From contig JAVSMP010000001.1 of NCBI GenBank assembly GCA_032027145.1, forward strand, positions 2,299,116 through 2,363,115: 64,000 nucleotides of DNA, read 5' to 3'. The notes below the pieces were generated by a model. That model ran no database searches. It was given only the letters and a program-made list of their open reading frames with translations, and was not told the DNA's origin. Within the stretch, counting starts at the first letter, position 1. Every line of letters starts with the position of its first letter. Shown here one piece after another: positions 1 through 64,000 of this stretch. Source of the stretch: Ignavibacterium sp. (lineage in GTDB: Bacteria; Bacteroidota; Ignavibacteria; Ignavibacteriales; Ignavibacteriaceae). Position numbers and translations under genes: made by a program.

Positions 1-3
1 ATA

Positions 4-1434
4 ATGTTTAATAACTATCAAGAATTTTGGAATTTGCTGCCGATGATAATCATCGCTGTTGGTATAATTATTTCACTGATTATCGAAATGTATTCAAAGA
101 AAAGTGATGTTATAATACCATGGTTTTCTATAATAATATTTGTAGCGGCAGGCTTACACGCACTTTTTTATGTAAACGATGTTTCAATTGTATTACAAAA
201 CATGCTTGCTACCGGCGGTAATGCAAATATCTTTCATGCAATTTTTACTCTGGGTGCAGCAGTCGTAACGCTGCTTTCCATTGACTATCTGAAAAAATAC
301 GGTATATATTTTAGTGAATATTATTTAATTCTTCAGACCTCTGTATTGGGTATGATGCTGATGGCTGCAGCAAAAGATATTCTTGTAATCTTTCTTGGGC
401 TGGAACTTATGTCAATATCATTTTATATCCTTGCTGGTATGAACAGGAAAAGATCAAATGCTAATGAAGCATCTCTTAAATATTTTTTATTAGGTGCATT
501 TGCTACAGGATTTATAGTGTATGGAATTGCTCTTATTTATGGTTCTGCTCATACAACTTCAATAGATTTTATAACATCAAATTTTAATTTATTATCAGAT
601 AATTTATTATTTGTCGCTGGTGTTTTATTATTCTTGATTGGTTTTTCCTTTAAGATTGCTGCATTTCCTTTTCATATGTGGGTTCCTGATGTTTATGAAG
701 GAGCACCAACCTCGGTTGCAGCGTTATTTTCTACCGGTGGTAAAGCTGCTGCATTTAGTGCAATCATAGCTACATTATTCGCTTTATTTAATAACGGAGG
801 GCAAGGTAATTTCTTTACACCATTTCTTGCTGTTATTTCTGTTTTATCTATGTTCTATGGCAGCATTGTGGCAATTGCACAGGACAATATTAAAAGAATG
901 CTTGCATATTCATCTATTTCACACGCTGGTTATCTGATAATTGGTTTAGCTGCTGGTAATTATGATGCAGCTGCTGGAGTTATTTTTTATCTGGCTGCTT
1001 ACACCTTTATGAATTTAGGAGCGTTTGGGGTTGTAGCTTTGATTGAAGGAAAAGATGAAACTAATCTTTCAATTAATTCTTATTCAGGTTTAGGAAGCAA
1101 AAAACCTTTTTTAGCTGCACTTCTTGCTTTACTTATGTTTAGTCTTGCAGGTATTCCTCCTTTTGCTGGATTCTTCGGAAAGTATTATATATTTATTGCA
1201 GCTGTAAAAGCCAAGTTAACCTGGCTTGCAATTCTTGGAGTAATATCTAGTGCGATTAGTGTATATTTTTATATTAGGATTGTTGTACTGATGTATTTTA
1301 AAACTTCTGAAACTGAACTTGAATATGATGGAAGTAATAACTATATGTTTGCAATTATTCTTTCAGTTTTAATTGTTGTAATAATGGGAGTTTTCCCCGG
1401 GAGTTTTATTGATTTGGTTACGAAGTTTATTTAA
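4..1434 (+). CDS. nuoN: NADH-quinone oxidoreductase subunit N
   Basis: Membrane-arm, antiporter-like subunit of respiratory complex I, which couples NADH or ferredoxin oxidation and quinone reduction to proton pumping. The 476-residue protein is hydrophobic throughout, with about 14 predicted membrane helices, and carries the proton-translocation module with conserved lysines and glutamates in helix breaks (GLELMSISFY near residue 130, FPFHMWVPDVYEGAPT near 223). Length is normal for NuoN. The ATG at position 4 is at the very left edge, so upstream nuo genes (nuoM is normally next) lie outside the window. It ends 45 bp before the chosen start of nnr. Confident by family. Confidence 0.95.
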   Translation: MFNNYQEFWNLLPMIIIAVGIIISLIIEMYSKKSDVIIPWFSIIIFVAAGLHALFYVNDVSIVLQNMLATGGNANIFHAIFTLGAAVVTLLSIDYLKKYGIYFSEYYLILQTSVLGMMLMAAAKDILVIFLGLELMSISFYILAGMNRKRSNANEASLKYFLLGAFATGFIVYGIALIYGSAHTTSIDFITSNFNLLSDNLLFVAGVLLFLIGFSFKIAAFPFHMWVPDVYEGAPTSVAALFSTGGKAAAFSAIIATLFALFNNGGQGNFFTPFLAVISVLSMFYGSIVAIAQDNIKRMLAYSSISHAGYLIIGLAAGNYDAAAGVIFYLAAYTFMNLGAFGVVALIEGKDETNLSINSYSGLGSKKPFLAALLALLMFSLAGIPPFAGFFGKYYIFIAAVKAKLTWLAILGVISSAISVYFYIRIVVLMYFKTSETELEYDGSNNYMFAIILSVLIVVIMGVFPGSFIDLVTKFI

Positions 1435-1479
1435 TTGTGGAAGAAATTTAATTTCTTCTCTCTTTCCTTTGGTTTAAGT

Positions 1480-3036
1480 ATGATTCCACTTTATAATACA
1501 TCCGATATCCGGCGTCTTGACTCTTTTGCTATTAAAAAGTTAAAAGTACCAGGTATTGTACTAATGGAAAATGCATCTGTTGGTATTTATCAAGCTATCA
1601 CTCAAAAATATCCGGAGGTCAAATCAATTGGAATTATTTGTGGGAAAGGTAATAATGGAGGTGATGGGTTTGCAGTTGCAAGACATTTTTCAAATAACGA
1701 TTTTGAAGTTAAGGTTCTAAATATCGGTGATGTAAATAGCTTGAGCGGTGATTGCAGAATAAATTTTGAAATATTAAAAAGATTATCATCTCATAGAAAC
1801 AATCTTAAAATTAAATCATTCAAATCAATTAAGGATACCAATTGGTTAAAAAAATGTGATCTAATTGTTGATGCTATGTTAGGGAGCGGATTTACAGGAG
1901 AACTAAAAGAACCATATTACAGCATTGTAAAATCGGTAAATAAATTCCGGTCGGTTAAATGTGCCGTTGACATTCCAACAGGATTGGATTCTGATACAGG
2001 TTTTGCTGATTGTGTTTTTAATTCTGATTTAACTGTTACGCTTGGTGAATTTAAAAAAGGTCTTTTTATTGAGAGGGGATATCAAAATTGCGGTGATGTG
2101 CAATTAAAAGAAATTGGTGTTGGAAATGATTTTTTTAATAGCATTTATAACGATACATATTTATTAGAACCTGAAGATGTTTTTCAGGCACTGCCAAAGA
2201 GAAACAAATTGGTAAATAAATATACTGCCGGTAAAGTATTATCAATAGCAGGATCATATCAATATCCCGGAGCTGGTGCACTTACATCTCATTCTGCTTT
2301 GGTTGCTGGAGCGGGCGCATCAGTTCTCTATATACCTGAAAGTGCAAAAAAACTGGTACACAAAAGTTTAACCGAAGTAGTGGTTGAATCTTATGGAACT
2401 TCTAAAACATATTGTTTTAATTCAGATGCACTTAAGCAGATTAAAGAAAGAATTAAGTGGGCAGATGTTTTGGTTATTGGTCCTGGATTAGGCAGATCAG
2501 TCGAAACAAATAACGCAGTTAAAGAATTGCTGCTTAATAAACGATTTAAATTAACTGTTCTTGATGCAGATGCTTTAAATGCACTTGATGAGAGTTTTTT
2601 AGATAAGATTGATTTAAGTGATTGTGTATTTACACCGCATATTGGAGAATTTTCTAGTCTAATTAATACAGATATCAGCAAAATCCGTAAAGATATCTTA
2701 AAATACGGAAGAGATTTTGCGTTAAGACATAAGACAGTTTTAATATTAAAAGGTGCTCCAACAATTATTTTTAACAAAACCGGCGAAGCATTGATAAACA
2801 CAACAGGGAACAGTGGTATGGCAAAGTTTGGTACTGGTGATGTTTTAACCGGTATTTTAGGCGGATTACTTGCACAAACAAAAAATATCGAAACAGCAGC
2901 TTTTACTGCAGTTTATCTGCACAGTCTTTCTGCTGATCTTTTGTTAAAGAAAAAGCCATTATCCAATTATCTTCCTACTGATATAATTAAAAATTTTCCT
3001 GATGCAGTAAAATTTATTGAGGGAAGTGTTGTATAG
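1480..3036 (+). CDS. nnr: Bifunctional NAD(P)H-hydrate epimerase / ADP-dependent dehydratase
   Basis: Repairs damaged NAD(P)HX. The N-terminal YjeF_N domain (about residues 1-215) epimerises R- to S-NAD(P)HX and the C-terminal ribokinase-like domain (about 225-515) dehydrates it with ADP. GKGNNGGDGF at about residue 55 is the epimerase signature. GTGDVLTG at about residue 451 is the carbohydrate-kinase-like nucleotide motif containing the catalytic Asp. I start at ATG 1480, where the conserved reading MIPLYNTSDIRR begins. An in-frame TTG at 1435 would add 15 residues with no family counterpart. It directly follows nuoN and overlaps the VanZ-like gene by 20 bp, suggesting co-transcription. Confidence 0.92.
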   Translation: MIPLYNTSDIRRLDSFAIKKLKVPGIVLMENASVGIYQAITQKYPEVKSIGIICGKGNNGGDGFAVARHFSNNDFEVKVLNIGDVNSLSGDCRINFEILKRLSSHRNNLKIKSFKSIKDTNWLKKCDLIVDAMLGSGFTGELKEPYYSIVKSVNKFRSVKCAVDIPTGLDSDTGFADCVFNSDLTVTLGEFKKGLFIERGYQNCGDVQLKEIGVGNDFFNSIYNDTYLLEPEDVFQALPKRNKLVNKYTAGKVLSIAGSYQYPGAGALTSHSALVAGAGASVLYIPESAKKLVHKSLTEVVVESYGTSKTYCFNSDALKQIKERIKWADVLVIGPGLGRSVETNNAVKELLLNKRFKLTVLDADALNALDESFLDKIDLSDCVFTPHIGEFSSLINTDISKIRKDILKYGRDFALRHKTVLILKGAPTIIFNKTGEALINTTGNSGMAKFGTGDVLTGILGGLLAQTKNIETAAFTAVYLHSLSADLLLKKKPLSNYLPTDIIKNFPDAVKFIEGSVV

Positions 3037-3463
3037 TTTTTTAGAAAAAAATAAAAAATATCTCATTCATCTGCCGTTGATAGTTTACTGGTTAATACTT
3101 TTCACCCTAACTTCAATGCCGGCTAGTGTAGCTATTATTACAGAATTCGGAGATAAAATTAGTCATTTTGGTGCGTATGGACTGCTAAGTGTGTTTTTAT
3201 ATTTAACAATGTACTTTCAGGATAAATTCATATTGCTTAAAAAATTTCCCGGGATATTTACAATAGTAATCGCATCACTTTACGGGATGCTGGATGAAAT
3301 CCATCAGATTTATGTGCCGGGTAGATTTGCAGAAGTGCTGGATTGGCTGGCTGATTTTACCGGTTCGGTTTTAGCTGTATTAATTACCAGATACTTATTA
3401 GAATACATTAAAAGAACAGAATTTGAAAAAAGCAAATCAAATACTGGAACTTTTAAAAAATAA
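3017..3463 (+). CDS. VanZ-like family membrane protein
   Basis: Small integral membrane protein (about 148 residues, four predicted helices) of the VanZ-like family, whose biochemical role is mostly unknown (the namesake gives low-level teicoplanin resistance). The family pattern is clear: GDKISHFGAYG after helix 1, then DEIHQIYVPGR and DWLADFTG in the second half. The start is uncertain: TTG 3017 overlaps nnr by 20 bp and GTG 3026 is also in frame. The C-terminus is charged (KSKSN). No drug-resistance genes flank it, so a role in envelope or peptidoglycan physiology is only a guess. Confidence 0.8.
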   Translation: MREVLYSFLEKNKKYLIHLPLIVYWLILFTLTSMPASVAIITEFGDKISHFGAYGLLSVFLYLTMYFQDKFILLKKFPGIFTIVIASLYGMLDEIHQIYVPGRFAEVLDWLADFTGSVLAVLITRYLLEYIKRTEFEKSKSNTGTFKK

Positions 3464-3488
3464 TTTTGTAAAAGACTTGAAAAATTAT

Positions 3489-3517
3489 TTGACAATAGAA
3501 AAACTCATTATTAAGTT
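3489..3517 (+). promoter_or_regulatory. Possible sigma70-like promoter for the first TonB gene
   Basis: TTGACA at 3489-3494 and TAAGTT at 3512-3517 are separated by 17 bp, about 35 bp upstream of the ATG at 3553. A ribosome-binding site (TAGGAG, ending about 3543) follows. The -35 box is perfect for a housekeeping sigma factor but the -10 box is weak, and promoters in this phylum group can deviate, so this is tentative. Confidence 0.35.
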
Positions 3518-3552
3518 AGCACCACTTAATTGCTAGTTAGGAGAAAAAAACA

Positions 3553-4212
3553 ATGGCAATCAACAAAACTAAAAAAGCAGACTTGATGTCTAAGTACAAG
3601 AGAGTATTTGAAATCAGTTTAATTGTTTCTTTAGCACTTCTGATTGTTGCCTTTAAATTCTTTCCGGATTTCAAGGGACAGGAAGTAAAAATTGAAGGAC
3701 CGCAGGAATTATTTCAGGTAGAGGATATCCAACAGACTAAACAGGAAAACAGACCACCGCCTCCGCCAAAGCCTCCAATTCCGATTGAAGCACCGTCTTC
3801 GGATGTACTTGAAGATATAGAAATTGGTGATACTGAAATTGATATTACTGAACAAATTGAAGCACCACCACCTCCACCGAAAGAAGATAAGAAAATTGTT
3901 GAAGAAGAGCCGGTTTATTTTGTTGCTGTTGAGGAAATGCCCGAACCTATCGGAGGTATTGGAGAGATTCAAAAGAAAATTGTATATCCTGAAATTGCTA
4001 AAAGAGCTGGAGTTGAAGGAAAAGTTTATGTTCTCGCTTTTGTTAATGAACAGGGAACAGTAACTGATGCAAAAATAATTAAAGGTATTGGAGCTGGCTG
4101 TGATGAAGCTGCTTTGGATGCTGTAAAGAAAACAAAATTTAAACCAGGGAAACAAAGAGGTAAACCAGTTAAAGTGCAGGTATCAATCCCTGTAGTTTTC
4201 AAACTGCAGTAA
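3553..4212 (+). CDS. tonB: TonB-family energy transducer (paralogue 1)
   Basis: Inner-membrane-anchored TonB-like protein (219 residues) that would transmit proton-motive force from ExbB/ExbD to outer-membrane TonB-dependent receptors such as the one encoded at 37785-40628. It has a short cytoplasmic N-terminus, one membrane helix (about residues 17-37), a proline-rich periplasmic linker (RPPPPPKPPIPIEAP near 67 and a second polyproline run near 108), and a C-terminal TonB domain (about 130-219) with the YPEIAKRAGVEGKVYV pattern. No exbB/exbD are adjacent. It is followed by a strong terminator and then by a paralogue, so the two genes look like separate transcription units. Confidence 0.9.
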   Translation: MAINKTKKADLMSKYKRVFEISLIVSLALLIVAFKFFPDFKGQEVKIEGPQELFQVEDIQQTKQENRPPPPPKPPIPIEAPSSDVLEDIEIGDTEIDITEQIEAPPPPPKEDKKIVEEEPVYFVAVEEMPEPIGGIGEIQKKIVYPEIAKRAGVEGKVYVLAFVNEQGTVTDAKIIKGIGAGCDEAALDAVKKTKFKPGKQRGKPVKVQVSIPVVFKLQ

Positions 4213-4218
4213 ATTTTC

Positions 4219-4247
4219 AGGCGTCGTAATGACGCCTTTTTTTTTTT
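4219..4247 (+). terminator. Rho-independent terminator after TonB paralogue 1
   Basis: Inverted repeat AGGCGTC / GACGCCT with loop GTAAT, followed by an uninterrupted run of T to 4247. It starts 7 bp after the stop codon. The stem is shared with the terminator of the second TonB gene at 5161-5183. Confidence 0.9.
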
Positions 4248-4493
4248 AAGTTGAAAACTCCTGATATAGATTAAAGTAGAAGATGGCAATTAAAAGTTTC
4301 TTTTTTATCTCATCAATCATACTGAAAATTTCTCCGCTCTAAACATTTCTTAGAAATAAAATAATTACTAACCATAAATTAAAATGCTAGACTAACGTCC
4401 TTTAACCGGAACAAAAGTCTTTGTAAGGAGTGAAATGAGCGTAATAATAAATTATTAAATCAATAATTCTTTAGTGAGTAAGGAGAGGAGCAA

Positions 4494-5153
4494 ATGTCAT
4501 TTAATAAATCAAAAAAAGCAGATCTAATGGCAAATTACAAAAGAGTTTTTGAGATCGGTTTAATCTTTTCTTTAGGTCTTCTTATTGTTGCATTTAAATT
4601 TTTCCCTGATATAAGAACTGAAGAGTTAGAGGAAGAAAAGCCACCGACAATTATAAGTATTGAAGATATTTTGCCCACTCAGCAAAATAAAATACCTCCG
4701 CCGCCTCCAAAACCTCCAATTCCAATTGAAGCACCATCTACGGAGGTTTTAGAAGATTTTGAAATTGGAGAGACAGAAATTGATATTACTGAACAGATAT
4801 CGGCTCCACCTCCTCCACCAGCAGTGGATAGAAAAATTGTAGAAGTAGAGGATGAATTTTTTGTTGTTGTTGAAGAGATGCCCCAACCTATCGGTGGTAT
4901 TGGAGAGATTCAAAAGAAAATTGTATATCCTGAAATTGCTAAAAGAACTGGAGTTGAAGGAAAAGTTTATGTTCTCGCTTATGTTAATGAACAGGGAACA
5001 GTAACTGATGCTAAGATAATGAAGGGTATTGGAGCTGGCTGCGATGAAGCTGCTTTGGATGCAGTAAAGAAAACAAAATTTACACCAGGAAAACAAAGAG
5101 GCAAACCTGTTAAAGTGAAGGTGTGGGTTCCTGTAGCTTTCAAACTGCAGTAA
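4494..5153 (+). CDS. tonB: TonB-family energy transducer (paralogue 2)
   Basis: Second TonB-like protein, also exactly 219 residues and with the same architecture: N-terminal membrane helix (about 17-37), proline-rich linker (PPPPPKPPIPIEAP) and C-terminal TonB domain. It is a tandem duplicate of the gene at 3553-4212. The first half has diverged, whereas the TonB domain is almost identical in both DNA and protein from the IGGIGEIQKK segment onward. A good Shine-Dalgarno (AAGGAGAGGAG) precedes the ATG. The two copies may serve different receptors or ExbBD partners, but that is inference. Confidence 0.9.
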   Translation: MSFNKSKKADLMANYKRVFEIGLIFSLGLLIVAFKFFPDIRTEELEEEKPPTIISIEDILPTQQNKIPPPPPKPPIPIEAPSTEVLEDFEIGETEIDITEQISAPPPPPAVDRKIVEVEDEFFVVVEEMPQPIGGIGEIQKKIVYPEIAKRTGVEGKVYVLAYVNEQGTVTDAKIMKGIGAGCDEAALDAVKKTKFTPGKQRGKPVKVKVWVPVAFKLQ

Positions 5154-5160
5154 ATTTTTG

Positions 5161-5183
5161 GGCGTCGAAAGGACGCCTTTTTT
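5161..5183 (+). terminator. Rho-independent terminator after TonB paralogue 2
   Basis: GGCGTC / GACGCC stem with loop GAAAG and a T-run, 8 bp downstream of the stop codon. The stem is the same as at 4219-4247, showing the duplication included the terminator. Confidence 0.88.
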
Positions 5184-5272
5184 GCATCGGTTAGCTGCTA
5201 AAATTAAGTTTCATCAAACAATCAGAATTTGTATTTTAGCTTAGTTTTAATTTAAAAATCTTCATTGAAATT

Positions 5273-6301
5273 ATGAATAAGAGTAAAAGCAGTAATAAGC
5301 AAAGCAGCATTTGGGCTTTTATCTTTATTCTGATAATTGATCTGGCATTTCTTTATTATCTAAAGTACCGAAATCAAAACATTAGCCTCAGTGAGTTTAA
5401 TATTTTAAACTTTGGAAATTTGTTAAATCTGTTCACTTTTTTAATAATAGCAATCGGTTTACTAATCATCAAACTGAAGATAAAAAGCTTAAGCAACATT
5501 AATTATTTCTGGTTTTCGATTATGCTGCTTCAAGTTTTTCTAATTATATCGTTTCTACTTTATGGTTATAAACTTCCATTTGGCAAGTATTATGCGCTGG
5601 GACAGTCTGGCAACAGACTTTTTGTGGGATTTATTTATATGCTTTATCAGTTTTTACTTTTTGTATTTATGTTTTCAGTATGGTTATCGATCAATAAAAC
5701 CAAGAACCTGATTTTTATCCGTGCAGTAATTAACTCTGCAATTCTATTTTTTGCAATAATAATTCTATCGTTTGTTTTTATTGTAGTGAAAGAAAATCAG
5801 TTTGATGAAAAACTAACAAAGCGTAAAAATGATAATATTGCAGTTGTTTTAGGTGCTGCTGTGTGGTCGGATAATAAACCTAGTCCTTCATTGGCAGCAA
5901 GAGTTGATCGGGCACTAAGTTTATTAGATACAGGTGAAGTAAATTCAATTTATCTTACAGGTAGTAATGCACCCGGAGAACTAGCTGAATCAGAAGTTGC
6001 TTATCAATATATAGAAAGCAAAAGAAAGCCAACTGAAAATATTTTTATTGAAAAGAACACAACTTCGACCAATGAACAAATAAGTTTTATAAAGAATTAT
6101 CTTTTGAAAAAAAATAAAAATAAAAACATTATCATTATTTCTGATAGCTATCATTTAGTCAGAATAATTGAGATTAGTAAATTCCATAACATTAAAGTGC
6201 AGGCTGTTCCTTCAAAACTTAATTTGACTTTTGAAAACGCATTATATTTCAAATTCAGAGAAGCTTTGGCTCTTGTTGTGTTTTGGTTTTTTGCATATTA
6301 A
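5273..6301 (+). CDS. YdcF/ElyC/SanA-family (DUF218) membrane protein
   Basis: 342-residue protein with about five or six hydrophobic segments in the first 180 residues, followed by a DUF218 domain (about 185-340). Domain hallmarks are VVLGAAVW near residue 191, LTGSN near 229, a glutamate-rich helix (ESEVAYQYI), and ENTTSTNEQ near 264. Family members SanA, ElyC and YdcF affect envelope integrity; YdcF can bind AdoMet, but no activity is established for this type. It lies 36 bp upstream of nusB-proximal sequence on the same strand and may share its transcript. Confidence 0.8.
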   Translation: MNKSKSSNKQSSIWAFIFILIIDLAFLYYLKYRNQNISLSEFNILNFGNLLNLFTFLIIAIGLLIIKLKIKSLSNINYFWFSIMLLQVFLIISFLLYGYKLPFGKYYALGQSGNRLFVGFIYMLYQFLLFVFMFSVWLSINKTKNLIFIRAVINSAILFFAIIILSFVFIVVKENQFDEKLTKRKNDNIAVVLGAAVWSDNKPSPSLAARVDRALSLLDTGEVNSIYLTGSNAPGELAESEVAYQYIESKRKPTENIFIEKNTTSTNEQISFIKNYLLKKNKNKNIIIISDSYHLVRIIEISKFHNIKVQAVPSKLNLTFENALYFKFREALALVVFWFFAY

Positions 6302-6318
6302 AAAGTATTGGAGAGTTA

Positions 6319-6813
6319 ATGTCACAAAAATATAAAAGAAGAACAGTTAGAGAAAAAGTTTTACAGATATTGTATGCTTATGAAGTAAATAATGAGAATT
6401 TACAAGCACTTTCTGATAGTTTATTGGCAGAAGTTCAGGATGAAAAACTGATTCGTTTTGGTAAAGAATTAATCAACAAAGTTCTTATCAATAAAAATGA
6501 ATTTGATCAACGGATTAAACAGCGGGTTAGTAACTGGGAAATGAATCGAATAGCATTGATTGACCGGATTCTGCTTCGGATGGCGCTTTGTGAAATAATG
6601 TATTTCCCGGATATCCCACCTAAAGTCTCTATTAATGAAGCCATTGAAATTGCCAAAACTTTTAGTACTGCAGGTAGTGGAAAGTTTATAAATGGAATCC
6701 TTGATGCTATTCTTATTGATGAAAGATCAACAGGACGGTTGACAAAAACAGGCAGGGGACTTGTTGATGAGACAATTTTAAAATCCCATAAAAAAAATCC
6801 AGATGACAAATAA
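6319..6813 (+). CDS. nusB: Transcription antitermination factor NusB
   Basis: All-helical RNA-binding factor that joins NusE (S10) on boxA of rRNA leaders to prevent premature termination. The chosen ATG 6319 has a GGAGAG Shine-Dalgarno and gives MSQKYKRRTVREKVLQ. An upstream in-frame TTG at 6283 would lie inside the preceding gene and is less likely. Conserved features include the N-terminal arginine-rich RRxxRE motif, WEMNRIALIDRILLRMA in the middle, and INEAIEIAKTFS with FINGILD near the C-terminus. The resulting length, 164 residues, is typical. The stop overlaps the next ATG by 11 bp, implying translational coupling. Confidence 0.93.
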   Translation: MSQKYKRRTVREKVLQILYAYEVNNENLQALSDSLLAEVQDEKLIRFGKELINKVLINKNEFDQRIKQRVSNWEMNRIALIDRILLRMALCEIMYFPDIPPKVSINEAIEIAKTFSTAGSGKFINGILDAILIDERSTGRLTKTGRGLVDETILKSHKKNPDDK

Positions 6814-8017
6814 GAAAAAAGTCTTTATCTGGACGCTGTTCGATTTTGCAAACACATCATTTTCGATTGTTGTTGTAACATTTGTATATGCAGTTTACTT
6901 TAAAAAAGTAATTGCAGAAGGTAAATCAATCGGCGATCTTTACTGGTCTATTGGTACAAGTCTCGCTATGATAATAACTGCTATTATTTCTCCAGTATTA
7001 GGTGCAATAGCTGATTACTCAGCAGGAAAAAAAAGATTTTTATTATTCTTTACGCTGTTATGTATTGCTGCTACATCTTCATTGTTCTTTGTGGGCAGAG
7101 GAGAAGTTTTTTGGGGAGTTATATTATTTGTGCTGGCAAATATCGGATTTGAAGCAGGATTAGTTTTTTATGATTCTTTTCTGCCGGAGATTACAGAACC
7201 AAAAAATTTCGGAAGAGTAAGCGGTTATGGATTTGCAATGGGCTATTTAGGTTCTCTCGCCACTCTCGCAATTATCTATCCGTTTATTCAAGCTGAAATG
7301 ATAAAAGAATCATTCCCGGTTGCTGCATTATTCTTTTTAATATTTGCAATTCCTTTGTTTGTTTATCTGAAAGATAACCGAAAAATAAAATCTGAAAAAG
7401 TTTCTTATCTGAATATCGGAGTCTCGCGGGTCTGGAATACAATTTCGCATTTAAAGCATTATAAAAATCTTGCAGTATTTTTGTTAGCATATTTCTTCTA
7501 CATAGAAGGTGTTAATACTATAATCTTTTTTTCGGGCAATTATGCCAGTACAACTTTAGGATTTACAGAGACTGAGCTTTTAATCTTCTTTTTAACTGTT
7601 CAAACCACAGCTATTGCAGGCTCAGTGATACTTGGTATTATTGCTGATTCAATCGGGCAAAAGAAAACAATAATTATCACATTGATAATGTGGTTGGTTA
7701 CAGTATTGTTTGCATATTTAGCTCAGGATAAAAATAGTTTTTATATCGTTGGATTAATTGCCGGTGCAGCAATGGGCTCAAGTCAATCCACTAGCCGAAG
7801 TTTAATGAGTAAACTTACCCCGCAGGAAAAAAAGACGGAGTTCTTCGGGTTTTACTCCTTTTTCGGAAAAAGCTCTGCTATTATTGGTCCTTTAGTTTTC
7901 GGATTTGTAAGTTTTATTTCAGGCGACCAGAGACTTGCTATATTTTCAATTGGAATATTTTTTCTGATCGGACTAATTATATTGTTGTGGGTTGATGATC
8001 CAAAAGCGGATCAATGA
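6803..8017 (+). CDS. MFS transporter, UMF1 / Atg22-like family
   Basis: Twelve-helix major facilitator of 404 residues. The N-terminal WTLFDFANTSFSIVVVTF segment and the DYSAGKKRFL loop are typical of the UMF1 (Atg22-like) family. Fungal members export amino acids from the vacuole; bacterial substrates are largely unknown. It begins inside nusB by an 11-bp overlap, and its 3' end overlaps the convergent cation transporter by 7 bp. No obvious terminator separates the two convergent genes. Confidence 0.85.
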   Translation: MTNKKKVFIWTLFDFANTSFSIVVVTFVYAVYFKKVIAEGKSIGDLYWSIGTSLAMIITAIISPVLGAIADYSAGKKRFLLFFTLLCIAATSSLFFVGRGEVFWGVILFVLANIGFEAGLVFYDSFLPEITEPKNFGRVSGYGFAMGYLGSLATLAIIYPFIQAEMIKESFPVAALFFLIFAIPLFVYLKDNRKIKSEKVSYLNIGVSRVWNTISHLKHYKNLAVFLLAYFFYIEGVNTIIFFSGNYASTTLGFTETELLIFFLTVQTTAIAGSVILGIIADSIGQKKTIIITLIMWLVTVLFAYLAQDKNSFYIVGLIAGAAMGSSQSTSRSLMSKLTPQEKKTEFFGFYSFFGKSSAIIGPLVFGFVSFISGDQRLAIFSIGIFFLIGLIILLWVDDPKADQ

Positions 8018-9018
8018 TCTTTATAATTTTTATAAATCGGAGAACCAATTAATTTTTTTTGATCCCAAACAAAAGATTTGCTCTTTACTTCTTTTCTGTA
8101 TTCACAATTATTGTAATTACAGAATTTACATAAATCATCAATACAATAATCAAAATGTATTTTCAATTCTGCTTGCGGAAATGCCTTTTGTAATTCGTTT
8201 CTAATAAAAGATTCTTCATCGTGTGTTTGTCTGATATTAAAAAAATATGGGAGTATCAGATGAAAATCTATAAAGATCTTATCTCCGGACTGCCAGAAAC
8301 GCAGTTCATGGATATCGATCCAATAATCTCTTTTTATTGAAATAATTTTATCTGTTAATTTATCCAGCATCTTCTGATCAACTTCATTCATCAATCCAGC
8401 AATTGACTCTCTGATCAGCTTATAACCTGTAACTAAAATATTAAGTGCAACAAGGATAGCAATTATAGGATCCAGTAATTCAACACCTGTTAGAATTACA
8501 AGAAGTACTGCTATGATAACTCCAAAACTAGTTATGGAATCAGTCAAAACGTGTTTTCCATCAGCAACTAATGTAAGAGAATTAGTTTTCTTGCCCGTTC
8601 GAATTAAATAATTACCAAGAATCAGATTGATGATTGAAGCAAATGATATTACAACGGCGCCGATGCCAAGTTGTTTTAGTTCCGGTCCGGCAATAATTGA
8701 GTTAACACTTTCAATGATGATAACTATTGCAGCAATTATAATTAATAATCCTTCGATACCGGCTGAAAAGTATTCAATATTTCCATGTCCGTAAGGGTGA
8801 GATGTATCTGCCGGAAGAGAGCTGAGAAAAATACTGAACAGTGCCATACTTGTAGCTAAAATATGAACAATAGACTCTGCGGCATCAGAAAAGATTGCGG
8901 CTGAACCAGTGATAAGGTAGGCAGATAGTTTAAAAACAAACATACTCAAGCCAACAATAAGAGAAATTACTGCTGCTTTCTTTCTAAGCCTAATCATCCT
9001 TGTGTTTTGATCGTCCAT
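8011..9018 (-). CDS. Cation diffusion facilitator (CDF) metal efflux transporter with Cys-rich tail
   Basis: Inner-membrane divalent-cation/proton antiporter with six predicted helices in the first ~210 residues, then a cytoplasmic CDF dimerisation domain. The FSDAAESIV motif in helix 2 and HVLTD (HxxxD) in helix 5 supply the transport-site residues, and HPYGHGN follows helix 2. Length (335) is slightly above the family norm because of a C-terminal extension carrying C292, C297, C300 and C305 (spacing 4-2-4), which is not part of the standard fold and may bind metal. The substrate (Zn, Fe, Mn, Co or Cd) cannot be told from sequence alone. It abuts the aminotransferase gene upstream, with adjacent stop and start. 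Confidence 0.9.
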   Translation of the reverse strand: MDDQNTRMIRLRKKAAVISLIVGLSMFVFKLSAYLITGSAAIFSDAAESIVHILATSMALFSIFLSSLPADTSHPYGHGNIEYFSAGIEGLLIIIAAIVIIIESVNSIIAGPELKQLGIGAVVISFASIINLILGNYLIRTGKKTNSLTLVADGKHVLTDSITSFGVIIAVLLVILTGVELLDPIIAILVALNILVTGYKLIRESIAGLMNEVDQKMLDKLTDKIISIKRDYWIDIHELRFWQSGDKIFIDFHLILPYFFNIRQTHDEESFIRNELQKAFPQAELKIHFDYCIDDLCKFCNYNNCEYRKEVKSKSFVWDQKKLIGSPIYKNYKDH

Positions 9019-10173
9019 TTATAAACTACATAATTTTTTTGATGCACTAATCAGCACTTCGTCTTTCTTTGCAAAACAAACCCGGACTATTTTTGAACTG
9101 ATTTTTGTTGAATAAAACGGCGATATTGGAATTACTGCAACTCCGGCTTTTTCAATCAGATGTTTTGAAAAATCCATATCATTCAATTCAGAAATATTTG
9201 AGTAATCCAAAAGTTGAAAATAAGTTCCGTTACATTCGCGGAGCTTAAAATTAGATTCTTTGATTAAATTCCTGAACAAATCCCGTTTCTGTTCGTAGAA
9301 ACTTTTCAAACTTAAAATGTTTGAATCATCTTTTAAAAACTCAGCAATTGCTAATTGAACAGGTGTGTTTACAGCGAACATGATAAACTGATGGATTTTT
9401 CTGAATTCTCTTGTTAGATTTTCTGGCGCACAGCAATAACCAACCTTCCAACCAGTTGTATGGAATGTTTTGCCAAATGATGAGATTACAAAAGTTCTTT
9501 TTGCAAGCTCTTCATTTCTTGTAAAACTTAAATGTTCTTTCCCATCAAATATGATGTGTTCATATACTTCATCGCTGATCAGATAGATATTTTTATTCTT
9601 TACTAATTCAGCAAGAGTAGAAATATCATTATGACTTAGTACAGCTCCAGTTGGATTGTGAGGAGAATTAAACACAATGCACTTGGTTTTCCCGGTAATT
9701 GAAGCAGCTACATTATCCCAGGGAATACTATAATCTTTCTCATTCAATTTAATAGCTATTGGAACACCACCATTTAATTTAATAGCAGGAATGTAGGAAT
9801 CATAAGCAGGTTCAAAAACAATTACTTCGTCTCCTTTTTCAATAAGAGTTGAGAAAGCTGTAAATAAAGCCTGAGTTGCTCCGGCAGTTATTGTGATTTC
9901 TGTATCAGGATTATAAGGTTTACCATATAGATTAAAAATTACTCTTGAAATTTCTTTTCTCAACTCAATAGTGCCGGGCATTGGAGCGTACTGATTGAAC
10001 CCCTTTTTCATAAAGCTGTTAACAAGCTCGATTAATTCATCTGAACAATTAAAATCCGGAAAACCCTGAGACAAGTTTATTGCATTGTGATCATTTGCAA
10101 GTTTTGACATAACCGCAAAAATACTTGTTCCAGTATCCGGCAATTTAGAATTAAATTCTTTTTTCTGATTCAT
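9019..10173 (-). CDS. PLP-dependent aminotransferase, methionine/kynurenine type (YbdL-like)
   Basis: Fold-type I, class I/II aminotransferase of 384 residues. NPTG at 173-176, DEVY at 201-204 and SSFGKTF with the Schiff-base lysine at about K235 are the key PLP features. The N-terminal NLSQGFPDF motif is characteristic of the methionine aminotransferase / kynurenine aminotransferase (YbdL, KAT) subgroup, which acts on methionine, glutamine or aromatic amino acids. It lies between the CDF transporter and the Sel1-repeat gene, so its context does not narrow the substrate. Confidence 0.88.
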   Translation of the reverse strand: MNQKKEFNSKLPDTGTSIFAVMSKLANDHNAINLSQGFPDFNCSDELIELVNSFMKKGFNQYAPMPGTIELRKEISRVIFNLYGKPYNPDTEITITAGATQALFTAFSTLIEKGDEVIVFEPAYDSYIPAIKLNGGVPIAIKLNEKDYSIPWDNVAASITGKTKCIVFNSPHNPTGAVLSHNDISTLAELVKNKNIYLISDEVYEHIIFDGKEHLSFTRNEELAKRTFVISSFGKTFHTTGWKVGYCCAPENLTREFRKIHQFIMFAVNTPVQLAIAEFLKDDSNILSLKSFYEQKRDLFRNLIKESNFKLRECNGTYFQLLDYSNISELNDMDFSKHLIEKAGVAVIPISPFYSTKISSKIVRVCFAKKDEVLISASKKLCSL

Positions 10174-10179
10174 ATTATT

Positions 10180-11751
10180 TTACTCAACTTTAAATCTTTC
10201 AACAGCAGGTCTAAGATTGTCGTAAAGCCTTTTAAGTTGTTGATAAGCAAACTGATTACCTCTCTGCGCTGATTCTCGATAATATTTTACAGCCTCTTGG
10301 ATTGACTTTCTTAAGCCAATTCCATTTTCATAACAATATCCCAATGCAAATTGTGCAAGAAGAGAACCTTTAGATTCAGCTTCCTGCAAAATCTTTATCT
10401 CTTCTGAAAAATCAGCAGTGTTTTTCTGATCTAAAACTTTGGATAAAGCTAATCTTACATTTGCTTCAATACTTTTTAACTTATATGCATAATTCCAAAG
10501 CTGAATACCTTTGTTCTTATCCTGAGCAGTATATTTTCCCGAATAATAATTATAACCAGTTTCGATAATTGCCGGCAGATGATTTTGTTTTGCGGATTTT
10601 TCTAAAAGATTTAAAGCATCCAGATCAGTTAATCTGTTATCATAACCAAGCTTATGTAATCCATACCAAACAAATTGAGCAGTCGGATCATTAAAGCTTA
10701 TACCATTATTAAGAATTGTATAAAAATCTTTTTCACGAATAAGTTTCCAAAGTAAATACGCTGATCTTGGTGAATCAAGTATTGTTGCTCTGATGTAATA
10801 CTCGGCAGCCAACAATAAATTTAGTCCTGTTGAGTTACCAGTTTGATATAATCTGCCTAAAATTGTCAGAGCTTCAGGGCTTCCTGCTTCTGCAATTTTT
10901 GAAATAATGTTCAGATCAATGGTTGATAAATTTTTATAGAAAAAGGAATCTTTTGGAGTTTTTAATGAATCATTTATCAACTTATTATTAATCCGAATTA
11001 AATCAGTAAGTAAAACCTCATCACTAAAACCTCTAACTGTATCTACTTCTGAATCAAAATCAATAAAAACCAAACCAACAGAAGGCTGGATGTTACTTGT
11101 AATTTCTTCATCTTTAGAATTTTTTGATTTTTGATAAGAAAATTTATTTTGAGCTACTGAATCTTTAAACTCGTGTGAAACTTTAGAATCAAGCTCTGCT
11201 AAAACTTCTTTTGCAGGTTCATAACCACCGTCAGCGGATTTCTTTATCCAAAAGTAAGATTTATTCCAATCTCTTCTTACTATCAGGTTATCTGTATATA
11301 GAATACCAACAACATATTGCGCCTGACTCATACCTGCTTCGGCTGCCGACAAAAAATATTCATAAGCAGTAAAAGGATTCCATTCTGTTCCCCAGCCATT
11401 CATGAGCATAATTCCGTAATTATGCATTGCAGCAGTTAGTTTTTGTAAAGCAGCTTTTTGTATCCAATACACAGCGGTTACAGTATCAGCTACAATTCCG
11501 TCTCCGGTTAACAACCGAAGTCCGAGTTCGTGCTGAGCAAGCGGATCGCCGCTATTTGCTAGTTGTACTAGTTTAAATTGCTGTAATAGTTGATAAGATA
11601 AATCTGGCTGATAAAAATATGGATTATTTTTATAGGGTCTGTTCTTTTTGAACGCCAGACTTTTGGTTGAATCCTGACTAAAAGATAATGTATTAAATGA
11701 GTTTAAAAATAAAAGTAAGAGTATCGAACTTAATATTGTTTTATAAGACAC
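10180..11751 (-). CDS. Exported Sel1-repeat protein
   Basis: 523-residue protein with an N-terminal signal peptide (hydrophobic stretch about residues 6-24, ending near LSFSQ) and numerous Sel1/TPR-like helical repeats. Examples are AQHELGLRLLTGDG, ALTILGRLYQTGNS and AQFALGYCYENGIG, all with the A..LG..Y..G.G signature. Such alpha/alpha solenoids mediate protein-protein contacts in the periplasm, and no enzymatic motif is visible. The start is a GTG at 11751 preceded by an AGAGAAA ribosome-binding site. Six bp separate it from the aminotransferase downstream, so the minus-strand genes 8011-11751 probably form one transcript. Confidence 0.82.
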   Translation of the reverse strand: MSYKTILSSILLLLFLNSFNTLSFSQDSTKSLAFKKNRPYKNNPYFYQPDLSYQLLQQFKLVQLANSGDPLAQHELGLRLLTGDGIVADTVTAVYWIQKAALQKLTAAMHNYGIMLMNGWGTEWNPFTAYEYFLSAAEAGMSQAQYVVGILYTDNLIVRRDWNKSYFWIKKSADGGYEPAKEVLAELDSKVSHEFKDSVAQNKFSYQKSKNSKDEEITSNIQPSVGLVFIDFDSEVDTVRGFSDEVLLTDLIRINNKLINDSLKTPKDSFFYKNLSTIDLNIISKIAEAGSPEALTILGRLYQTGNSTGLNLLLAAEYYIRATILDSPRSAYLLWKLIREKDFYTILNNGISFNDPTAQFVWYGLHKLGYDNRLTDLDALNLLEKSAKQNHLPAIIETGYNYYSGKYTAQDKNKGIQLWNYAYKLKSIEANVRLALSKVLDQKNTADFSEEIKILQEAESKGSLLAQFALGYCYENGIGLRKSIQEAVKYYRESAQRGNQFAYQQLKRLYDNLRPAVERFKVE

Positions 11752-15303
<3,552 letters not shown>

Positions 15304-15375
15304 TTTTTAGCTTTTCTTTAATTGCTTCTTTTTTAGTGATTAGCTAATTTTCGCCAACATTTCAGGTATTTTTAA

Positions 15376-15984
15376 TTGAACATTGCAATTTTTGTATCTG
15401 GTAGAGGTTCAAATCTTCAGGCTATTTTAAATGATTCTGAGTTAAAGCAAATTATACGTATAATTGCTGTAGTAAGTGATAAGATAGAATGCAAGGCTTT
15501 TGAAATCGCACGGAAATTTGGGATTGAAACTTATACAATTGGTCAGGGAGATACTAAAATCAGTGCAGAACAATTAACAAAAAAACTATTGGATTTAGAT
15601 GTATCACTTATTGTTTTAGCCGGATACTTAAAATTAATTCCTAATGTTCTTATTGAATCTTTTGCCAACAAGATGATAAATATTCATCCTGCGCTATTAC
15701 CTTCTTTTGGTGGAAAAGGTATGTATGGAATTAATGTTCATAAAGCTGTCTTTAATTCTTCTGCAAAAGTAAGCGGTGCAACAGTGCATCTGGTAGATAG
15801 TACCTTTGATACCGGAAAAATTATTGCTCAGCAATGTGTTGATATTTCTGATGCTTCTTCACCAGAAGAAATAGCAGAAAGAGTACTAACAATTGAACAT
15901 AAAATTTTGCCTGAAGTAATAAAAGCATTTGCGCTAAAAAAAATAAAATTCGGGCCAGAACGAATTGAAATTATAAAAGATTAG
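15376..15984 (+). CDS. purN: Phosphoribosylglycinamide formyltransferase
   Basis: Transfers the formyl group of 10-formyl-tetrahydrofolate to GAR (third step of de novo purine synthesis). The TTG start gives the conserved N-terminus MNIAIFVSGRGSNLQAI. Catalytic Asn-His-Asp elements appear as NIHPALLPSF and VHLVDSTFDTG. The 202-residue length fits. Thirty-two bp separate it from purH, which supplies the later formyl transfer, and folD at 59849 makes precursors of the same cofactor. Confidence 0.95.
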   Translation: MNIAIFVSGRGSNLQAILNDSELKQIIRIIAVVSDKIECKAFEIARKFGIETYTIGQGDTKISAEQLTKKLLDLDVSLIVLAGYLKLIPNVLIESFANKMINIHPALLPSFGGKGMYGINVHKAVFNSSAKVSGATVHLVDSTFDTGKIIAQQCVDISDASSPEEIAERVLTIEHKILPEVIKAFALKKIKFGPERIEIIKD

Positions 15985-16016
15985 AAAATTTATTTTCTAT
16001 TCATAAGGAAATTGAA

Positions 16017-17534
16017 TTGAAAAAACATGCCTTAATCAGCGTTTCAGATAAAACTAAAATCATTGATTTTGCTGCTGTCTTAATTAAAAACGGATATGAA
16101 ATTATCGCTACGGGTAATACAGCAAAGCTTCTTAAGGAAAATAATTTAACCGTAACAGAAATAAGTTCTTTAACTGGTTTTCCTGAAATATTTGACGGCA
16201 GAGTAAAAACTCTTCATCCAAAAATTTTTGGTGGGATTTTATTTAGAAGAGATAATGATTCTGATATTGCACAGGCAAATGTAAATCAAATTTTTCCAAT
16301 AGATATAATCTGTGTTAATCTTTATCCGTTTGTAAAAACCATTACAAAACCTGATTCAACTTTAGAAGAGATTATAGAGAATATAGATATCGGAGGACCA
16401 AGTCTTGTGAGAGCCTCTGCAAAGAATTATAAATATGTTTCTATCTTGACTAATCCGGAGCAATATGATTCATTTCTTGATGAATTAAATAAAGGCGAAG
16501 TATCTGAAAGCACTCGCAAAAAATTAGCTGTAGAAGCTTTTTCTTATACCTCAAATTATGATACACATATTGCTAATTATCTTGAAAAAAAGTTTGAAGA
16601 ACCGCCTTCATATTTAAGAATTAATGAAAAAATAAATTACACTCTGAGATACGGAGAGAATCCACATCAGTCAGCTTCGGTTTATGGCTGCTTTAACGAT
16701 TACTTTGAAGTTTTTCACGGCAAAGAGATATCTTATAACAATATTTTAGATCTCGTTTCCGCAGTTGAATTGTGTGAAGATCTTGGAGGAATATCCTGTA
16801 CAATAATCAAACATAACAATCCTGCAGGTGCTGCAACAGCAAGCAGTAATCTTGATGCTTATAATCGCGCATTGAAATGTGATCCGGTTTCTTCTTTTGG
16901 CGGTATCGTTGCATTTAATCGTGAAGTTGATGTTGAAACTGCAGAAGAGTTAAATAAAATATTTTTGGAAATAGTATGTGCTCCGTCATTTAGCAGCAAA
17001 GCATTAGATTTGTTGAAAAAGAAAAAAGACAGAAGACTGGTTATTAAGAAAAAAAATATTTTGAATAGTTCAAAATCTTTCAGATCTATTCCTGGTGGTG
17101 TGCTTGCTCAGGATTCGGATACTATTTCGCTTAATGAATCAGAGTTAAAATTTGTTACAGATAAAAAACCATCTGAATCAGAGTTGGAAGACTTAAAATT
17201 TGCATGGAAGGTAGCAAAACACACTAAATCTAATGCGATAGTTTATGTTAAAAATAATTCAACATTAGGAGTTGGTGCTGGTCAGATGTCAAGAATAGAT
17301 TCAGCTAAGATTGCAGTGATGAAAGCAAAAGAACATGGACTTGACTTGACCGGATCGGTTGCAGCTTCTGATGCATTCTTTCCATTTGCAGATGGTCTAT
17401 TGGAGATAATAAAATGTGGTGCGGTTTCAGTTATTCAGCCAGGAGGCTCTGTAAGAGATCAGGAAGTAATTGATGCAGCAAATAAAAGTAATATTTCAAT
17501 GGTATTTACAGGTATAAGGCACTTTAAACATTAA
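16017..17534 (+). CDS. purH: Bifunctional AICAR transformylase / IMP cyclohydrolase
   Basis: Catalyses the last two steps to IMP. The N-terminal MGS-fold cyclohydrolase domain (about 1-130) contains GRVKTLHPKIFGGIL, and the C-terminal transformylase domain has K265-H266 in IKHNNPAGAA and the PGGSVRDQEVIDAA signature near the end. The TTG start at 16017 has an AAGGAAA ribosome-binding site. It is somewhat shorter (505) than some homologues but complete. The next gene, mreB, starts 8 bp after the stop. Confidence 0.96.
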   Translation: MKKHALISVSDKTKIIDFAAVLIKNGYEIIATGNTAKLLKENNLTVTEISSLTGFPEIFDGRVKTLHPKIFGGILFRRDNDSDIAQANVNQIFPIDIICVNLYPFVKTITKPDSTLEEIIENIDIGGPSLVRASAKNYKYVSILTNPEQYDSFLDELNKGEVSESTRKKLAVEAFSYTSNYDTHIANYLEKKFEEPPSYLRINEKINYTLRYGENPHQSASVYGCFNDYFEVFHGKEISYNNILDLVSAVELCEDLGGISCTIIKHNNPAGAATASSNLDAYNRALKCDPVSSFGGIVAFNREVDVETAEELNKIFLEIVCAPSFSSKALDLLKKKKDRRLVIKKKNILNSSKSFRSIPGGVLAQDSDTISLNESELKFVTDKKPSESELEDLKFAWKVAKHTKSNAIVYVKNNSTLGVGAGQMSRIDSAKIAVMKAKEHGLDLTGSVAASDAFFPFADGLLEIIKCGAVSVIQPGGSVRDQEVIDAANKSNISMVFTGIRHFKH

Positions 17535-17542
17535 GAGGAACA

Positions 17543-18571
17543 ATGGGTATATTCGATCTTTTTTCAAACGACATTGCAATTGATTTAGGTACTGCCAATA
17601 CTCTTATCTATGTAAAAGGAAAAGGTATTGTTCTAAATGAACCTTCGATTGTAGCATTTGATAAAAATTCTAAACGCATTATTGCACTTGGCAATAAAGC
17701 TAAAGAAATGCAGGGCAGAGAACATAAAGAAATAAAAGTAACACGTCCTATGCGCGATGGAGTAATTGCAGATTTTGAAATTGCTGAAGGTATGATAAGA
17801 GCATTTATAAAACGAGTGCGCGGCGGCAGTGCAATGGCAAGCCGTAGAGTTATTGTTGCTGTTCCAAGCGGAGTAACAGAAGTTGAAAAAAGAGCGGTTA
17901 GAGACAGCGCTGAGCATGCCGGTGCTAAAGAAGTCCATTTGATGGCTGAACCTATGGCGGCTGCAATTGGAATTGGTATTGATGTTGAAGCACCTGTTGG
18001 AAATATGATAATTGATGTAGGCGGCGGAACTACCGAAATTGCAGTGATCGCATTATCTGGTATTGTTAATGAAGAATCTATACGTGTTGCAGGCGATGAA
18101 ATGAATTATGCTATAATGCAATTCTTCAAAAAAAATCATAATATTTTAATCGGTGAAAGAACTGCCGAAGCTATTAAATGTGAAGTAGGCTCTGCAGTTC
18201 CACTTAAAGAAGAGATAACAATACAAGTTAAAGGCAGAGACCTGGTCGGAGGAATTCCAAAAACAACTGAAGTCAGTTCTGTTGAGATCAGAGAAGCATT
18301 AAATGAATCAGTTGTGCAAATAGTTGATGCAGTAAGACAGACTCTTGAGAGAACACCGCCGGAACTTTCTGCAGATATTTTGGATCGCGGTGTTATGATA
18401 ACCGGCGGAGGTGCATTACTAAAAGGATTGGATGAAAGAATAAGAATGGAAACAAATTTGCCTGTTCATATATCTGAAGATCCGTTAACGGCTGTTGTTA
18501 GAGGTGCAGGAAAAGTAATTGATAATTTAAGTCAGTTTTCTAAGGTATTAATCCGTAACCGAAGATATTAA
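17543..18571 (+). CDS. mreB: Rod shape-determining actin homologue MreB
   Basis: Forms membrane-associated filaments that guide the elongasome. Actin-fold ATPase motifs are all present: DLGTANTLIY (phosphate 1) near residue 12, DVGGGTTEIAV (phosphate 2) near 158, and GGGALLKGL (adenosine) near 289. The 342-residue length is typical. First gene of a contiguous mreB-mreC-mreD-mrdA-rodA operon with overlaps or single-base junctions, so the cell is expected to be rod-shaped. Confidence 0.97.
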   Translation: MGIFDLFSNDIAIDLGTANTLIYVKGKGIVLNEPSIVAFDKNSKRIIALGNKAKEMQGREHKEIKVTRPMRDGVIADFEIAEGMIRAFIKRVRGGSAMASRRVIVAVPSGVTEVEKRAVRDSAEHAGAKEVHLMAEPMAAAIGIGIDVEAPVGNMIIDVGGGTTEIAVIALSGIVNEESIRVAGDEMNYAIMQFFKKNHNILIGERTAEAIKCEVGSAVPLKEEITIQVKGRDLVGGIPKTTEVSSVEIREALNESVVQIVDAVRQTLERTPPELSADILDRGVMITGGGALLKGLDERIRMETNLPVHISEDPLTAVVRGAGKVIDNLSQFSKVLIRNRRY

Positions 18572-19404
18572 TGATCAGATTTTTTTCTTCAGCATGGGAA
18601 AAGTTTAAAGAATACATTGTACTTGTCGTTTTAATAATAATCAGCTTAGTATTACTCTCGCAAAATAATTCACAGGGAATTCAAAAAGTCCGTGCAGTTG
18701 CGTTTGGTTCTTTCGCAACAGTTACTTCAATCTTTTCAGATATTTTTAACATTAGTAATCTTAAGAATGAAAATGAAGAATTAAGACGTACTAATGCAGA
18801 GATAATGCTGCAGCTTAGCAAACTGAGAGAATCTGCAATTGTTAATGAAGATCTTAAAGGGTTACTTGCCTTTAAAGATTCAACTAATTATCCGCTTATA
18901 TCTGCTTCCATCATTTCCAAATCATTATCCAGATCACAGGGAACAGTTACTCTTAATGTTGGTAAATCCAGCAATGTAAAAACTGGTATGCCGGTTGTTA
19001 CCGATAAGGGAATAGCAGGTATTGTATATTCAGTCTCTGATAATTATTCAATAGCAAGAACACTTAATAATGTTGATCTTAGTCTAACAGTAAAATGTGA
19101 AAGAACACGCGAAAATGCAGTGATGAAATGGATCGGTGATAGACTTGTGATGATAAATGTGCCCAAAACATACGGATTAAAAAAAGGTGACAGAGTTGTA
19201 ACTTCTGAGATAAGTTCTATAGTTCCGGTTCCGATTCCTGTTGGTGTTGTTGCTGAAATTGGTAATCTTGAAATGGGAATATTTAATGAGGTTACAATTA
19301 AACCCTTTGTTGATTTTCAGAAAGTTGAAAATGTTTTTGTACTTGGCTTGGTAAAAGACAAAGAGATTGATGATATACAATTTAACTTTTTAAACAAGAG
19401 ATGA
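18571..19404 (+). CDS. mreC: Rod shape-determining protein MreC
   Basis: Bitopic periplasmic protein that activates PBP2. It has one N-terminal membrane helix (about 14-30), a coiled coil (about 60-90, with heptads in NLKNENEELRRTNAEIM), and the double beta-barrel MreC domain (about 100-265) with GMPVVTDKGIAGIV. Start and the mreB stop share one base; its stop overlaps mreD by 4 bp. Confidence 0.94.
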   Translation: MIRFFSSAWEKFKEYIVLVVLIIISLVLLSQNNSQGIQKVRAVAFGSFATVTSIFSDIFNISNLKNENEELRRTNAEIMLQLSKLRESAIVNEDLKGLLAFKDSTNYPLISASIISKSLSRSQGTVTLNVGKSSNVKTGMPVVTDKGIAGIVYSVSDNYSIARTLNNVDLSLTVKCERTRENAVMKWIGDRLVMINVPKTYGLKKGDRVVTSEISSIVPVPIPVGVVAEIGNLEMGIFNEVTIKPFVDFQKVENVFVLGLVKDKEIDDIQFNFLNKR

Positions 19405-19892
19405 TTAAACCCGCGTATATATTATCCTTTATCCTGTTTTTCCCTTTACTGCTTATTCAAACAACAGTAGTTCCTTTAATAGCTATTGATATCATTATTC
19501 CTGATTTGATCATAATAGTATTAGTTTATTATGCGATTACACAAGGGCAGATATATGGAACAGTTTTAGGGTTTATTTATGGTTTTTTATTTGATATTAT
19601 CACCGGAAGTCTTTTAGGAAGTACTATGATAGCTAAAACTATTGCAGGGTTTACAGCTGGTTATTTTTCATCAGAAAATAAAAGAGATCAATATCTGATT
19701 TCCTATAATTTTGCTTTAATCGTTTTATTAGCTTCACTTATCGACTCAACAATCAGTGCTTTTTTTTCGTCAGTTAGTTTTACCACCAATATTTTTATTC
19801 TGTTTATTCAATATGCCTTATTTCCTGCATTATATACTTCGTCAATTGCACTACTTGGTATGATCTTTTATCCTAAAAGGAGATTATTTTGA
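19401..19892 (+). CDS. mreD: Rod shape-determining protein MreD
   Basis: Small polytopic membrane protein (163 residues, about five helices) of the elongasome. Sequence conservation in MreD is low; the assignment rests on size, hydrophobicity, the FGFLFDIITGSLLG-type motif in the middle, and position between mreC and mrdA. It overlaps both neighbours by 4 bp. Confidence 0.88.
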   Translation: MIKPAYILSFILFFPLLLIQTTVVPLIAIDIIIPDLIIIVLVYYAITQGQIYGTVLGFIYGFLFDIITGSLLGSTMIAKTIAGFTAGYFSSENKRDQYLISYNFALIVLLASLIDSTISAFFSSVSFTTNIFILFIQYALFPALYTSSIALLGMIFYPKRRLF

Positions 19893-21703
19893 AATCCGTA
19901 AACTTTGCATCAATTAACAGACGAAGTTTTATAAGTGGTTTTTTAATCATCGTCTTTGCAGTTATTTCTTTCAGATTATTTCAAATGCAGATATTAGACC
20001 GGCAGTCGTATGAAGAAAAGTCAGCAGATAATAGCATAAAAGCCATCGAACAAATACCTTTCCGTGGTGTTTTTTATGACAGAAATTTGAAAGTAATGGT
20101 TGATAATATTCCAGCTTATACTCTGCGTATAACACCTGCAGATTATGACACAACACTTAATCAGATGATTGATAAAATACTCGGAGTCAATTCCGGTTAT
20201 GTTTCATTAATTTTAAAAAAGAATAAAGTTTATTCTAAATTTATTCCCATAAGAATTAAAAGAGGTGTTAGCTTTGAGGTAGTTTCGTGGTACGAAGAAA
20301 ACAAAGAGTATTTACCCGGAGTGGATTATATTGTTGAGATGCAGAGGGGTTATCCATTTGGAATCATGGCTTCACATTCATTTGGTTATACAAAAGAAAT
20401 TTCACCACAGCAATTAAAAAGTGAAAAAGATTATTATGCTCCTGGTGATTATGTCGGACATAACGGAATTGAAAAACAATATGAAAAAGATCTAAGAGGT
20501 ACTAAGGGATTTAATTATGTGCTGGTAAATTCTAACAGAAAAGAAATAGGCAAGTACAAGGATGGAACAGCAGATAAAAATTCAATCAAGGGTAAAGACC
20601 TGGTTCTTTCATTTGATGCTGATGTTCAAAAAGTAGCTGAAGAACAGATGCTTGGCAAAAGAGGGGCTGTTGTTGCTATTGAACCGGGTACTGGTGAAAT
20701 CTTAGCTATTTTAAGCGCACCTGATTATGATTTAAACCAATTCTCTTATGTTACTTCTAAAGAATTTCTTCAGGAACTTTATAATGATCCTGATAAGCCA
20801 TCTTTTAACAGAGCTACAATGTCTCTTAAACCGCCCGGCTCTACTTTTAAGATGCTTGCTGCTATAGCTGCGTTGGATTTAGGTATTATCACTCCGCAAA
20901 CAACTTTTTACTGCGGCGGTGGTTTTACATTTGGCAGATTCTTCAAATGTCACGGTTCACACGGTTCTGTGAATGTTATCCATGCGATTGAAAAATCTTG
21001 TAATTCTTTTTTTTACCAGCTCATTTATAAGATTGGATTGGATAAATGGAAAGAGTATGCATTAAAATTTGGGTTCTCTCAGAAAACTGGAATTGATATA
21101 GGTGAAGAAGCTGCGGGTTTTATACCAGGCGAAGATTATTATATAAAATTGTATGGAGAAAAGTGGCCTCGTAGTATAATGGCAAGCCTTGGAATAGGGC
21201 AGGGAGAAGTTAGTGTTACTCCTTTACAATTGGCAAAGTATGTTGCACTTATTGCAAATGATGGTAAATCATTTCAGCCTCACATTGTTAAAGGTTATTT
21301 GGATGATCAGACAAAAAAAATTATACCTTACAAATTTCCGGAAATAAATACAGGAGTAAAAAAAGAAGTTTTTGATATTGTAAAAGAAGGTATGTTCTTA
21401 GTTGTTAATGGTTCTGGTACGGCAACACATATAAGGATGTCTGATATTCATATATCAGGTAAAACTGGCACTGCACAAAATCCACATGGTAAAGATCATG
21501 CTTTATTTGTAGGATTTGCACCTTCAGAAAATCCTAAGATTGCAGTTGCAGTTGTGGTAGAAAACGTTGGTTTTGGCGGCACACATGCTGCTCCGATTGC
21601 TAAAGCTCTGATTGAGACTTATTTAAAAAAGAAATCAAATGATATTAAATCTGATGGTTTAAAGAAGAATCAAACTATTGCCGGAGTTAATATTGAGAAT
21701 TGA
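19889..21703 (+). CDS. mrdA: Penicillin-binding protein 2 (elongasome transpeptidase)
   Basis: Class B PBP (604 residues) that cross-links peptidoglycan during elongation. It has an N-terminal membrane anchor (about 12-32), a pedestal/dimerisation domain starting with RGVFYDRN, and a transpeptidase domain with SxxK at S318-T-F-K321, an SCN motif (KSCNSFF), and KTGTAQNP. The TTG start at 19889 is supported by a strong AAGGAGA ribosome-binding site. Fits the mre operon context. Confidence 0.95.
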   Translation: MKSVNFASINRRSFISGFLIIVFAVISFRLFQMQILDRQSYEEKSADNSIKAIEQIPFRGVFYDRNLKVMVDNIPAYTLRITPADYDTTLNQMIDKILGVNSGYVSLILKKNKVYSKFIPIRIKRGVSFEVVSWYEENKEYLPGVDYIVEMQRGYPFGIMASHSFGYTKEISPQQLKSEKDYYAPGDYVGHNGIEKQYEKDLRGTKGFNYVLVNSNRKEIGKYKDGTADKNSIKGKDLVLSFDADVQKVAEEQMLGKRGAVVAIEPGTGEILAILSAPDYDLNQFSYVTSKEFLQELYNDPDKPSFNRATMSLKPPGSTFKMLAAIAALDLGIITPQTTFYCGGGFTFGRFFKCHGSHGSVNVIHAIEKSCNSFFYQLIYKIGLDKWKEYALKFGFSQKTGIDIGEEAAGFIPGEDYYIKLYGEKWPRSIMASLGIGQGEVSVTPLQLAKYVALIANDGKSFQPHIVKGYLDDQTKKIIPYKFPEINTGVKKEVFDIVKEGMFLVVNGSGTATHIRMSDIHISGKTGTAQNPHGKDHALFVGFAPSENPKIAVAVVVENVGFGGTHAAPIAKALIETYLKKKSNDIKSDGLKKNQTIAGVNIEN

Positions 21704-22922
21704 TTATAAGCTAAGTGATAAATTTGATTTCGGATTATTTATTCCTGTAATCATCTTGTTTCTTGTTGGATTAACTGCTATTTACAGTTCAACATTTAAT
21801 CATCCGACAATGAGTGGAAATTTTAACAGGCAATTGATTTTTGGCATCGCTGCATTTATTATTTTCTTTATCACTTATTCTGTTCCTTCAAATACTTTTA
21901 GAATGATTGCAATCCCAACCTATCTTTTATCACTTTTACTTTTATTGATTGTTTTAGTTGTGGGTAGAAAAACATCTGGTGCCAGAAGCTGGCTGGATAT
22001 CGGACCATTAGGCTTTCAACCTTCGGAATTAGCTAAATTAGGTACCATACTTGTTTTATCTTTGTTCTTGAGCAGAAAAAATACTGACATAGAATCCTTT
22101 AAAGATATCGTTCTTGCTCTTTGTATTGGCTTTATACCGGTTATGATGATATTACTTGAACCTGATATGGGAACAGCAATTGTTTTTGTAGGGCTTATAC
22201 TTCTGCTTATTTTCTGGAAAGGCATATCTGTCTTTGGTTTATTTATTGTGTTATCGCCGGGCTTTGTTGCTATATCAGCATTATTTGGATTTTATTATTT
22301 CCTTGGTGCTTTGGTTTTAACATTAATCGTTCTATTACTTTTCCGTAAAGATATATTTTTTAGCGGATCAATATTTGCGTTAAATCTTGCTTCAGGATTT
22401 TTTGCTGATTACTTATATCATGCTTTAAGTCCTCATCAGCAGAAGCGAATACAATCATTTATTGATCCTAATATGGATCCGCTCGGTGCAGGATACAACA
22501 CTATACAAGCTAAAGTTGCTATCGGAAGCGGTGGATTATTTGGCAAAGGATTTCTACAGGGTAATCAGACTCAGCTCCAATACATTCCTGAGCAGTGGAC
22601 TGACTTTATTTATTGTGTAATTGGTGAAGAGTTTGGTTTTATTGGTTCTATGATAGTTCTTATTTTGTTTTTTTACTTATTTCTTAAAATTCTGAAAATT
22701 GCATCTACAACAAAAGATGAGTTTTTAAGTTTAACAATTATTGGAATACTATCAGTTTATTTCATCCATTTTTTAATCAATGTTGGAATGGTTGTCGGAA
22801 TATTACCAGTTATTGGAATCCCGCTGCCTTTTGTTAGTTATGGAGGCAGTTCTCTTTTAGTAAATATGTTTATGCTCGGTATGATCGCTAATATATTCAG
22901 AAGCAGAAAAAACTTTACATAA
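21693..22922 (+). CDS. rodA: Rod-shape SEDS peptidoglycan glycosyltransferase RodA
   Basis: Polytopic SEDS-family polymerase acting with PBP2. Motifs include GRKTSGARSWLDIG, FQPSELAKLG, EPDMGTAIVF, and the C-terminal PFVSYGGSSLLVN signature. I prefer TTG 21693, which lies 6 bp after GGAG (21683-21686); an in-frame TTG at 21678 would add five residues. Either start overlaps the mrdA stop. There are about ten hydrophobic segments. Confidence 0.94.
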   Translation: MRIDYKLSDKFDFGLFIPVIILFLVGLTAIYSSTFNHPTMSGNFNRQLIFGIAAFIIFFITYSVPSNTFRMIAIPTYLLSLLLLLIVLVVGRKTSGARSWLDIGPLGFQPSELAKLGTILVLSLFLSRKNTDIESFKDIVLALCIGFIPVMMILLEPDMGTAIVFVGLILLLIFWKGISVFGLFIVLSPGFVAISALFGFYYFLGALVLTLIVLLLFRKDIFFSGSIFALNLASGFFADYLYHALSPHQQKRIQSFIDPNMDPLGAGYNTIQAKVAIGSGGLFGKGFLQGNQTQLQYIPEQWTDFIYCVIGEEFGFIGSMIVLILFFYLFLKILKIASTTKDEFLSLTIIGILSVYFIHFLINVGMVVGILPVIGIPLPFVSYGGSSLLVNMFMLGMIANIFRSRKNFT

Positions 22923-22928
22923 AAATTT

Positions 22929-23726
22929 ATGAAAGCTCTCGAAAAGATTTTAAATAATAATAAATCAGGTAAGTTTATTTGTGTAGGATTGGATAGCGAC
23001 ATAAAAAAGTTGCCTAAAATTCTGCAGAGTGATAAAGATGCTGTATATAAGTTTAATTCAGAAATTATTGAAGCTACAAAAGATTATGCAGCAGCGTATA
23101 AAATAAATTTTGCATTCTATGAACAAAACGGTTCAAAAGGTTTAAGTGAACTGGAAAAAACGGTAGAACTTATTCCCGGTAAAATTCTCTCAATTGCAGA
23201 TGCAAAACGTGGCGATATTGGTAATACTTCTGAAATGTATGCCCGCTCAGTTTATGAGCATTTTAAATTTGATGCTGTAACGCTAAACCCGTATATGGGT
23301 AAAGATTCGCTGCAGCCCTTTTTAAATTATTATGATAAATTAAATTTTGTGTTAGTGCTTACCTCAAATCCAGGTGCAAATGATTTTGAAAAACTTATTT
23401 TGAACAATGGCAGATTTGTCTATCAGGAGATTCTTAATAGAATAAACCAATGGAATGAAAATCATAATTGCGGAATAGTATTTGGAGCCACAAAAATTGA
23501 GGAGCTAAAATCCAATATAAAAGATTTTGGAGAATTAACTGTATTGCTGCCGGGTGTTGGTGCACAGGGAGGCAGTATGCAGGATGTTAAAAATGTTTTT
23601 AATGATAATAAGAGAGAGAATTATATAGTTAACGTAAGCAGAAGTATTATTTATAAAAGCCCGGATTCAGATTTTGCTGAGGCAGCAAGAAATGAAATTA
23701 TTTCATTACATCAAATAAAAAGTTGA
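22929..23726 (+). CDS. pyrF: Orotidine 5'-phosphate decarboxylase (type 2)
   Basis: Last step of UMP synthesis. The 265-residue TIM-barrel has the catalytic D91-A-K93-R94-G-D motif, GLDSD at the first strand, and LLPGVGAQGG near the phosphate site. The longer type 2 (mycobacterial/Bacteroidetes) form fits the length. Six bp separate it from rodA, so it may be read through from the shape operon. Confidence 0.93.
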   Translation: MKALEKILNNNKSGKFICVGLDSDIKKLPKILQSDKDAVYKFNSEIIEATKDYAAAYKINFAFYEQNGSKGLSELEKTVELIPGKILSIADAKRGDIGNTSEMYARSVYEHFKFDAVTLNPYMGKDSLQPFLNYYDKLNFVLVLTSNPGANDFEKLILNNGRFVYQEILNRINQWNENHNCGIVFGATKIEELKSNIKDFGELTVLLPGVGAQGGSMQDVKNVFNDNKRENYIVNVSRSIIYKSPDSDFAEAARNEIISLHQIKS

Positions 23727-23822
23727 TTGAAAACGGTTTAAATCATAAAAATACTTAAGCTAAATTTTACTGTTGTTAAGATATTCATCAAAGAAAGTGC
23801 TTAAACTAATTATGAGTTTCTC

Positions 23823-25310
23823 TTGAAAACAAAAAGCAAATTTCCAGAAGACATTATCTATAAAATTTGGGAAGATAAACGTTTTAATCTGCCGCTTTCT
23901 ACAGCTGAAGGACTTCCGATAGATATTCTGGATTCAGGTGTTAGAAATAATGAAGCTGCAGGTCCGGATTATCAACATGCAAGAATAAAAATCGGCAATA
24001 TAACTTTTACGGGTGATGTTGAAATAGATACTGCCCATTCGGATTGGAAGTCACACGGGCATAATATTAATGAAAGGTATAATAAAGTAATACTACATGT
24101 AGTTTTATCTGACGATTCTTCCTATCCTTTTGTTATTACTCAGAATGGAAGAAAGGTTCCGACACTTTCGATAGAAAAACACCTTAGCTCTTCAATAAAG
24201 AAAAATATCAGTAAAGATCTGGTTGAAATAAATCAGAGTTCCCAAATAAAAATGCCCTGTTCAGAGTTAAACGATAAACTTCCGCGAAAAGATAAACTAC
24301 AATTAGTTAAAAATCTGGGATTAGTTCGGTTTAAAAATAAATGTGAAAATGATATTGAGAGACTGAAAGAAATAATTTTACTTAAGCAGCTTAAGATTAA
24401 AGAACCAAAGGTTTATCATGACTTCCATAAAGAAGTAACAAGCAGGGCTTTCAGTCAATCAGAATTTGAGCAGAAGCAGATATGGGAAAAATTACTATAT
24501 GAACAAATATTTGAAGCTCTCGGGTATTCAAAGAATAAAGACAGTATGCTTAAGCTTAGCAGATATGCAGAGATAGAAAATATTTATAAAATTGAAAATC
24601 TTAATTCGGAAAAAATTGAAAGTATCTTATTTCATATAAGCGGTTTGTTCCCTGAAGTTACTGAAATAGCTGATGAAAGAACTTCAGAATATGTACGAAG
24701 CTGCATTGATATATGGAATAATGCTAAGATGAATTTTGATTCAGGGATAATGAATAAAAATGAATGGAACTTTTTTAAACTAAGACCACAGAATTTTCCT
24801 ACATTAAGAATTGCTGCCGGTGCCAGAATACTAAAAAAGCTTGTTACTGCTGATCTATTTAACAATCTGACTACGGTATTTGAACAGTTCTCAGATACAA
24901 ATAAAATTATTAATAAACTTCGCAATACAATAATTATAAAAAGCGATGGATATTGGGCTAACTATTATACTTTTAATAAACCATCAAAAAGTAAATTAAA
25001 CTATTTTATCGGTGTTGGTCGTGCAGATGAAATTGTTGTAAACATAGTTCTGCCATTATTCTCTGTTTATTTTGAGATGATGAATCAAGCAGAAATATCC
25101 AAAAAGGTTCTCAATGTATTTTTAAATTATTATCAAAAGGAAAGCAATCATTTAGTTGATCAGGTTAATGAGAATCTCGGTTTTAAGAATGAAAAATTCC
25201 GTAGTGTTTATTATCAGGGAATGATTGAATTATTCAGGAATTATTGCATAAAGGACAGATGTCTGCAGTGTGAAATAGGCAAAAAGGTTTTTACTAATTA
25301 CTCTGAGTAA
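23823..25310 (+). CDS. DUF2851 family protein
   Basis: 495-residue protein matching the uncharacterised DUF2851 family that is common in Bacteroidota and relatives. Recognisable parts are the N-terminal EDIIYKIWEDKRF, the GPDYQHARIKIGNITFTGDVEI block (residues about 47-70, a nuclease-like beta sheet by appearance only), and a C-terminal cysteine cluster CIKDRCLQCE. The start is TTG at 23823. The function is not known. The 3' end overlaps the convergent bifunctional nuclease by 17 bp. Confidence 0.78.
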   Translation: MKTKSKFPEDIIYKIWEDKRFNLPLSTAEGLPIDILDSGVRNNEAAGPDYQHARIKIGNITFTGDVEIDTAHSDWKSHGHNINERYNKVILHVVLSDDSSYPFVITQNGRKVPTLSIEKHLSSSIKKNISKDLVEINQSSQIKMPCSELNDKLPRKDKLQLVKNLGLVRFKNKCENDIERLKEIILLKQLKIKEPKVYHDFHKEVTSRAFSQSEFEQKQIWEKLLYEQIFEALGYSKNKDSMLKLSRYAEIENIYKIENLNSEKIESILFHISGLFPEVTEIADERTSEYVRSCIDIWNNAKMNFDSGIMNKNEWNFFKLRPQNFPTLRIAAGARILKKLVTADLFNNLTTVFEQFSDTNKIINKLRNTIIIKSDGYWANYYTFNKPSKSKLNYFIGVGRADEIVVNIVLPLFSVYFEMMNQAEISKKVLNVFLNYYQKESNHLVDQVNENLGFKNEKFRSVYYQGMIELFRNYCIKDRCLQCEIGKKVFTNYSE

Positions 25311-25881
25311 GCCTTTTAATTTCATCTCTTAATTTTGCAGCCCGTTCAAACTCTTCGCTTTCCAAAGCTTCTCTTAGCTTATCTTGTAATGCAGCAATTT
25401 TAGCATCTTTAGATAATGGCTTTTTATCCTGTTCCAACTCGGTACTTTCAAAACCAGGTATTTCAGATTCATCAGAAGGTAAAAATGCGGCGGCTGCCAT
25501 TACATTTTCACTAACAAAGATCGGTGCATCAGAACGTACTGCTAAAGCAATAGCGTCGCTTGGTCGTGCGTCAATTTCATTAGTTAACCCCGATGCTTCT
25601 AAAATAATTCTTGCAAAAAAAGTATTATCTCTTAATTCAGTTATAATTATCTCAACTACATTTGCACCAAGATTATCAATCAGAATTTTTAATAGATCAT
25701 GTGTTAATGGTCTTGGTGGTTTTATTCTTTCCATTTCAAGAGCTATAGCTTGTGCTTCAAATCCGCCAATAATTATCGGCAGTCTTCTTACACCATTAAC
25801 TTCTTTAAGAAGGATTGCATAGGCGCCGCCGGTAGAAGCGCTTGATGATAGACCAAGTATTTCACACTGAACTTTTTCCAA
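25294..25881 (-). CDS. Bifunctional nuclease family protein (DUF151) with UVR motif
   Basis: N-terminal DUF151/BFN domain (about 1-140), with the family pattern LPIIIGGFEAQAIALEME and ARPSDAIALAVRSDAPIFVSE, followed by a C-terminal UvrB/UvrC interaction helix pair (about 155-190; ALESEEFERAAKLRDEI). Plant and some bacterial members have RNase/DNase activity. The start is TTG 25881. It is 16 bp downstream of etfA and may be the last gene of that operon. Confidence 0.85.
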   Translation of the reverse strand: MEKVQCEILGLSSSASTGGAYAILLKEVNGVRRLPIIIGGFEAQAIALEMERIKPPRPLTHDLLKILIDNLGANVVEIIITELRDNTFFARIILEASGLTNEIDARPSDAIALAVRSDAPIFVSENVMAAAAFLPSDESEIPGFESTELEQDKKPLSKDAKIAALQDKLREALESEEFERAAKLRDEIKRLTQSN

Positions 25882-25897
25882 CTTTAAGCCTGTTGAG

Positions 25898-26866
25898 TTA
25901 TGATTTTATTTTTTTTATTTCTTCGGTTAAAACTGGTAAAATATCAAAGACATCTCCAGCAATACCATAATCAGCAACACTGAAAATAGGTGCATCTTTA
26001 TCTTTATTTATTGCAACAATATATTTTGATGAAGACATACCTGCCAGATGCTGGATTGCACCCGAAATTCCGCAAGCAATGTAAAGAGAAGGAGAAACCG
26101 TCTTACCTGTTTGTCCAACCTGTTCACTGTGTGGTCGCCATCCGGCATCAACAACAGCTCTGGATGCGCCGATTGCAGCACCAAGAACATCTGCCAAGGA
26201 TTCAATAAGATTAAAGTGTTCCGGTCCTTTCATTCCTCTGCCTCCGGCTACAATAATGTTTGCTTCTGCAACATCAAGTTTTCCTTCAGATTTTTTGTAT
26301 GCAACTACTTTTGATTTCAGGTTTGGATTTGTAATCTCTTCAACTTTTATTTCAGGATTTTGCCCAGATACTTTTTCAGCTTTAAAAACATTTGGTCTGA
26401 TAGTAAAGATTTTTACATCAGAGCTAAGTTTTGATCTTATGAGTGCTTTACCTGCATAAACTGGTCGTGTTGCAATTATTTCACCAGTTTTTACTGTTAG
26501 ATTTACACAATCAACAATACAGGCAGATTTTAGCTTAACTGCTATTCTGGGAGCTAATTCATTTCCAAAAGAAGTATTGCCTAATATAATTATGCCTGCA
26601 TTAGATTCTTTAGCATAATTGCTAATCAAATCCGAGTAGGCACTTGAGCTAAAGTTATACAACTCAGCATTTTTTAAGTGGGTAATTTTTGCTGCACTAT
26701 AATTTCCAAGATTTGATAATCCTTCGACTTCAGAACCGATTACAACAGCTTCAAATTCAAGGTCTAATTCTTTAGCAAGAGATGCGCCGACACTTACAGC
26801 CTCATAAGAAATTTTTTTAATACTGCCTTCTCTTTGTTCAATTATTGATAAAACTTTATTTGCCAT
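25898..26866 (-). CDS. etfA: Electron transfer flavoprotein alpha subunit
   Basis: FAD-binding subunit of the ETF heterodimer, which shuttles electrons from acyl-CoA and other dehydrogenases. The C-terminal FAD domain (about 195-320) shows the [23 protein letters not shown] signature region, [12 protein letters not shown], and ADYGIAGD. The 322-residue length is normal. It lies 8 bp downstream of etfB. No bifurcation partner (fixC/X) or ETF-quinone oxidoreductase is present in this window, so the electron acceptor is unresolved. Confidence 0.95.
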
Positions 26867-26874
26867 ATTTACAC

Positions 26875-27627
26875 CTATATTACCTTTGCTTCTTCTCTTA
26901 AAAGTTTAACTAATTCAGGAACTACACTCTTATCTGTTCCCAATATTCTTCCTGGCTGCTTTGATGGTGGAAGAAACATCTCAAGAGTTTCGCTAAGCAG
27001 AGAATAAGCTGCTGCTGGTTTTTCAGCTATATTTTTTTTCTTTGCAGACATAATACCTTTTAATGAAGCATATCTTGGCTCATTCAAACCCTTTTGAGCA
27101 GTGATTACAACGGGGGTTTCGGTTTCAACAACTTCACGCCCACCTTCAATTTCTCTTTCGGCAGTAACTTTATTACCATCTAATTTTAAATCAACTACAA
27201 CAGGAATACAATTATAGCCTAAAAATTCAGCAGTTAATTGACCTGTTATTGAATTATCAAAATCTACGGATTGCTTTCCGAAAAAAACTAATTCACAACC
27301 CAATGATTTTATTTCTTCGCTAAGCGCATATGCAATTCCAAATGAATCCCGTTGAGCATCATCTTTTAATAGCACACCTTCATCAACGCCCATTGCAAGT
27401 GCTTTCCGGATAGTTTCTTTGTTAGCTTCTCCACCGACGCTTAATGCATAAACAATAGTATCAGATCCTAATTTTTCTTTTGTCTTCAGAGCTTCTTCAA
27501 TTGCAAACTCATCATAAGGATTAAGTATATATGTAACTCCTGCTGAATCAATAGATTTGTTATCTGAGCCGATCTTTATTCTTGTTGCAGTGTCTGGTAC
27601 ATGACTGATACATACAGCTATTTTCAT
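26875..27627 (-). CDS. etfB: Electron transfer flavoprotein beta subunit
   Basis: Partner of EtfA, binding AMP and acting as a structural subunit. 250 residues with the ETF_beta fold; NPYDEFAIEEALK near residue 36 and DFDNSITGQLTAEFLGYNCI near 120 are diagnostic, and the recognition loop region LMSAKKK lies near 190. It is first in the minus-strand operon etfB-etfA-(bifunctional nuclease). Confidence 0.95.
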   Translation of the reverse strand: MKIAVCISHVPDTATRIKIGSDNKSIDSAGVTYILNPYDEFAIEEALKTKEKLGSDTIVYALSVGGEANKETIRKALAMGVDEGVLLKDDAQRDSFGIAYALSEEIKSLGCELVFFGKQSVDFDNSITGQLTAEFLGYNCIPVVVDLKLDGNKVTAEREIEGGREVVETETPVVITAQKGLNEPRYASLKGIMSAKKKNIAEKPAAAYSLLSETLEMFLPPSKQPGRILGTDKSVVPELVKLLREEAKVI

Positions 27628-27760
27628 TTAACCTCCATAAAGTTCTTAGATTTTTGTTCAAAAATATAAACATGTATGTATCTAAAAACAATTTTATTAT
27701 TTTTTACATATTAAAATTACAGTATCTTATATTATCTTTAGCAAGGTTAGAAAAGAAATA

Positions 27761-28060
27761 ATGTTGCTTATGGAATTGCAGCCAAATGAATCTCAACACT
27801 ATGAAGCTATAACTGAAGAGACCACAGGTATTGGTTTAAGTTCTCGGGTGTTGCTGTTTAACGATGACTGGCACACATTTGATGAAGTAATAACACAATT
27901 AATCTCTGCAATAAAATGCACTTACGAAAAAGCAAGAAGTCTGGCTTTTGAAGTTCATGTTAAAGGTAAAGCAATTGTGTTTAACGGCAGTATGAAAGAT
28001 TGTCTGATAGTATCCTCTGTGTTAGAAGAGATTGCACTGCACACACAAATTATTACTTAA
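27761..28060 (+). CDS. clpS: ATP-dependent Clp protease adaptor ClpS
   Basis: N-degron recognition adaptor that delivers substrates to ClpA/ClpC-ClpP. It is 99 residues long. The core motif LFNDDWHTFDEVITQL aligns with the classic NDD..T..FV of ClpS, and the C-terminal beta/alpha unit (VHVKGKAIVF) is present. Either ATG 27761 or ATG 27770 could be used; the first has an AAGG-like site at a reasonable distance. Confidence 0.9.
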   Translation: MLLMELQPNESQHYEAITEETTGIGLSSRVLLFNDDWHTFDEVITQLISAIKCTYEKARSLAFEVHVKGKAIVFNGSMKDCLIVSSVLEEIALHTQIIT

Positions 28061-28061
28061 C

Positions 28062-28454
28062 TCAGTTATTTTTATTTTCGCAGTTTACGCAAGCACAGTA
28101 TTGATAAATCTCGTCATATCCATAATGTATCGTCAACTCATCACCTGATTTGATATTTGAAACTGCAAGTAGTAGTAAATTCCCTTTTTCGTCCTCATCA
28201 ACATCACAGTTATAATTACAAGAATGATTTATATACTTCAAAAGTGAATTATTAGAAACATCTATAAATTCATTATCGTTTTTGTAAAAGATATAAACAT
28301 TATTCTCTTCATTTTCTCTGCGTTCACATTCATCGGAATCAATAACTTCACCGGTTATTTGCACGATGACATCTCCTTCATTAAAAGAAGTATTTGCAAA
28401 CAACCCTTTGCCATGAACTGATGACTTATCAACCTTTAATAAGTTTTTATACAT
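28062..28454 (-). CDS. Small SET-domain protein (putative lysine methyltransferase)
   Basis: 130-residue protein that is essentially a bare SET domain: HGKGLFA at 14-20 (AdoMet-binding start), NHSC at 76-79 (pseudoknot), YGYDE at 111-115, and a post-SET-like Cys triplet C120, C122, C125 that with C79 can hold zinc. SET enzymes methylate protein lysines; bacterial members are sporadic and their substrates are rarely known. It converges on clpS with 1 bp between stop codons. All active-site elements look intact. Confidence 0.85.
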   Translation of the reverse strand: MYKNLLKVDKSSVHGKGLFANTSFNEGDVIVQITGEVIDSDECERRENEENNVYIFYKNDNEFIDVSNNSLLKYINHSCNYNCDVDEDEKGNLLLLAVSNIKSGDELTIHYGYDEIYQYCACVNCENKNN

Positions 28455-28830
28455 ATATGAATTAATGAAATAGTTATTAAAATCAGGCAGCTAAAATATG
28501 AATTTTTGGTGTACTAAAAAATTATTATCTGTTTCGTTGATTACTGAGTATTTACCTAAAATGCTTTTTATTTTCATTATTGGGAGAATTGTTTATTCAT
28601 TTTTCAAAACAAAGAAAAGGATATTAGTTGCTAATCAAAAATGATTGAAAAAAGAAATATTTTTTGGTATTTAATTTGTTTTATAGGATAATCTACATCA
28701 ATATATTCAGGGAGAGTACTGTAAAATAAGTTTTCAGTAAATAAGAATTATCTATCATTTTTTAGTTTTTGCCTTTATTGATAATTCTTTCCATATTGCA
28801 ATAAACATTAACTTAATTTTAGGAGGTTGT
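28455..28830. other. Intergenic region upstream of the cytochrome cluster
   Basis: About 375 bp of AT-rich sequence. It contains one 48-codon ORF (28498-28644, +) predicting a short hydrophobic peptide with a weak ribosome-binding site, which I do not call as a gene. The promoter of the cytochrome operon should lie here. An AGGAGG Shine-Dalgarno precedes the ATG at 28831. Confidence 0.35.
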
Positions 28831-29364
28831 ATGAAACTCTTTAGTTGCTCTCTAGTTGTTTTTATGCTCGTTTCATTAATTGACGCTTTTCCTCAAAACG
28901 GAAATTCGTTTATCGGCGTTGAAGCATGTGCAATGTGTCATAAAACTGAAAAACAGGGAAGTCAGTTATCTATTTGGCAGAATAGCAAACATGCCAAAGC
29001 TTACGAAACCCTCAAAACAGAAAAAGCAGATAATATAGCTAAAGAAAAAGGTTTTTCTACTCCAGCAGTTCAAACAACAGAATGTCTTAAATGTCACGCC
29101 AGCGGGTACAATGTTGATCCATCTTTATTAGGAAAGAAGTTTAAAATTGAAGATGGAGTTCAATGCGAAACTTGCCACGGAGCAGGCTCTGCATATAAGG
29201 ATATGAAAATAATGAAAGATAAAGAACTTGCCATTAAAAATGGATTAGTAGTTCATGATAAACTGGAGAATTTCTGTATTGGCTGTCATAATGTTGAAAG
29301 TCCTACATTTGTTGATTTTAATGTTGATGAAGCCTGGAATAAAATAAAACACCCGAAGCCATAA
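28831..29364 (+). CDS. Periplasmic tetraheme c-type cytochrome (c554-like)
   Basis: 177 residues with a cleavable signal peptide (hydrophobic about 4-20). Four CXXCH haem-binding motifs are visible: CAMCH, CLKCH, CETCH and CIGCH. The order, with WQNSKHAKAY after the first haem and GVQCETCHGAG at the third, matches the cytochrome c554 / multiheme 'cytochrome c family protein' type, which passes electrons through closely packed bis-His haems. First of four consecutive redox or outer-membrane genes. Confidence 0.88.
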   Translation: MKLFSCSLVVFMLVSLIDAFPQNGNSFIGVEACAMCHKTEKQGSQLSIWQNSKHAKAYETLKTEKADNIAKEKGFSTPAVQTTECLKCHASGYNVDPSLLGKKFKIEDGVQCETCHGAGSAYKDMKIMKDKELAIKNGLVVHDKLENFCIGCHNVESPTFVDFNVDEAWNKIKHPKP

Positions 29365-29404
29365 ACTAAAAAATCTATTAAAGAATAATTTAGCAGATGC
29401 ATAA

Positions 29405-30670
29405 ATGAAGAAACTTATACTTGTTTTTCTGCTTGCAATAAACACAATAGTTTTTGCTCAGAATATAAATGGTCGTTTTTCAAGTTCTGTTTACACTTTT
29501 GAAAGATATGATTCACTTAATTCTTCTGAAAACTATGTGCGAGCATATGAAATGCTTAATCTTAATCTTAACTATGATAAGTTTTCAGTCCGATCTTTTT
29601 TAAATTTCGAAACTGACTTAACTAAAGAGCAGATTTCAGACCCAAGGTTAAGGTTTTACAACTTATATCTTGAAGCCAGAGATTTACTAAATATAGCTAC
29701 TGTCAAAGTCGGAAGACAGCCAATAATCAACAATGTAGTTGGCGGCTTATTTGACGGCGGCTCTATTATTTTAAAACACACTGATTATAAGTTGAATGCA
29801 TTTTATGGTGGAAATGTCCCTGCCTATCAGAAACTGGAAATAACAAATAATTTCAAAGACAATTTTATTATGGGTGGTAAGTTTACTACCACTGTTATTC
29901 CAAATTCTCAATTCTCGATCGGTTATGTTAATAAGAACTTTAAGCCAGATAGTTATTTTGCAAACAGATTAGACCCGAATTTGAATCTTATTGAAGTTGA
30001 AATTGAGAATAAATCAAATCAGTATCAGTTTATTACGGGTGAATTAAATTATACAATGCCTGAAATTGTTCAGGCATTTTTCCGTTATGATTATGATATA
30101 AATTTCAATCAGACATCAAGATTTGAGTTCGATGCCCGTACCGAAGCAGTTAAAGATCTTGGTTTGAATGTTTATTACAATTTCAGAGAGCCAAAAATCA
30201 GATATAATTCAATTTTTTCTGTGTTTGATTATGGCAATACCCACGAGATTGAAATAGGTGCCGATTATAAAATAAATCGAATAATTACTGTTATTGGGAA
30301 GTTTGGTAATGTTCAGTATAAGGATGAAAACTCCCAAAGAGTTGCAATTGGTTTATCAACTTCTTATGGATCTTTGAATTATCGTAAAACATTTGGCTAT
30401 GCTGGTGAACTTGATGCAATTTCACTTTACTCAGGTTACACTTTATTTGATGGTTTGTTAACCCCTTCAGTTGGATTATCATATACAAATTACAAGCTTA
30501 GTCCCGATGCAGAGTCTAATAGTATTACATCGTTATTAGTTGGTACAAATATTCGACCCTTTAGAGTTTTATCCTTTGATCTTCAGGGACAGTATATGGA
30601 TAATAAAATCTACAAAAATGATCTTAGGTTATTCTTTAAACTTAATTACTGGTTTAACTTAAATATTTAA
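29405..30670 (+). CDS. Outer-membrane beta-barrel-like protein of the cytochrome cluster
   Basis: 421 residues with a clear signal peptide (to about FAQ at 19) and then alternating hydrophobic/polar strands throughout (e.g. NYVRAYEMLNLNLNYDKFSVRSFLNF, LRLFFKLNYWFNLNI at the end), as expected for a transmembrane barrel of roughly 16-18 strands. No sequence family is recognisable to me. Its position between tetraheme and 14-heme cytochromes suggests it is the porin sleeve of an electron conduit (an MtrB or OmbB analogue), but that is inference from context. No CXXCH is present. Confidence 0.7.
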   Translation: MKKLILVFLLAINTIVFAQNINGRFSSSVYTFERYDSLNSSENYVRAYEMLNLNLNYDKFSVRSFLNFETDLTKEQISDPRLRFYNLYLEARDLLNIATVKVGRQPIINNVVGGLFDGGSIILKHTDYKLNAFYGGNVPAYQKLEITNNFKDNFIMGGKFTTTVIPNSQFSIGYVNKNFKPDSYFANRLDPNLNLIEVEIENKSNQYQFITGELNYTMPEIVQAFFRYDYDINFNQTSRFEFDARTEAVKDLGLNVYYNFREPKIRYNSIFSVFDYGNTHEIEIGADYKINRIITVIGKFGNVQYKDENSQRVAIGLSTSYGSLNYRKTFGYAGELDAISLYSGYTLFDGLLTPSVGLSYTNYKLSPDAESNSITSLLVGTNIRPFRVLSFDLQGQYMDNKIYKNDLRLFFKLNYWFNLNI

Positions 30671-30680
30671 ATCTCATATT

Positions 30681-31883
30681 ATGCAAAAAATCAAAGTACT
30701 ATATCTGTTTATCTTTCTTGGCATAACTGCATTATTATTAACAGGTGCGGTAAGCAGTAAGAAAGAAAATAATCTATCTTCAAATGAAGGCAAGATCAAA
30801 TTTTCTCATTCGCTTCATAAAGACCTTGTGGATTGTCAGACTTGTCATTCAGCAGTAATGGAAAGCATAAGCCTTAAAAGTAGTTTATTCCCGAATCACG
30901 ATAATTGTTCAGATTGTCATGAAGTAGATAATGACGAAGAATGTTCAACCTGTCATTATGATGATAATTTTGAAGCATTATCTGCCAGTAAAACCGGATT
31001 AATATTTAATCATAAATTTCATCTCACTGATCAGAAAATTGATTGTGAATCCTGCCATAAAGGTATTTCTGAAGTTGATTATAGTTGGCAGGCTGCTCAG
31101 CCAAATCCGCCAATGGAGCAGTGTTACAGCTGTCATAATGATAAATCTACTGCTTCCAATGCTTGTGAATCCTGCCATACATCAACAGTTAATCTGATAC
31201 CACAAAACCATAGAGTTGTAAGTTTTGCCAAAACACACAAGTTTGCTGCATCTGAGTTTAAGGCTAATTGTATAATGTGCCACGATAATCAATCTTGTGA
31301 TGAATGCCATGTTGCAACAATTGGAATTACAGAAGTTAATCTGAAAAATGATTTTTATCAGCCGTATTATTCAAGCAATTTTGTAGATGGTGCAAAAGTT
31401 CAGGTCATCAACCGTGTTCATGAATTAAACTATAGATTTTCTCATGGTATTGATGCGAAAGGAAAAACCTCTGATTGTCAGACCTGCCATCAGGTAGAAA
31501 CATTTTGTGCTGAATGCCATCAATCAGAAAATCAGGATTTTGCTTTTGGCGGAATAGTACCAGCAACTCATCTAAAACCTACATTTAAAACTTTTGGTGT
31601 TGGTACCGGCGGCGGCGATCACGCAACTTTAGCAAAAAGAGATATTGAAAGATGTATGTCCTGTCATGATGTTAATGGTGCTGACCCAACTTGTATTACT
31701 TGTCACTTTGACGCTGATGGTATAAAAGGTACTAATCCAAAAACACATCCTATCGGATTTATGAAGGGAGAGAAAGGTGATTGGCATAATGACTTTGGTT
31801 CTATTTGTTATAATTGCCATACAAGTGCATCACCGAATTCTCCGCGGTCTGCAGGATTCTGTAATTATTGTCATGGAATTTAA
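30681..31883 (+). CDS. Periplasmic 14-haem c-type cytochrome
   Basis: 400 residues, N-terminal signal (hydrophobic about 7-24). I count fourteen CXXCH motifs: CQTCH, CSDCH, CSTCH, CESCH, CYSCH, CESCH, CIMCH, CDECH, CQTCH, CAECH, CMSCH, CITCH, CYNCH and CNYCH. Additional isolated histidines before many of them (FSHSLHKD, FNHKFHLT) are the distal ligands typical of class III / cytochrome c7-type bis-His haems. It starts 10 bp after the barrel gene. Such a protein could form the wire of an outer-membrane conduit or act as a periplasmic shuttle. Confidence 0.9.
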   Translation: MQKIKVLYLFIFLGITALLLTGAVSSKKENNLSSNEGKIKFSHSLHKDLVDCQTCHSAVMESISLKSSLFPNHDNCSDCHEVDNDEECSTCHYDDNFEALSASKTGLIFNHKFHLTDQKIDCESCHKGISEVDYSWQAAQPNPPMEQCYSCHNDKSTASNACESCHTSTVNLIPQNHRVVSFAKTHKFAASEFKANCIMCHDNQSCDECHVATIGITEVNLKNDFYQPYYSSNFVDGAKVQVINRVHELNYRFSHGIDAKGKTSDCQTCHQVETFCAECHQSENQDFAFGGIVPATHLKPTFKTFGVGTGGGDHATLAKRDIERCMSCHDVNGADPTCITCHFDADGIKGTNPKTHPIGFMKGEKGDWHNDFGSICYNCHTSASPNSPRSAGFCNYCHGI

Positions 31884-32810
31884 ATGAAATTTAATAACGG
31901 AAAATCAATGAAGTACTTAAAAATATTTTTTGCAGCTAATGTTTCATTTTTATTTTTTATTGGCTGCAGTGATATAAGAGAAGACATTCCAATATCTGCA
32001 CCTAAGATTGCACTTCATAAAGACGGAATAAAAAATCCGGCTTCTCCAAATTTTCACGGTAAGCTTGTGGCAGCTGCTAATTGGGATATGAAACAATGTC
32101 AGCAATGTCATGCTGCTAATTATAACGGAGGTACTGCAGAAGCAAGCTGTTATACTTGTCATAAAACTCCCGGCGGACCTGAAGCCTGCAATACTTGTCA
32201 CGGTGATTTTGCAAATACTTTAAGAATTGCACCGCCAAGGGCTTTGAATGGTAATATACTTTCATCTGATAGGGGAGTTGGAGCGCATACTAAACATCTT
32301 TTTGATAACAAACTTGGTAAAGTTGTCAGCTGTAATGAATGCCATATAGAACCGGCAGCAGGATTTTCTGACCCATCACATATTGATAATACACCAGGTG
32401 CTGAAATAATATTTGGTTTGCTTTCAAGATTACAATCAAATGTTTCCGGTGGTTTTAATTATCAATCCAGCCTTGGGAACTTTACCCCAAACCCAAGTTT
32501 CGATGCTTCAGATGGAAGCTGCTCAAACACTTACTGCCACGGATATTTTAAAAATGGTAATTTGAATAATGCAGTTTTGTTTACTGCACAATCACAGGGA
32601 GCAGCTTGTGGTACTTGTCATGGTGATGCAGCTACCGGCAATCCATTACCGAAAACTCCTGCTCAGGGAGGAACACATCCGCCGAGTCAAAATTGTCAGC
32701 AATGTCATGGTGATGTAGTAGAGAATAGCAATGGTAATTATTCAATAGTTAATAAGGATAAGCATATCAATGGTAAGTTAAATGTTTTTAATAATGAATT
32801 TGAATTTTAA
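31884..32810 (+). CDS. Multihaem c-type cytochrome lipoprotein with a CX4CH site
   Basis: 308 residues. A lipobox (LFFIGC, Cys at about 28 from the first ATG) predicts a lipoprotein. Haem motifs are CQQCH, CYTCH, CNTCH, CNECH, CGTCH, CQQCH plus one expanded CSNTYCH (CX4CH), seven in total; CX4CH sites are seen in Geobacter-type outer-membrane cytochromes. The first ATG is immediately after the previous stop; ATG 31908 (MKYLKIFF) would give a more standard signal peptide and may be the true start. It could be the extracellular terminal of the conduit. Confidence 0.87.
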   Translation: MKFNNGKSMKYLKIFFAANVSFLFFIGCSDIREDIPISAPKIALHKDGIKNPASPNFHGKLVAAANWDMKQCQQCHAANYNGGTAEASCYTCHKTPGGPEACNTCHGDFANTLRIAPPRALNGNILSSDRGVGAHTKHLFDNKLGKVVSCNECHIEPAAGFSDPSHIDNTPGAEIIFGLLSRLQSNVSGGFNYQSSLGNFTPNPSFDASDGSCSNTYCHGYFKNGNLNNAVLFTAQSQGAACGTCHGDAATGNPLPKTPAQGGTHPPSQNCQQCHGDVVENSNGNYSIVNKDKHINGKLNVFNNEFEF

Positions 32811-32834
32811 CATTATCAGGTAATACAGAAAATT

Positions 32835-32862
32835 AAAGCCGCACTAAGATGCGGCTTTTTTT
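32835..32862 (+). terminator. Rho-independent terminator of the cytochrome operon
   Basis: AAAGCCGCA / TGCGGCTTT stem (9 bp) with loop CTAAGA and a following T-run, 25 bp after the last stop codon. It closes the plus-strand redox cluster. Confidence 0.9.
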
Positions 32863-32979
32863 ATTGTCTTAAGGTTTTGTTTTCAGTTTGCTTATACCGG
32901 AAAGAGTTGTATCAGTTAATAAGTTTCACCGATCTAAATCCAAATTTGTAAATGCCGTTTACTAATAAGCATAAAAAAA

Positions 32980-33095
32980 GATGCTGTCTCAAAGCCACAA
33001 TTTGTCAGTCTGAGTTTGGCAAGACTAATATTTGTGCAATAATCACACTTCAACAAGTTCGGAGTGATCCTAAACTTTATTAATGAGACAGCATC
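32980..33095. repeat. Composite inverted-repeat element with 12-bp arms
   Basis: Perfect 12-bp inverted arms GATGCTGTCTCA (32980-32991) and TGAGACAGCATC (33084-33095) enclose 92 bp. Read on the minus strand the distal arm is followed by a T-run, so it could terminate the PorV-like gene whose stop is 9 bp away. The interior holds two degenerate copies (about 33004-33029 and 33042-33072) of the constant-loop hairpin family that is abundant at 42871-43622. This may be a terminator invaded by the repeats or a small non-autonomous element. Confidence 0.6.
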
Positions 33096-33103
33096 AAGTT
33101 TTA

Positions 33104-34141
33104 TTAAAATATCAATCCAATATCTATGTATTGAATATTTTTTAATCTGCCATAATCTCCATAAGCATAGTTAAATTTTATGCTGATACCACTTGTCATT
33201 TCATAATTTATTCCAGCGCCCAAAGTAAAACTTTGCTCACTGTTTGCCAGAAATAATGATTTATATCCTCCTCTGATAAATACTAATTCATCATAGGCTA
33301 ATTCTATTCCAGCATTAAGATACTCACTATTATCATTGGGATGAGTTGCATCAAAAGCTGTTTTAACTCTTATGTATCTTGATTTAATCACGTCCATTGA
33401 AAATCCGATTCTGAAGATCAGCGGAAGATCATATTGATCCATTTCAAATTTAGCCGGAATATTATTTGGTCCTGTGCTGATATTATTATCAGGATCATAA
33501 TTAAGCTGAATATCTCTTCCATCCAGTTTCATTTTAGTTCCAAAGTTGGAAATGCTGGCGCCGATTACTAAATCATTAAAAGGGGTTACATAGTACGTTC
33601 CAACATCTAAGGCAAATCCAGTTGATGAGGTACTCCAGATTGATTCTCTGATAAACTTAGCATTAAAGCCAATTGAAAATCTATCAGTCAGGCTTTTTGC
33701 ATATCCAACAGCAAAAGACACAGAGCCTGCATCCCAATACTGTCCATTGCCTTCAGGGAACTCGAAAGTTCTTACTTTATCCTCAGGGATTCTAAAAGAA
33801 GTAACAGAAAAAGAAATTGCTCCGAAGGATTCAAGATTTAAAGATACCGCAGCATAATCGAAATTTATATCTGCTAACCATTGTGTATGACTGAATGCAA
33901 CCTGTCCGTTCCCTTTACTAATTGCTATACCCGCGGGATTATAATATGCAGCATAAATATCATCACTTACACCTACATAAGTTCCACCCATTCCAAGTGC
34001 TCTGGCACCTGGTGCAATTTTAAGAAATTGTCCGGCAGTAGTGCCAACTTTAGAAATTTCTCTAAATATTTGCGGATATATATTTATTTGACTAATAACG
34101 AAACTCAGCATCAGAATTATTAGTATAGAAAATTTTCTCAT
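33104..34141 (-). CDS. PorV/PorQ family outer-membrane protein
   Basis: 345-residue barrel protein with a signal peptide (to about residue 24). The block TTAGQFLKIAPGARALGMGGTYVGVSDD followed by YYNPAGIA is the signature of the PorV/PorQ (UPF0164) family, FadL-like barrels that in type IX secretion shuttle cargo from the translocon (PorV) or act with PorU/PorZ. This is probably a paralogue dedicated to neighbouring cargo; no other T9SS core gene is present here. It is last in a minus-strand operon with the T9SS cargo and the receptor. Confidence 0.85.
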   Translation of the reverse strand: MRKFSILIILMLSFVISQINIYPQIFREISKVGTTAGQFLKIAPGARALGMGGTYVGVSDDIYAAYYNPAGIAISKGNGQVAFSHTQWLADINFDYAAVSLNLESFGAISFSVTSFRIPEDKVRTFEFPEGNGQYWDAGSVSFAVGYAKSLTDRFSIGFNAKFIRESIWSTSSTGFALDVGTYYVTPFNDLVIGASISNFGTKMKLDGRDIQLNYDPDNNISTGPNNIPAKFEMDQYDLPLIFRIGFSMDVIKSRYIRVKTAFDATHPNDNSEYLNAGIELAYDELVFIRGGYKSLFLANSEQSFTLGAGINYEMTSGISIKFNYAYGDYGRLKNIQYIDIGLIF

Positions 34142-34216
34142 TTTAAAATTACTCCATTAAATTCATTTCAAATATTTTTGTGATAGAATTTTAACTATCT
34201 CTAATATTTTTATAAT

Positions 34217-37200
34217 CTATTTAATTACAGCAAACCTGCCGATTTTTTCACCAACTCCGGGAATATCAACATGAAATATGTAAACACCATAAGCTATTCT
34301 CATTCCCTCCGAGCTTAAAAGATCCCAGCTAGCCATACTTGTTAAATCATCTTTTTCAATTGTATCAACAAGCTCACCAGTAATAGTGTATATTCTGATT
34401 GTACATCTTGGCGGAAGATTTCTGAATTGAATTTCTCTTTCTCCGCGCTTTGTTAAAGTTCTGCCCGGATTTTCAGACAATCCGTATGCAACGTAAGGGT
34501 TAGGAACAACATAAATATTATCTAAAGATTGTTTTTGAAGCTCTTTGTTCTCTTTTACTTTTTTTGTTTCAAAGATATAAGTATCTCCTGATTCAAAAGG
34601 CTTTTTAGTCTTTATCTGAAAAACATCTCCGCTTTTAGGAAGAATCTGAGTGGGTTTGGATTTATCCAGTTTTAATATAACTTCATAACTTGTGGCAGCA
34701 TTGGTTGCCCCCTGAGGCTGAAGAACAATACCTTCACCCCAATCCCATCTTTTATTATTTCTTCTTGCAGGTATAATTTCATCAATCACAAAAGTTGCAG
34801 GTTCATTGGCAGTTACATTAAATATTTTAAAAGGCATTGCAAATTTTCCAATTAAAGTATTAACAGTATCAGCAAATTTCCAGCTTCCATCTGCTAAAGT
34901 ATCAGTATCGTTCCATCTGATTTCCCAATCAGCACTAATTTTTGTTCTTAAACTAGCAGTTCCAATTAATGCAGGATAGAATATTGTATCTAATACGGTT
35001 ACATTACTGTTATGAATAAACTTAGTATTTTCAGCATCAAAATGAAGTGAATCAGCTTTGATGAAAACTCTTAATCCGTCAAATGCTGGATTGCCATCTT
35101 CATTATTCAATAGTTTGCTTTCATAAACAGGATAATATCTGTAATAAATTTTAAACTGTTCTCCGGCAGGTAAATATCCAGGTCGTCTTCCGGCAATCTG
35201 TCCGGAGATATAGTTAATGATTATTTTTGAAGTATCAACCACATTATTTGACTCATCTAATAGTTGTAAACTGCCTGGTAGAATGTTTCTATGAGGAAGA
35301 GTAACAAGGATAGTATCTTTAGATATAAATGTGGTTTGGATACCTGTAGAATCAAGAACATTATATGTCTTTGCATCTTCAAAATCTATTTTATAAAGAT
35401 TATCCTTAACAGCAAGTTTATCTAATACTTTAACTTTTATTTTACCAGTTGCATCTGAGTTTACTGATGTTGGTTCACCATCTAATCCAACTTCAGGATC
35501 AGTTATTCCTGTTGAAATGGGACCAGGAGTAACCTGAACAGTATTTACATCAAAAATCAGCTCACCGGTTAATGGATCTTGTTGAATAACGGACTGGGTT
35601 TCTGTCGGTGGTAAATCAGGTGAGCCATGATCATAAGCTACAACAGCATAATAATAAGTAACACCATTTTGTACTGTAGAATCAACATACTCGTGCTGCA
35701 AACCGGTGTTATCGCCAAGATAATATTTAACACCGCGTCCGTCATATTCACGTTGTGCAAGACCGGAGTATTCATTTATCAAATCAAACTGAGCTCTTTT
35801 GCCTGTGTTTGGATCAATAAGCGCCTGACCTAAAAACGGAACTCCATTAGCATCGGTAATTGTATAAACATCCGAGAAGTTAAAATCTCTGCTTCTATAA
35901 ATTTTGTATCCTTCAAAGTCTTTTGTGCGGGTTAAGGGGTCAACCGAATCTTCGGATTTAGCATCCCAGAATAATCTTACTTTACCATCTTCGGCAACTG
36001 CGGTAACAATTGGTTTTGCCGGCGGTTGTGCAAATCTGTAATCGGCTTCAAGAATTCTAACAGAAGTAATTGCATTAAGAAGCAAATCATTAAGATTTTC
36101 ACCCATTATTATTGCCATCGAAAATCTTTGAGTTTCACCTCTCTTAAGTGACATAGGTCCGGTAGAGAAACAAAAAATATTATCGCCGGCAGTTTTTAAT
36201 AACGGCTGTTCAGGATCAATATAAGGTTTTGTAAACCATTGCCACATAAGTTCATCTTCTTTAGGAAAGTTTGAATCACCGTACCGCCCTGCAGTAAAGC
36301 CAGTTAAACCCATCATATCAGATTCTGAGATATCTCTATATCCAAAGTTAGGTTCTGAACCAGCCCATTTATATCCCGGTAATCTGATATCACTTAAAGA
36401 AGCTTCTTCTTCTTTATCCATAATGCCATTATTGTTTATATCAAGATACCATGCTTGCGAAGGAGCACCGTCTCCTTCACCATAGTCAGGTCCCGGATAA
36501 TTGGGTGATTCTGGTCCTATTCCATCTATTCCAACATCATCTTTTTCTGGGTCCCAATCTCCATCTTCATCACCAGACCATCTTGGCTTAGGAGCGCCAT
36601 AAACCCTTGTATATTTAGCAACATCATAAATACCATAAGTAAGTGGAGTTGCAACGCCATCAATATAAAATCCTTTATCATTAAACGGGCTTTCATCAAT
36701 AATTCCATCGTCATCATTATCAATTCCATCATTATCAAACGAAGGAGATTCAAGGAATTTCCAACCAAAATAACCTGGAATTTTTCCACCCATTCCCTGA
36801 AAATCTTCATCCCAAGCATAAACCATACTTCTTGCTCTTTGATCGAAAGAAGGGAAGTTAGGCGGCAATATAGGAGGAACAAAAAATGCTCTATCGTCAT
36901 TATAATCTGTAGAGCCGCCAACGTGAGGATCGCCATACATACCAAAGTAAACTTTATCCAGGTCTTTCTCCGAAGCATTTGTAACCTGATAAACCATAAA
37001 GATTATATCTTCAGCCATTGGGTTATTAAACTGTAATATTCTTACAGTAACCTCTAAGCCTAAACCACCTTTAGTTGGGTCGCTGGGGAATGGCTGATAA
37101 CGATCAATAAATTCATAGTTAGTATAATCATCAATAGCATAAAACACTTCTTCATCAGGTGCAGTAGCCATATCACCTAAAAATGCAGGCCAAAGATATT

Positions 37201-37762
37201 TGCCGGCAACAGGTGAGTACCATTGATCAGGCCAAGAGTCAGGTTTACCATCTCCATTTTTATCTTCTGCTAAAAGAGAAGCAATTTTATTCTGATTTGG
37301 GTCTGAATAACCGGTCTTAGGCAGCCAGCCCCATTTTAAACTTCCGTCAGGGCTGTAATCGCCCTCAGTAGTCCTTATATGTGAATCGCTTATAATGTGT
37401 AATGTATCTCCATTAACATCAATGACCTCGGCACCGGCTAATAAGCCAAATTCAAATCCATAACCTAATCCATTCCAAACCAGGTCAAGTACATTTGATA
37501 ACACACTTGGTGTGCAAACAGAACCATAATTATATAAAATTGTAGTTATTTTATTTCCTTTGATAGTTATGTCTTTTATTTCTCTTTTTTCACCATTTAC
37601 TTTGTTTAATTTAACTCCTGTAATCGGACCAAACAGAGCTTCAGATTGCTCAGGTGTTAAATTCTTATAGAAATAAGGATCAACACTATCTGGAACCTGT
37701 GCAACAGTTAAGCTGGTTAAAAAGATCAGAAGCGGCAGTATTAAAAAAAATTTCTTTCTCAT
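34217..37762 (-). CDS. Giant secreted protein with Asp-rich repeats, FN3 segment and T9SS sorting domain
   Basis: 1181 residues, signal peptide at the N-terminus. The first ~550 residues include calcium-binding-like acidic repeats such as DNDGIDNDDDG, GDEDGDWDPEKDD and DINNNGIMDKEEE (thrombospondin type 3 or dockerin-like). A fibronectin type III-like segment lies near 600-720 (VRLFWDAKSEDSVDPLT). The C-terminus (about 1095-1181) has VVPNPYVA and a terminal beta-sandwich ending in GRFAVIK, a type A T9SS sorting signal. It is probably exported and surface-attached. Function unknown; it lies between a TonB-dependent receptor (22 bp) and a PorV-like protein (75 bp). Confidence 0.8.
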   Translation of the reverse strand: MRKKFFLILPLLIFLTSLTVAQVPDSVDPYFYKNLTPEQSEALFGPITGVKLNKVNGEKREIKDITIKGNKITTILYNYGSVCTPSVLSNVLDLVWNGLGYGFEFGLLAGAEVIDVNGDTLHIISDSHIRTTEGDYSPDGSLKWGWLPKTGYSDPNQNKIASLLAEDKNGDGKPDSWPDQWYSPVAGKYLWPAFLGDMATAPDEEVFYAIDDYTNYEFIDRYQPFPSDPTKGGLGLEVTVRILQFNNPMAEDIIFMVYQVTNASEKDLDKVYFGMYGDPHVGGSTDYNDDRAFFVPPILPPNFPSFDQRARSMVYAWDEDFQGMGGKIPGYFGWKFLESPSFDNDGIDNDDDGIIDESPFNDKGFYIDGVATPLTYGIYDVAKYTRVYGAPKPRWSGDEDGDWDPEKDDVGIDGIGPESPNYPGPDYGEGDGAPSQAWYLDINNNGIMDKEEEASLSDIRLPGYKWAGSEPNFGYRDISESDMMGLTGFTAGRYGDSNFPKEDELMWQWFTKPYIDPEQPLLKTAGDNIFCFSTGPMSLKRGETQRFSMAIIMGENLNDLLLNAITSVRILEADYRFAQPPAKPIVTAVAEDGKVRLFWDAKSEDSVDPLTRTKDFEGYKIYRSRDFNFSDVYTITDANGVPFLGQALIDPNTGKRAQFDLINEYSGLAQREYDGRGVKYYLGDNTGLQHEYVDSTVQNGVTYYYAVVAYDHGSPDLPPTETQSVIQQDPLTGELIFDVNTVQVTPGPISTGITDPEVGLDGEPTSVNSDATGKIKVKVLDKLAVKDNLYKIDFEDAKTYNVLDSTGIQTTFISKDTILVTLPHRNILPGSLQLLDESNNVVDTSKIIINYISGQIAGRRPGYLPAGEQFKIYYRYYPVYESKLLNNEDGNPAFDGLRVFIKADSLHFDAENTKFIHNSNVTVLDTIFYPALIGTASLRTKISADWEIRWNDTDTLADGSWKFADTVNTLIGKFAMPFKIFNVTANEPATFVIDEIIPARRNNKRWDWGEGIVLQPQGATNAATSYEVILKLDKSKPTQILPKSGDVFQIKTKKPFESGDTYIFETKKVKENKELQKQSLDNIYVVPNPYVAYGLSENPGRTLTKRGEREIQFRNLPPRCTIRIYTITGELVDTIEKDDLTSMASWDLLSSEGMRIAYGVYIFHVDIPGVGEKIGRFAVIK

Positions 37763-37784
37763 TATAAAAACCCTAATAGAATGT

Positions 37785-40628
37785 TCAATTAAATATTATT
37801 GAAAAACCAAGTCTTACTTCACGCGGTCGGTTTACATTTTCCGGGCGTCTTGAATAATAATTATCAATAAAACTCTTATCAATTAATCCCGGATCACCTC
37901 TGTTAATTCTGTTTCGCAAGTCATTAAACTGATTTGCATTTAAAACCTCTTCAATATTAGACAATGATTTTCCGGAGCTTGCATACACATATCTGTCATT
38001 TTGTGTATCAAACAGATTGTTAATATGGATAAAGACAGAATAGTTTAATGGGCCAAAAGAAAAGTATTTTTCAAATTTAAGATCAACTTCCCATTGCATT
38101 GATTTAGAGCCTGAGTTTTGCTGATACGTAATAGTAGATAAACTTGGAGGTAAAGCCGGTGTGTAAGGAGTGCCAGCTTGAATATTATATATTACACCCA
38201 CAGACCATGAACTTGGTTCTGTTAAAGTAAAAGTACCATTTATTAAATGCGGGCGGTCGAAGTCCAAAGGTACTAAATAAGTCTCTGTTTGTTTTCCAGA
38301 AGCTTCACTAAAGAATAAATCCTCCTCCGGTTCAGTTCTGTTTCCTTCAGCAACCTGAAAAGTATAATCGAGTGTTGCAGAAAACAATTCGCCCGGTCCT
38401 CTTCTTTTAAGGAAGGAAAGCGTGATTCCTCTAACATTTGAATAAGCAAGGTTTGTTAATACTTTGTACTGACGTGCCTGTTCAGTATAAATAGTCTGTG
38501 TAAAAATATAATCTCTTACATCTTTATAATAACCTGTCAGATCAAATTTGAAATCATCTGTAAGCTGCTGCTGTAATCCGATTTCATATTGTACAGAGCG
38601 TTGAGGATTTACATTAGGATTTCCAAATGTAGGAATTGAAGCAATATTAGGCACCCATCTTACATCATTTGAATATAAACTTGATAATGAACCAATCTGA
38701 TAAAAATGTCCGTAAGAAAATCTTATTACACCTCTATCAGTGATCGGATAAGAAACACTGAATCTTGGCGATAACATATGCTTAACTTCTGCCGGTTTCA
38801 GATATGCATTCATATATCCTGATAATGAATCAGTAAGATTCTTAGAAAAATCATAATTATAATCAGAAGCTGCATTAAAAAATTCGTATCTAAATCCAAT
38901 ATTGAGTATTAAAGTTTTTGCTAACTCCATTTTATCAAGAAAATATACAGCGCCCTGGAAAGGATTTTTGTCATAAGTTGAAACGTCGAATAGACCGCCG
39001 CGAATAATTGTCAGCGAAGTATCATATAATACATCATTTATATTAAGCGGAGTAATTGAAGGTATGCCTCCAATATCTTTGTATTTATAAAAGTCTAAAG
39101 TAAAACCATCTCTTTTAATATTATGTTTTCTGAATTCAAATCCTGCTTTTACCTCATGAACACCAAACATCTGAGAAACCAAATCTCCTTTGATGCTGTA
39201 AGTTTCAGTTGATCTGTGCCAAATTTCATTATCAGTTCCGCCAGAATAGTATGTTGTATTACCAACTGTCTTTCTATAAAAATTAGGCAGATATCTAATA
39301 TCATTTGGATTTTCATAAAGATAATGTTCTGCACGGTTAAATGAATAAGACCCTTTTAATGTATAGAAGGTTTTATCATCAATTGTATGTGTTAAATCGA
39401 GTGTATTGATTACACCTCTGCTGTAATCCCATCCTAAGCCATCAGGATTAAACAAGTAATTCCTTTTGAAATCTCTTGACTTAGCCCTGTCATAAACAAA
39501 TTCATATTTTAATTTTATCAGAGAGCCGAACTTTTGACTTACATTAAATTGTAAATTAAGAGTTTGATTTGGATTAATTGGAACATATTTTTTATCGCCT
39601 GTTGGTGTACCATCACTGCCAGGTGTAAAAGGATTGAAGAAATAAGCACCCGTTGCATCACCATATCTTGGATCAGAATTTTTAAAATTGGCTGGAGTTA
39701 AATATGAATCACTGGGATTGTACAATCTGTAACCATAATATCCGCCTTTAAAATTTTCATATATTCCTGATGCAAAAAATTGCGTTGATGAACTGATAGG
39801 TAAAGGTCCTCCAAAGGTTGCTTCAACACGAGCTCTGTTTAGAACATCAATTTTATCCAAATTAGTAAAGAAGTCAGTTCTGGAAGTAACATAGTCGCCG
39901 CCGTAACCTCTAATACTAAATGTATATTTATCTGAGCCTTCTTTGGTAACATAATTAACAACTCCGCTAAGTGCATTTCCAAACTCTGCACTAAATGTTC
40001 CTGTAGATACCGAAGCCTCCTGCACTGCATTGGAAGCTAATCCTACCGATCTTGCATTTCCATAAGGATCATTTAATGAGAGACCATTCAGAGTGTATGC
40101 CACTTCATTCCCGTATCCTCCTCTAACGTGGATACTGCCGTCATCGCCGGTAACAACTCCAGCTTGTAATTTTATTACATCAGCGATATTATCAACAGGC
40201 AAATTCTCAAGTGATTCAGATGTAATAGCAACTGTAGGGTTTGTTAAATCCTGCCTGATCAGTGGATTCCTGTCACCCTGAACTACAACAGCTTCAAGCG
40301 TAATTTCACCCGGATTTAATTTGAAGTCTAAACTAGTAGTAAAACCAACATTAATGGTTATATCTTTGATAGTAACTTTCTGATATCCGATATAAGATGC
40401 AGTAACATTGTATAATCCTGGCGGAATATTTAATATGACAAAATTTCCTTCTGCATCCGATGCTGCACCTAAAGTAGTTCCATCAATTAAAACGTTTGCA
40501 AAAGGGATACCTTCATCTGTAGATGCATCAATTATTTTTCCCATAATCTTTCCGGTAGATTGTGCATATAGTGAATTGCAAACAAATGAAGTAATTAAAA
40601 ATAACAGTAGTAAAATTTTTTTGTACAT
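37785..40628 (-). CDS. TonB-dependent receptor with carboxypeptidase-like regulatory domain
   Basis: 947-residue outer-membrane receptor. After the signal peptide (to about SLYAQ, 23) comes a CarbopepD_reg-like domain (about 25-105; GKIMGKIIDASTDEGIPFANV), then the plug (about 120-230, with VRGGYGNEVAYTLNG), then a 22-strand barrel ending in VRLGFSIIFN. It resembles SusC-type and OAR-type receptors, but no SusD partner follows. The ligand is unknown. It probably takes energy from one of the TonB paralogues at 3553/4494. First gene of the operon with the giant T9SS protein and PorV-like protein. Confidence 0.9.
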   Translation of the reverse strand: MYKKILLLLFLITSFVCNSLYAQSTGKIMGKIIDASTDEGIPFANVLIDGTTLGAASDAEGNFVILNIPPGLYNVTASYIGYQKVTIKDITINVGFTTSLDFKLNPGEITLEAVVVQGDRNPLIRQDLTNPTVAITSESLENLPVDNIADVIKLQAGVVTGDDGSIHVRGGYGNEVAYTLNGLSLNDPYGNARSVGLASNAVQEASVSTGTFSAEFGNALSGVVNYVTKEGSDKYTFSIRGYGGDYVTSRTDFFTNLDKIDVLNRARVEATFGGPLPISSSTQFFASGIYENFKGGYYGYRLYNPSDSYLTPANFKNSDPRYGDATGAYFFNPFTPGSDGTPTGDKKYVPINPNQTLNLQFNVSQKFGSLIKLKYEFVYDRAKSRDFKRNYLFNPDGLGWDYSRGVINTLDLTHTIDDKTFYTLKGSYSFNRAEHYLYENPNDIRYLPNFYRKTVGNTTYYSGGTDNEIWHRSTETYSIKGDLVSQMFGVHEVKAGFEFRKHNIKRDGFTLDFYKYKDIGGIPSITPLNINDVLYDTSLTIIRGGLFDVSTYDKNPFQGAVYFLDKMELAKTLILNIGFRYEFFNAASDYNYDFSKNLTDSLSGYMNAYLKPAEVKHMLSPRFSVSYPITDRGVIRFSYGHFYQIGSLSSLYSNDVRWVPNIASIPTFGNPNVNPQRSVQYEIGLQQQLTDDFKFDLTGYYKDVRDYIFTQTIYTEQARQYKVLTNLAYSNVRGITLSFLKRRGPGELFSATLDYTFQVAEGNRTEPEEDLFFSEASGKQTETYLVPLDFDRPHLINGTFTLTEPSSWSVGVIYNIQAGTPYTPALPPSLSTITYQQNSGSKSMQWEVDLKFEKYFSFGPLNYSVFIHINNLFDTQNDRYVYASSGKSLSNIEEVLNANQFNDLRNRINRGDPGLIDKSFIDNYYSRRPENVNRPREVRLGFSIIFN

Positions 40629-40737
40629 CCGAGACCTTCTAAGTCAAATGAATAATTAACATCGTTTGATAAAAACTTTGATTAGCTAATATTATAACTT
40701 GAACAATATTTTTTCTTTAATGTTACTATAATAAAAG

Positions 40738-40777
40738 AGGCTGTTAAAGTATTAATAAATACTTTAGACCAGCCTCC
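40738..40777 (-). terminator. Probable terminator downstream of the FG-GAP protein
   Basis: GAGGCTG (40738-40744) pairs with CAGCCTC (40771-40777), with an inner AAAGTATT / AATACTTT extension. On the minus strand the stem is followed by CTTTTATT. It lies 21 bp after the stop of the minus-strand gene at 40799-42718. Confidence 0.65.
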
Positions 40778-40798
40778 TAAACATTAAAATATTACTTT

Positions 40799-42718
40799 CT
40801 ACTTCAATAATGTCATTTTAATTGATTTGCTGAAATTACCATAAGTTAATGTAGCAATGTAATTACCGCTTGCTACTTTAACACCACTATTGTTCGTAGC
40901 ATCCCAAACCGTTTCGTAGCTTCCTTTTTCAAAAACTTCATTGTTGATCAGAGTAGCTACCTCCTTCCCAAGCATATCATATATCTTCAAAGATATTTTT
41001 TTCTGTAACGGGAGGATAAATTTAATGGTTGTTGAAGGGTTGAAAGGATTCGGAAAATTATTTTCTAATACATAATCTTCAGGCATAACAATATTATATC
41101 CCTGATCAACTAATCCTGTTGGACCAGTGAATTCCAAAACGCGGATTGTTTTTCTGTATTCATTGATGAACTTATGAGTCAAGTTAGGATCCAATTCCCA
41201 TGAATGAGTAGAATCTACCCAGAAATATTCATATACAGTTGTTGAATCGTAAACACTTTGTTCGGATATAACCATTTCCATTTTTCCGTCCTGGTCTATA
41301 TCAACGCCATCTGCAAAAATATAAGCTGTAAATGGGGTCTCTTGTCGCAGGGTATCAATAATTGAAGGATTTAATACATAAGTAGTATCTGTACCATTTA
41401 TTACTGTATCAATTCTTCCATGATAAATTCTGAAAGTTGCAAATACGTCTCCGCCTTCACCTGTATAAACAAGATTAGCAGTATAATTATCTTTATCTAA
41501 TAAACTGCCGGAACCATTGTACTGAACAGCTATTATGTTAATACCTCTGCCGCCTCCTGTATAAATTTCATCTTTTCCATCTTTGTTCAAATCTCCTTTA
41601 ACGCAGGGCCAAAGTTCAACTTGACCTGTTTTTCCACCTAAAGCACCCAGATCAGAATTCAAAGCAATTCTTCCAAATCTTTTTGCAACAGAATCAGGAT
41701 CACTGTGAAACAGATTTGCACTTACATCACTTGGTGAAAACTGAAACAGAACCATATCAAAGTTATCCTGATATAATGTACCAACAACTTCATCTATTCC
41801 ATCACCGTTAACATCAGCAGCAGTTATACCAAAATAACTAACACCGTCTTTACCGACAGGTGAATATCTGTTATAAACACCTGGCAAACTTGTATCTGGA
41901 TAAGCGTATGTATCATTTCCATTAACCTGAATTGCCCACATACCGCATCGATCCCAGTGGTTATTAATTATGGTAAGATTACCATCACCTTTTATATTAG
42001 CAGCGGCTGAACTGAAGTATGAACCAGTAATTCCATAATTACTTCCATTTTGAGTTTCATCGAGCCTGCCGCCCTCGCATACTAAGCTGGCGAAACCAGG
42101 GAAACTGCCGTCAATTGATAATACAAAAACATTTCTCTGTGCAGAAGTATGACAAATAATCTCTGTTTTGCCATCACCATCTAAATCTTTAACCAGTAAA
42201 GTTTCGCGGTTTAATCTTAATGTTTCACTCGTACCGGTTGCTGATGAGAACATAGCATCTGTAATTTCATATGCTGGTTCTGTTCCCCAGGAAGAACCAT
42301 CCCATTCATAAAACGCAATTCTTCTTTCACCATTTTGTTCAAAAATTATTTCAGGCATTCCATCACCGTCGCAATCACCAACTTGCGGGAATCTTGGTGT
42401 TGATCCACTTGAAGTTGTGGAAACAGGAGATGACCAGATAATTTCAAGATTTCCAGCGCCATCATGTTTTAGAACGTGGACTCTTCCTCCGTTTGTATAA
42501 TCAGTAGAAATAATTTCTTGTTCCCCGTCATTATCTACATCTGCTACAATAACTCTTCTAACACCTAAATCACCAAAATATGGTGTAGAAGAATCCGGAG
42601 CAGTGCCTGCATAAGCATTAAAAGTTGCATAACTTTGCACCTCAATAGGGGTAGTTTGAGCTTGCAATGCGGAAGTAATCAAAAGTACCGCAGATAAAAG
42701 TACAACAATTTTTTTCAT
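40799..42718 (-). CDS. Secreted FG-GAP/VCBS-repeat protein with type A T9SS sorting domain
   Basis: About 639 residues. I start at ATG 42718 (MKKIVVLLS), which has an AAAGGAAAAG ribosome-binding site; an in-frame ATG at 42751 would add 11 residues before the signal peptide. Repeated calcium-binding FG-GAP/VCBS motifs are seen: DVDNDGEQEI, GDCDGDGMPEI, DLDGDGKTEI, DVNGDGIDEV, DLNKDGKDEI and DIDQDGKMEM, suggesting a beta-propeller. The last ~85 residues (NNFPNPFNPSTTIKF ... SGNYIATLTYG ... MTLLK) are a canonical type IX sorting domain. Likely cell-surface; ligand unknown. Confidence 0.88.
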   Translation of the reverse strand: MKKIVVLLSAVLLITSALQAQTTPIEVQSYATFNAYAGTAPDSSTPYFGDLGVRRVIVADVDNDGEQEIISTDYTNGGRVHVLKHDGAGNLEIIWSSPVSTTSSGSTPRFPQVGDCDGDGMPEIIFEQNGERRIAFYEWDGSSWGTEPAYEITDAMFSSATGTSETLRLNRETLLVKDLDGDGKTEIICHTSAQRNVFVLSIDGSFPGFASLVCEGGRLDETQNGSNYGITGSYFSSAAANIKGDGNLTIINNHWDRCGMWAIQVNGNDTYAYPDTSLPGVYNRYSPVGKDGVSYFGITAADVNGDGIDEVVGTLYQDNFDMVLFQFSPSDVSANLFHSDPDSVAKRFGRIALNSDLGALGGKTGQVELWPCVKGDLNKDGKDEIYTGGGRGINIIAVQYNGSGSLLDKDNYTANLVYTGEGGDVFATFRIYHGRIDTVINGTDTTYVLNPSIIDTLRQETPFTAYIFADGVDIDQDGKMEMVISEQSVYDSTTVYEYFWVDSTHSWELDPNLTHKFINEYRKTIRVLEFTGPTGLVDQGYNIVMPEDYVLENNFPNPFNPSTTIKFILPLQKKISLKIYDMLGKEVATLINNEVFEKGSYETVWDATNNSGVKVASGNYIATLTYGNFSKSIKMTLLK

Positions 42719-42870
42719 TACTTTTCCTTTCATATTTGTTGGTTGAAACAATACATTTTCTGAAATACAATATAAACAACTTTTTTTAAAAAATAATATA
42801 TTTTTTAAAAAATCAGATTTTGAGTTTTAATAATAACCTTCTGGAAAATTATTGTATAACAAGAGCTGCA

Positions 42871-42899
42871 TGTCATCCTTCGACAAGCTCTGGATGACA
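42871..42899. repeat. Single constant-loop hairpin (variant stem)
   Basis: GTCATCC (42872-42878) and GGATGAC (42892-42898) form a stem; on the minus strand the loop reads AGAGCTTGTCGAA. It is a stem/loop variant of the family making up the array that starts 60 bp further on. Confidence 0.75.
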
Positions 42900-42959
42900 A
42901 ACAAGTGTTACAATGAGTTCATCTAAGTGTGAACGTTAAAGAAAAAATAAAACTCAGAT

Positions 42960-43622
42960 GTCACGTAGAGCGAAGTCGAAACGTGACAGAAACAAAAGTC
43001 AGTCTTCGACTCCGCTCAGACTGACAAATGGGTGTCACGTTGAGCGAAGTCGAAACGTGACAGAAATAAAACTCAGTCTTCGACTCCGCTCAGACTGACA
43101 GATGGTTGTCGCATTGAGCGAAGTCGAAATGTGACAGAAACAAAGGTTCAGTCTTCGACTCCGCTCAGACTGACAGGAACAAAATTAAGTCTTCGACTCC
43201 GCTCAGACTGACAGGTGATAGTCACGTTGAGCGAAGTCGAAACGTGACAGGAACAAAGGTTCAGTCTTCGTCTCCGCTCAGACTGACAGATGGTTGTCGC
43301 ATTGAGCGAAGTCGAAATGTGACAGAAACAAAACTCAGTCTTCGACTCCGCTCAGATTGACAAATGGGTGTCACGTTGAGCGAAGTCGAAATGTGACAGA
43401 AACAAAATTCAGTCTTCAACTCTGCTCAGACTGACAGGTGATAGTCACGTTGAGCGAAGTCGAAATGTGACAGAAACAAAGATTCAGTCTTCGACTCCGC
43501 TCAGACTGACAGGAACAAAGGTCAGTCTTCGACTCCGCTCAGACTGACAGGAACAAAGGTCAGTCTTCGTCTCCGCTCAGACTGACAGGAATAAAATTCA
43601 GTCTTCGTCTCCGCTCAGACTG
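42960..43622. repeat. Array of about 18 alternating hairpin units with a constant loop
   Basis: Two unit types alternate irregularly. Type A (about 7 copies, e.g. 43034-43061) has arms GTCACGTT/AACGTGAC around GAGCGAAGTCGA. Type B (about 11 copies, e.g. 43074-43097) on the minus strand has arms TCAGTCT/AGACTGA around GAGCGGAGTCGA. Types A and B are thus the same element in opposite orientation with different stems. Some stems carry wobble variants (GTCGCATT/AATGTGAC). Linkers are short and similar (ACAGAAACAAA). No ORF, no CRISPR-like unique spacers. The array ends 80 bp before hsdR. Confidence 0.9.
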
Positions 43623-43701
43623 AATTGCAGTCTTTATTCTTACCAATATCAATCAGATTTTTCTTATTTTTGACTTAATCATACAGAATATTACAAGTGT
43701 T

Positions 43702-46236
43702 ATGGCTGCTAAAGAAGCTAAAGCCCGAATCAAAATAAATAAGCTGTTGGAAGAAGCCGGTTGGCGGTTTTTCGATAGTGAATTTGGTCCCGCCAATGTT
43801 ATACTTGAAAACAATATTAAGCTGACTCAGAAATTACTTGATGAGTATGGTGAAGACTTTGAGAAATCGAAGAATGGCTACATTGATTTTTTATTACTCG
43901 ATGATCGTGGCTACCCTTTAATTGTTCTTGAAGCTAAGTCAGAGGATAAAAACCCTCTTGTAGGAAAAGAGCAGGCACGGAAATATGCAAAGGCACAGAA
44001 TTGCAGATTTGTAATCCTATCTAACGGTAATCTTCATTACTTATGGGATCTCAACCACGGCAATCCTTATGTAATTACTAAATTCCCTGAACCTTCTTCT
44101 ATTAAAATCTATAAAGATCATCAGCCTAATCCGCAGAAACTTGTGGATGAACGTTTGCTCGATGATTACATAGCACTTACTCAGCTTCCAAACTATTTTG
44201 ATAATCCTGCTTTCAAGGATGAATCGCTCAGAAAAGATTTCATCGAGAAGAATAAACTAAAATTTCTTCGCTCTTATCAGTTAAGAGCAGTTGATAAACT
44301 TCAAAAAGCAGTGCAGGCAGGAAGCAACCGTTTTTTATTTGAGATGGCAACGGGAACCGGTAAGACACTTATCGCTGCTGCAATTATAAAATTGTTCCTG
44401 AGAACCGGTAATGCAAAACGAGTTTTATTTTTAGTTGATAGGTTAGAGCTTGAAGATCAGGCAAATAAGGCATTTGTAAACTTGCTGAAGAATGATTACA
44501 AATCTGTAATCTATAAAGAGAACCGGCAGGATTGGCGTAAATCTGAAATTGTAGTGACAACAATTCAGTCACTTCTTTTCAATAACAAATATCAGAAATT
44601 CTTTTCTCCTACGGATTTCGATCTGGTAATATCAGATGAAGCTCACCGTTCAATCGGAGGAAACTCAAGAGCAGTGTTTGAATATTTCATCGGATACAAA
44701 CTCGGTTTAACAGCAACACCAAAAGACTATCTTAAGAAAATTGACAAAGCTGGACAGCAAGTCAGAGATCCACGTGAAGTAGAAAGGAGAATATTACTTG
44801 ATACTTACAGGACCTTTGGCTGTGAATCAGGTCAACCAACTTTTCGGTATTCGCTGATAGATGGCGTTCGTGACGGATATCTGATAAACCCTGTTGTTGT
44901 AGATGCCCGAACTGATGTAACCACACAGCTATTATCGGATGAAGGTTACTCGGTGATTACTTTTAGAGAAGATGGTGAAAAGGAAGAAGAAGAGTATTAT
45001 CAGCGTGACTTTGAAAAAAAGTTTTTTTCTGAAGATACAAACAAACTGTTCTGCAAAACATTTCTTGATAATGCTTTGCTCGATCCGGTAACAAAGGAAA
45101 TCGGCAAATCAATCATATTCAGTGTTAGTCAGAACCACGCTGCTAAACTAACGCAGATATTAAACGAGTTTGCAGATCAAATGTATCCGGGAAAATACAA
45201 TTCAGATTTTGCAATTCAGGTTACTTCTCAGATTCCCGATGCTCAGCAATTCACAATAAACTTTGCCAATAATAATCTTAGCGGTTCTGGTAACTTCCTT
45301 CCCACTTACAAAACAAGCAAAACGAGAGTGTGCGTTACTGTTGGAATGATGACGACCGGATATGATTGCACAGATATTCTCAACCTATGCTTAATGCGTC
45401 CAATATTCTCACCTACAGACTTCATCCAGATTAAGGGCAGAGGCACACGTAAGCATAATTTCCTTGAACAATTATTTGATAACGATCTGAAGGAACAGAT
45501 TGCTGAGCTTGATAAAACGAAGTATAAACTCTTTGACTTTTTTGCAAACTGCGAATACTTTGAAGAGAAATATAATTATGATGAGGTATTAAAGCTTCCG
45601 AGATACCCAAGAAGAACACAACCAACGGGTAATGAAGGACCTGTTGTAATTGAAAGGTTTGAAAATTTCGATCCTGATAAGCTTATTGCGATGGAAGTAA
45701 AAGAAGTTGGTTTATCAGGAATGAAGATAGACCGGATGTTCTTTGAGCAATTTGAGGACAGGATTCGTTCGGACAAATTCATTCAAGAGTATGTTGAAAA
45801 AAGAAGCTGGGACTCTTTAATAGAGTATTTGAATCAAAACATTATGAACAAACCTGAATATTTCTATACGATTGAAAAACTTAGAAAAGCTGCCGGAGTT
45901 GACAGAAGAATATCCCTGCGTGAAGTTGTAGAAAAAGCTCTCGGTTTAATTCCCGGATTCAAATCAAAAGATCAACTGCTTGAAGAAGAATTTGAAAAAT
46001 TTATACTTGATAGAAAACCAGATAAACCAAAAGATATTCAGGCAATGAAATATTTCTTCAAGGCTTATATAACAAGCAGTCAGGTTAGAGATATTATTGA
46101 GAGCAGGGATTTAACTCAGCTAAATGTAAATGCGATCTTTACAATTAAAGATTATAAAGCTGTTCCGAAGGAATGGCGTGAAATAATTCCTGAATATATA
46201 AAAGACTATGTTCCATTAAATCAATTTATGATGTAA
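43702..46236 (+). CDS. hsdR: Type I restriction enzyme R subunit (EcoEI-like HsdR)
   Basis: Restriction and DNA-translocating subunit, 844 residues. It has an N-terminal PD-(D/E)xK nuclease (D62, E77-A-K79), Walker A MATGTGKT at about 215-222, DEAH box 312-315, GLTATP a little after, helicase motif VI QIKGRGTR, and an EcoEI R C-terminal domain (about 700-840). All catalytic residues are intact. It works with the fused HsdM-HsdS at 47365. The stop TAA is directly followed by the ATG of a Y1 transposase, which separates it from its partner gene. Confidence 0.93.
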   Translation: MAAKEAKARIKINKLLEEAGWRFFDSEFGPANVILENNIKLTQKLLDEYGEDFEKSKNGYIDFLLLDDRGYPLIVLEAKSEDKNPLVGKEQARKYAKAQNCRFVILSNGNLHYLWDLNHGNPYVITKFPEPSSIKIYKDHQPNPQKLVDERLLDDYIALTQLPNYFDNPAFKDESLRKDFIEKNKLKFLRSYQLRAVDKLQKAVQAGSNRFLFEMATGTGKTLIAAAIIKLFLRTGNAKRVLFLVDRLELEDQANKAFVNLLKNDYKSVIYKENRQDWRKSEIVVTTIQSLLFNNKYQKFFSPTDFDLVISDEAHRSIGGNSRAVFEYFIGYKLGLTATPKDYLKKIDKAGQQVRDPREVERRILLDTYRTFGCESGQPTFRYSLIDGVRDGYLINPVVVDARTDVTTQLLSDEGYSVITFREDGEKEEEEYYQRDFEKKFFSEDTNKLFCKTFLDNALLDPVTKEIGKSIIFSVSQNHAAKLTQILNEFADQMYPGKYNSDFAIQVTSQIPDAQQFTINFANNNLSGSGNFLPTYKTSKTRVCVTVGMMTTGYDCTDILNLCLMRPIFSPTDFIQIKGRGTRKHNFLEQLFDNDLKEQIAELDKTKYKLFDFFANCEYFEEKYNYDEVLKLPRYPRRTQPTGNEGPVVIERFENFDPDKLIAMEVKEVGLSGMKIDRMFFEQFEDRIRSDKFIQEYVEKRSWDSLIEYLNQNIMNKPEYFYTIEKLRKAAGVDRRISLREVVEKALGLIPGFKSKDQLLEEEFEKFILDRKPDKPKDIQAMKYFFKAYITSSQVRDIIESRDLTQLNVNAIFTIKDYKAVPKEWREIIPEYIKDYVPLNQFMM

Positions 46237-46668
46237 ATGCCGTTCGTAAAAATCTGGATACATATAGTATTTGGGACAAAGAATAGAGAGCCTTTTCTTG
46301 TTAAAGATGTGCGTGAAAAAGTTATTTCACACATTATTGAAAATGCTAAAACCAAAGGCATTTTTATTGATTGTATTAATGGGTTTAATGATCATCTGCA
46401 TGTTCTTATTTCATTAGGTAAAGAAGAGAACATCGCCAAGGTAGTTAATCTGATAAAGGGCGAAGTGTCTCATTGGATAAATAAAAATAAAATAACCAGA
46501 ACAAAGTTTGAATGGGCAGATGAGTATTTTGCTGTTTCTGTTAGTGAATCTCAGGTAAATGTGGTAAGAAATTATATCGCGAATCAGGAAAGGCATCATA
46601 GTAAGAGGAGTTATTCTGAGGAGTATGAGGAGTTTGTAAGGAGATATGGTTTTAAGTATTTGGGCTAA
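46237..46668 (+). CDS. REP-associated (RAYT-like) Y1 transposase
   Basis: 143-residue single-strand DNA transposase of the IS200/IS605 Y1 (HUH) superfamily. HLH at 53-55 gives the two metal-binding histidines and Y113 in VRNYIANQERHH is the probable nucleophile. Helix features after Y113 (FVRRYGFKYLG) resemble bacterial REP-associated tyrosine transposases. ATG follows the hsdR stop with zero gap. Its own stop TAA is embedded in the first downstream palindrome (GGGCTAAAGCCC). No accessory TnpB is present. It appears intact. Confidence 0.9.
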   Translation: MPFVKIWIHIVFGTKNREPFLVKDVREKVISHIIENAKTKGIFIDCINGFNDHLHVLISLGKEENIAKVVNLIKGEVSHWINKNKITRTKFEWADEYFAVSVSESQVNVVRNYIANQERHHSKRSYSEEYEEFVRRYGFKYLG

Positions 46669-47349
46669 AGCCCGATTCTCTTCATAGTTCGGTATGTCTC
46701 CGTCCTAAAGGACGGAGTTATTGTTGGTTGGATTGTCTTCTTCCTAATGATAGAGTTGTTGGGCTAAAGCCCGATTCTCTTCATAGTTCGGTATGTCTCC
46801 GTCCTAAAGGACGGAGTTATTGTTGGTTGGATTGTCTTCTTCCTAATGATAGAGTTGTTGGGCTAAAGCCCGATTCTCTTCATAGTTCGGTATGTCTCCG
46901 TCCTAAAGGACGGAGTTATGAATTGTTGGTTGATATGTCTCTGTCTCTCGGATGGAGTTGTTTGTCTCCGTCCTAAAGGACGGAGTTATGAATTGTTGGT
47001 TTGTATGTCTCTGTCTTAAGGATGGAGTTGTTTGTCTCCGTCCTGAAGGACGGAGTTATGAATTGTTGGTTGATATGTCTCTGTCTTAAGGATGGAGTTG
47101 TATGTCTCCGTCCTAAAGGACGGAGTTATGAATTGTTGGTTGATATGTCTCTGTCTCTAGGATGGAGTTGTTGGGCTAAAGCCCGATTATATCTTAGTTC
47201 TTAATTCCTCTGGCATAAATGCTGGAGTATAAATAACAAGTTGATACCTTCATCCTTTAGGATTCAGAAAGAGATGAATCGAGGATATAACCAACTCCGT
47301 CCTTCAGGACGGAGAAGTCCGAGACAGAAATAATTAAGGGCTTTAGCCC
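46662..47349. repeat. REP-type palindrome array next to the Y1 transposase
   Basis: Two palindromes recur: GGGCTAAAGCCC (46662-46673, 46761-46772, 46860-46871, 47173-47184 and inverted at 47338-47349) and CTCCGTCCTAAAGGACGGAG (near 46698, 46797, 46896, 46965, 47035 as a variant, 47105 and, as CTCCGTCCTTCAGGACGGAG, near 47295). The first three units have an exact 99-bp period; later ones alternate with a degenerate CTCTGTCTTAAGGATGGAG unit at about 70 bp. The array is bounded by the same palindrome in direct and inverted form, and ends 15 bp before the hsdMS start. Confidence 0.92.
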
Positions 47350-47364
47350 AAACAAAAGGATATT

Positions 47365-49902
47365 ATGCTTGATAACGAAACAAAACGACGAATAGATACT
47401 GCAAGAGATATCTTAGTAGGTAAAGTTCCTGATCCAAAGTCGCAGGTTGAACAAATTACCATCTCACTCATCTATAAGTTTATGGATGATATGGATGCAG
47501 AAGCAGAAGAGCTCGGTGGTAAAAGAAAATTCTTCTCAGGTGAGTTTGAACGCTACAGCTGGAAGAAGTTGATGGCTCCTGATCTTGGCGGGTTTGATGT
47601 TCTTACTCTTTACGGTGAAGCAATCCAGAAGATGAATATCAACCCAAACATCCCTCAACTGTTCAGAGATATTTTTAAGAATGCATTCTTGCCATACCGT
47701 GATCCTGAAACATTAAAAAGTTTCTTAAAAGTAATTGATGATTTTGAGTATGATCATTCTGAACGGCTCGGTGACGCATTTGAATATCTGCTCTCTGTTC
47801 TCGGCAGTCAGGGAGAAGCTGGACAATTCAGAACTCCAAGGCACATAATTGATTTTATGGTTGATGTTATTTCACCTAAAAAAGATAATACAATTCTTGA
47901 CCCGGCTTGCGGAACAGCAGGATTTCTTATTTCATCTTATAAGCATATACTCAAACACAACTCAAGTAATTTTATTCCCGAAAAAGATAAAGAAGCTTAT
48001 CAGCAGACTGATGTAAGCATCGCTGAACTTACTACTGGTGGAACACAAAAGTATAAAGGCGATAAGCTGACTCCCGATGAAAGAGCAATGCTATCCAGGA
48101 ATATAAAAGGGTATGATATTTCTCCCGATATGGTTCGGCTATCGCTTGTTAATCTTTATCTGCACGGATTTACAGATCCAAAAATTTCTGAGTATGATAC
48201 ACTTACAAATGAAGATAACTGGAACGAATACGCTGATGTAATTATGGCTAATCCTCCGTTTATGTCACCAAAGGGTGGAATAAAACCGCATAAAAGATTT
48301 TCAATCCAGTCTAACAGAAGCGAAGTTTTGTTTGTTGATTATATTGTAGAGCACTTAACACCAAACGGCAAAGCTGCAATAATTGTTCCCGAAGGAATTA
48401 TCTTTCAATCCGGAAAAGCATACAAGCAGTTGCGTAAAATGCTTGTTGAAAATTATCTCTTTGCAGTTGTGTCATTACCGGCAGGTGTGTTTCAGCCATA
48501 CTCAGGTGTTAAGACATCTATTCTGCTGATTGATAAAACACTGAACAAGAAAACAGATAAAATACTTTTTGTAAAAATTGAAAATGACGGATTTGATCTT
48601 GGCGCACAACGCAGACCAAAAGCCGGAAGCCAGTTACCAATCTCTGCATCTTTAGTTAAAGAATATATCACCACTTGTCATTCCGGACTCGACACGGAAT
48701 CCACTCTCATTGAAAAGTTCGGTCCAAACAATCTTTGGAATATTGCAACCAAAGAAAAAATTGGTGAGAATGAAGACTGGAATTTGAGTGGAGAGAGATA
48801 CCAACATAAAGTTCTTCATAAAGCATCGAATTATACTCTTATTTTGATACGTGATTTAACTGAAATTGTAACGAAAGGAACTACACCAACCACTGCTGGA
48901 TATAACTTTGTTGAAGAAGGGATTAATTTCATCAAAATTGAATCTATCACAGATGAGGGAAAATTTATACCCAGTAAGTTTGCCTTTATTACTGAAGAAT
49001 GTCATCAAGCGTTAAAGCGATCCCAGTTGAAACAAGGTGATGTCCTATTCTCAATTGCTGGTGCATTTGGAAGAACTGCCGTAGTAATCAAAGATATTCT
49101 GCCCGCAAATACTAACCAAGCTCTTTCAATTATTAGATTAAAACGTAATCTTATCATTCCTGAATACCTTTTTTGGATATTAAAATCAGAAAAGATATTA
49201 GAAGAAGTTCAAAGTCTTAAGGTGGGTGTTGCTCAATACAATTTATCCCTAAAACAGATTAACGAAATAAAAATCCCACTCCCACCACTTGAAATACAAA
49301 AAGAAATAGTTGCAGAGATAGAAGGCTGGCAAAAAATAATAGACGGTGCAAGACAGGTTGTAGAAAACTACAAACCACAAATTGATATTGATCCGGAATG
49401 GGAGATGGTATCACTTGCAGAAATTATAAAATTATCAAGTGGTAAAGGATTGGCAGTTAGCCAGCTTGGTGAAGGAAAACATCCTGTTTATGGTGGTAAT
49501 GGGATCAATGGTTATCATACAGAATATTTCTTAGACAATTCAACTATTGTCATCGGAAGAGTTGGTGCTTATTGTGGTGCTGTTCATATAACTCAACCTA
49601 AATCGTGGGTGACTGATAATGGTTTATATGTTACAGATTTTTTACGGGAAATAAATATTAAATATTTAGCTCAATCACTTACACAACTGAATTTGAATAA
49701 GTATGCTAAAGTTGGTGGTCAACCATCTATCTCTCAAAAAACGGTAACGGAATTACAAATAGCTGTTCCTAAAATTAAAATTCAAGAGGAGATCGTATCA
49801 AGACTTGAGACTGAAGAAAAAATAGTTGAACAGAACAAAAAACTCATTTCCATCTTCGAGCAAAAGATAAAATATAAAATAGCAAAGGTATGGGGGGAGT
49901 GA
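47365..49902 (+). CDS. Fused type I modification methyltransferase-specificity protein (HsdM-HsdS)
   Basis: 845 residues. The N-terminal half is an N6-adenine methyltransferase: helical HsdM domain (about 1-150), AdoMet motif DPACGTAGF from D179, and catalytic NPPF at 296-299. From about residue 485 the protein becomes an HsdS specificity subunit with two target-recognition domains (about 490-650, with TEIVTKGTTPTT, and about 685-840, with LSSGKGLAVSQLGEG) each followed by a coiled-coil helix (LPPLEIQKEIVAEIE; IQEEIVSRLETEEKI). Normally these are separate genes. The reading frame is continuous. The AAAGGA ribosome-binding site sits just after the REP array. Confidence 0.93.
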   Translation: MLDNETKRRIDTARDILVGKVPDPKSQVEQITISLIYKFMDDMDAEAEELGGKRKFFSGEFERYSWKKLMAPDLGGFDVLTLYGEAIQKMNINPNIPQLFRDIFKNAFLPYRDPETLKSFLKVIDDFEYDHSERLGDAFEYLLSVLGSQGEAGQFRTPRHIIDFMVDVISPKKDNTILDPACGTAGFLISSYKHILKHNSSNFIPEKDKEAYQQTDVSIAELTTGGTQKYKGDKLTPDERAMLSRNIKGYDISPDMVRLSLVNLYLHGFTDPKISEYDTLTNEDNWNEYADVIMANPPFMSPKGGIKPHKRFSIQSNRSEVLFVDYIVEHLTPNGKAAIIVPEGIIFQSGKAYKQLRKMLVENYLFAVVSLPAGVFQPYSGVKTSILLIDKTLNKKTDKILFVKIENDGFDLGAQRRPKAGSQLPISASLVKEYITTCHSGLDTESTLIEKFGPNNLWNIATKEKIGENEDWNLSGERYQHKVLHKASNYTLILIRDLTEIVTKGTTPTTAGYNFVEEGINFIKIESITDEGKFIPSKFAFITEECHQALKRSQLKQGDVLFSIAGAFGRTAVVIKDILPANTNQALSIIRLKRNLIIPEYLFWILKSEKILEEVQSLKVGVAQYNLSLKQINEIKIPLPPLEIQKEIVAEIEGWQKIIDGARQVVENYKPQIDIDPEWEMVSLAEIIKLSSGKGLAVSQLGEGKHPVYGGNGINGYHTEYFLDNSTIVIGRVGAYCGAVHITQPKSWVTDNGLYVTDFLREINIKYLAQSLTQLNLNKYAKVGGQPSISQKTVTELQIAVPKIKIQEEIVSRLETEEKIVEQNKKLISIFEQKIKYKIAKVWGE

Positions 49903-50013
49903 GATGGAAGAAAAATATTTTCTTATCAAGCTCGATATTAGGTTAGTTGATAATGTGATATTAAATGAGTTATCAAAAAGCAATAATAATTTGGTTTTAG
50001 TAAAGTTTATTTG

Positions 50014-50100
50014 CGGAGAGAGTGGGATTCGAACCCACGGTACCCGTTAAGATACACACGCTCTCCAGGCGTGCCAGTTCAGCCACTCCTGCATCTCTCC
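50014..50100 (-). tRNA. tRNA-Ser (anticodon GGA)
   Basis: Cloverleaf on the minus strand: acceptor GGAGAGA/TCTCTCC, anticodon stem CACGC/GCGTG around loop CTGGAGA (anticodon GGA), T-arm GTGGGTTCGAATCCCAC, and a long variable arm typical of class II serine tRNA. Discriminator G. The CCA end is not encoded. Reads UCC and UCU. Confidence 0.95.
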
Positions 50101-50229
50101 GTTAAGGGTAATTAAAATTTCAGGGCTCAAATATATTCAATATGCTTTTGTTTACAAAGTTTCTTAGTTGATATAATGGGAATTGAAAGTCAGAACCGAT
50201 TACTAAAAGTAAATCCATTTAATACTTTG

Positions 50230-50318
50230 CGGAAAGGGAGGGATTCGAACCCTCGATACCAGTTACCCGGTATAACGGTTTTCGAGACCGCCCCGTTCAA
50301 CCACTCCGGCACCTTTCC
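50230..50318 (-). tRNA. tRNA-Ser (anticodon CGA)
   Basis: Second class II tRNA on the minus strand. Acceptor GGAAAGG/CCTTTCC, anticodon loop CTCGAAA flanked by GCGGT/ACCGT (anticodon CGA), long variable arm, T-arm GAGGGTTCGAATCCCTC, discriminator G, no encoded CCA. Reads UCG. Lies 129 bp upstream (in its own orientation) of tRNA-Ser(GGA). Confidence 0.94.
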
Positions 50319-50365
50319 GAAATTCTTACCTGCAAAACTACAAATATCTGTTCAATTATTTCTGT

Positions 50366-50728
50366 TTACTTACTAAAGAACATTTTAATAGATATAAGAA
50401 ACAATGAAATTGCAAATATTTTTTGAAGTGCTTCCTTTGGTACAGATACCGCAATCTTAGCTCCAATCCATCCGCCAAAAATAAATCCCAGACAGATAAG
50501 AGCTGCAATCTTCAAATCAACATATCCTTGTTGATAATATGAATACGCTGCCAGGATTCCGATTGGCGGAAGCATTAAAGCAAGTGTTGTGCCTTGTGCC
50601 TGATGTTGTGTTAATCCAAATATAAAAATCAAAGCTGGAACAATTATCACTCCGCCCCCGAGCCCGACAACGCCGCTGAATGTACCGGCAGCTAATCCAA
50701 GAATTACGAATAAAATTTCTTTAGGCAT
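50366..50728 (-). CDS. Half-size TauE/SafE-family membrane transporter
   Basis: 120-residue hydrophobic protein with about four predicted helices. GLGGGVIIVPAL near residue 22 and GTTLALMLPP are TauE/SafE signatures. Full-length members have two such halves (about 250 residues); this has only one, and similar single-repeat proteins occur in Bacteroidota, where they may dimerise. Family members export sulfite or sulfoacetate. It looks intact, not truncated: it has a clean start and a natural stop. Confidence 0.8.
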   Translation of the reverse strand: MPKEILFVILGLAAGTFSGVVGLGGGVIIVPALIFIFGLTQHQAQGTTLALMLPPIGILAAYSYYQQGYVDLKIAALICLGFIFGGWIGAKIAVSVPKEALQKIFAISLFLISIKMFFSK

Positions 50729-51051
50729 AACTTTTCATTTCCATATAAGAAAATAATTTTTTTTGTTTGTTAAATTTATAAGAATTAAGCACTAAAGGAC
50801 AAAATCAATTGTTCTTCAATCAATCAGATGAAGCAACAGCAGTAAAAAAATCTATTCATTATAATCTGATATATGTTTAATTTAGCATCAGGAGACTGCA
50901 GAAAAATTTTGAACAATTTGATGAAGCTGTCAAACTGTGTTTAAGGAATTCTGTTATCTTTCGACAAGTGCAAGATGTCAAGCTTACGACAACAAGCTCA
51001 AGATGATAGACTGAGTATTTTTTTTCTGATGTTTTATAAAGTTATTTAATA
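50729..51051. other. Intergenic region with degenerate hairpin repeats
   Basis: About 320 bp between the TauE-like gene and the corrinoid protein, divergently oriented. Near 50955-51010 are two decayed copies of the constant-loop hairpin family (e.g. TCTTTCGACAAGTGCAAGA). Otherwise AT-rich with no ORF and no recognisable cobalamin riboswitch. Confidence 0.45.
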
Positions 51052-51732
51052 ATGCAACACAATATGGAAAATATTATCAGCCAACTTAGTTATTGCATTG
51101 AAAAGGGAAAGGTTAATATCTCCTCTAACCATCCTTCCGATTTAATTGGTAAGCCAGGTGTTACTGAATTAACCCGCGAAGCTTTGAATCTAAAAATACC
51201 GCCTGAAGTAATATTAAATGATGGTCTTTTATCCGGTATGAAAGCAGTTGGTGAAAAATTCCGGGATGGAATTATTTTTTTGCCTGAGGTACTAATTTCT
51301 GCAAAAGCTATGAACTCAGCAATGGAAATTCTAAGACCATATTTTATCAGTGGGGAAATAAGATTGAAGGGTAAACTGATCCTTGGTACTGTTGAGGGTG
51401 ATTTACACGATATAGGAAAAAATATTGTGAAGATGGTTTTGGAAGGTGCTGGATGGGAAGTAATTGATCTTGGGATTAATGTTTCAGCGGATAAGTTTAT
51501 TGATGCAATAAATCAGCATAAGGTAAAAGTAGTTGGGATGAGTGCGCTTCTATCTACAACTATGCTGAATATGTCTAACATAGTACAAAAAATAAAAGCA
51601 GAGTTTTCTGATATGATTATAGTTTTAGGAGGTGCACCGTTAACAAAAGGATTTGCTGAGTCAGTTAAAGCAAATCATTATTTTCCGGATCCTCAGAGTT
51701 TTTTGGATTACTTAGATAATAATCTTATTTAA
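51052..51732 (+). CDS. Corrinoid (B12-binding) methyltransferase protein
   Basis: 226 residues: a helical cap domain (about 10-100) and a Rossmann cobalamin-binding domain (about 105-215). The base-off/His-on motif is D117-L-H119-D-I-G122, and GMSALLSTTM is the second cobalamin loop. This is the MtaC/MtbC-like stand-alone version of the MetH B12 module. ATG 51052 or ATG 51064 may be used. It is followed by a MetH-type reactivation protein and a homocysteine methyltransferase, so the three appear to be separated pieces of a methionine-synthase-like system. Confidence 0.92.
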   Translation: MQHNMENIISQLSYCIEKGKVNISSNHPSDLIGKPGVTELTREALNLKIPPEVILNDGLLSGMKAVGEKFRDGIIFLPEVLISAKAMNSAMEILRPYFISGEIRLKGKLILGTVEGDLHDIGKNIVKMVLEGAGWEVIDLGINVSADKFIDAINQHKVKVVGMSALLSTTMLNMSNIVQKIKAEFSDMIIVLGGAPLTKGFAESVKANHYFPDPQSFLDYLDNNLI

Positions 51733-51749
51733 TAATCTTTTTAATAATC

Positions 51750-52469
51750 GTGAAAGATGATTTATTACAAAAACCATTCGATGTTCAGGAATACGAATTT
51801 AATCTGAATGATCTGAATATTTCTGAAATAAATTTTATAAGATCTTTAGGTTACTCCGGGTCGAGTGTTCCTGATCCTGTTGCTGAAAGTATCCATAATA
51901 TCATCGGATATTTTCATAAAGAAATGAAAATAAGATGCGGCTATAAAAGATTTGATAGCTCAATGGTAAAAATTTTCAGTTCGTATTTTACAATAGAAAA
52001 TCTGGATTTTAATTGCAAAAAGATTATCGGGAAATATTTAAAAGGCTCTGAATCATTAGTCTTTCTCGTTTGTACTTTGGGAGATGTATTTGAGAAGTTG
52101 TTGAATTCATTTGGCAGTAATAATGATTATCTGGAAATGTTTTTAACAGACAAGCTTGCTTCTGAGATAGTTGAAGCTTCAGCAGATAAAATGGAAATGA
52201 TAATTGAGAAAAACTTGGAAAAAGAATCATTAAAAATCACTAATCGTTACAGCCCCGGTTATTGCGGCTGGGATGTATCTGAACAGAAGAAATTCTTTAG
52301 TCTGATGCCAGAGCGCTTTTGCGGAGTTACACTTTCCGAAGGTTCGATGATGATTCCGATTAAATCTGTAAGTGCGGTTTTAGGAATTGGTAAAGATGTC
52401 CAGCGAAAAGATTACGAGTGTTCAATTTGTGATGATGAATTCTGTTATAAAAGAAAAAAATATGAATAA
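51750..52469 (+). CDS. Stand-alone methionine-synthase activation-domain protein
   Basis: 239 residues with the C-terminal reactivation domain fold of cobalamin-dependent methionine synthase (MetH). The AdoMet-binding signature is seen as R166-Y-S-P-G-Y-C-G-W, compared with RxxPGY in MetH. The last part ends with a Cys-rich segment (CSICDDEFC) not found in MetH, which might bind a metal or iron-sulfur centre. GTG start at 51750. It would reductively remethylate cob(II)alamin on the corrinoid protein. It overlaps the next gene by 8 bp. Confidence 0.85.
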   Translation: MKDDLLQKPFDVQEYEFNLNDLNISEINFIRSLGYSGSSVPDPVAESIHNIIGYFHKEMKIRCGYKRFDSSMVKIFSSYFTIENLDFNCKKIIGKYLKGSESLVFLVCTLGDVFEKLLNSFGSNNDYLEMFLTDKLASEIVEASADKMEMIIEKNLEKESLKITNRYSPGYCGWDVSEQKKFFSLMPERFCGVTLSEGSMMIPIKSVSAVLGIGKDVQRKDYECSICDDEFCYKRKKYE

Positions 52470-53364
52470 AGTAGTTGAATTAATTCAGCATAAAAAGATT
52501 TTGGTTTCCGATGGTGCCTGGGGAACTCAATTGTTTTCTAAAGGATTGAAAACCGGTGTGTGTCCCGAAAGCTGGAATTTAGAGCATCCTGAAAAAGTTG
52601 CAGAGATTGCCGAAAGCTACTTAAATGCCGGAGCTGAATTAATATCCACCAATACTTTTGGTGCTAACAAATTTAAACTTGATCAATACGGATTAAGCGA
52701 CAAACTTGAAACGATATGTTATACCGGTGCAAAGATTACAAAAAATATAATCAATGGCGATCAAATTGTTATTGGTTCAATCGGACCAACAGGAAAATTT
52801 TTAGCGATGGGTGATATAACTGTTTCAGATTTATATGATACATTTAAACTTCAGGCAATTGCTTTAGAATCAGGAGGTGCTGATGCTGTGTGTATCGAAA
52901 CATTTTATGACCTTGATGAAGCTGAACAAGCAATTAAAGCAGTTAAAGAAAATACTAATCTGGAAGTAATTACCACATTTACTTTCGATAAAACTGATTA
53001 TGGTTACAAAACACTAATGGGAATCAGTCCAAAACAAATGACTGAAAAGCTTATCATTTGCGGCGCTGATATTATTGGTGCAAACTGTGGAAGAGGATTT
53101 GCTGATATGATCGAAATTATTAAAGAAATCAGACACGTTTCTCAGATGATTCCTGTTTTAGTACAGCCGAATGCCGGCTTACCGGAAATTTTTGACGGTG
53201 TACTTGTTTATAAAGAAACTCCTGAATTTGTAGGAAGTATTGTTCCTGATCTGATTAATGCAGGTGCAAACATTATCGGAGGCTGCTGCGGAACAACTCC
53301 AGAGCACATTAAAGTAATTTCTGAAGTTGTAAATAATTATAGGGGAAATATTATAGCAGATTAG
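52462..53364 (+). CDS. Homocysteine S-methyltransferase (stand-alone Hcy domain)
   Basis: About 300 residues, corresponding to the N-terminal (Hcy) domain of MetH. Zinc ligands are C209 (NCGRG) and C275-C276 (GGCCGTT). I use ATG 52462 (MNKVVELIQ); an upstream in-frame ATG at 52387 would run well into the preceding gene. It would take the methyl group from the corrinoid protein at 51052 to form methionine from homocysteine. No pterin-binding methyltransferase domain occurs in the cluster. Confidence 0.9.
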   Translation: MNKVVELIQHKKILVSDGAWGTQLFSKGLKTGVCPESWNLEHPEKVAEIAESYLNAGAELISTNTFGANKFKLDQYGLSDKLETICYTGAKITKNIINGDQIVIGSIGPTGKFLAMGDITVSDLYDTFKLQAIALESGGADAVCIETFYDLDEAEQAIKAVKENTNLEVITTFTFDKTDYGYKTLMGISPKQMTEKLIICGADIIGANCGRGFADMIEIIKEIRHVSQMIPVLVQPNAGLPEIFDGVLVYKETPEFVGSIVPDLINAGANIIGGCCGTTPEHIKVISEVVNNYRGNIIAD

Positions 53365-54400
53365 AATTGACTGACTTAACTGTATCAATCATTGAAAGAT
53401 AATTTTCAAACTTTACATACTCTGGAACTGAATTACCTGACCCGATACAATAACCGCCGTTTCTGCCAAGCTTTTCAATATTAGTCAGAACCTGTTTGGA
53501 AACATCTTCCACTGTTCCTCTGCTCAATAAATCAACATCAATATTACCGATAAGACAAAGGTCTTTGCCATATTTTTCTTTAACTTCAAAAATACTCATT
53601 GCTTTAGGTTCAATAGGATGAAGTGCGGTAACTCCGCAATCAATTATCTTATTCATTACACTGAATAGAACACCATCGCTGTGATAGATTAAAGGTTTAT
53701 TATACTTCTTAGCAAGGTCTCCGATTTTTTTTAACCAGCAGAAAAAGTATTTATCCAATACATTAGGCGATACAATCAATGAATTTGTATAAGCAATATC
53801 ATCACTATACCAAAGCGCATCTACATTTTCATTTTGTGCAAAATATTCAAACATACTCAAGACCAGACTGCCCAATTTATTATTTAACTCGTCAATAAGA
53901 CTTTCATTTTCAAACAGTGCATAAGAGAAAGATTCAAATCCCATCATTTCCCAGGTCATTGTAAAAATGTCGCCGTATTGTCCTATCACTCCCATTCCTT
54001 CAGGTAATAAAGATTTCACTCTTTCAAAATTTTCGTATGAAAAATCTTCTTTGGCAGGGAATAAATAATTGTCAAACGATTCTGAGTTAGTAATTACACC
54101 ATTGCCCTCAGAAGCCCATTTTCTGAAGACGGTGCCGTCGTCATTATATGATAAGTTATTGCTAAGTCCGATCTTTGCCGGGTTAAAATCCGCTTTCGGC
54201 TGAAGTTTTATATAATCATATCCGGCATTAAACCAGAATTCAATTTCATCTTCTAATCCTTGTATTTTTTTTCCAATAAATCTTTCTTTGATCAGAGGAT
54301 GAACGCCTAATTCAGCAATTGGGATGTAATTACAAGTTTGATTTCTTATTACTTTTAAGAATGATTGAACATCAGGTTTTGGGATAGATTTCATATACAA
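53351..54400 (-). CDS. Uroporphyrinogen-decarboxylase-family methyltransferase
   Basis: 349-residue TIM-barrel of the UroD superfamily, which includes corrinoid-dependent methyltransferases (MtaA, CmuA). Features are WYSDDIAYTN near 198, H240-S-D-G, the LIGNIDVD motif, and C318. The zinc triad HxC...C of coenzyme-M methyltransferases is not complete, so it is probably neither a true MtbA nor the haem-pathway UroD (whose key residues are not obvious). Convergent with the homocysteine methyltransferase, overlapping by 14 bp. It may be a methyl donor module for the corrinoid protein; that is inference. Confidence 0.75.
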   Translation of the reverse strand: MYMKSIPKPDVQSFLKVIRNQTCNYIPIAELGVHPLIKERFIGKKIQGLEDEIEFWFNAGYDYIKLQPKADFNPAKIGLSNNLSYNDDGTVFRKWASEGNGVITNSESFDNYLFPAKEDFSYENFERVKSLLPEGMGVIGQYGDIFTMTWEMMGFESFSYALFENESLIDELNNKLGSLVLSMFEYFAQNENVDALWYSDDIAYTNSLIVSPNVLDKYFFCWLKKIGDLAKKYNKPLIYHSDGVLFSVMNKIIDCGVTALHPIEPKAMSIFEVKEKYGKDLCLIGNIDVDLLSRGTVEDVSKQVLTNIEKLGRNGGYCIGSGNSVPEYVKFENYLSMIDTVKSVNSNLL

Positions 54401-54493
54401 ATAATTTTTATTCGAATTTCTGCAATTATTCTAATAACATCTATTGCTTTTATGCTTAATAATAATCAATTTCACCCTTGAAAAATAATCCCT

Positions 54494-54718
54494 TTGAGCA
54501 AAATGTTTAGGATAATAATTTCTTTCATACTAATAGTATTTCTGTTTGCCGGAATAATTGGTACGGCAAACCTGCTTTTCAAACCGAAACCGCCTTCTGA
54601 TATTACCATAACAGCAGATATGTATATTAAAGCTGATAATAAGTTATCCATTAAAGAGATCGAAGAAATTACTGCTGCAAATAATTACTATTTTACTTCT
54701 GTAAATTTACTAAAATAA
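54494..54718 (+). CDS. Small single-helix membrane protein, hypothetical
   Basis: 74 residues (from TTG 54494; ATG 54503 also possible) with one membrane helix at about 5-26 and a short C-terminal domain with charged residues (KADNKLSIKEIEEITAANN). No family recognised. It lies between the UroD-like gene (divergent) and a structured region upstream of the MATE transporter. Coding status rests on length and composition only. Confidence 0.5.
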   Translation: MSKMFRIIISFILIVFLFAGIIGTANLLFKPKPPSDITITADMYIKADNKLSIKEIEEITAANNYYFTSVNLLK

Positions 54719-54782
54719 AATCCATCCTGTTGAGTAGCTTTTTTTTAACTCATCATTCATAAAATCTATTTTCAGCATAAAG

Positions 54783-54905
54783 GGTGAAACATTTAAATTG
54801 TTTTATTTTATTTTCTTAAATGATGCGGCAGGAGTTTCAGTTCGCTGTTAAAAAAGGGGAAACTGCCGGTAATCAGAGAAACCCGGAACACATTATTTTC
54901 AATTT
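54783..54905 (+). promoter_or_regulatory. Structured leader upstream of the MATE gene, unclassified
   Basis: Between the small protein and the MATE start, several potential stems follow one another: ATTTAA/TTAAAT around a T-rich loop (about 54791-54822), GGCAG-TTTC / GAAA-CTGCC with a 3-nt bulge (about 54828-54867), and CCGG/CCGG (about 54867-54890). A short segment (AAAGGGGAAAC, then CCGG..AAC) faintly resembles part of a cobalamin riboswitch, but the rest of the conserved core is absent. It could be a regulatory 5' leader. Confidence 0.3.
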
Positions 54906-54958
54906 ATTTTAATTAAACAAAATCAGGCTTTATTTTAGATATAGAATTTAATTATTTA

Positions 54959-56311
54959 ATGCAGATCAGAATACTTAAGAAATATAAAGACGATATATTA
55001 AATACATTCAAACTTGCCTATCCAGTAATGATCGGACAACTTGGGATTATTATGATGGGGGTTGTTGATAGTATGATGGTTGGCAGACTTGGCTCTGTTC
55101 AGCTTGCAGCAGCATCTCTCGGTAACAGTTTGGTATTTTTAATCCTAATACTTGGAATTGGCTCCTCAGCAGTAGTTACTCCATTAATAGCAATATTAAT
55201 TGGCGGTAAAAGATTTTCCGAATGCGGTGTTTATTTCAGACAATCCTTATTGGTCAATGTTGTTTTATCTCTTGTGATGATAGCTATAATCTTTATCGGT
55301 ATAAATTTTCTTGGTTATCTTAATCAGCCGGCAGAGATAATTAAATATGCAGTCATTTATATGGGGATAGTTTCTATTTCAGCTTTGCCATTAATGATTT
55401 ATCAAACCTACAAGCAATTCATTGAAGGTTTTTCCATTATGAAACCAGCTATGATAATAGCTTTGCTTGCAAACATAATTAATGTTTTCGGCAACTGGGT
55501 TTTGATTTTTGGTAAGTTAGGAGTTCCAGCACTTGGATTGGCTGGCGCTGCCTGGTCAACATTTGCATCACGGGTATTTATGGCATCAGCGATGATGATT
55601 TATGTTATGAAGAATGAAAAGTTTAGAGAATATGATGTTAACTTTCATTTCCGCGGATTAAATTTTAAGGTGATTAAAAAAATAGTTCAATTGGGGATAC
55701 CAAGCGGTTTTCAGAATTTCTTTGAAGTCGGCGCCTTTACCATTGCTGTAATTATGATCGGCTGGATTGGTGCAAATGAACTAGCTGCACATCAAATAGC
55801 AATCAATTTAGCTTCAATTACTTTTATGATAGTTCTTGGTATTTCGCAAGCATCAAGCATCAGGGTTGGTTATGCAATGGGTGAAAGAGATGTTCATAAA
55901 ATCAGAAGAGCCGGGTTTACAGCAATTACACTCGGTGCAGGTATTATGGCAATTGCCGGAATTTTGTTCATTGGATTAAATCGCTTTTTACCTTCACTTT
56001 ATATTAATGATAACAATGTAATTGATATAGCTTCCGGACTTTTAATAATTGCAGCATTGTTCCAGCTTTCTGATGGAATCCAGGCTGTAGGTATCGGAGT
56101 GCTCAGAGGTCTAACTGATATTAAAGGTCCGACTATTATTACTTTTACTGCATACTGGCTAATCAGTCTGCCGGTAGCCTACATACTGGCGTTTGTTTTT
56201 AACCAGGGCGTTTATGGGGTATGGGTTGGATTGTTAATCGGTTTAACAGTTGCAGCAGTTTTCCTGACGGTAAGGTTTAATTATAAAAGCAAACAGATAA
56301 TTCAACTTTAA
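54959..56311 (+). CDS. MATE family efflux transporter
   Basis: 450-residue multidrug and toxic compound extrusion transporter with 12 helices in two homologous halves. It begins with LAYPVMIGQLGIIMMGVVDSMMVG, the diagnostic first helix (asparagine/aspartate near D40), and has HQIAINLASITFM in helix 7. Exports cationic compounds using a Na+ or H+ gradient. It overlaps the convergent eIF-2B-like gene by 4 bp. Confidence 0.92.
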   Translation: MQIRILKKYKDDILNTFKLAYPVMIGQLGIIMMGVVDSMMVGRLGSVQLAAASLGNSLVFLILILGIGSSAVVTPLIAILIGGKRFSECGVYFRQSLLVNVVLSLVMIAIIFIGINFLGYLNQPAEIIKYAVIYMGIVSISALPLMIYQTYKQFIEGFSIMKPAMIIALLANIINVFGNWVLIFGKLGVPALGLAGAAWSTFASRVFMASAMMIYVMKNEKFREYDVNFHFRGLNFKVIKKIVQLGIPSGFQNFFEVGAFTIAVIMIGWIGANELAAHQIAINLASITFMIVLGISQASSIRVGYAMGERDVHKIRRAGFTAITLGAGIMAIAGILFIGLNRFLPSLYINDNNVIDIASGLLIIAALFQLSDGIQAVGIGVLRGLTDIKGPTIITFTAYWLISLPVAYILAFVFNQGVYGVWVGLLIGLTVAAVFLTVRFNYKSKQIIQL

Positions 56312-57039
56312 TCAGTAAAGATTTTTGTAATTAACTTTGATTCAACTTCCTCAAATTCTTCCGGCAGTTTAGATGTTTGTTTGCTGATGAATTTACTTTT
56401 GCCTGCCAAAACATAAACAGGGATACCTTCATAAGCTGCTAAAACTGCCAGCATTCTGCTTCCGGTTTTATTAATTATTGATCCGTTTTTTAATAACTGA
56501 TCAGCTCCTAAAACTACAATATCAATTTGTTTAATTATTTTACCGGCAGATGCTTCAGCGATTATCTGATTGTTTATTTTATTCTGTTTCAGTTCTTTAA
56601 CCAGTATTTCTCCCTCGTTTAGGGGACGCGATTCACAAACAAACACTTTTAATTTTGGATTTACTTTCTTTAAGAGTTTGAATATTTCAATCAACGTTCT
56701 GCTATGTGAGATTGTCAGAACTGTATTATACTTACATAATTCTTTCTCAGCATTTTTGAAAATCCTTGTATTTATATCTGCATCATTTGCTTTAAAAAAT
56801 TTAATAAGTGCTGTAAGCTCCTTAGTATTATTCTTCTTCAACGGGATTTTTAATTGGTTTACTAAATCCAAAATAGCGGGGAAGTGTGATAGCTTTTTTT
56901 TAACCAGCGGCAGTGCTGATTTTAATCCTGATAGATTCCTGCTGTTTTCTTCTAAATAATCTAAAAATCTTTTTAATATTTCACTTGAGCCATGAACTTT
57001 ATCATTAAGTATGCTGTTTAGTAATATCTTTTTTTTCAT
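56308..57039 (-). CDS. eIF-2B alpha/beta/delta-like protein
   Basis: 243 residues matching the C-terminal half of the IF-2B/MtnA/ribose-1,5-bisphosphate isomerase fold: VLTISHSRT near 110, KVFVCESRPLNEG near 130, DIVVLGADQLLKNGSIINKTGS near 173. Bacterial members of this type are poorly characterised; sugar-phosphate isomerase activity is possible. It is shorter than MtnA (about 340). It lies 4 bp after the exonuclease gene, probably in the same transcript. Confidence 0.78.
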   Translation of the reverse strand: MKKKILLNSILNDKVHGSSEILKRFLDYLEENSRNLSGLKSALPLVKKKLSHFPAILDLVNQLKIPLKKNNTKELTALIKFFKANDADINTRIFKNAEKELCKYNTVLTISHSRTLIEIFKLLKKVNPKLKVFVCESRPLNEGEILVKELKQNKINNQIIAEASAGKIIKQIDIVVLGADQLLKNGSIINKTGSRMLAVLAAYEGIPVYVLAGKSKFISKQTSKLPEEFEEVESKLITKIFTD

Positions 57040-57043
57040 ATCG

Positions 57044-58765
57044 TTAAAAATCGTAATCGTATGTTGGGTCTTTTTTTATCTGGATTGACTTCTCATTATC
57101 AGAAGAAAAATTTTCAGAAACCTGACTTATGTTTCTAAACAAATCTTCTTTTGATTTATAATCCTTGAGATAATAGATCCTGACCTGATTACGGTTTTTT
57201 ATCAGCCAGTTAAGGGTTATTTTCATTTTCTCAAAGTCTTCATCGGTTGGGTTTGATTTTGAGTTTATTGTATTATTGTAAAAATCATCCAATGCCGGAT
57301 CGAATTTATTTTTTTTATCGTGCAGATAATTTCTTATATAAATTTTACCCTCAATCATTAACACAAAATCATTTTCAAATCTTGAAATTACTTCGAATAG
57401 TACTTTTGCTTTATTAACCGGTTCAGCAAGTATAGATGATTTATGAGTTTGATTAAGGATGAAATCCACTAATTCTTTAATCTCCGCTGCCTGTTCATAT
57501 TTTTGCCTGGCGGAGTATTCTTTCATTTTGTTTAATAGTCTATCCAGTACAAATTGATTTTTCCCATAAAGAAAATCATAAACTTTCTCCAGTTCATTTT
57601 TATAATCAGCTTCATCATTATTTTCGCATGGAGCAGTGCATCTGCGGATATCATAAAGGAAGCAGGCTCTGTTTTTCTTAAAATCCTTATCTGAACATTC
57701 TCGAATTGCAAAAGACTTGTTTATGAACTCAAGTGTTTCTGCTGCTTTTTTACGTGATATAAATAAACCAAAATAATCATTGCCATCAAAATCAAAATGA
57801 TTTGTTAACTCCAGATTTGGATATTTATGAGTTTTATTTATTCTTAAAAAATATTTATTACCAAATAACTTTAACTGTGCATTATGTTTTGGTTCAAGGA
57901 TTTTTATTGTTTCAGCTTCGGTTAATAATGCTGTTAATTCAGTGTTGGTTATTATATGTTTTAATCTGACAGCTTGTTTAACAATTTTCTGAGCTTTTCG
58001 TAACGCAGAAGGCGAGAAATAACTTTTAACACGATCTCTGATTGACTTAGCTTTACCTACATAAATTATCTCATCTTTTTTATTTGTGAAATAATAAATT
58101 CCCGGTGCATTCGGCAGTGCAAGGTAATCTTCCTGCAATTCCTTTTTCACATTTGTTAAATAATTATGCTGATAACCTTTTTGATAGCTTAATAATTCGC
58201 CGACAGTTTTAATTTTATCTTTATCCTGAAGTTCTCTTATCATTTTTATAAGCACTTTTGCAGTTATTTCAGCATCACCAAGCGCTCTATGAGAATTTTT
58301 ATTTTTAAGATTCAGGAAATCAGCTACTGATGAGAGAGATTTACTTTTTAAATCAGGATAAATGTTTCTTGCAAGTTTTAATGTGCAGCAGGATTCATCA
58401 CTGATAAATTCTCTTCCGCTCAGCATAAACTCAGTATTAAGAAACGAAGAATCGAATGGGAAATTATGAGCAGTTAAAACAGTATTGTCAATAAAATTTA
58501 TAACTTCATCAACAACTTCAGAAAATACCGGTGCACCAATTACATCATAATTATCAATTCCTGTAAGAGATGTAATAAACGCAGGTATGTAGGTTTGCGG
58601 ATTGATTAGATAATGCAGTCTATCAGTAATCTTCAGCCCTTCAATTTTTACGATAGCTATTTCAATAACCCGGTTTTTATTTGCTGATAAACCAGTGGTT
58701 TCAACATCCACAACACTGAATGAAGCTTTTTCTAATGGTGTTAGTAAAATATTATCGTATTGCAT
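57044..58765 (-). CDS. DnaQ-like 3'-5' exonuclease fused to a GIY-YIG nuclease domain
   Basis: 573 residues. N-terminal DEDDh exonuclease (ExoI D20-E22 in DVETTG, ExoII HNFPFD at 100-105, ExoIII HRALGD at 159-164). Central GIY-YIG domain (GIY at 222-224, YVG at 235-237). Then the cysteine cluster CFLYDIRRCTAPC and a UVR-like helix, all as in the N-terminal half of UvrC. The same architecture occurs in other bacteria (DnaQ-Cho-like) and probably acts in DNA repair. No helix-hairpin-helix or RNase H domain follows. Intact. Confidence 0.88.
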   Translation of the reverse strand: MQYDNILLTPLEKASFSVVDVETTGLSANKNRVIEIAIVKIEGLKITDRLHYLINPQTYIPAFITSLTGIDNYDVIGAPVFSEVVDEVINFIDNTVLTAHNFPFDSSFLNTEFMLSGREFISDESCCTLKLARNIYPDLKSKSLSSVADFLNLKNKNSHRALGDAEITAKVLIKMIRELQDKDKIKTVGELLSYQKGYQHNYLTNVKKELQEDYLALPNAPGIYYFTNKKDEIIYVGKAKSIRDRVKSYFSPSALRKAQKIVKQAVRLKHIITNTELTALLTEAETIKILEPKHNAQLKLFGNKYFLRINKTHKYPNLELTNHFDFDGNDYFGLFISRKKAAETLEFINKSFAIRECSDKDFKKNRACFLYDIRRCTAPCENNDEADYKNELEKVYDFLYGKNQFVLDRLLNKMKEYSARQKYEQAAEIKELVDFILNQTHKSSILAEPVNKAKVLFEVISRFENDFVLMIEGKIYIRNYLHDKKNKFDPALDDFYNNTINSKSNPTDEDFEKMKITLNWLIKNRNQVRIYYLKDYKSKEDLFRNISQVSENFSSDNEKSIQIKKDPTYDYDF

Positions 58766-58862
58766 ATTTAAATCTATATTAAACTATACTATCAATCAAA
58801 GCTAACTTTATTTCTGAATTACTCGCATTTTGGATATATTTCTTAAAACAAATTAGGAAAAC

Positions 58863-59699
58863 ATGTCCTCAATCAATATACTTTTCGTTGGTGATATCAT
58901 CGGTCAACCCGGTATGGATATTGTACAAACCTGGCTTCCCAGTATAATTCAAAAATACAAAGCTGATTTTGTGATTGTAAATGGAGAAAATGCTTCAGAC
59001 GGAAAAGGCTGCACTGATAAAGAAGGTCAGAAGCTTTTTAATATTGGTGTAAACGTAATTACAGGCGGTAACCATACCTGGGATAAACATCAATCACAGG
59101 ATTATTTGAAAGCAGAACCACGATCTCTTCGTCCTTTGAATTACCCCAAAGGTACTCATGGAAATGGATATTATATAAGCGAAGTAAATGGACAGAAGAT
59201 AGCAGTAATAAATCTGCAAGGCAGAACTTTTATGACTCCGATTGATTGTCCGTTCAGATCAATGGATTGGATTTTAGCAAAGCTGAAACAAGAAACAAAA
59301 ATTTTTATTGTAGATTTTCACGCTGAAGCTACTGCTGAAAAAATGGCAATGGCTCAATATCTTGATGGTAAAGTAAGTATGTTAATCGGTACACATACGC
59401 ATATTCAAACTGCTGATGAAAGAATTCTACCAAACGGAACAGGCTATATAACTGATGTTGGAATGACAGGTCCCTATGATTCTGTAATTGGTATGAAATC
59501 AACTGCTGCAGTTAACAGGTTTTTATTTGCAACCCCACAGAAATATGAAACTGCCAAAGATAATATCCACTTAGCCGGAATGTTTTTTAAAGTTGATGCT
59601 GAAACAGGAAAAACTATAGAGCTTGAAAGAATATTTTTCCCGGAGTTTGATAAATTAATTGTAAATAAAGATGTTGAATCATCCTCCGCACAGAATTGA
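58863..59699 (+). CDS. TIGR00282-type metallophosphoesterase (YmdB-like)
   Basis: 278-residue cyclic-nucleotide phosphodiesterase of the YmdB family (2',3'-cAMP/cyclic nucleotides). Metal site motifs are FVGDIIGQPG at 8, NGENASDGKG at about 39, GGNHTWDKH at about 63, and GTHTHIQTAD near 175. Length and motif order are as in the family. Monocistronic by appearance. Confidence 0.93.
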   Translation: MSSINILFVGDIIGQPGMDIVQTWLPSIIQKYKADFVIVNGENASDGKGCTDKEGQKLFNIGVNVITGGNHTWDKHQSQDYLKAEPRSLRPLNYPKGTHGNGYYISEVNGQKIAVINLQGRTFMTPIDCPFRSMDWILAKLKQETKIFIVDFHAEATAEKMAMAQYLDGKVSMLIGTHTHIQTADERILPNGTGYITDVGMTGPYDSVIGMKSTAAVNRFLFATPQKYETAKDNIHLAGMFFKVDAETGKTIELERIFFPEFDKLIVNKDVESSSAQN

Positions 59700-59848
59700 T
59701 AAAGTTTGAAAGTTAAGAAAGTGATAAGGATGCATGCGGAGATCTCACAAAGAATACTGACAGTAGTAAACCAGAGTTTGTTTGCAAAATGAAAAAAACC
59801 GTTTCACTTAGGTAAAAGTTGTAATACAAAATATTAAAGGGAGAGAAA

Positions 59849-60730
59849 ATGAAATTAATAGATGGTAAAAAAGTTGCGGCTGATATCCGCAATGAGCTTA
59901 AAGAAAAAATATCTAAATTAAAAACAGATGGGAAGAATGTTCCTGGTTTAGTTGCAATAATTGTGGGTGATGATCCTGCTTCACATATTTATGTTTCCAG
60001 TAAAGGAAAAGCTTGCGAAGAAGTCGGGATGCGGACAAAAACAGAAAAACTTCCAGCAGACATATCAGAAGTTCAATTGCTTGAATTGATAAAATCGTAT
60101 AATGAGAATAAAGATTATCACGGAATCTTAGTACAGCTTCCTTTACCAAAGCATATCAATGAAGATAAAATAATTGAAACTATTTCATCGAAAAAAGATG
60201 TTGACGGATTTCATCCGATTTCCGTAGGCAATCTTGTTATCGGTAAAGATACTTTTGCTTCATGCACTCCGGCTGGTATTCAGGAATTACTAATCCGTTA
60301 TAACATTGAAACAAAAGGTAAGCATGTTGTTGTCGTCGGAAGAAGCAATATCGTTGGTAAACCAATTACAAATATAATGCTGCAAAAAGCTGAAGGAGCG
60401 AATTCAATTGTTACAATTGTTCACTCTGCCGCAAAAGATATTTCTTATTATACTAAACAGGCTGATATCTTGATTGCTGCAATTGGTAAGCCTGAAATGA
60501 TAAAAGCAGATATGGTAAAAGAAGGCGTGGTAGTTGTTGATGTTGGAATAAACAGAATTGATGATCAGTCGAAACCAAAAGGATACAGAATAGTAGGTGA
60601 TGTTGATTTTGAAAATGTTTCAAAAAAATCTTCATATATTACTCCTGTCCCCGGCGGAGTTGGACCAATGACAATTGCTATGTTATTAAGTAATACTTTT
60701 AAAGCGTATAATCTTTATGGTGAAAAATGA
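59849..60730 (+). CDS. folD: Methylene-THF dehydrogenase / methenyl-THF cyclohydrolase
   Basis: Makes 10-formyl-THF from 5,10-methylene-THF in two steps with NADP. 293 residues. [10 protein letters not shown] (nucleotide-binding) near 166 and [10 protein letters not shown] near 269 are diagnostic; the catalytic lysine is in YVSSKGKAC near 52. Preceded by AAAGGGAGAG ribosome-binding site. It overlaps deoC by 4 bp. It supplies purN/purH in this window with formyl donors. Confidence 0.96.
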
Positions 60731-61500
60731 GTTTAAAAGATCTGCTGTCAGATAAAAATATTACAAAGATCTTAAATGATTTTACTGATTTTGAAAAATC
60801 ATTTATAAAAGGAAAAACAGCGGTTGATAAAAAAGAATTAGCTGGAATGATCGATCATACATTACTAAAACCCGAAGCAACTCTAACTGAGATCAAACAT
60901 CTTTGTGAAGAAGCTATTCAGCATAATTTTGCTTCGGTTTGCGTAAATCCATCTTATGTTTCAGCTTGTTTTGATCTTCTGAAATCTTCAAATGTTAAAG
61001 TCTGCACAGTTATTGGATTTCCGCTTGGTGCAACAACAACCCAATCTAAGTTTCTTGAAGCAGAAGAAGCAATTAAAAATGGTGCAGAAGAGCTTGATAT
61101 GGTGATCAATGTCGGCAGATTGAAAGATAAAGACTACGATTATGTATATAATGATTTGAAAACAATTGCAGATCTTTCTAAAAAACATTTATGTACTTCT
61201 AAAGTTATACTTGAAACTTGTCTTCTGACAGACAAAGAAAAAGTTGCTGCTTGCATAATGGCAAAGGAAGCAGGGCTGGATTTTGTTAAAACATCAACCG
61301 GATTTTCTAAAGCCGGAGCAACAATTCAGGATGTAGCGCTGATGAAATTTGTTGTTGGAGATAAGCATAAAGTTAAAGCTGCCGGCGGAATCCGCTCTTA
61401 TGAAGATGCTGTTGCAATGATAAATGCAGGTGCAAACAGATTAGGTGCAAGTGCCGGAGTTAAAATTATTTCCGGACAAAAGTCTGATAGCAACTATTAA
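60727..61500 (+). CDS. deoC: Deoxyribose-phosphate aldolase
   Basis: Cleaves 2-deoxyribose 5-phosphate to acetaldehyde and glyceraldehyde 3-phosphate. Class I aldolase: catalytic D124, Schiff-base K188 in FVKTSTGF, and K217 in VKAAGGIRS. About 37 extra residues precede the usual start ([11 protein letters not shown]); this N-terminal extension is seen in some homologues. Translationally coupled to folD (ATGA). Confidence 0.95.
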
Positions 61501-61512
61501 AATAATTTCTTT

Positions 61513-61554
61513 AATCATTTGGAAAAATATTTTATTGTTATAAAATGATTTTTC
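61513..61554 (+). terminator. Possible weak terminator after deoC
   Basis: AATCATTT (61513-61520) and AAATGATT (61543-61550) can pair across a 22-nt AT-rich loop and are followed by TTTCT. The stem is AT-only except for one G-C pair, so it may be fortuitous. Confidence 0.3.
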
Positions 61555-61601
61555 TATTAAACCAATGTGTAAATTATTCTTAGTACCAAAAACTATCTTT
61601 A

Positions 61602-61823
61602 ATGGTAATCGACTTAGTTATAACAAAGACAAATGATGGTTACACTGCTGAAGTTCCCTCTATCAAAGGTTGTGAAAGCTGGGCACATGATGAAGACACA
61701 GTTATTGAGAAAATAATTGATTTAAGTTCATTTTATTTACAAGTGCCTGTCAAACAACTGAAAATTGACCGCGCAAGGAAAGAAGAAAACAGGATTATTT
61801 ATAAACTTATTTTTGATAAATAA
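61602..61823 (+). CDS. Orphan HicB-like small protein
   Basis: 73 residues with the HicB / UPF0150-like beta-strand pattern VITKTNDGYTAEVPSIKGCESWAHDEDTVIEKI, typical of HicB antitoxins. No HicA toxin gene (about 60 residues, dsRBD fold) is adjacent on either side: the upstream gene is deoC, and the next gene 5 bp downstream is a SpoU methyltransferase. There is no DNA-binding C-terminus. It may be a solitary or domesticated member. Start at ATG 61602. Confidence 0.65.
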   Translation: MVIDLVITKTNDGYTAEVPSIKGCESWAHDEDTVIEKIIDLSSFYLQVPVKQLKIDRARKEENRIIYKLIFDK

Positions 61824-61828
61824 ATTTT

Positions 61829-62419
61829 GTGAGAAATCATAAGACTGAAAAACGAATCGCGAAAATTACCCGGGTTATTAAGTCCCGCCAGCATTCTTTA
61901 ACTGTTGTACTTGAAAATATTCACGATCCTCATAATGTTTCAGCAATTTTCAGAACCTGCGATGCAGTTGGTATCCCTAAAGTCAATTTGATTTATAATT
62001 TTGAAACTTTTCCAAAAATTGGTAAAAAATCATCTGCGTCTGCTTTTAAGTGGGTTGAAAAAGAAAAATTCAAAACTGTTGATAAGTGTTATTCTGAACT
62101 GCGTAATAAAGGGTTTAAAATATTTGCTTCCTCTTTAACCGATCACTCAAAAAAACTGTACGAGCTTGATTTAACAAAGAAAGTGGCAATTGTTGTAGGT
62201 AACGAACATCGAGGAGTTTCTGAAGAAGCTGCAAAAAATGCCGATGATGTTTTTTTAATTCCACAATTTGGAATGGTGCAGAGTCTGAATGTTTCTGTAG
62301 CAGCTGCGGTTATTTTGTATGAAGCAATGAGGCAGAGAATGAATAAAGGTATGTATAATAAAAGTGAACTGGATACTGCTGCTTTGGAAAAAATAATTGA
62401 TGAATGGTGTGAGAAATAA
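61829..62419 (+). CDS. TrmH/SpoU family RNA 2'-O-methyltransferase
   Basis: 196-residue SPOUT methyltransferase. The three SpoU motifs are seen: ENIHDPHNVSAIFRTCDAVG (I), VGNEHRGVS (II) and FGMVQSLNVSVAAAVILYE (III). Size and motif III fit TrmH, which methylates G18 of tRNA, but 23S rRNA is also possible. GTG start at 61829. The stop is directly followed by the start of aroA. Confidence 0.88.
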   Translation: MRNHKTEKRIAKITRVIKSRQHSLTVVLENIHDPHNVSAIFRTCDAVGIPKVNLIYNFETFPKIGKKSSASAFKWVEKEKFKTVDKCYSELRNKGFKIFASSLTDHSKKLYELDLTKKVAIVVGNEHRGVSEEAAKNADDVFLIPQFGMVQSLNVSVAAAVILYEAMRQRMNKGMYNKSELDTAALEKIIDEWCEK

Positions 62420-63700
62420 TTGATTAAAAACTTCTCAAAAGTAAAATCTGTAAAAGGGGAATTAAACCTGACAGGTGATAAATCAATATCACATCGGGCG
62501 ATTATATTTTCTGGTATGGCTTCAGGTAAATCATCAATTACAAATCTTTCTCAGGGCCACGATGTAATTTCAACACTGGTTTTGATGCATAATCTTGGAG
62601 CAGGTGTATTAACAAAAAACAGAAGTGTGATTATAAACGGTCTTGGTTATAAAGGATTTGAAGCTCCTTCTTCTGAATTATACTGCGGAAATTCAGGAAC
62701 GACAGCAAGATTAATCTCAGGTCTTTTAGCTGTACAAAAATTTTCCTCTAAATTAACTGGTGATGAATCGCTTTCTAAAAGACCAATGAAAAGGGTAATT
62801 GAACCATTAAAGAAAATGGGCGCACAATTTATAACTAATGAAAATTATACATTACCTTTTACTATTAATCCAGCTGAAAAAACAATAAATATAACTTATG
62901 AAATGCCAGTTGCAAGTGCTCAGGTAAAGAGTGCAATCTTGATCGCTGGTTTACATTCGGAAGATGAAACAACAATTATTGAAAAGGACAGAACCAGAAA
63001 TCACACTGAACTGATGCTTGGATTGCCTGTAAAAACTGAAAATGAAAAAATTATTTCTTCATCTTCGTTAAAATATTATCCTTCTGCAAATGAATATTTT
63101 ATTCCCGGCGATATTTCAACTTCTGCATTTCATATTGTGTTAACACTGTTAACATCTGATTCCGAGCTTAAGATTAATAATGTTTCACTAAATCCAACAA
63201 GAACAGGGTTTATTGAAGTATTAAAAAAAATGGGTGCTGATATCAAATATGAGGATATTAAATTCTCTAGCAATGAACCGTACGGAAATGTTATAGTTAA
63301 ATCATCAGTTCTGAAAAACATTAAAATTAATTCCGATATAATTCCCAATATAATTGATGAGATTCCTATACTTACTATTGCCGGAATATTTGCTGATGGG
63401 GATTTTGAAATCAGGAATGCAAAGGAACTTCGCGTAAAGGAGTCTGACAGGATTAAATCTTTATGTTACAATCTTAATTTGCTGGGATTGGATATTGATG
63501 AATTTGATGATGGATTCATTATATCCGGTGGTATCAAAAAATCAGATTTGTCTTTTCAAAGTTTTAATGATCATAGAATTGCAATGACATTTGCAATTTT
63601 AAGTATGTTATTAGAAAGCGGGGGAGAAGTAAATGATTTTGAATGTGTCAGTATTTCAAATCCAAAATTTGAAAATCAGATTAATTCAATTATTCAATAA
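62420..63700 (+). CDS. aroA: 3-Phosphoshikimate 1-carboxyvinyltransferase
   Basis: Shikimate pathway enzyme (EPSP synthase) joining PEP to shikimate-3-phosphate. 426 residues, two inverse alpha/beta domains. Diagnostic blocks are DKSISHRA near 20, GNSGTTARL near 91, the RPM loop near 121, and FNDHRIAM near 387. TTG start at 62420 immediately after the preceding stop. Complete. Confidence 0.95.
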   Translation: MIKNFSKVKSVKGELNLTGDKSISHRAIIFSGMASGKSSITNLSQGHDVISTLVLMHNLGAGVLTKNRSVIINGLGYKGFEAPSSELYCGNSGTTARLISGLLAVQKFSSKLTGDESLSKRPMKRVIEPLKKMGAQFITNENYTLPFTINPAEKTINITYEMPVASAQVKSAILIAGLHSEDETTIIEKDRTRNHTELMLGLPVKTENEKIISSSSLKYYPSANEYFIPGDISTSAFHIVLTLLTSDSELKINNVSLNPTRTGFIEVLKKMGADIKYEDIKFSSNEPYGNVIVKSSVLKNIKINSDIIPNIIDEIPILTIAGIFADGDFEIRNAKELRVKESDRIKSLCYNLNLLGLDIDEFDDGFIISGGIKKSDLSFQSFNDHRIAMTFAILSMLLESGGEVNDFECVSISNPKFENQINSIIQ

Positions 63701-63715
63701 ACTTTTCAGAAATCT

Positions 63716-64000
63716 CTATAAAATAATTATCTGATGTTCGAACTCGTTTACTGATATTTCTTCAAATATCTTTTTAATCAGCTCTATTCCATATTTATTG
63801 AAAAAATAAGTAAAGTTAATTTCCCGTTCCTGAAGGTTTTCATTAGGATATAAAAGATGAGATATTCTTGTAAGCTGTCTTACAGTAGTTTCGTGCTTAT
63901 TCTCCTGAGCTTTAACAGCTTTATTTCTTAACTCATTTAATACATAGATAACTCTATCTTTATATTTATCACTTGAATCAACAAGAGTTTTATCAACTGC
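63716..64000 (-). CDS. bshC: Bacillithiol biosynthesis cysteine-adding enzyme BshC (3' end only)
   Basis: Minus-strand reading frame open to the right edge; 94 residues of the C-terminus are inside the window. It includes LLYPNENLQERE followed by FTYFFNKYGIELIKKI and FEHQIIIL, closely matching the C-terminal coiled-coil end of BshC, which ligates cysteine to glucosaminyl-malate. It suggests the cell uses bacillithiol as its thiol buffer. The 5' end lies outside. Convergent with aroA. Confidence 0.8.
   Translation of the reverse strand, partial: AVDKTLVDSSDKYKDRVIYVLNELRNKAVKAQENKHETTVRQLTRISHLLYPNENLQEREINFTYFFNKYGIELIKKIFEEISVNEFEHQIIIL

Follow-up and report, generated by a model that had tools for sequence, protein, structure and literature searches.

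GTC-footed, REP-like hairpins clustered in an Ignavibacterium genome enclose small GIY-YIG nuclease genes in some related genomes

Introduction

The hairpins described here, 19 of which are clustered in a 64-kb stretch of Ignavibacterium DNA (the window, by which the whole analysed stretch is meant), flank a small GIY-YIG nuclease gene as mirror-image pairs in several relatives, and repeats without a known moving enzyme may therefore have one. In each hairpin a (T)GTC foot at the 5′ end is followed by a short stem, free in its sequence, whose asymmetric loop is fixed (GAGC-N2/3-GTCGA); the units lie largely in inverted pairs with their tags on the outside (tag-out). The array in the window is probably a cluster of non-autonomous REP/REPIN-like elements that was amplified by a GIY-YIG nuclease enclosed by such hairpins elsewhere. 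An earlier note on this DNA had proposed ‘a REP-like element or a site for an unknown protein’, and the covarying stems, the conserved asymmetric loop and an accompanying protein family support that proposal; the 5′ foot, the wide distribution across phyla and the accompanying enzyme go beyond it.

Structure of the hairpins

An inventory of the 64-kb window, made with slightly relaxed loops, bears out both the constant loop that had been noted before (19 units at 42872-43624, loop GAGCNN(N)GTCGA) and the alternation of orientation within the array. Read in the direction of the unit, and small variations aside, the consensus is GTC-A-NNNN-GAGC-NN(N)-GTCGA-N'N'N'N'-T-GAC. When the window was scanned without regard to the loop sequence (GTCA start, 8-bp stem with at most one mismatch, loop 9-14), the GTCA-started hairpins found were units of the family only, all of them within 42872-43586. 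The loops of the array are GAGCGAAGTCGA, GAGCGGAGTCGA or variants that differ by one or two bases, whilst a solitary unit has the loop GAGCTTGTCGA; the inner stems of the window are chiefly CGTT/AACG, GTCT/AGAC and CATT/AATG, the solitary unit having TCCA/AGGA, and a G-T pair is the sole difference between some of them (CGTT/AATG). For three units treated as single-stranded DNA, the predicted fold matches the drawn hairpin, with z values of -2.6 to -3.1. Membership of a known RNA family was rejected for the hairpins, there being no Rfam match in window positions 42000-47500. A degenerate, weak and single hairpin match with the loop GAACTTGTTGA is found at 33042-33068, distant from the array.

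The solitary hairpin, GTCATCCA-GAGCTTGTCGA-AGGATGAC, lies on the minus strand at 42872-42898, and the array proper (42960-43624) consists of 18 hairpins that make up seven tag-out inverted pairs and four extra minus-strand units, with a repeated dimer period of mostly 74-75 bp. The first pair (42960-43025) combines a plus-strand unit at 42960-42987 (CGTA/AACG) with a minus-strand unit at 42998-43025 (GTCT/AGAC), and the second (43034-43099) has its plus unit at 43034-43061 and its minus unit at 43072-43099. In the third pair (43108-43174), a plus unit at 43108-43135 (CATT/AATG) faces a minus unit at 43147-43174; next to it stands an extra minus-strand unit with the stem GTCT/AGAC (43185-43212). 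The fourth pair (43221-43287) is formed by units at 43221-43248 (plus) and 43260-43287 (minus, loop GAGCGGAGACGA), the fifth (43296-43361) by units at 43296-43323 (plus) and 43334-43361 (minus), the sixth (43370-43435) by units at 43370-43397 (plus, CGTT/AATG) and 43408-43435 (minus), and the seventh (43444-43510) by units at 43444-43471 (plus) and 43483-43510 (minus). The array closes with three further minus-strand units: one at 43521-43548 (GTCT/AGAC), one at 43559-43586 (GTCT/AGAC, loop GAGCGGAGACGA), and a last one at 43597-43624, which has an altered foot (TTCAGTCT) and again the loop GAGCGGAGACGA.

The inner stem had been said to change with compensation, and this holds both genome-wide and across genomes. 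In shuffles of the inner stems that disregard relatedness among units, none of 5000 reached the observed Watson-Crick fraction either in the window's own genome (0.784 for 73 units with 22 distinct inner stems, unfiltered, against a shuffled mean of 0.460 and a maximum of 0.670) or in other genomes (0.733 against 0.438 for 40 units with 29 stems, from 30 loci). The window alone (15 units, seven stems, fraction 0.857) is moderate evidence of compensation, because 25 of 5000 shuffles reach its value. Stems besides the types of the window exist genome-wide (with TCCT, CTTT, TACC and others). Compensatory changes are thus not confined to the array, and no known transposon end was found that explains the units.

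The foot is conserved in another manner. In the subfamily-A GIY-YIG loci described below, the 5′ G, T and C are present in 89, 90 and 88 of 92 units (all units within the fetched loci, several per genome, and so including more than the gene-adjacent ones), though symmetric pairing at these positions is just 0.18, 0.36 and 0.28, figures that are themselves inflated because the foot analysis kept only units with at least three of four inner pairs (59 of 62 in the window's genome, 30 of 40 in others and 92 of 99 in subfamily-A loci). Kept in 88-90 of 92 units though mostly unpaired, the foot is therefore conserved as sequence and not as stem. Among 30 units from loci chosen without regard to the foot, G is found in 21, T in 24, C in 21 and the following A in 23. 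The units of the window's genome are a double-foot version in which the foot is paired on both sides: of 59 units, 56 have the 3′ T, 55 the G, 56 the A and 38 the final C. The stem of the array appears 8 bp long because the GTC foot is largely matched by a 3′ GAC; the core stem is 4-5 bp, A predominates directly after the foot and the next position is free, the loop measures 11-12 nt and there is no fixed 3′ tail. The outer arms TGTCA/TGACA of the earlier note are thus paired in this genome, but TGTCA is a conserved 5′ foot that is unpaired in most units of other genomes. A fixed loop and foot, combined with freedom in the stem, suggest recognition of a folded strand or cruciform, and the hairpin may be recognised or spread as a unit.

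Occurrence of the hairpins

The family consists of widespread small dispersed repeats and is found in several phyla. Exact copies of the loop GAGCGRAGTCGA number 68 in the 3.67-Mb genome from which the window comes, against none in reversed controls, and matches to GAGCNNNGTCGA number 73 against one. Across 148 genomes of the window's phylum, taken to be Bacteroidota, the pattern TGAGC-N2/3-GTCGAA gave 2186 matches versus 414 for the reversed control, and 21 of these genomes exceed their reversed control by at least 20 matches (termed element-rich below). A scan of named genomes for the tagged pattern returned at least 118 stretches; among the matches listed, stem-forming copies are seen in Ignavibacteria, Verrucomicrobia, Planctomycetes (Scalindua, Phycisphaerae) and Chloroflexi, and further ones in Clostridia, Eremiobacterota, Alphaproteobacteria and Peribacteraceae, whilst some matches (L142 and L143, for example) are stemless and look like chance. 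The richest genome (G002) holds 244 element copies. A strand bias of these copies was considered and dropped, the totals being equal at 122 per strand and the list that had suggested it lacking the minus-strand partners of some pairs (in L116, for example).

Tag-out inverted pairs are a basic arrangement of the element. In the window's genome, where clustering is marked, neighbours at a core distance of about 35-50 bp are tag-out in 15 cases and tag-in in 12, a near balance that arises because arrays alternate. Tandem arrays recur, both of hairpin pairs and of GIY-YIG units.

Association with nuclease genes

A gene at 46237-46665 of the window, 2.6 kb from the array, encodes a Y1 transposase (PF01797), and this family was rejected as the partner of the element. 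Y1_Tnp is present in 106 of 148 genomes, but the element encloses none of 60 Y1_Tnp places (four in this genome and 56 in 18 element-rich genomes), two of which have a single element on one side, at 301 and 405 bp; in the same survey, L092, L099, L100 and L101 showed the loop alone, with no stem. Two element-rich genomes, G002 with its 244 copies and G001, gave no Y1_Tnp match, and element copy number does not differ by Y1 presence (p = 0.19, 148 genomes). The Y motif of the window's gene, YIANQERHH, resembles that of subclass 1.2, which the passages cited give as lacking REPs (PMC6006769). The gene has a type I restriction HsdR-like gene on one side and an N6-methylase/specificity gene on the other (window 46237-47360), and a different repeat family, with GGGCTAAAGCCC and CCGTCCTAAAGGACGG units, comes after it. 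As Y1 genes were not enclosed and were lacking in two element-rich genomes, the ORFs neighbouring the element were clustered.

All-against-all comparison of 563 ORFs lying within 2 kb of tagged elements at 129 loci yielded five families present in at least three loci. The sole small one is a GIY-YIG protein of about 105 aa, found at five loci at distances of 36, 37, 44, 46 and 226 bp from the element; the other four are families of larger proteins, one of which looks ABC-transporter-like by eye (five loci, 0-760 bp). In a survey of 19 genomes, a stem-forming element was present on both sides within 600 bp at eight of 96 small GIY-YIG places (open frame of at most 170 aa) and on one side only at none, so that 88 of the 96 are not enclosed by it. 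Large GIY-YIG places (UvrC-sized and similar) had no element in any of 39 cases, and one of four places of intermediate size had an element on one side. The earlier note had asked whether one protein family co-occurs with the element: small GIY-YIG nucleases accompany it in a number of genomes, and the Y1 kind next to the array does not.

Enclosure proved to be specific to a subfamily. Two GIY-YIG proteins of the first set were used as queries against 296 genomes, matching in 127 (subfamily A) and 139 (subfamily B), and 30 loci of each were examined, on the assumption that the gene lies 1.5 kb from the locus ends; this fails at contig-end loci such as L369, L371, L394, L398, L412 and L421. The strict element was found tag-out on both sides within 350 bp at 15 of 30 subfamily-A loci, the other 15 failing this test; either finder (the strict one or the generic one described below) gave 19 of 30, and 12 of 26 were enclosed by the strict element when four loci from first-set genomes were left out. 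Subfamily-B loci had no strict element in 30 cases and another tagged pair, in some cases of the GTCATTGCGAG kind, in nine. The difference in enclosure between A and B has Fisher probabilities of 5.8e-6 and 1.7e-5, and tag-in pairs were seen by either finder at six of 30 subfamily-A and three of 30 subfamily-B loci.

The enclosed unit is compact: foot and hairpin, some 30-130 bp, the nuclease gene, again some 30-130 bp, and the inverted hairpin and foot. At three loci read base by base (L257, L255 and L262) its foot-to-foot length is 365, 384 and 471 bp, and one array (L483) has units with the gene alongside units without it. The nuclease, of about 95-105 aa, is of the UPF0213/SLX1-like kind. 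The enclosed proteins match PF01541, and the consensus of 31 element-flanked proteins retains YI, Y.G, R, H and E, whose roles we take to be those of the conserved residues of GIY-YIG proteins. Relatives of solved structure are UPF0213 proteins (8.8e-16 and 6e-11) and an SLX1 homologue (3e-4), the similarity to UPF0213/COG2827 (PDB 1zg2, 1ywl) and SLX1 spanning residues 2-81 of 97.

The window's own genome gave no subfamily-A match at 1e-10. It does retain part of a GIY-YIG gene of subfamily-B-like type, flanked by inverted GTCATTGCGA-type hairpins (L290, G000:C1:2112248). A GIY-YIG domain also lies within a 579-aa open frame on the minus strand of the window at about 57890-58105 (G000:C1:2357005-2357220), which served among the large GIY-YIG controls. 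At least three genomes of the same family (G144, G136 and G290) carry subfamily-A genes, and alongside these stand double-foot hairpins like those of the window, some with altered loops (L373, L385, L393); by the strict definition the element is on one side in G144 and G136 and on both sides in G290. No small GIY-YIG gene was found in G002 (244 copies) or in its two searched genus-mates. Presence of a subfamily-A gene (E ≤ 1e-19) and element copy number are only loosely linked: nine of 21 element-rich genomes have the gene versus 20 of 127 others, and a Mann-Whitney comparison of copy number over the 148 genomes, uncorrected for kinship, gives p = 0.0015. Three orthologous locus pairs were compared and no clean empty site was seen in them. 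The window array would consist of gene-less derivatives, the enzyme having been lost or acting from elsewhere.

Other tagged hairpins and the wider nuclease family

GIY-YIG genes are also flanked by hairpins of other sequence. Pairs of TGTCATTCC..GGAATCC-type hairpins surround three tandem GIY-YIG units in L297, (C/T)GTCATTGCGAGG-type hairpins stand around L343, and same-strand copies of these lie beside L279. A generic finder of [CT]GTCA-tagged hairpins, which is loose in that it also returned tag-in pairs at six of 96 small GIY-YIG places and tag-out pairs at two of 60 Y1 places, found tag-out enclosure at 16 of 96 small and none of 39 large GIY-YIG places; at 1677 random places, which include coding DNA, it gave 14 tag-out and seven tag-in pairs. 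Outside the phylum, 30 loci of 85 matches were sampled from 24 genomes that had been reached via element-bearing loci titled outside Bacteroidota (small being at most 200 aa here, the gene again taken to lie 1.5 kb from the locus ends, and five loci being cut by contig ends), and 11 of 23 small GIY-YIG loci lay in some tagged tag-out pair versus none of seven large ones. Those 11 belong to Scalindua, Saccharibacteria, Berkelbacteria, Alphaproteobacteria, Verrucomicrobia, Clostridia and Chloroflexi; the alphaproteobacterial loci have CGTCATCCCGGCG..GGGATCCA-type hairpins.

Flanking type shifts much more rarely along the nuclease tree than under label shuffling. Labels were given to 177 genes, reduced to 159 by removal of duplicates, with ORFs of more than 170 aa excluded: the element on both sides in 17 and on one side in 14, other hairpins in 31 and 20, tRNA in 28 (a label reserved for genes that lacked a tagged hairpin) and none in 49. 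On one quick tree of 145 small GIY-YIG proteins, built without a mixture model, element-flanked and other-hairpin-flanked genes are separated by seven changes (79 rows; at least 17 in 300 shuffles), or three when only both-sided rows are used (48 rows; shuffles at least 10), and tRNA-adjacent and hairpin-flanked genes by one change (102 rows; shuffles at least 17), low counts that can partly reflect related copies.

A tRNA lies within 400 bp of 28 of 96 small GIY-YIG places, none of 39 large ones, one of 60 Y1 places and none of 30 element loci, and a clade of short GIY-YIG genes (loci in L255-L454) adjoins tRNA genes of many kinds. In the window's genome, L285 and L286 (G000:C1 at about 1733881-1734727 and 1384667-1385513) each contain three tandem, identical or nearly identical GIY-YIG ORFs. 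Ahead of every ORF stands a copy of a tRNA's 5′ portion in which hairpin sequence takes the place of one arm, and the two arrays end at a complete tRNA (Pro, cgg; Ser, tga). At L287 (G000:C1 at about 2977300-2977640) three repeats of a tRNA-like 3′ half, with a period of about 124 bp, lie beside a truncated GIY-YIG ORF.

Discussion

The observed element, with its covarying stem, conserved foot, paired arrangement and subfamily-specific enclosure of a nuclease gene, can be placed in a mechanism in which the GIY-YIG nuclease would recognise the hairpin or cruciform through its foot and loop and would cut or nick at it; repair against an intact copy could then spread or tandemly amplify the unit together with its gene-less derivatives. 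Recognition, cutting and mobilisation in trans, as well as a past loss of the enzyme from the window's genome, are what we infer from arrangement and distribution. SLX1, which the enclosed proteins resemble, is a structure-selective nuclease (PMC7017083). A precedent is the free-standing GIY-YIG nuclease SegB, which is described, in the passages cited, as amplifying segments in tandem through recombination, both in cis and in trans (PMC13096335).

Other explanations have been weighed. The GIY-YIG gene might be a passenger, a free-standing homing nuclease that lands or cuts at existing REP pairs whilst the REPs spread otherwise; many copies are indeed possible without a subfamily-A gene, as in G002 and in the window's genome, and a related GIY-YIG clade adjoins tRNA genes that are surely not of its making. 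The pairing is, however, subfamily-specific, tag-out on both sides and at short distances, and no other small enclosed family emerged from the clustering of the 563 ORFs at 129 loci, so this reading is thought unlikely, though it deserves to be taken seriously. A role of the hairpins as ordinary terminators of transcription or as RNA-stability elements, with local multiplication by slippage or unequal crossing-over, would suit short stem-loops and an array that is largely a dimer of about 74 bp in tandem; conservation of loop and 5′ foot across genomes around a free stem, copies at many separate genomic sites and the lack of an Rfam match in 42000-47500 all speak against it and make it very improbable. 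Least probable of all, and scarcely credible, is that a classical RAYT/Y1 (HuH) transposase moves the hairpins as it does GTAG REPs, with the gene at 46237-46665 as the partner: the frequency of Y1_Tnp, the copy 2.6 kb from the array and the two places with a single one-sided element favour it, but it has to face the absence of any enclosed Y1 place, the two element-rich genomes without a match, a copy number that is indifferent to Y1 presence and the different repeat family that follows the window's own Y1 gene. Amplification by a GIY-YIG nuclease enclosed elsewhere remains our preferred reading of the array. With a little less assurance, we lean towards a broader view in which (C/T)GTC-tagged REPs overall are the ends or remnants of minimal mobile elements with a GIY-YIG nuclease as sole gene, whose subfamilies differ, across phyla, in the hairpin family with which they pair, and whose sister clade has specialised on tRNA genes.

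Among known repeats, the family comes closest in its tag to the CGTC-tagged REP superfamily (Di Nocera et al. 2013, PMC3733652), for which the passages cited describe no association with transposase genes and report no dedicated enzyme. The two share the 5′ tag (CGTC there, often TGTC), inverted tag-outside (HH) dimers and the lack of a flanked Y1 gene. CGTC-tagged REPs are described there as having an 8-9 bp stem with A-T and T-A as its first two pairs, a 4-5 nt loop and a CCA-like 3′ tail (PMC3733652), whereas the present family has a core stem of 4-5 bp, a fixed loop of 11-12 nt and no fixed tail, pairs its foot on both sides in this genome and encloses a GIY-YIG gene in a number of genomes. 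Tag-outside dimers are also said there to predominate and clusters to be rare (PMC3733652); in the window's genome close neighbours are tag-out in 15 cases and tag-in in 12, and clustering is marked. As the tag is shared but stem, loop and tail differ, the family is not filed among the published CGTC families. With GTAG REPs, REPINs and RAYT REPtrons, as the cited passages portray them, it shares a short hairpin that has a tetranucleotide foot on its 5′ side, an arrangement in inverted pairs, a high copy number and, at times, a flanked small gene (PMC6006769), and the seven tag-out pairs of the window are REPIN-like in that two inverted REPs with a short spacer form the repeated unit. The foot is nonetheless GTC(A) instead of GT[AG]G, no Y1 gene is enclosed at the 60 places, and the enzyme is a GIY-YIG protein unrelated to HuH/Y1. 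Phage SegB offers a further likeness, a GIY-YIG enzyme that is likewise small and free-standing and lies beside its proposed target in a tandemly amplified locus; it acts, according to the same passages, on tRNA-containing phage sequence (PMC13096335), whereas the present genes lie between dispersed hairpins of the chromosome in several phyla. The enclosed nucleases, with their GIY-YIG domain (PF01541), are similar in sequence to UPF0213/COG2827 and SLX1; three Caulobacter copies of UPF0213/COG2827 have been discussed as possible repair enzymes, with no link to repeats made in the passages cited (PMC1839093). In the openly licensed PMC literature, none of the papers among the matches listed joins GIY-YIG genes and REPs, which is weak evidence of absence.

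The 2013 survey left the mobility of CGTC-tagged REPs open, reporting no flanked transposase gene in the passages cited (PMC3733652). Subfamily-specific enclosure of a GIY-YIG gene by hairpins with such a foot names an enzyme that can be tested, and could account for the multicopy and patchy occurrence of tiny GIY-YIG nucleases. It also points to GIY-YIG nucleases as potential drivers of selfish repeats in bacteria; if this is true, CGTC REPs would gain their missing enzyme, and GIY-YIG would be a second enzyme class behind bacterial REPs besides HuH/Y1.
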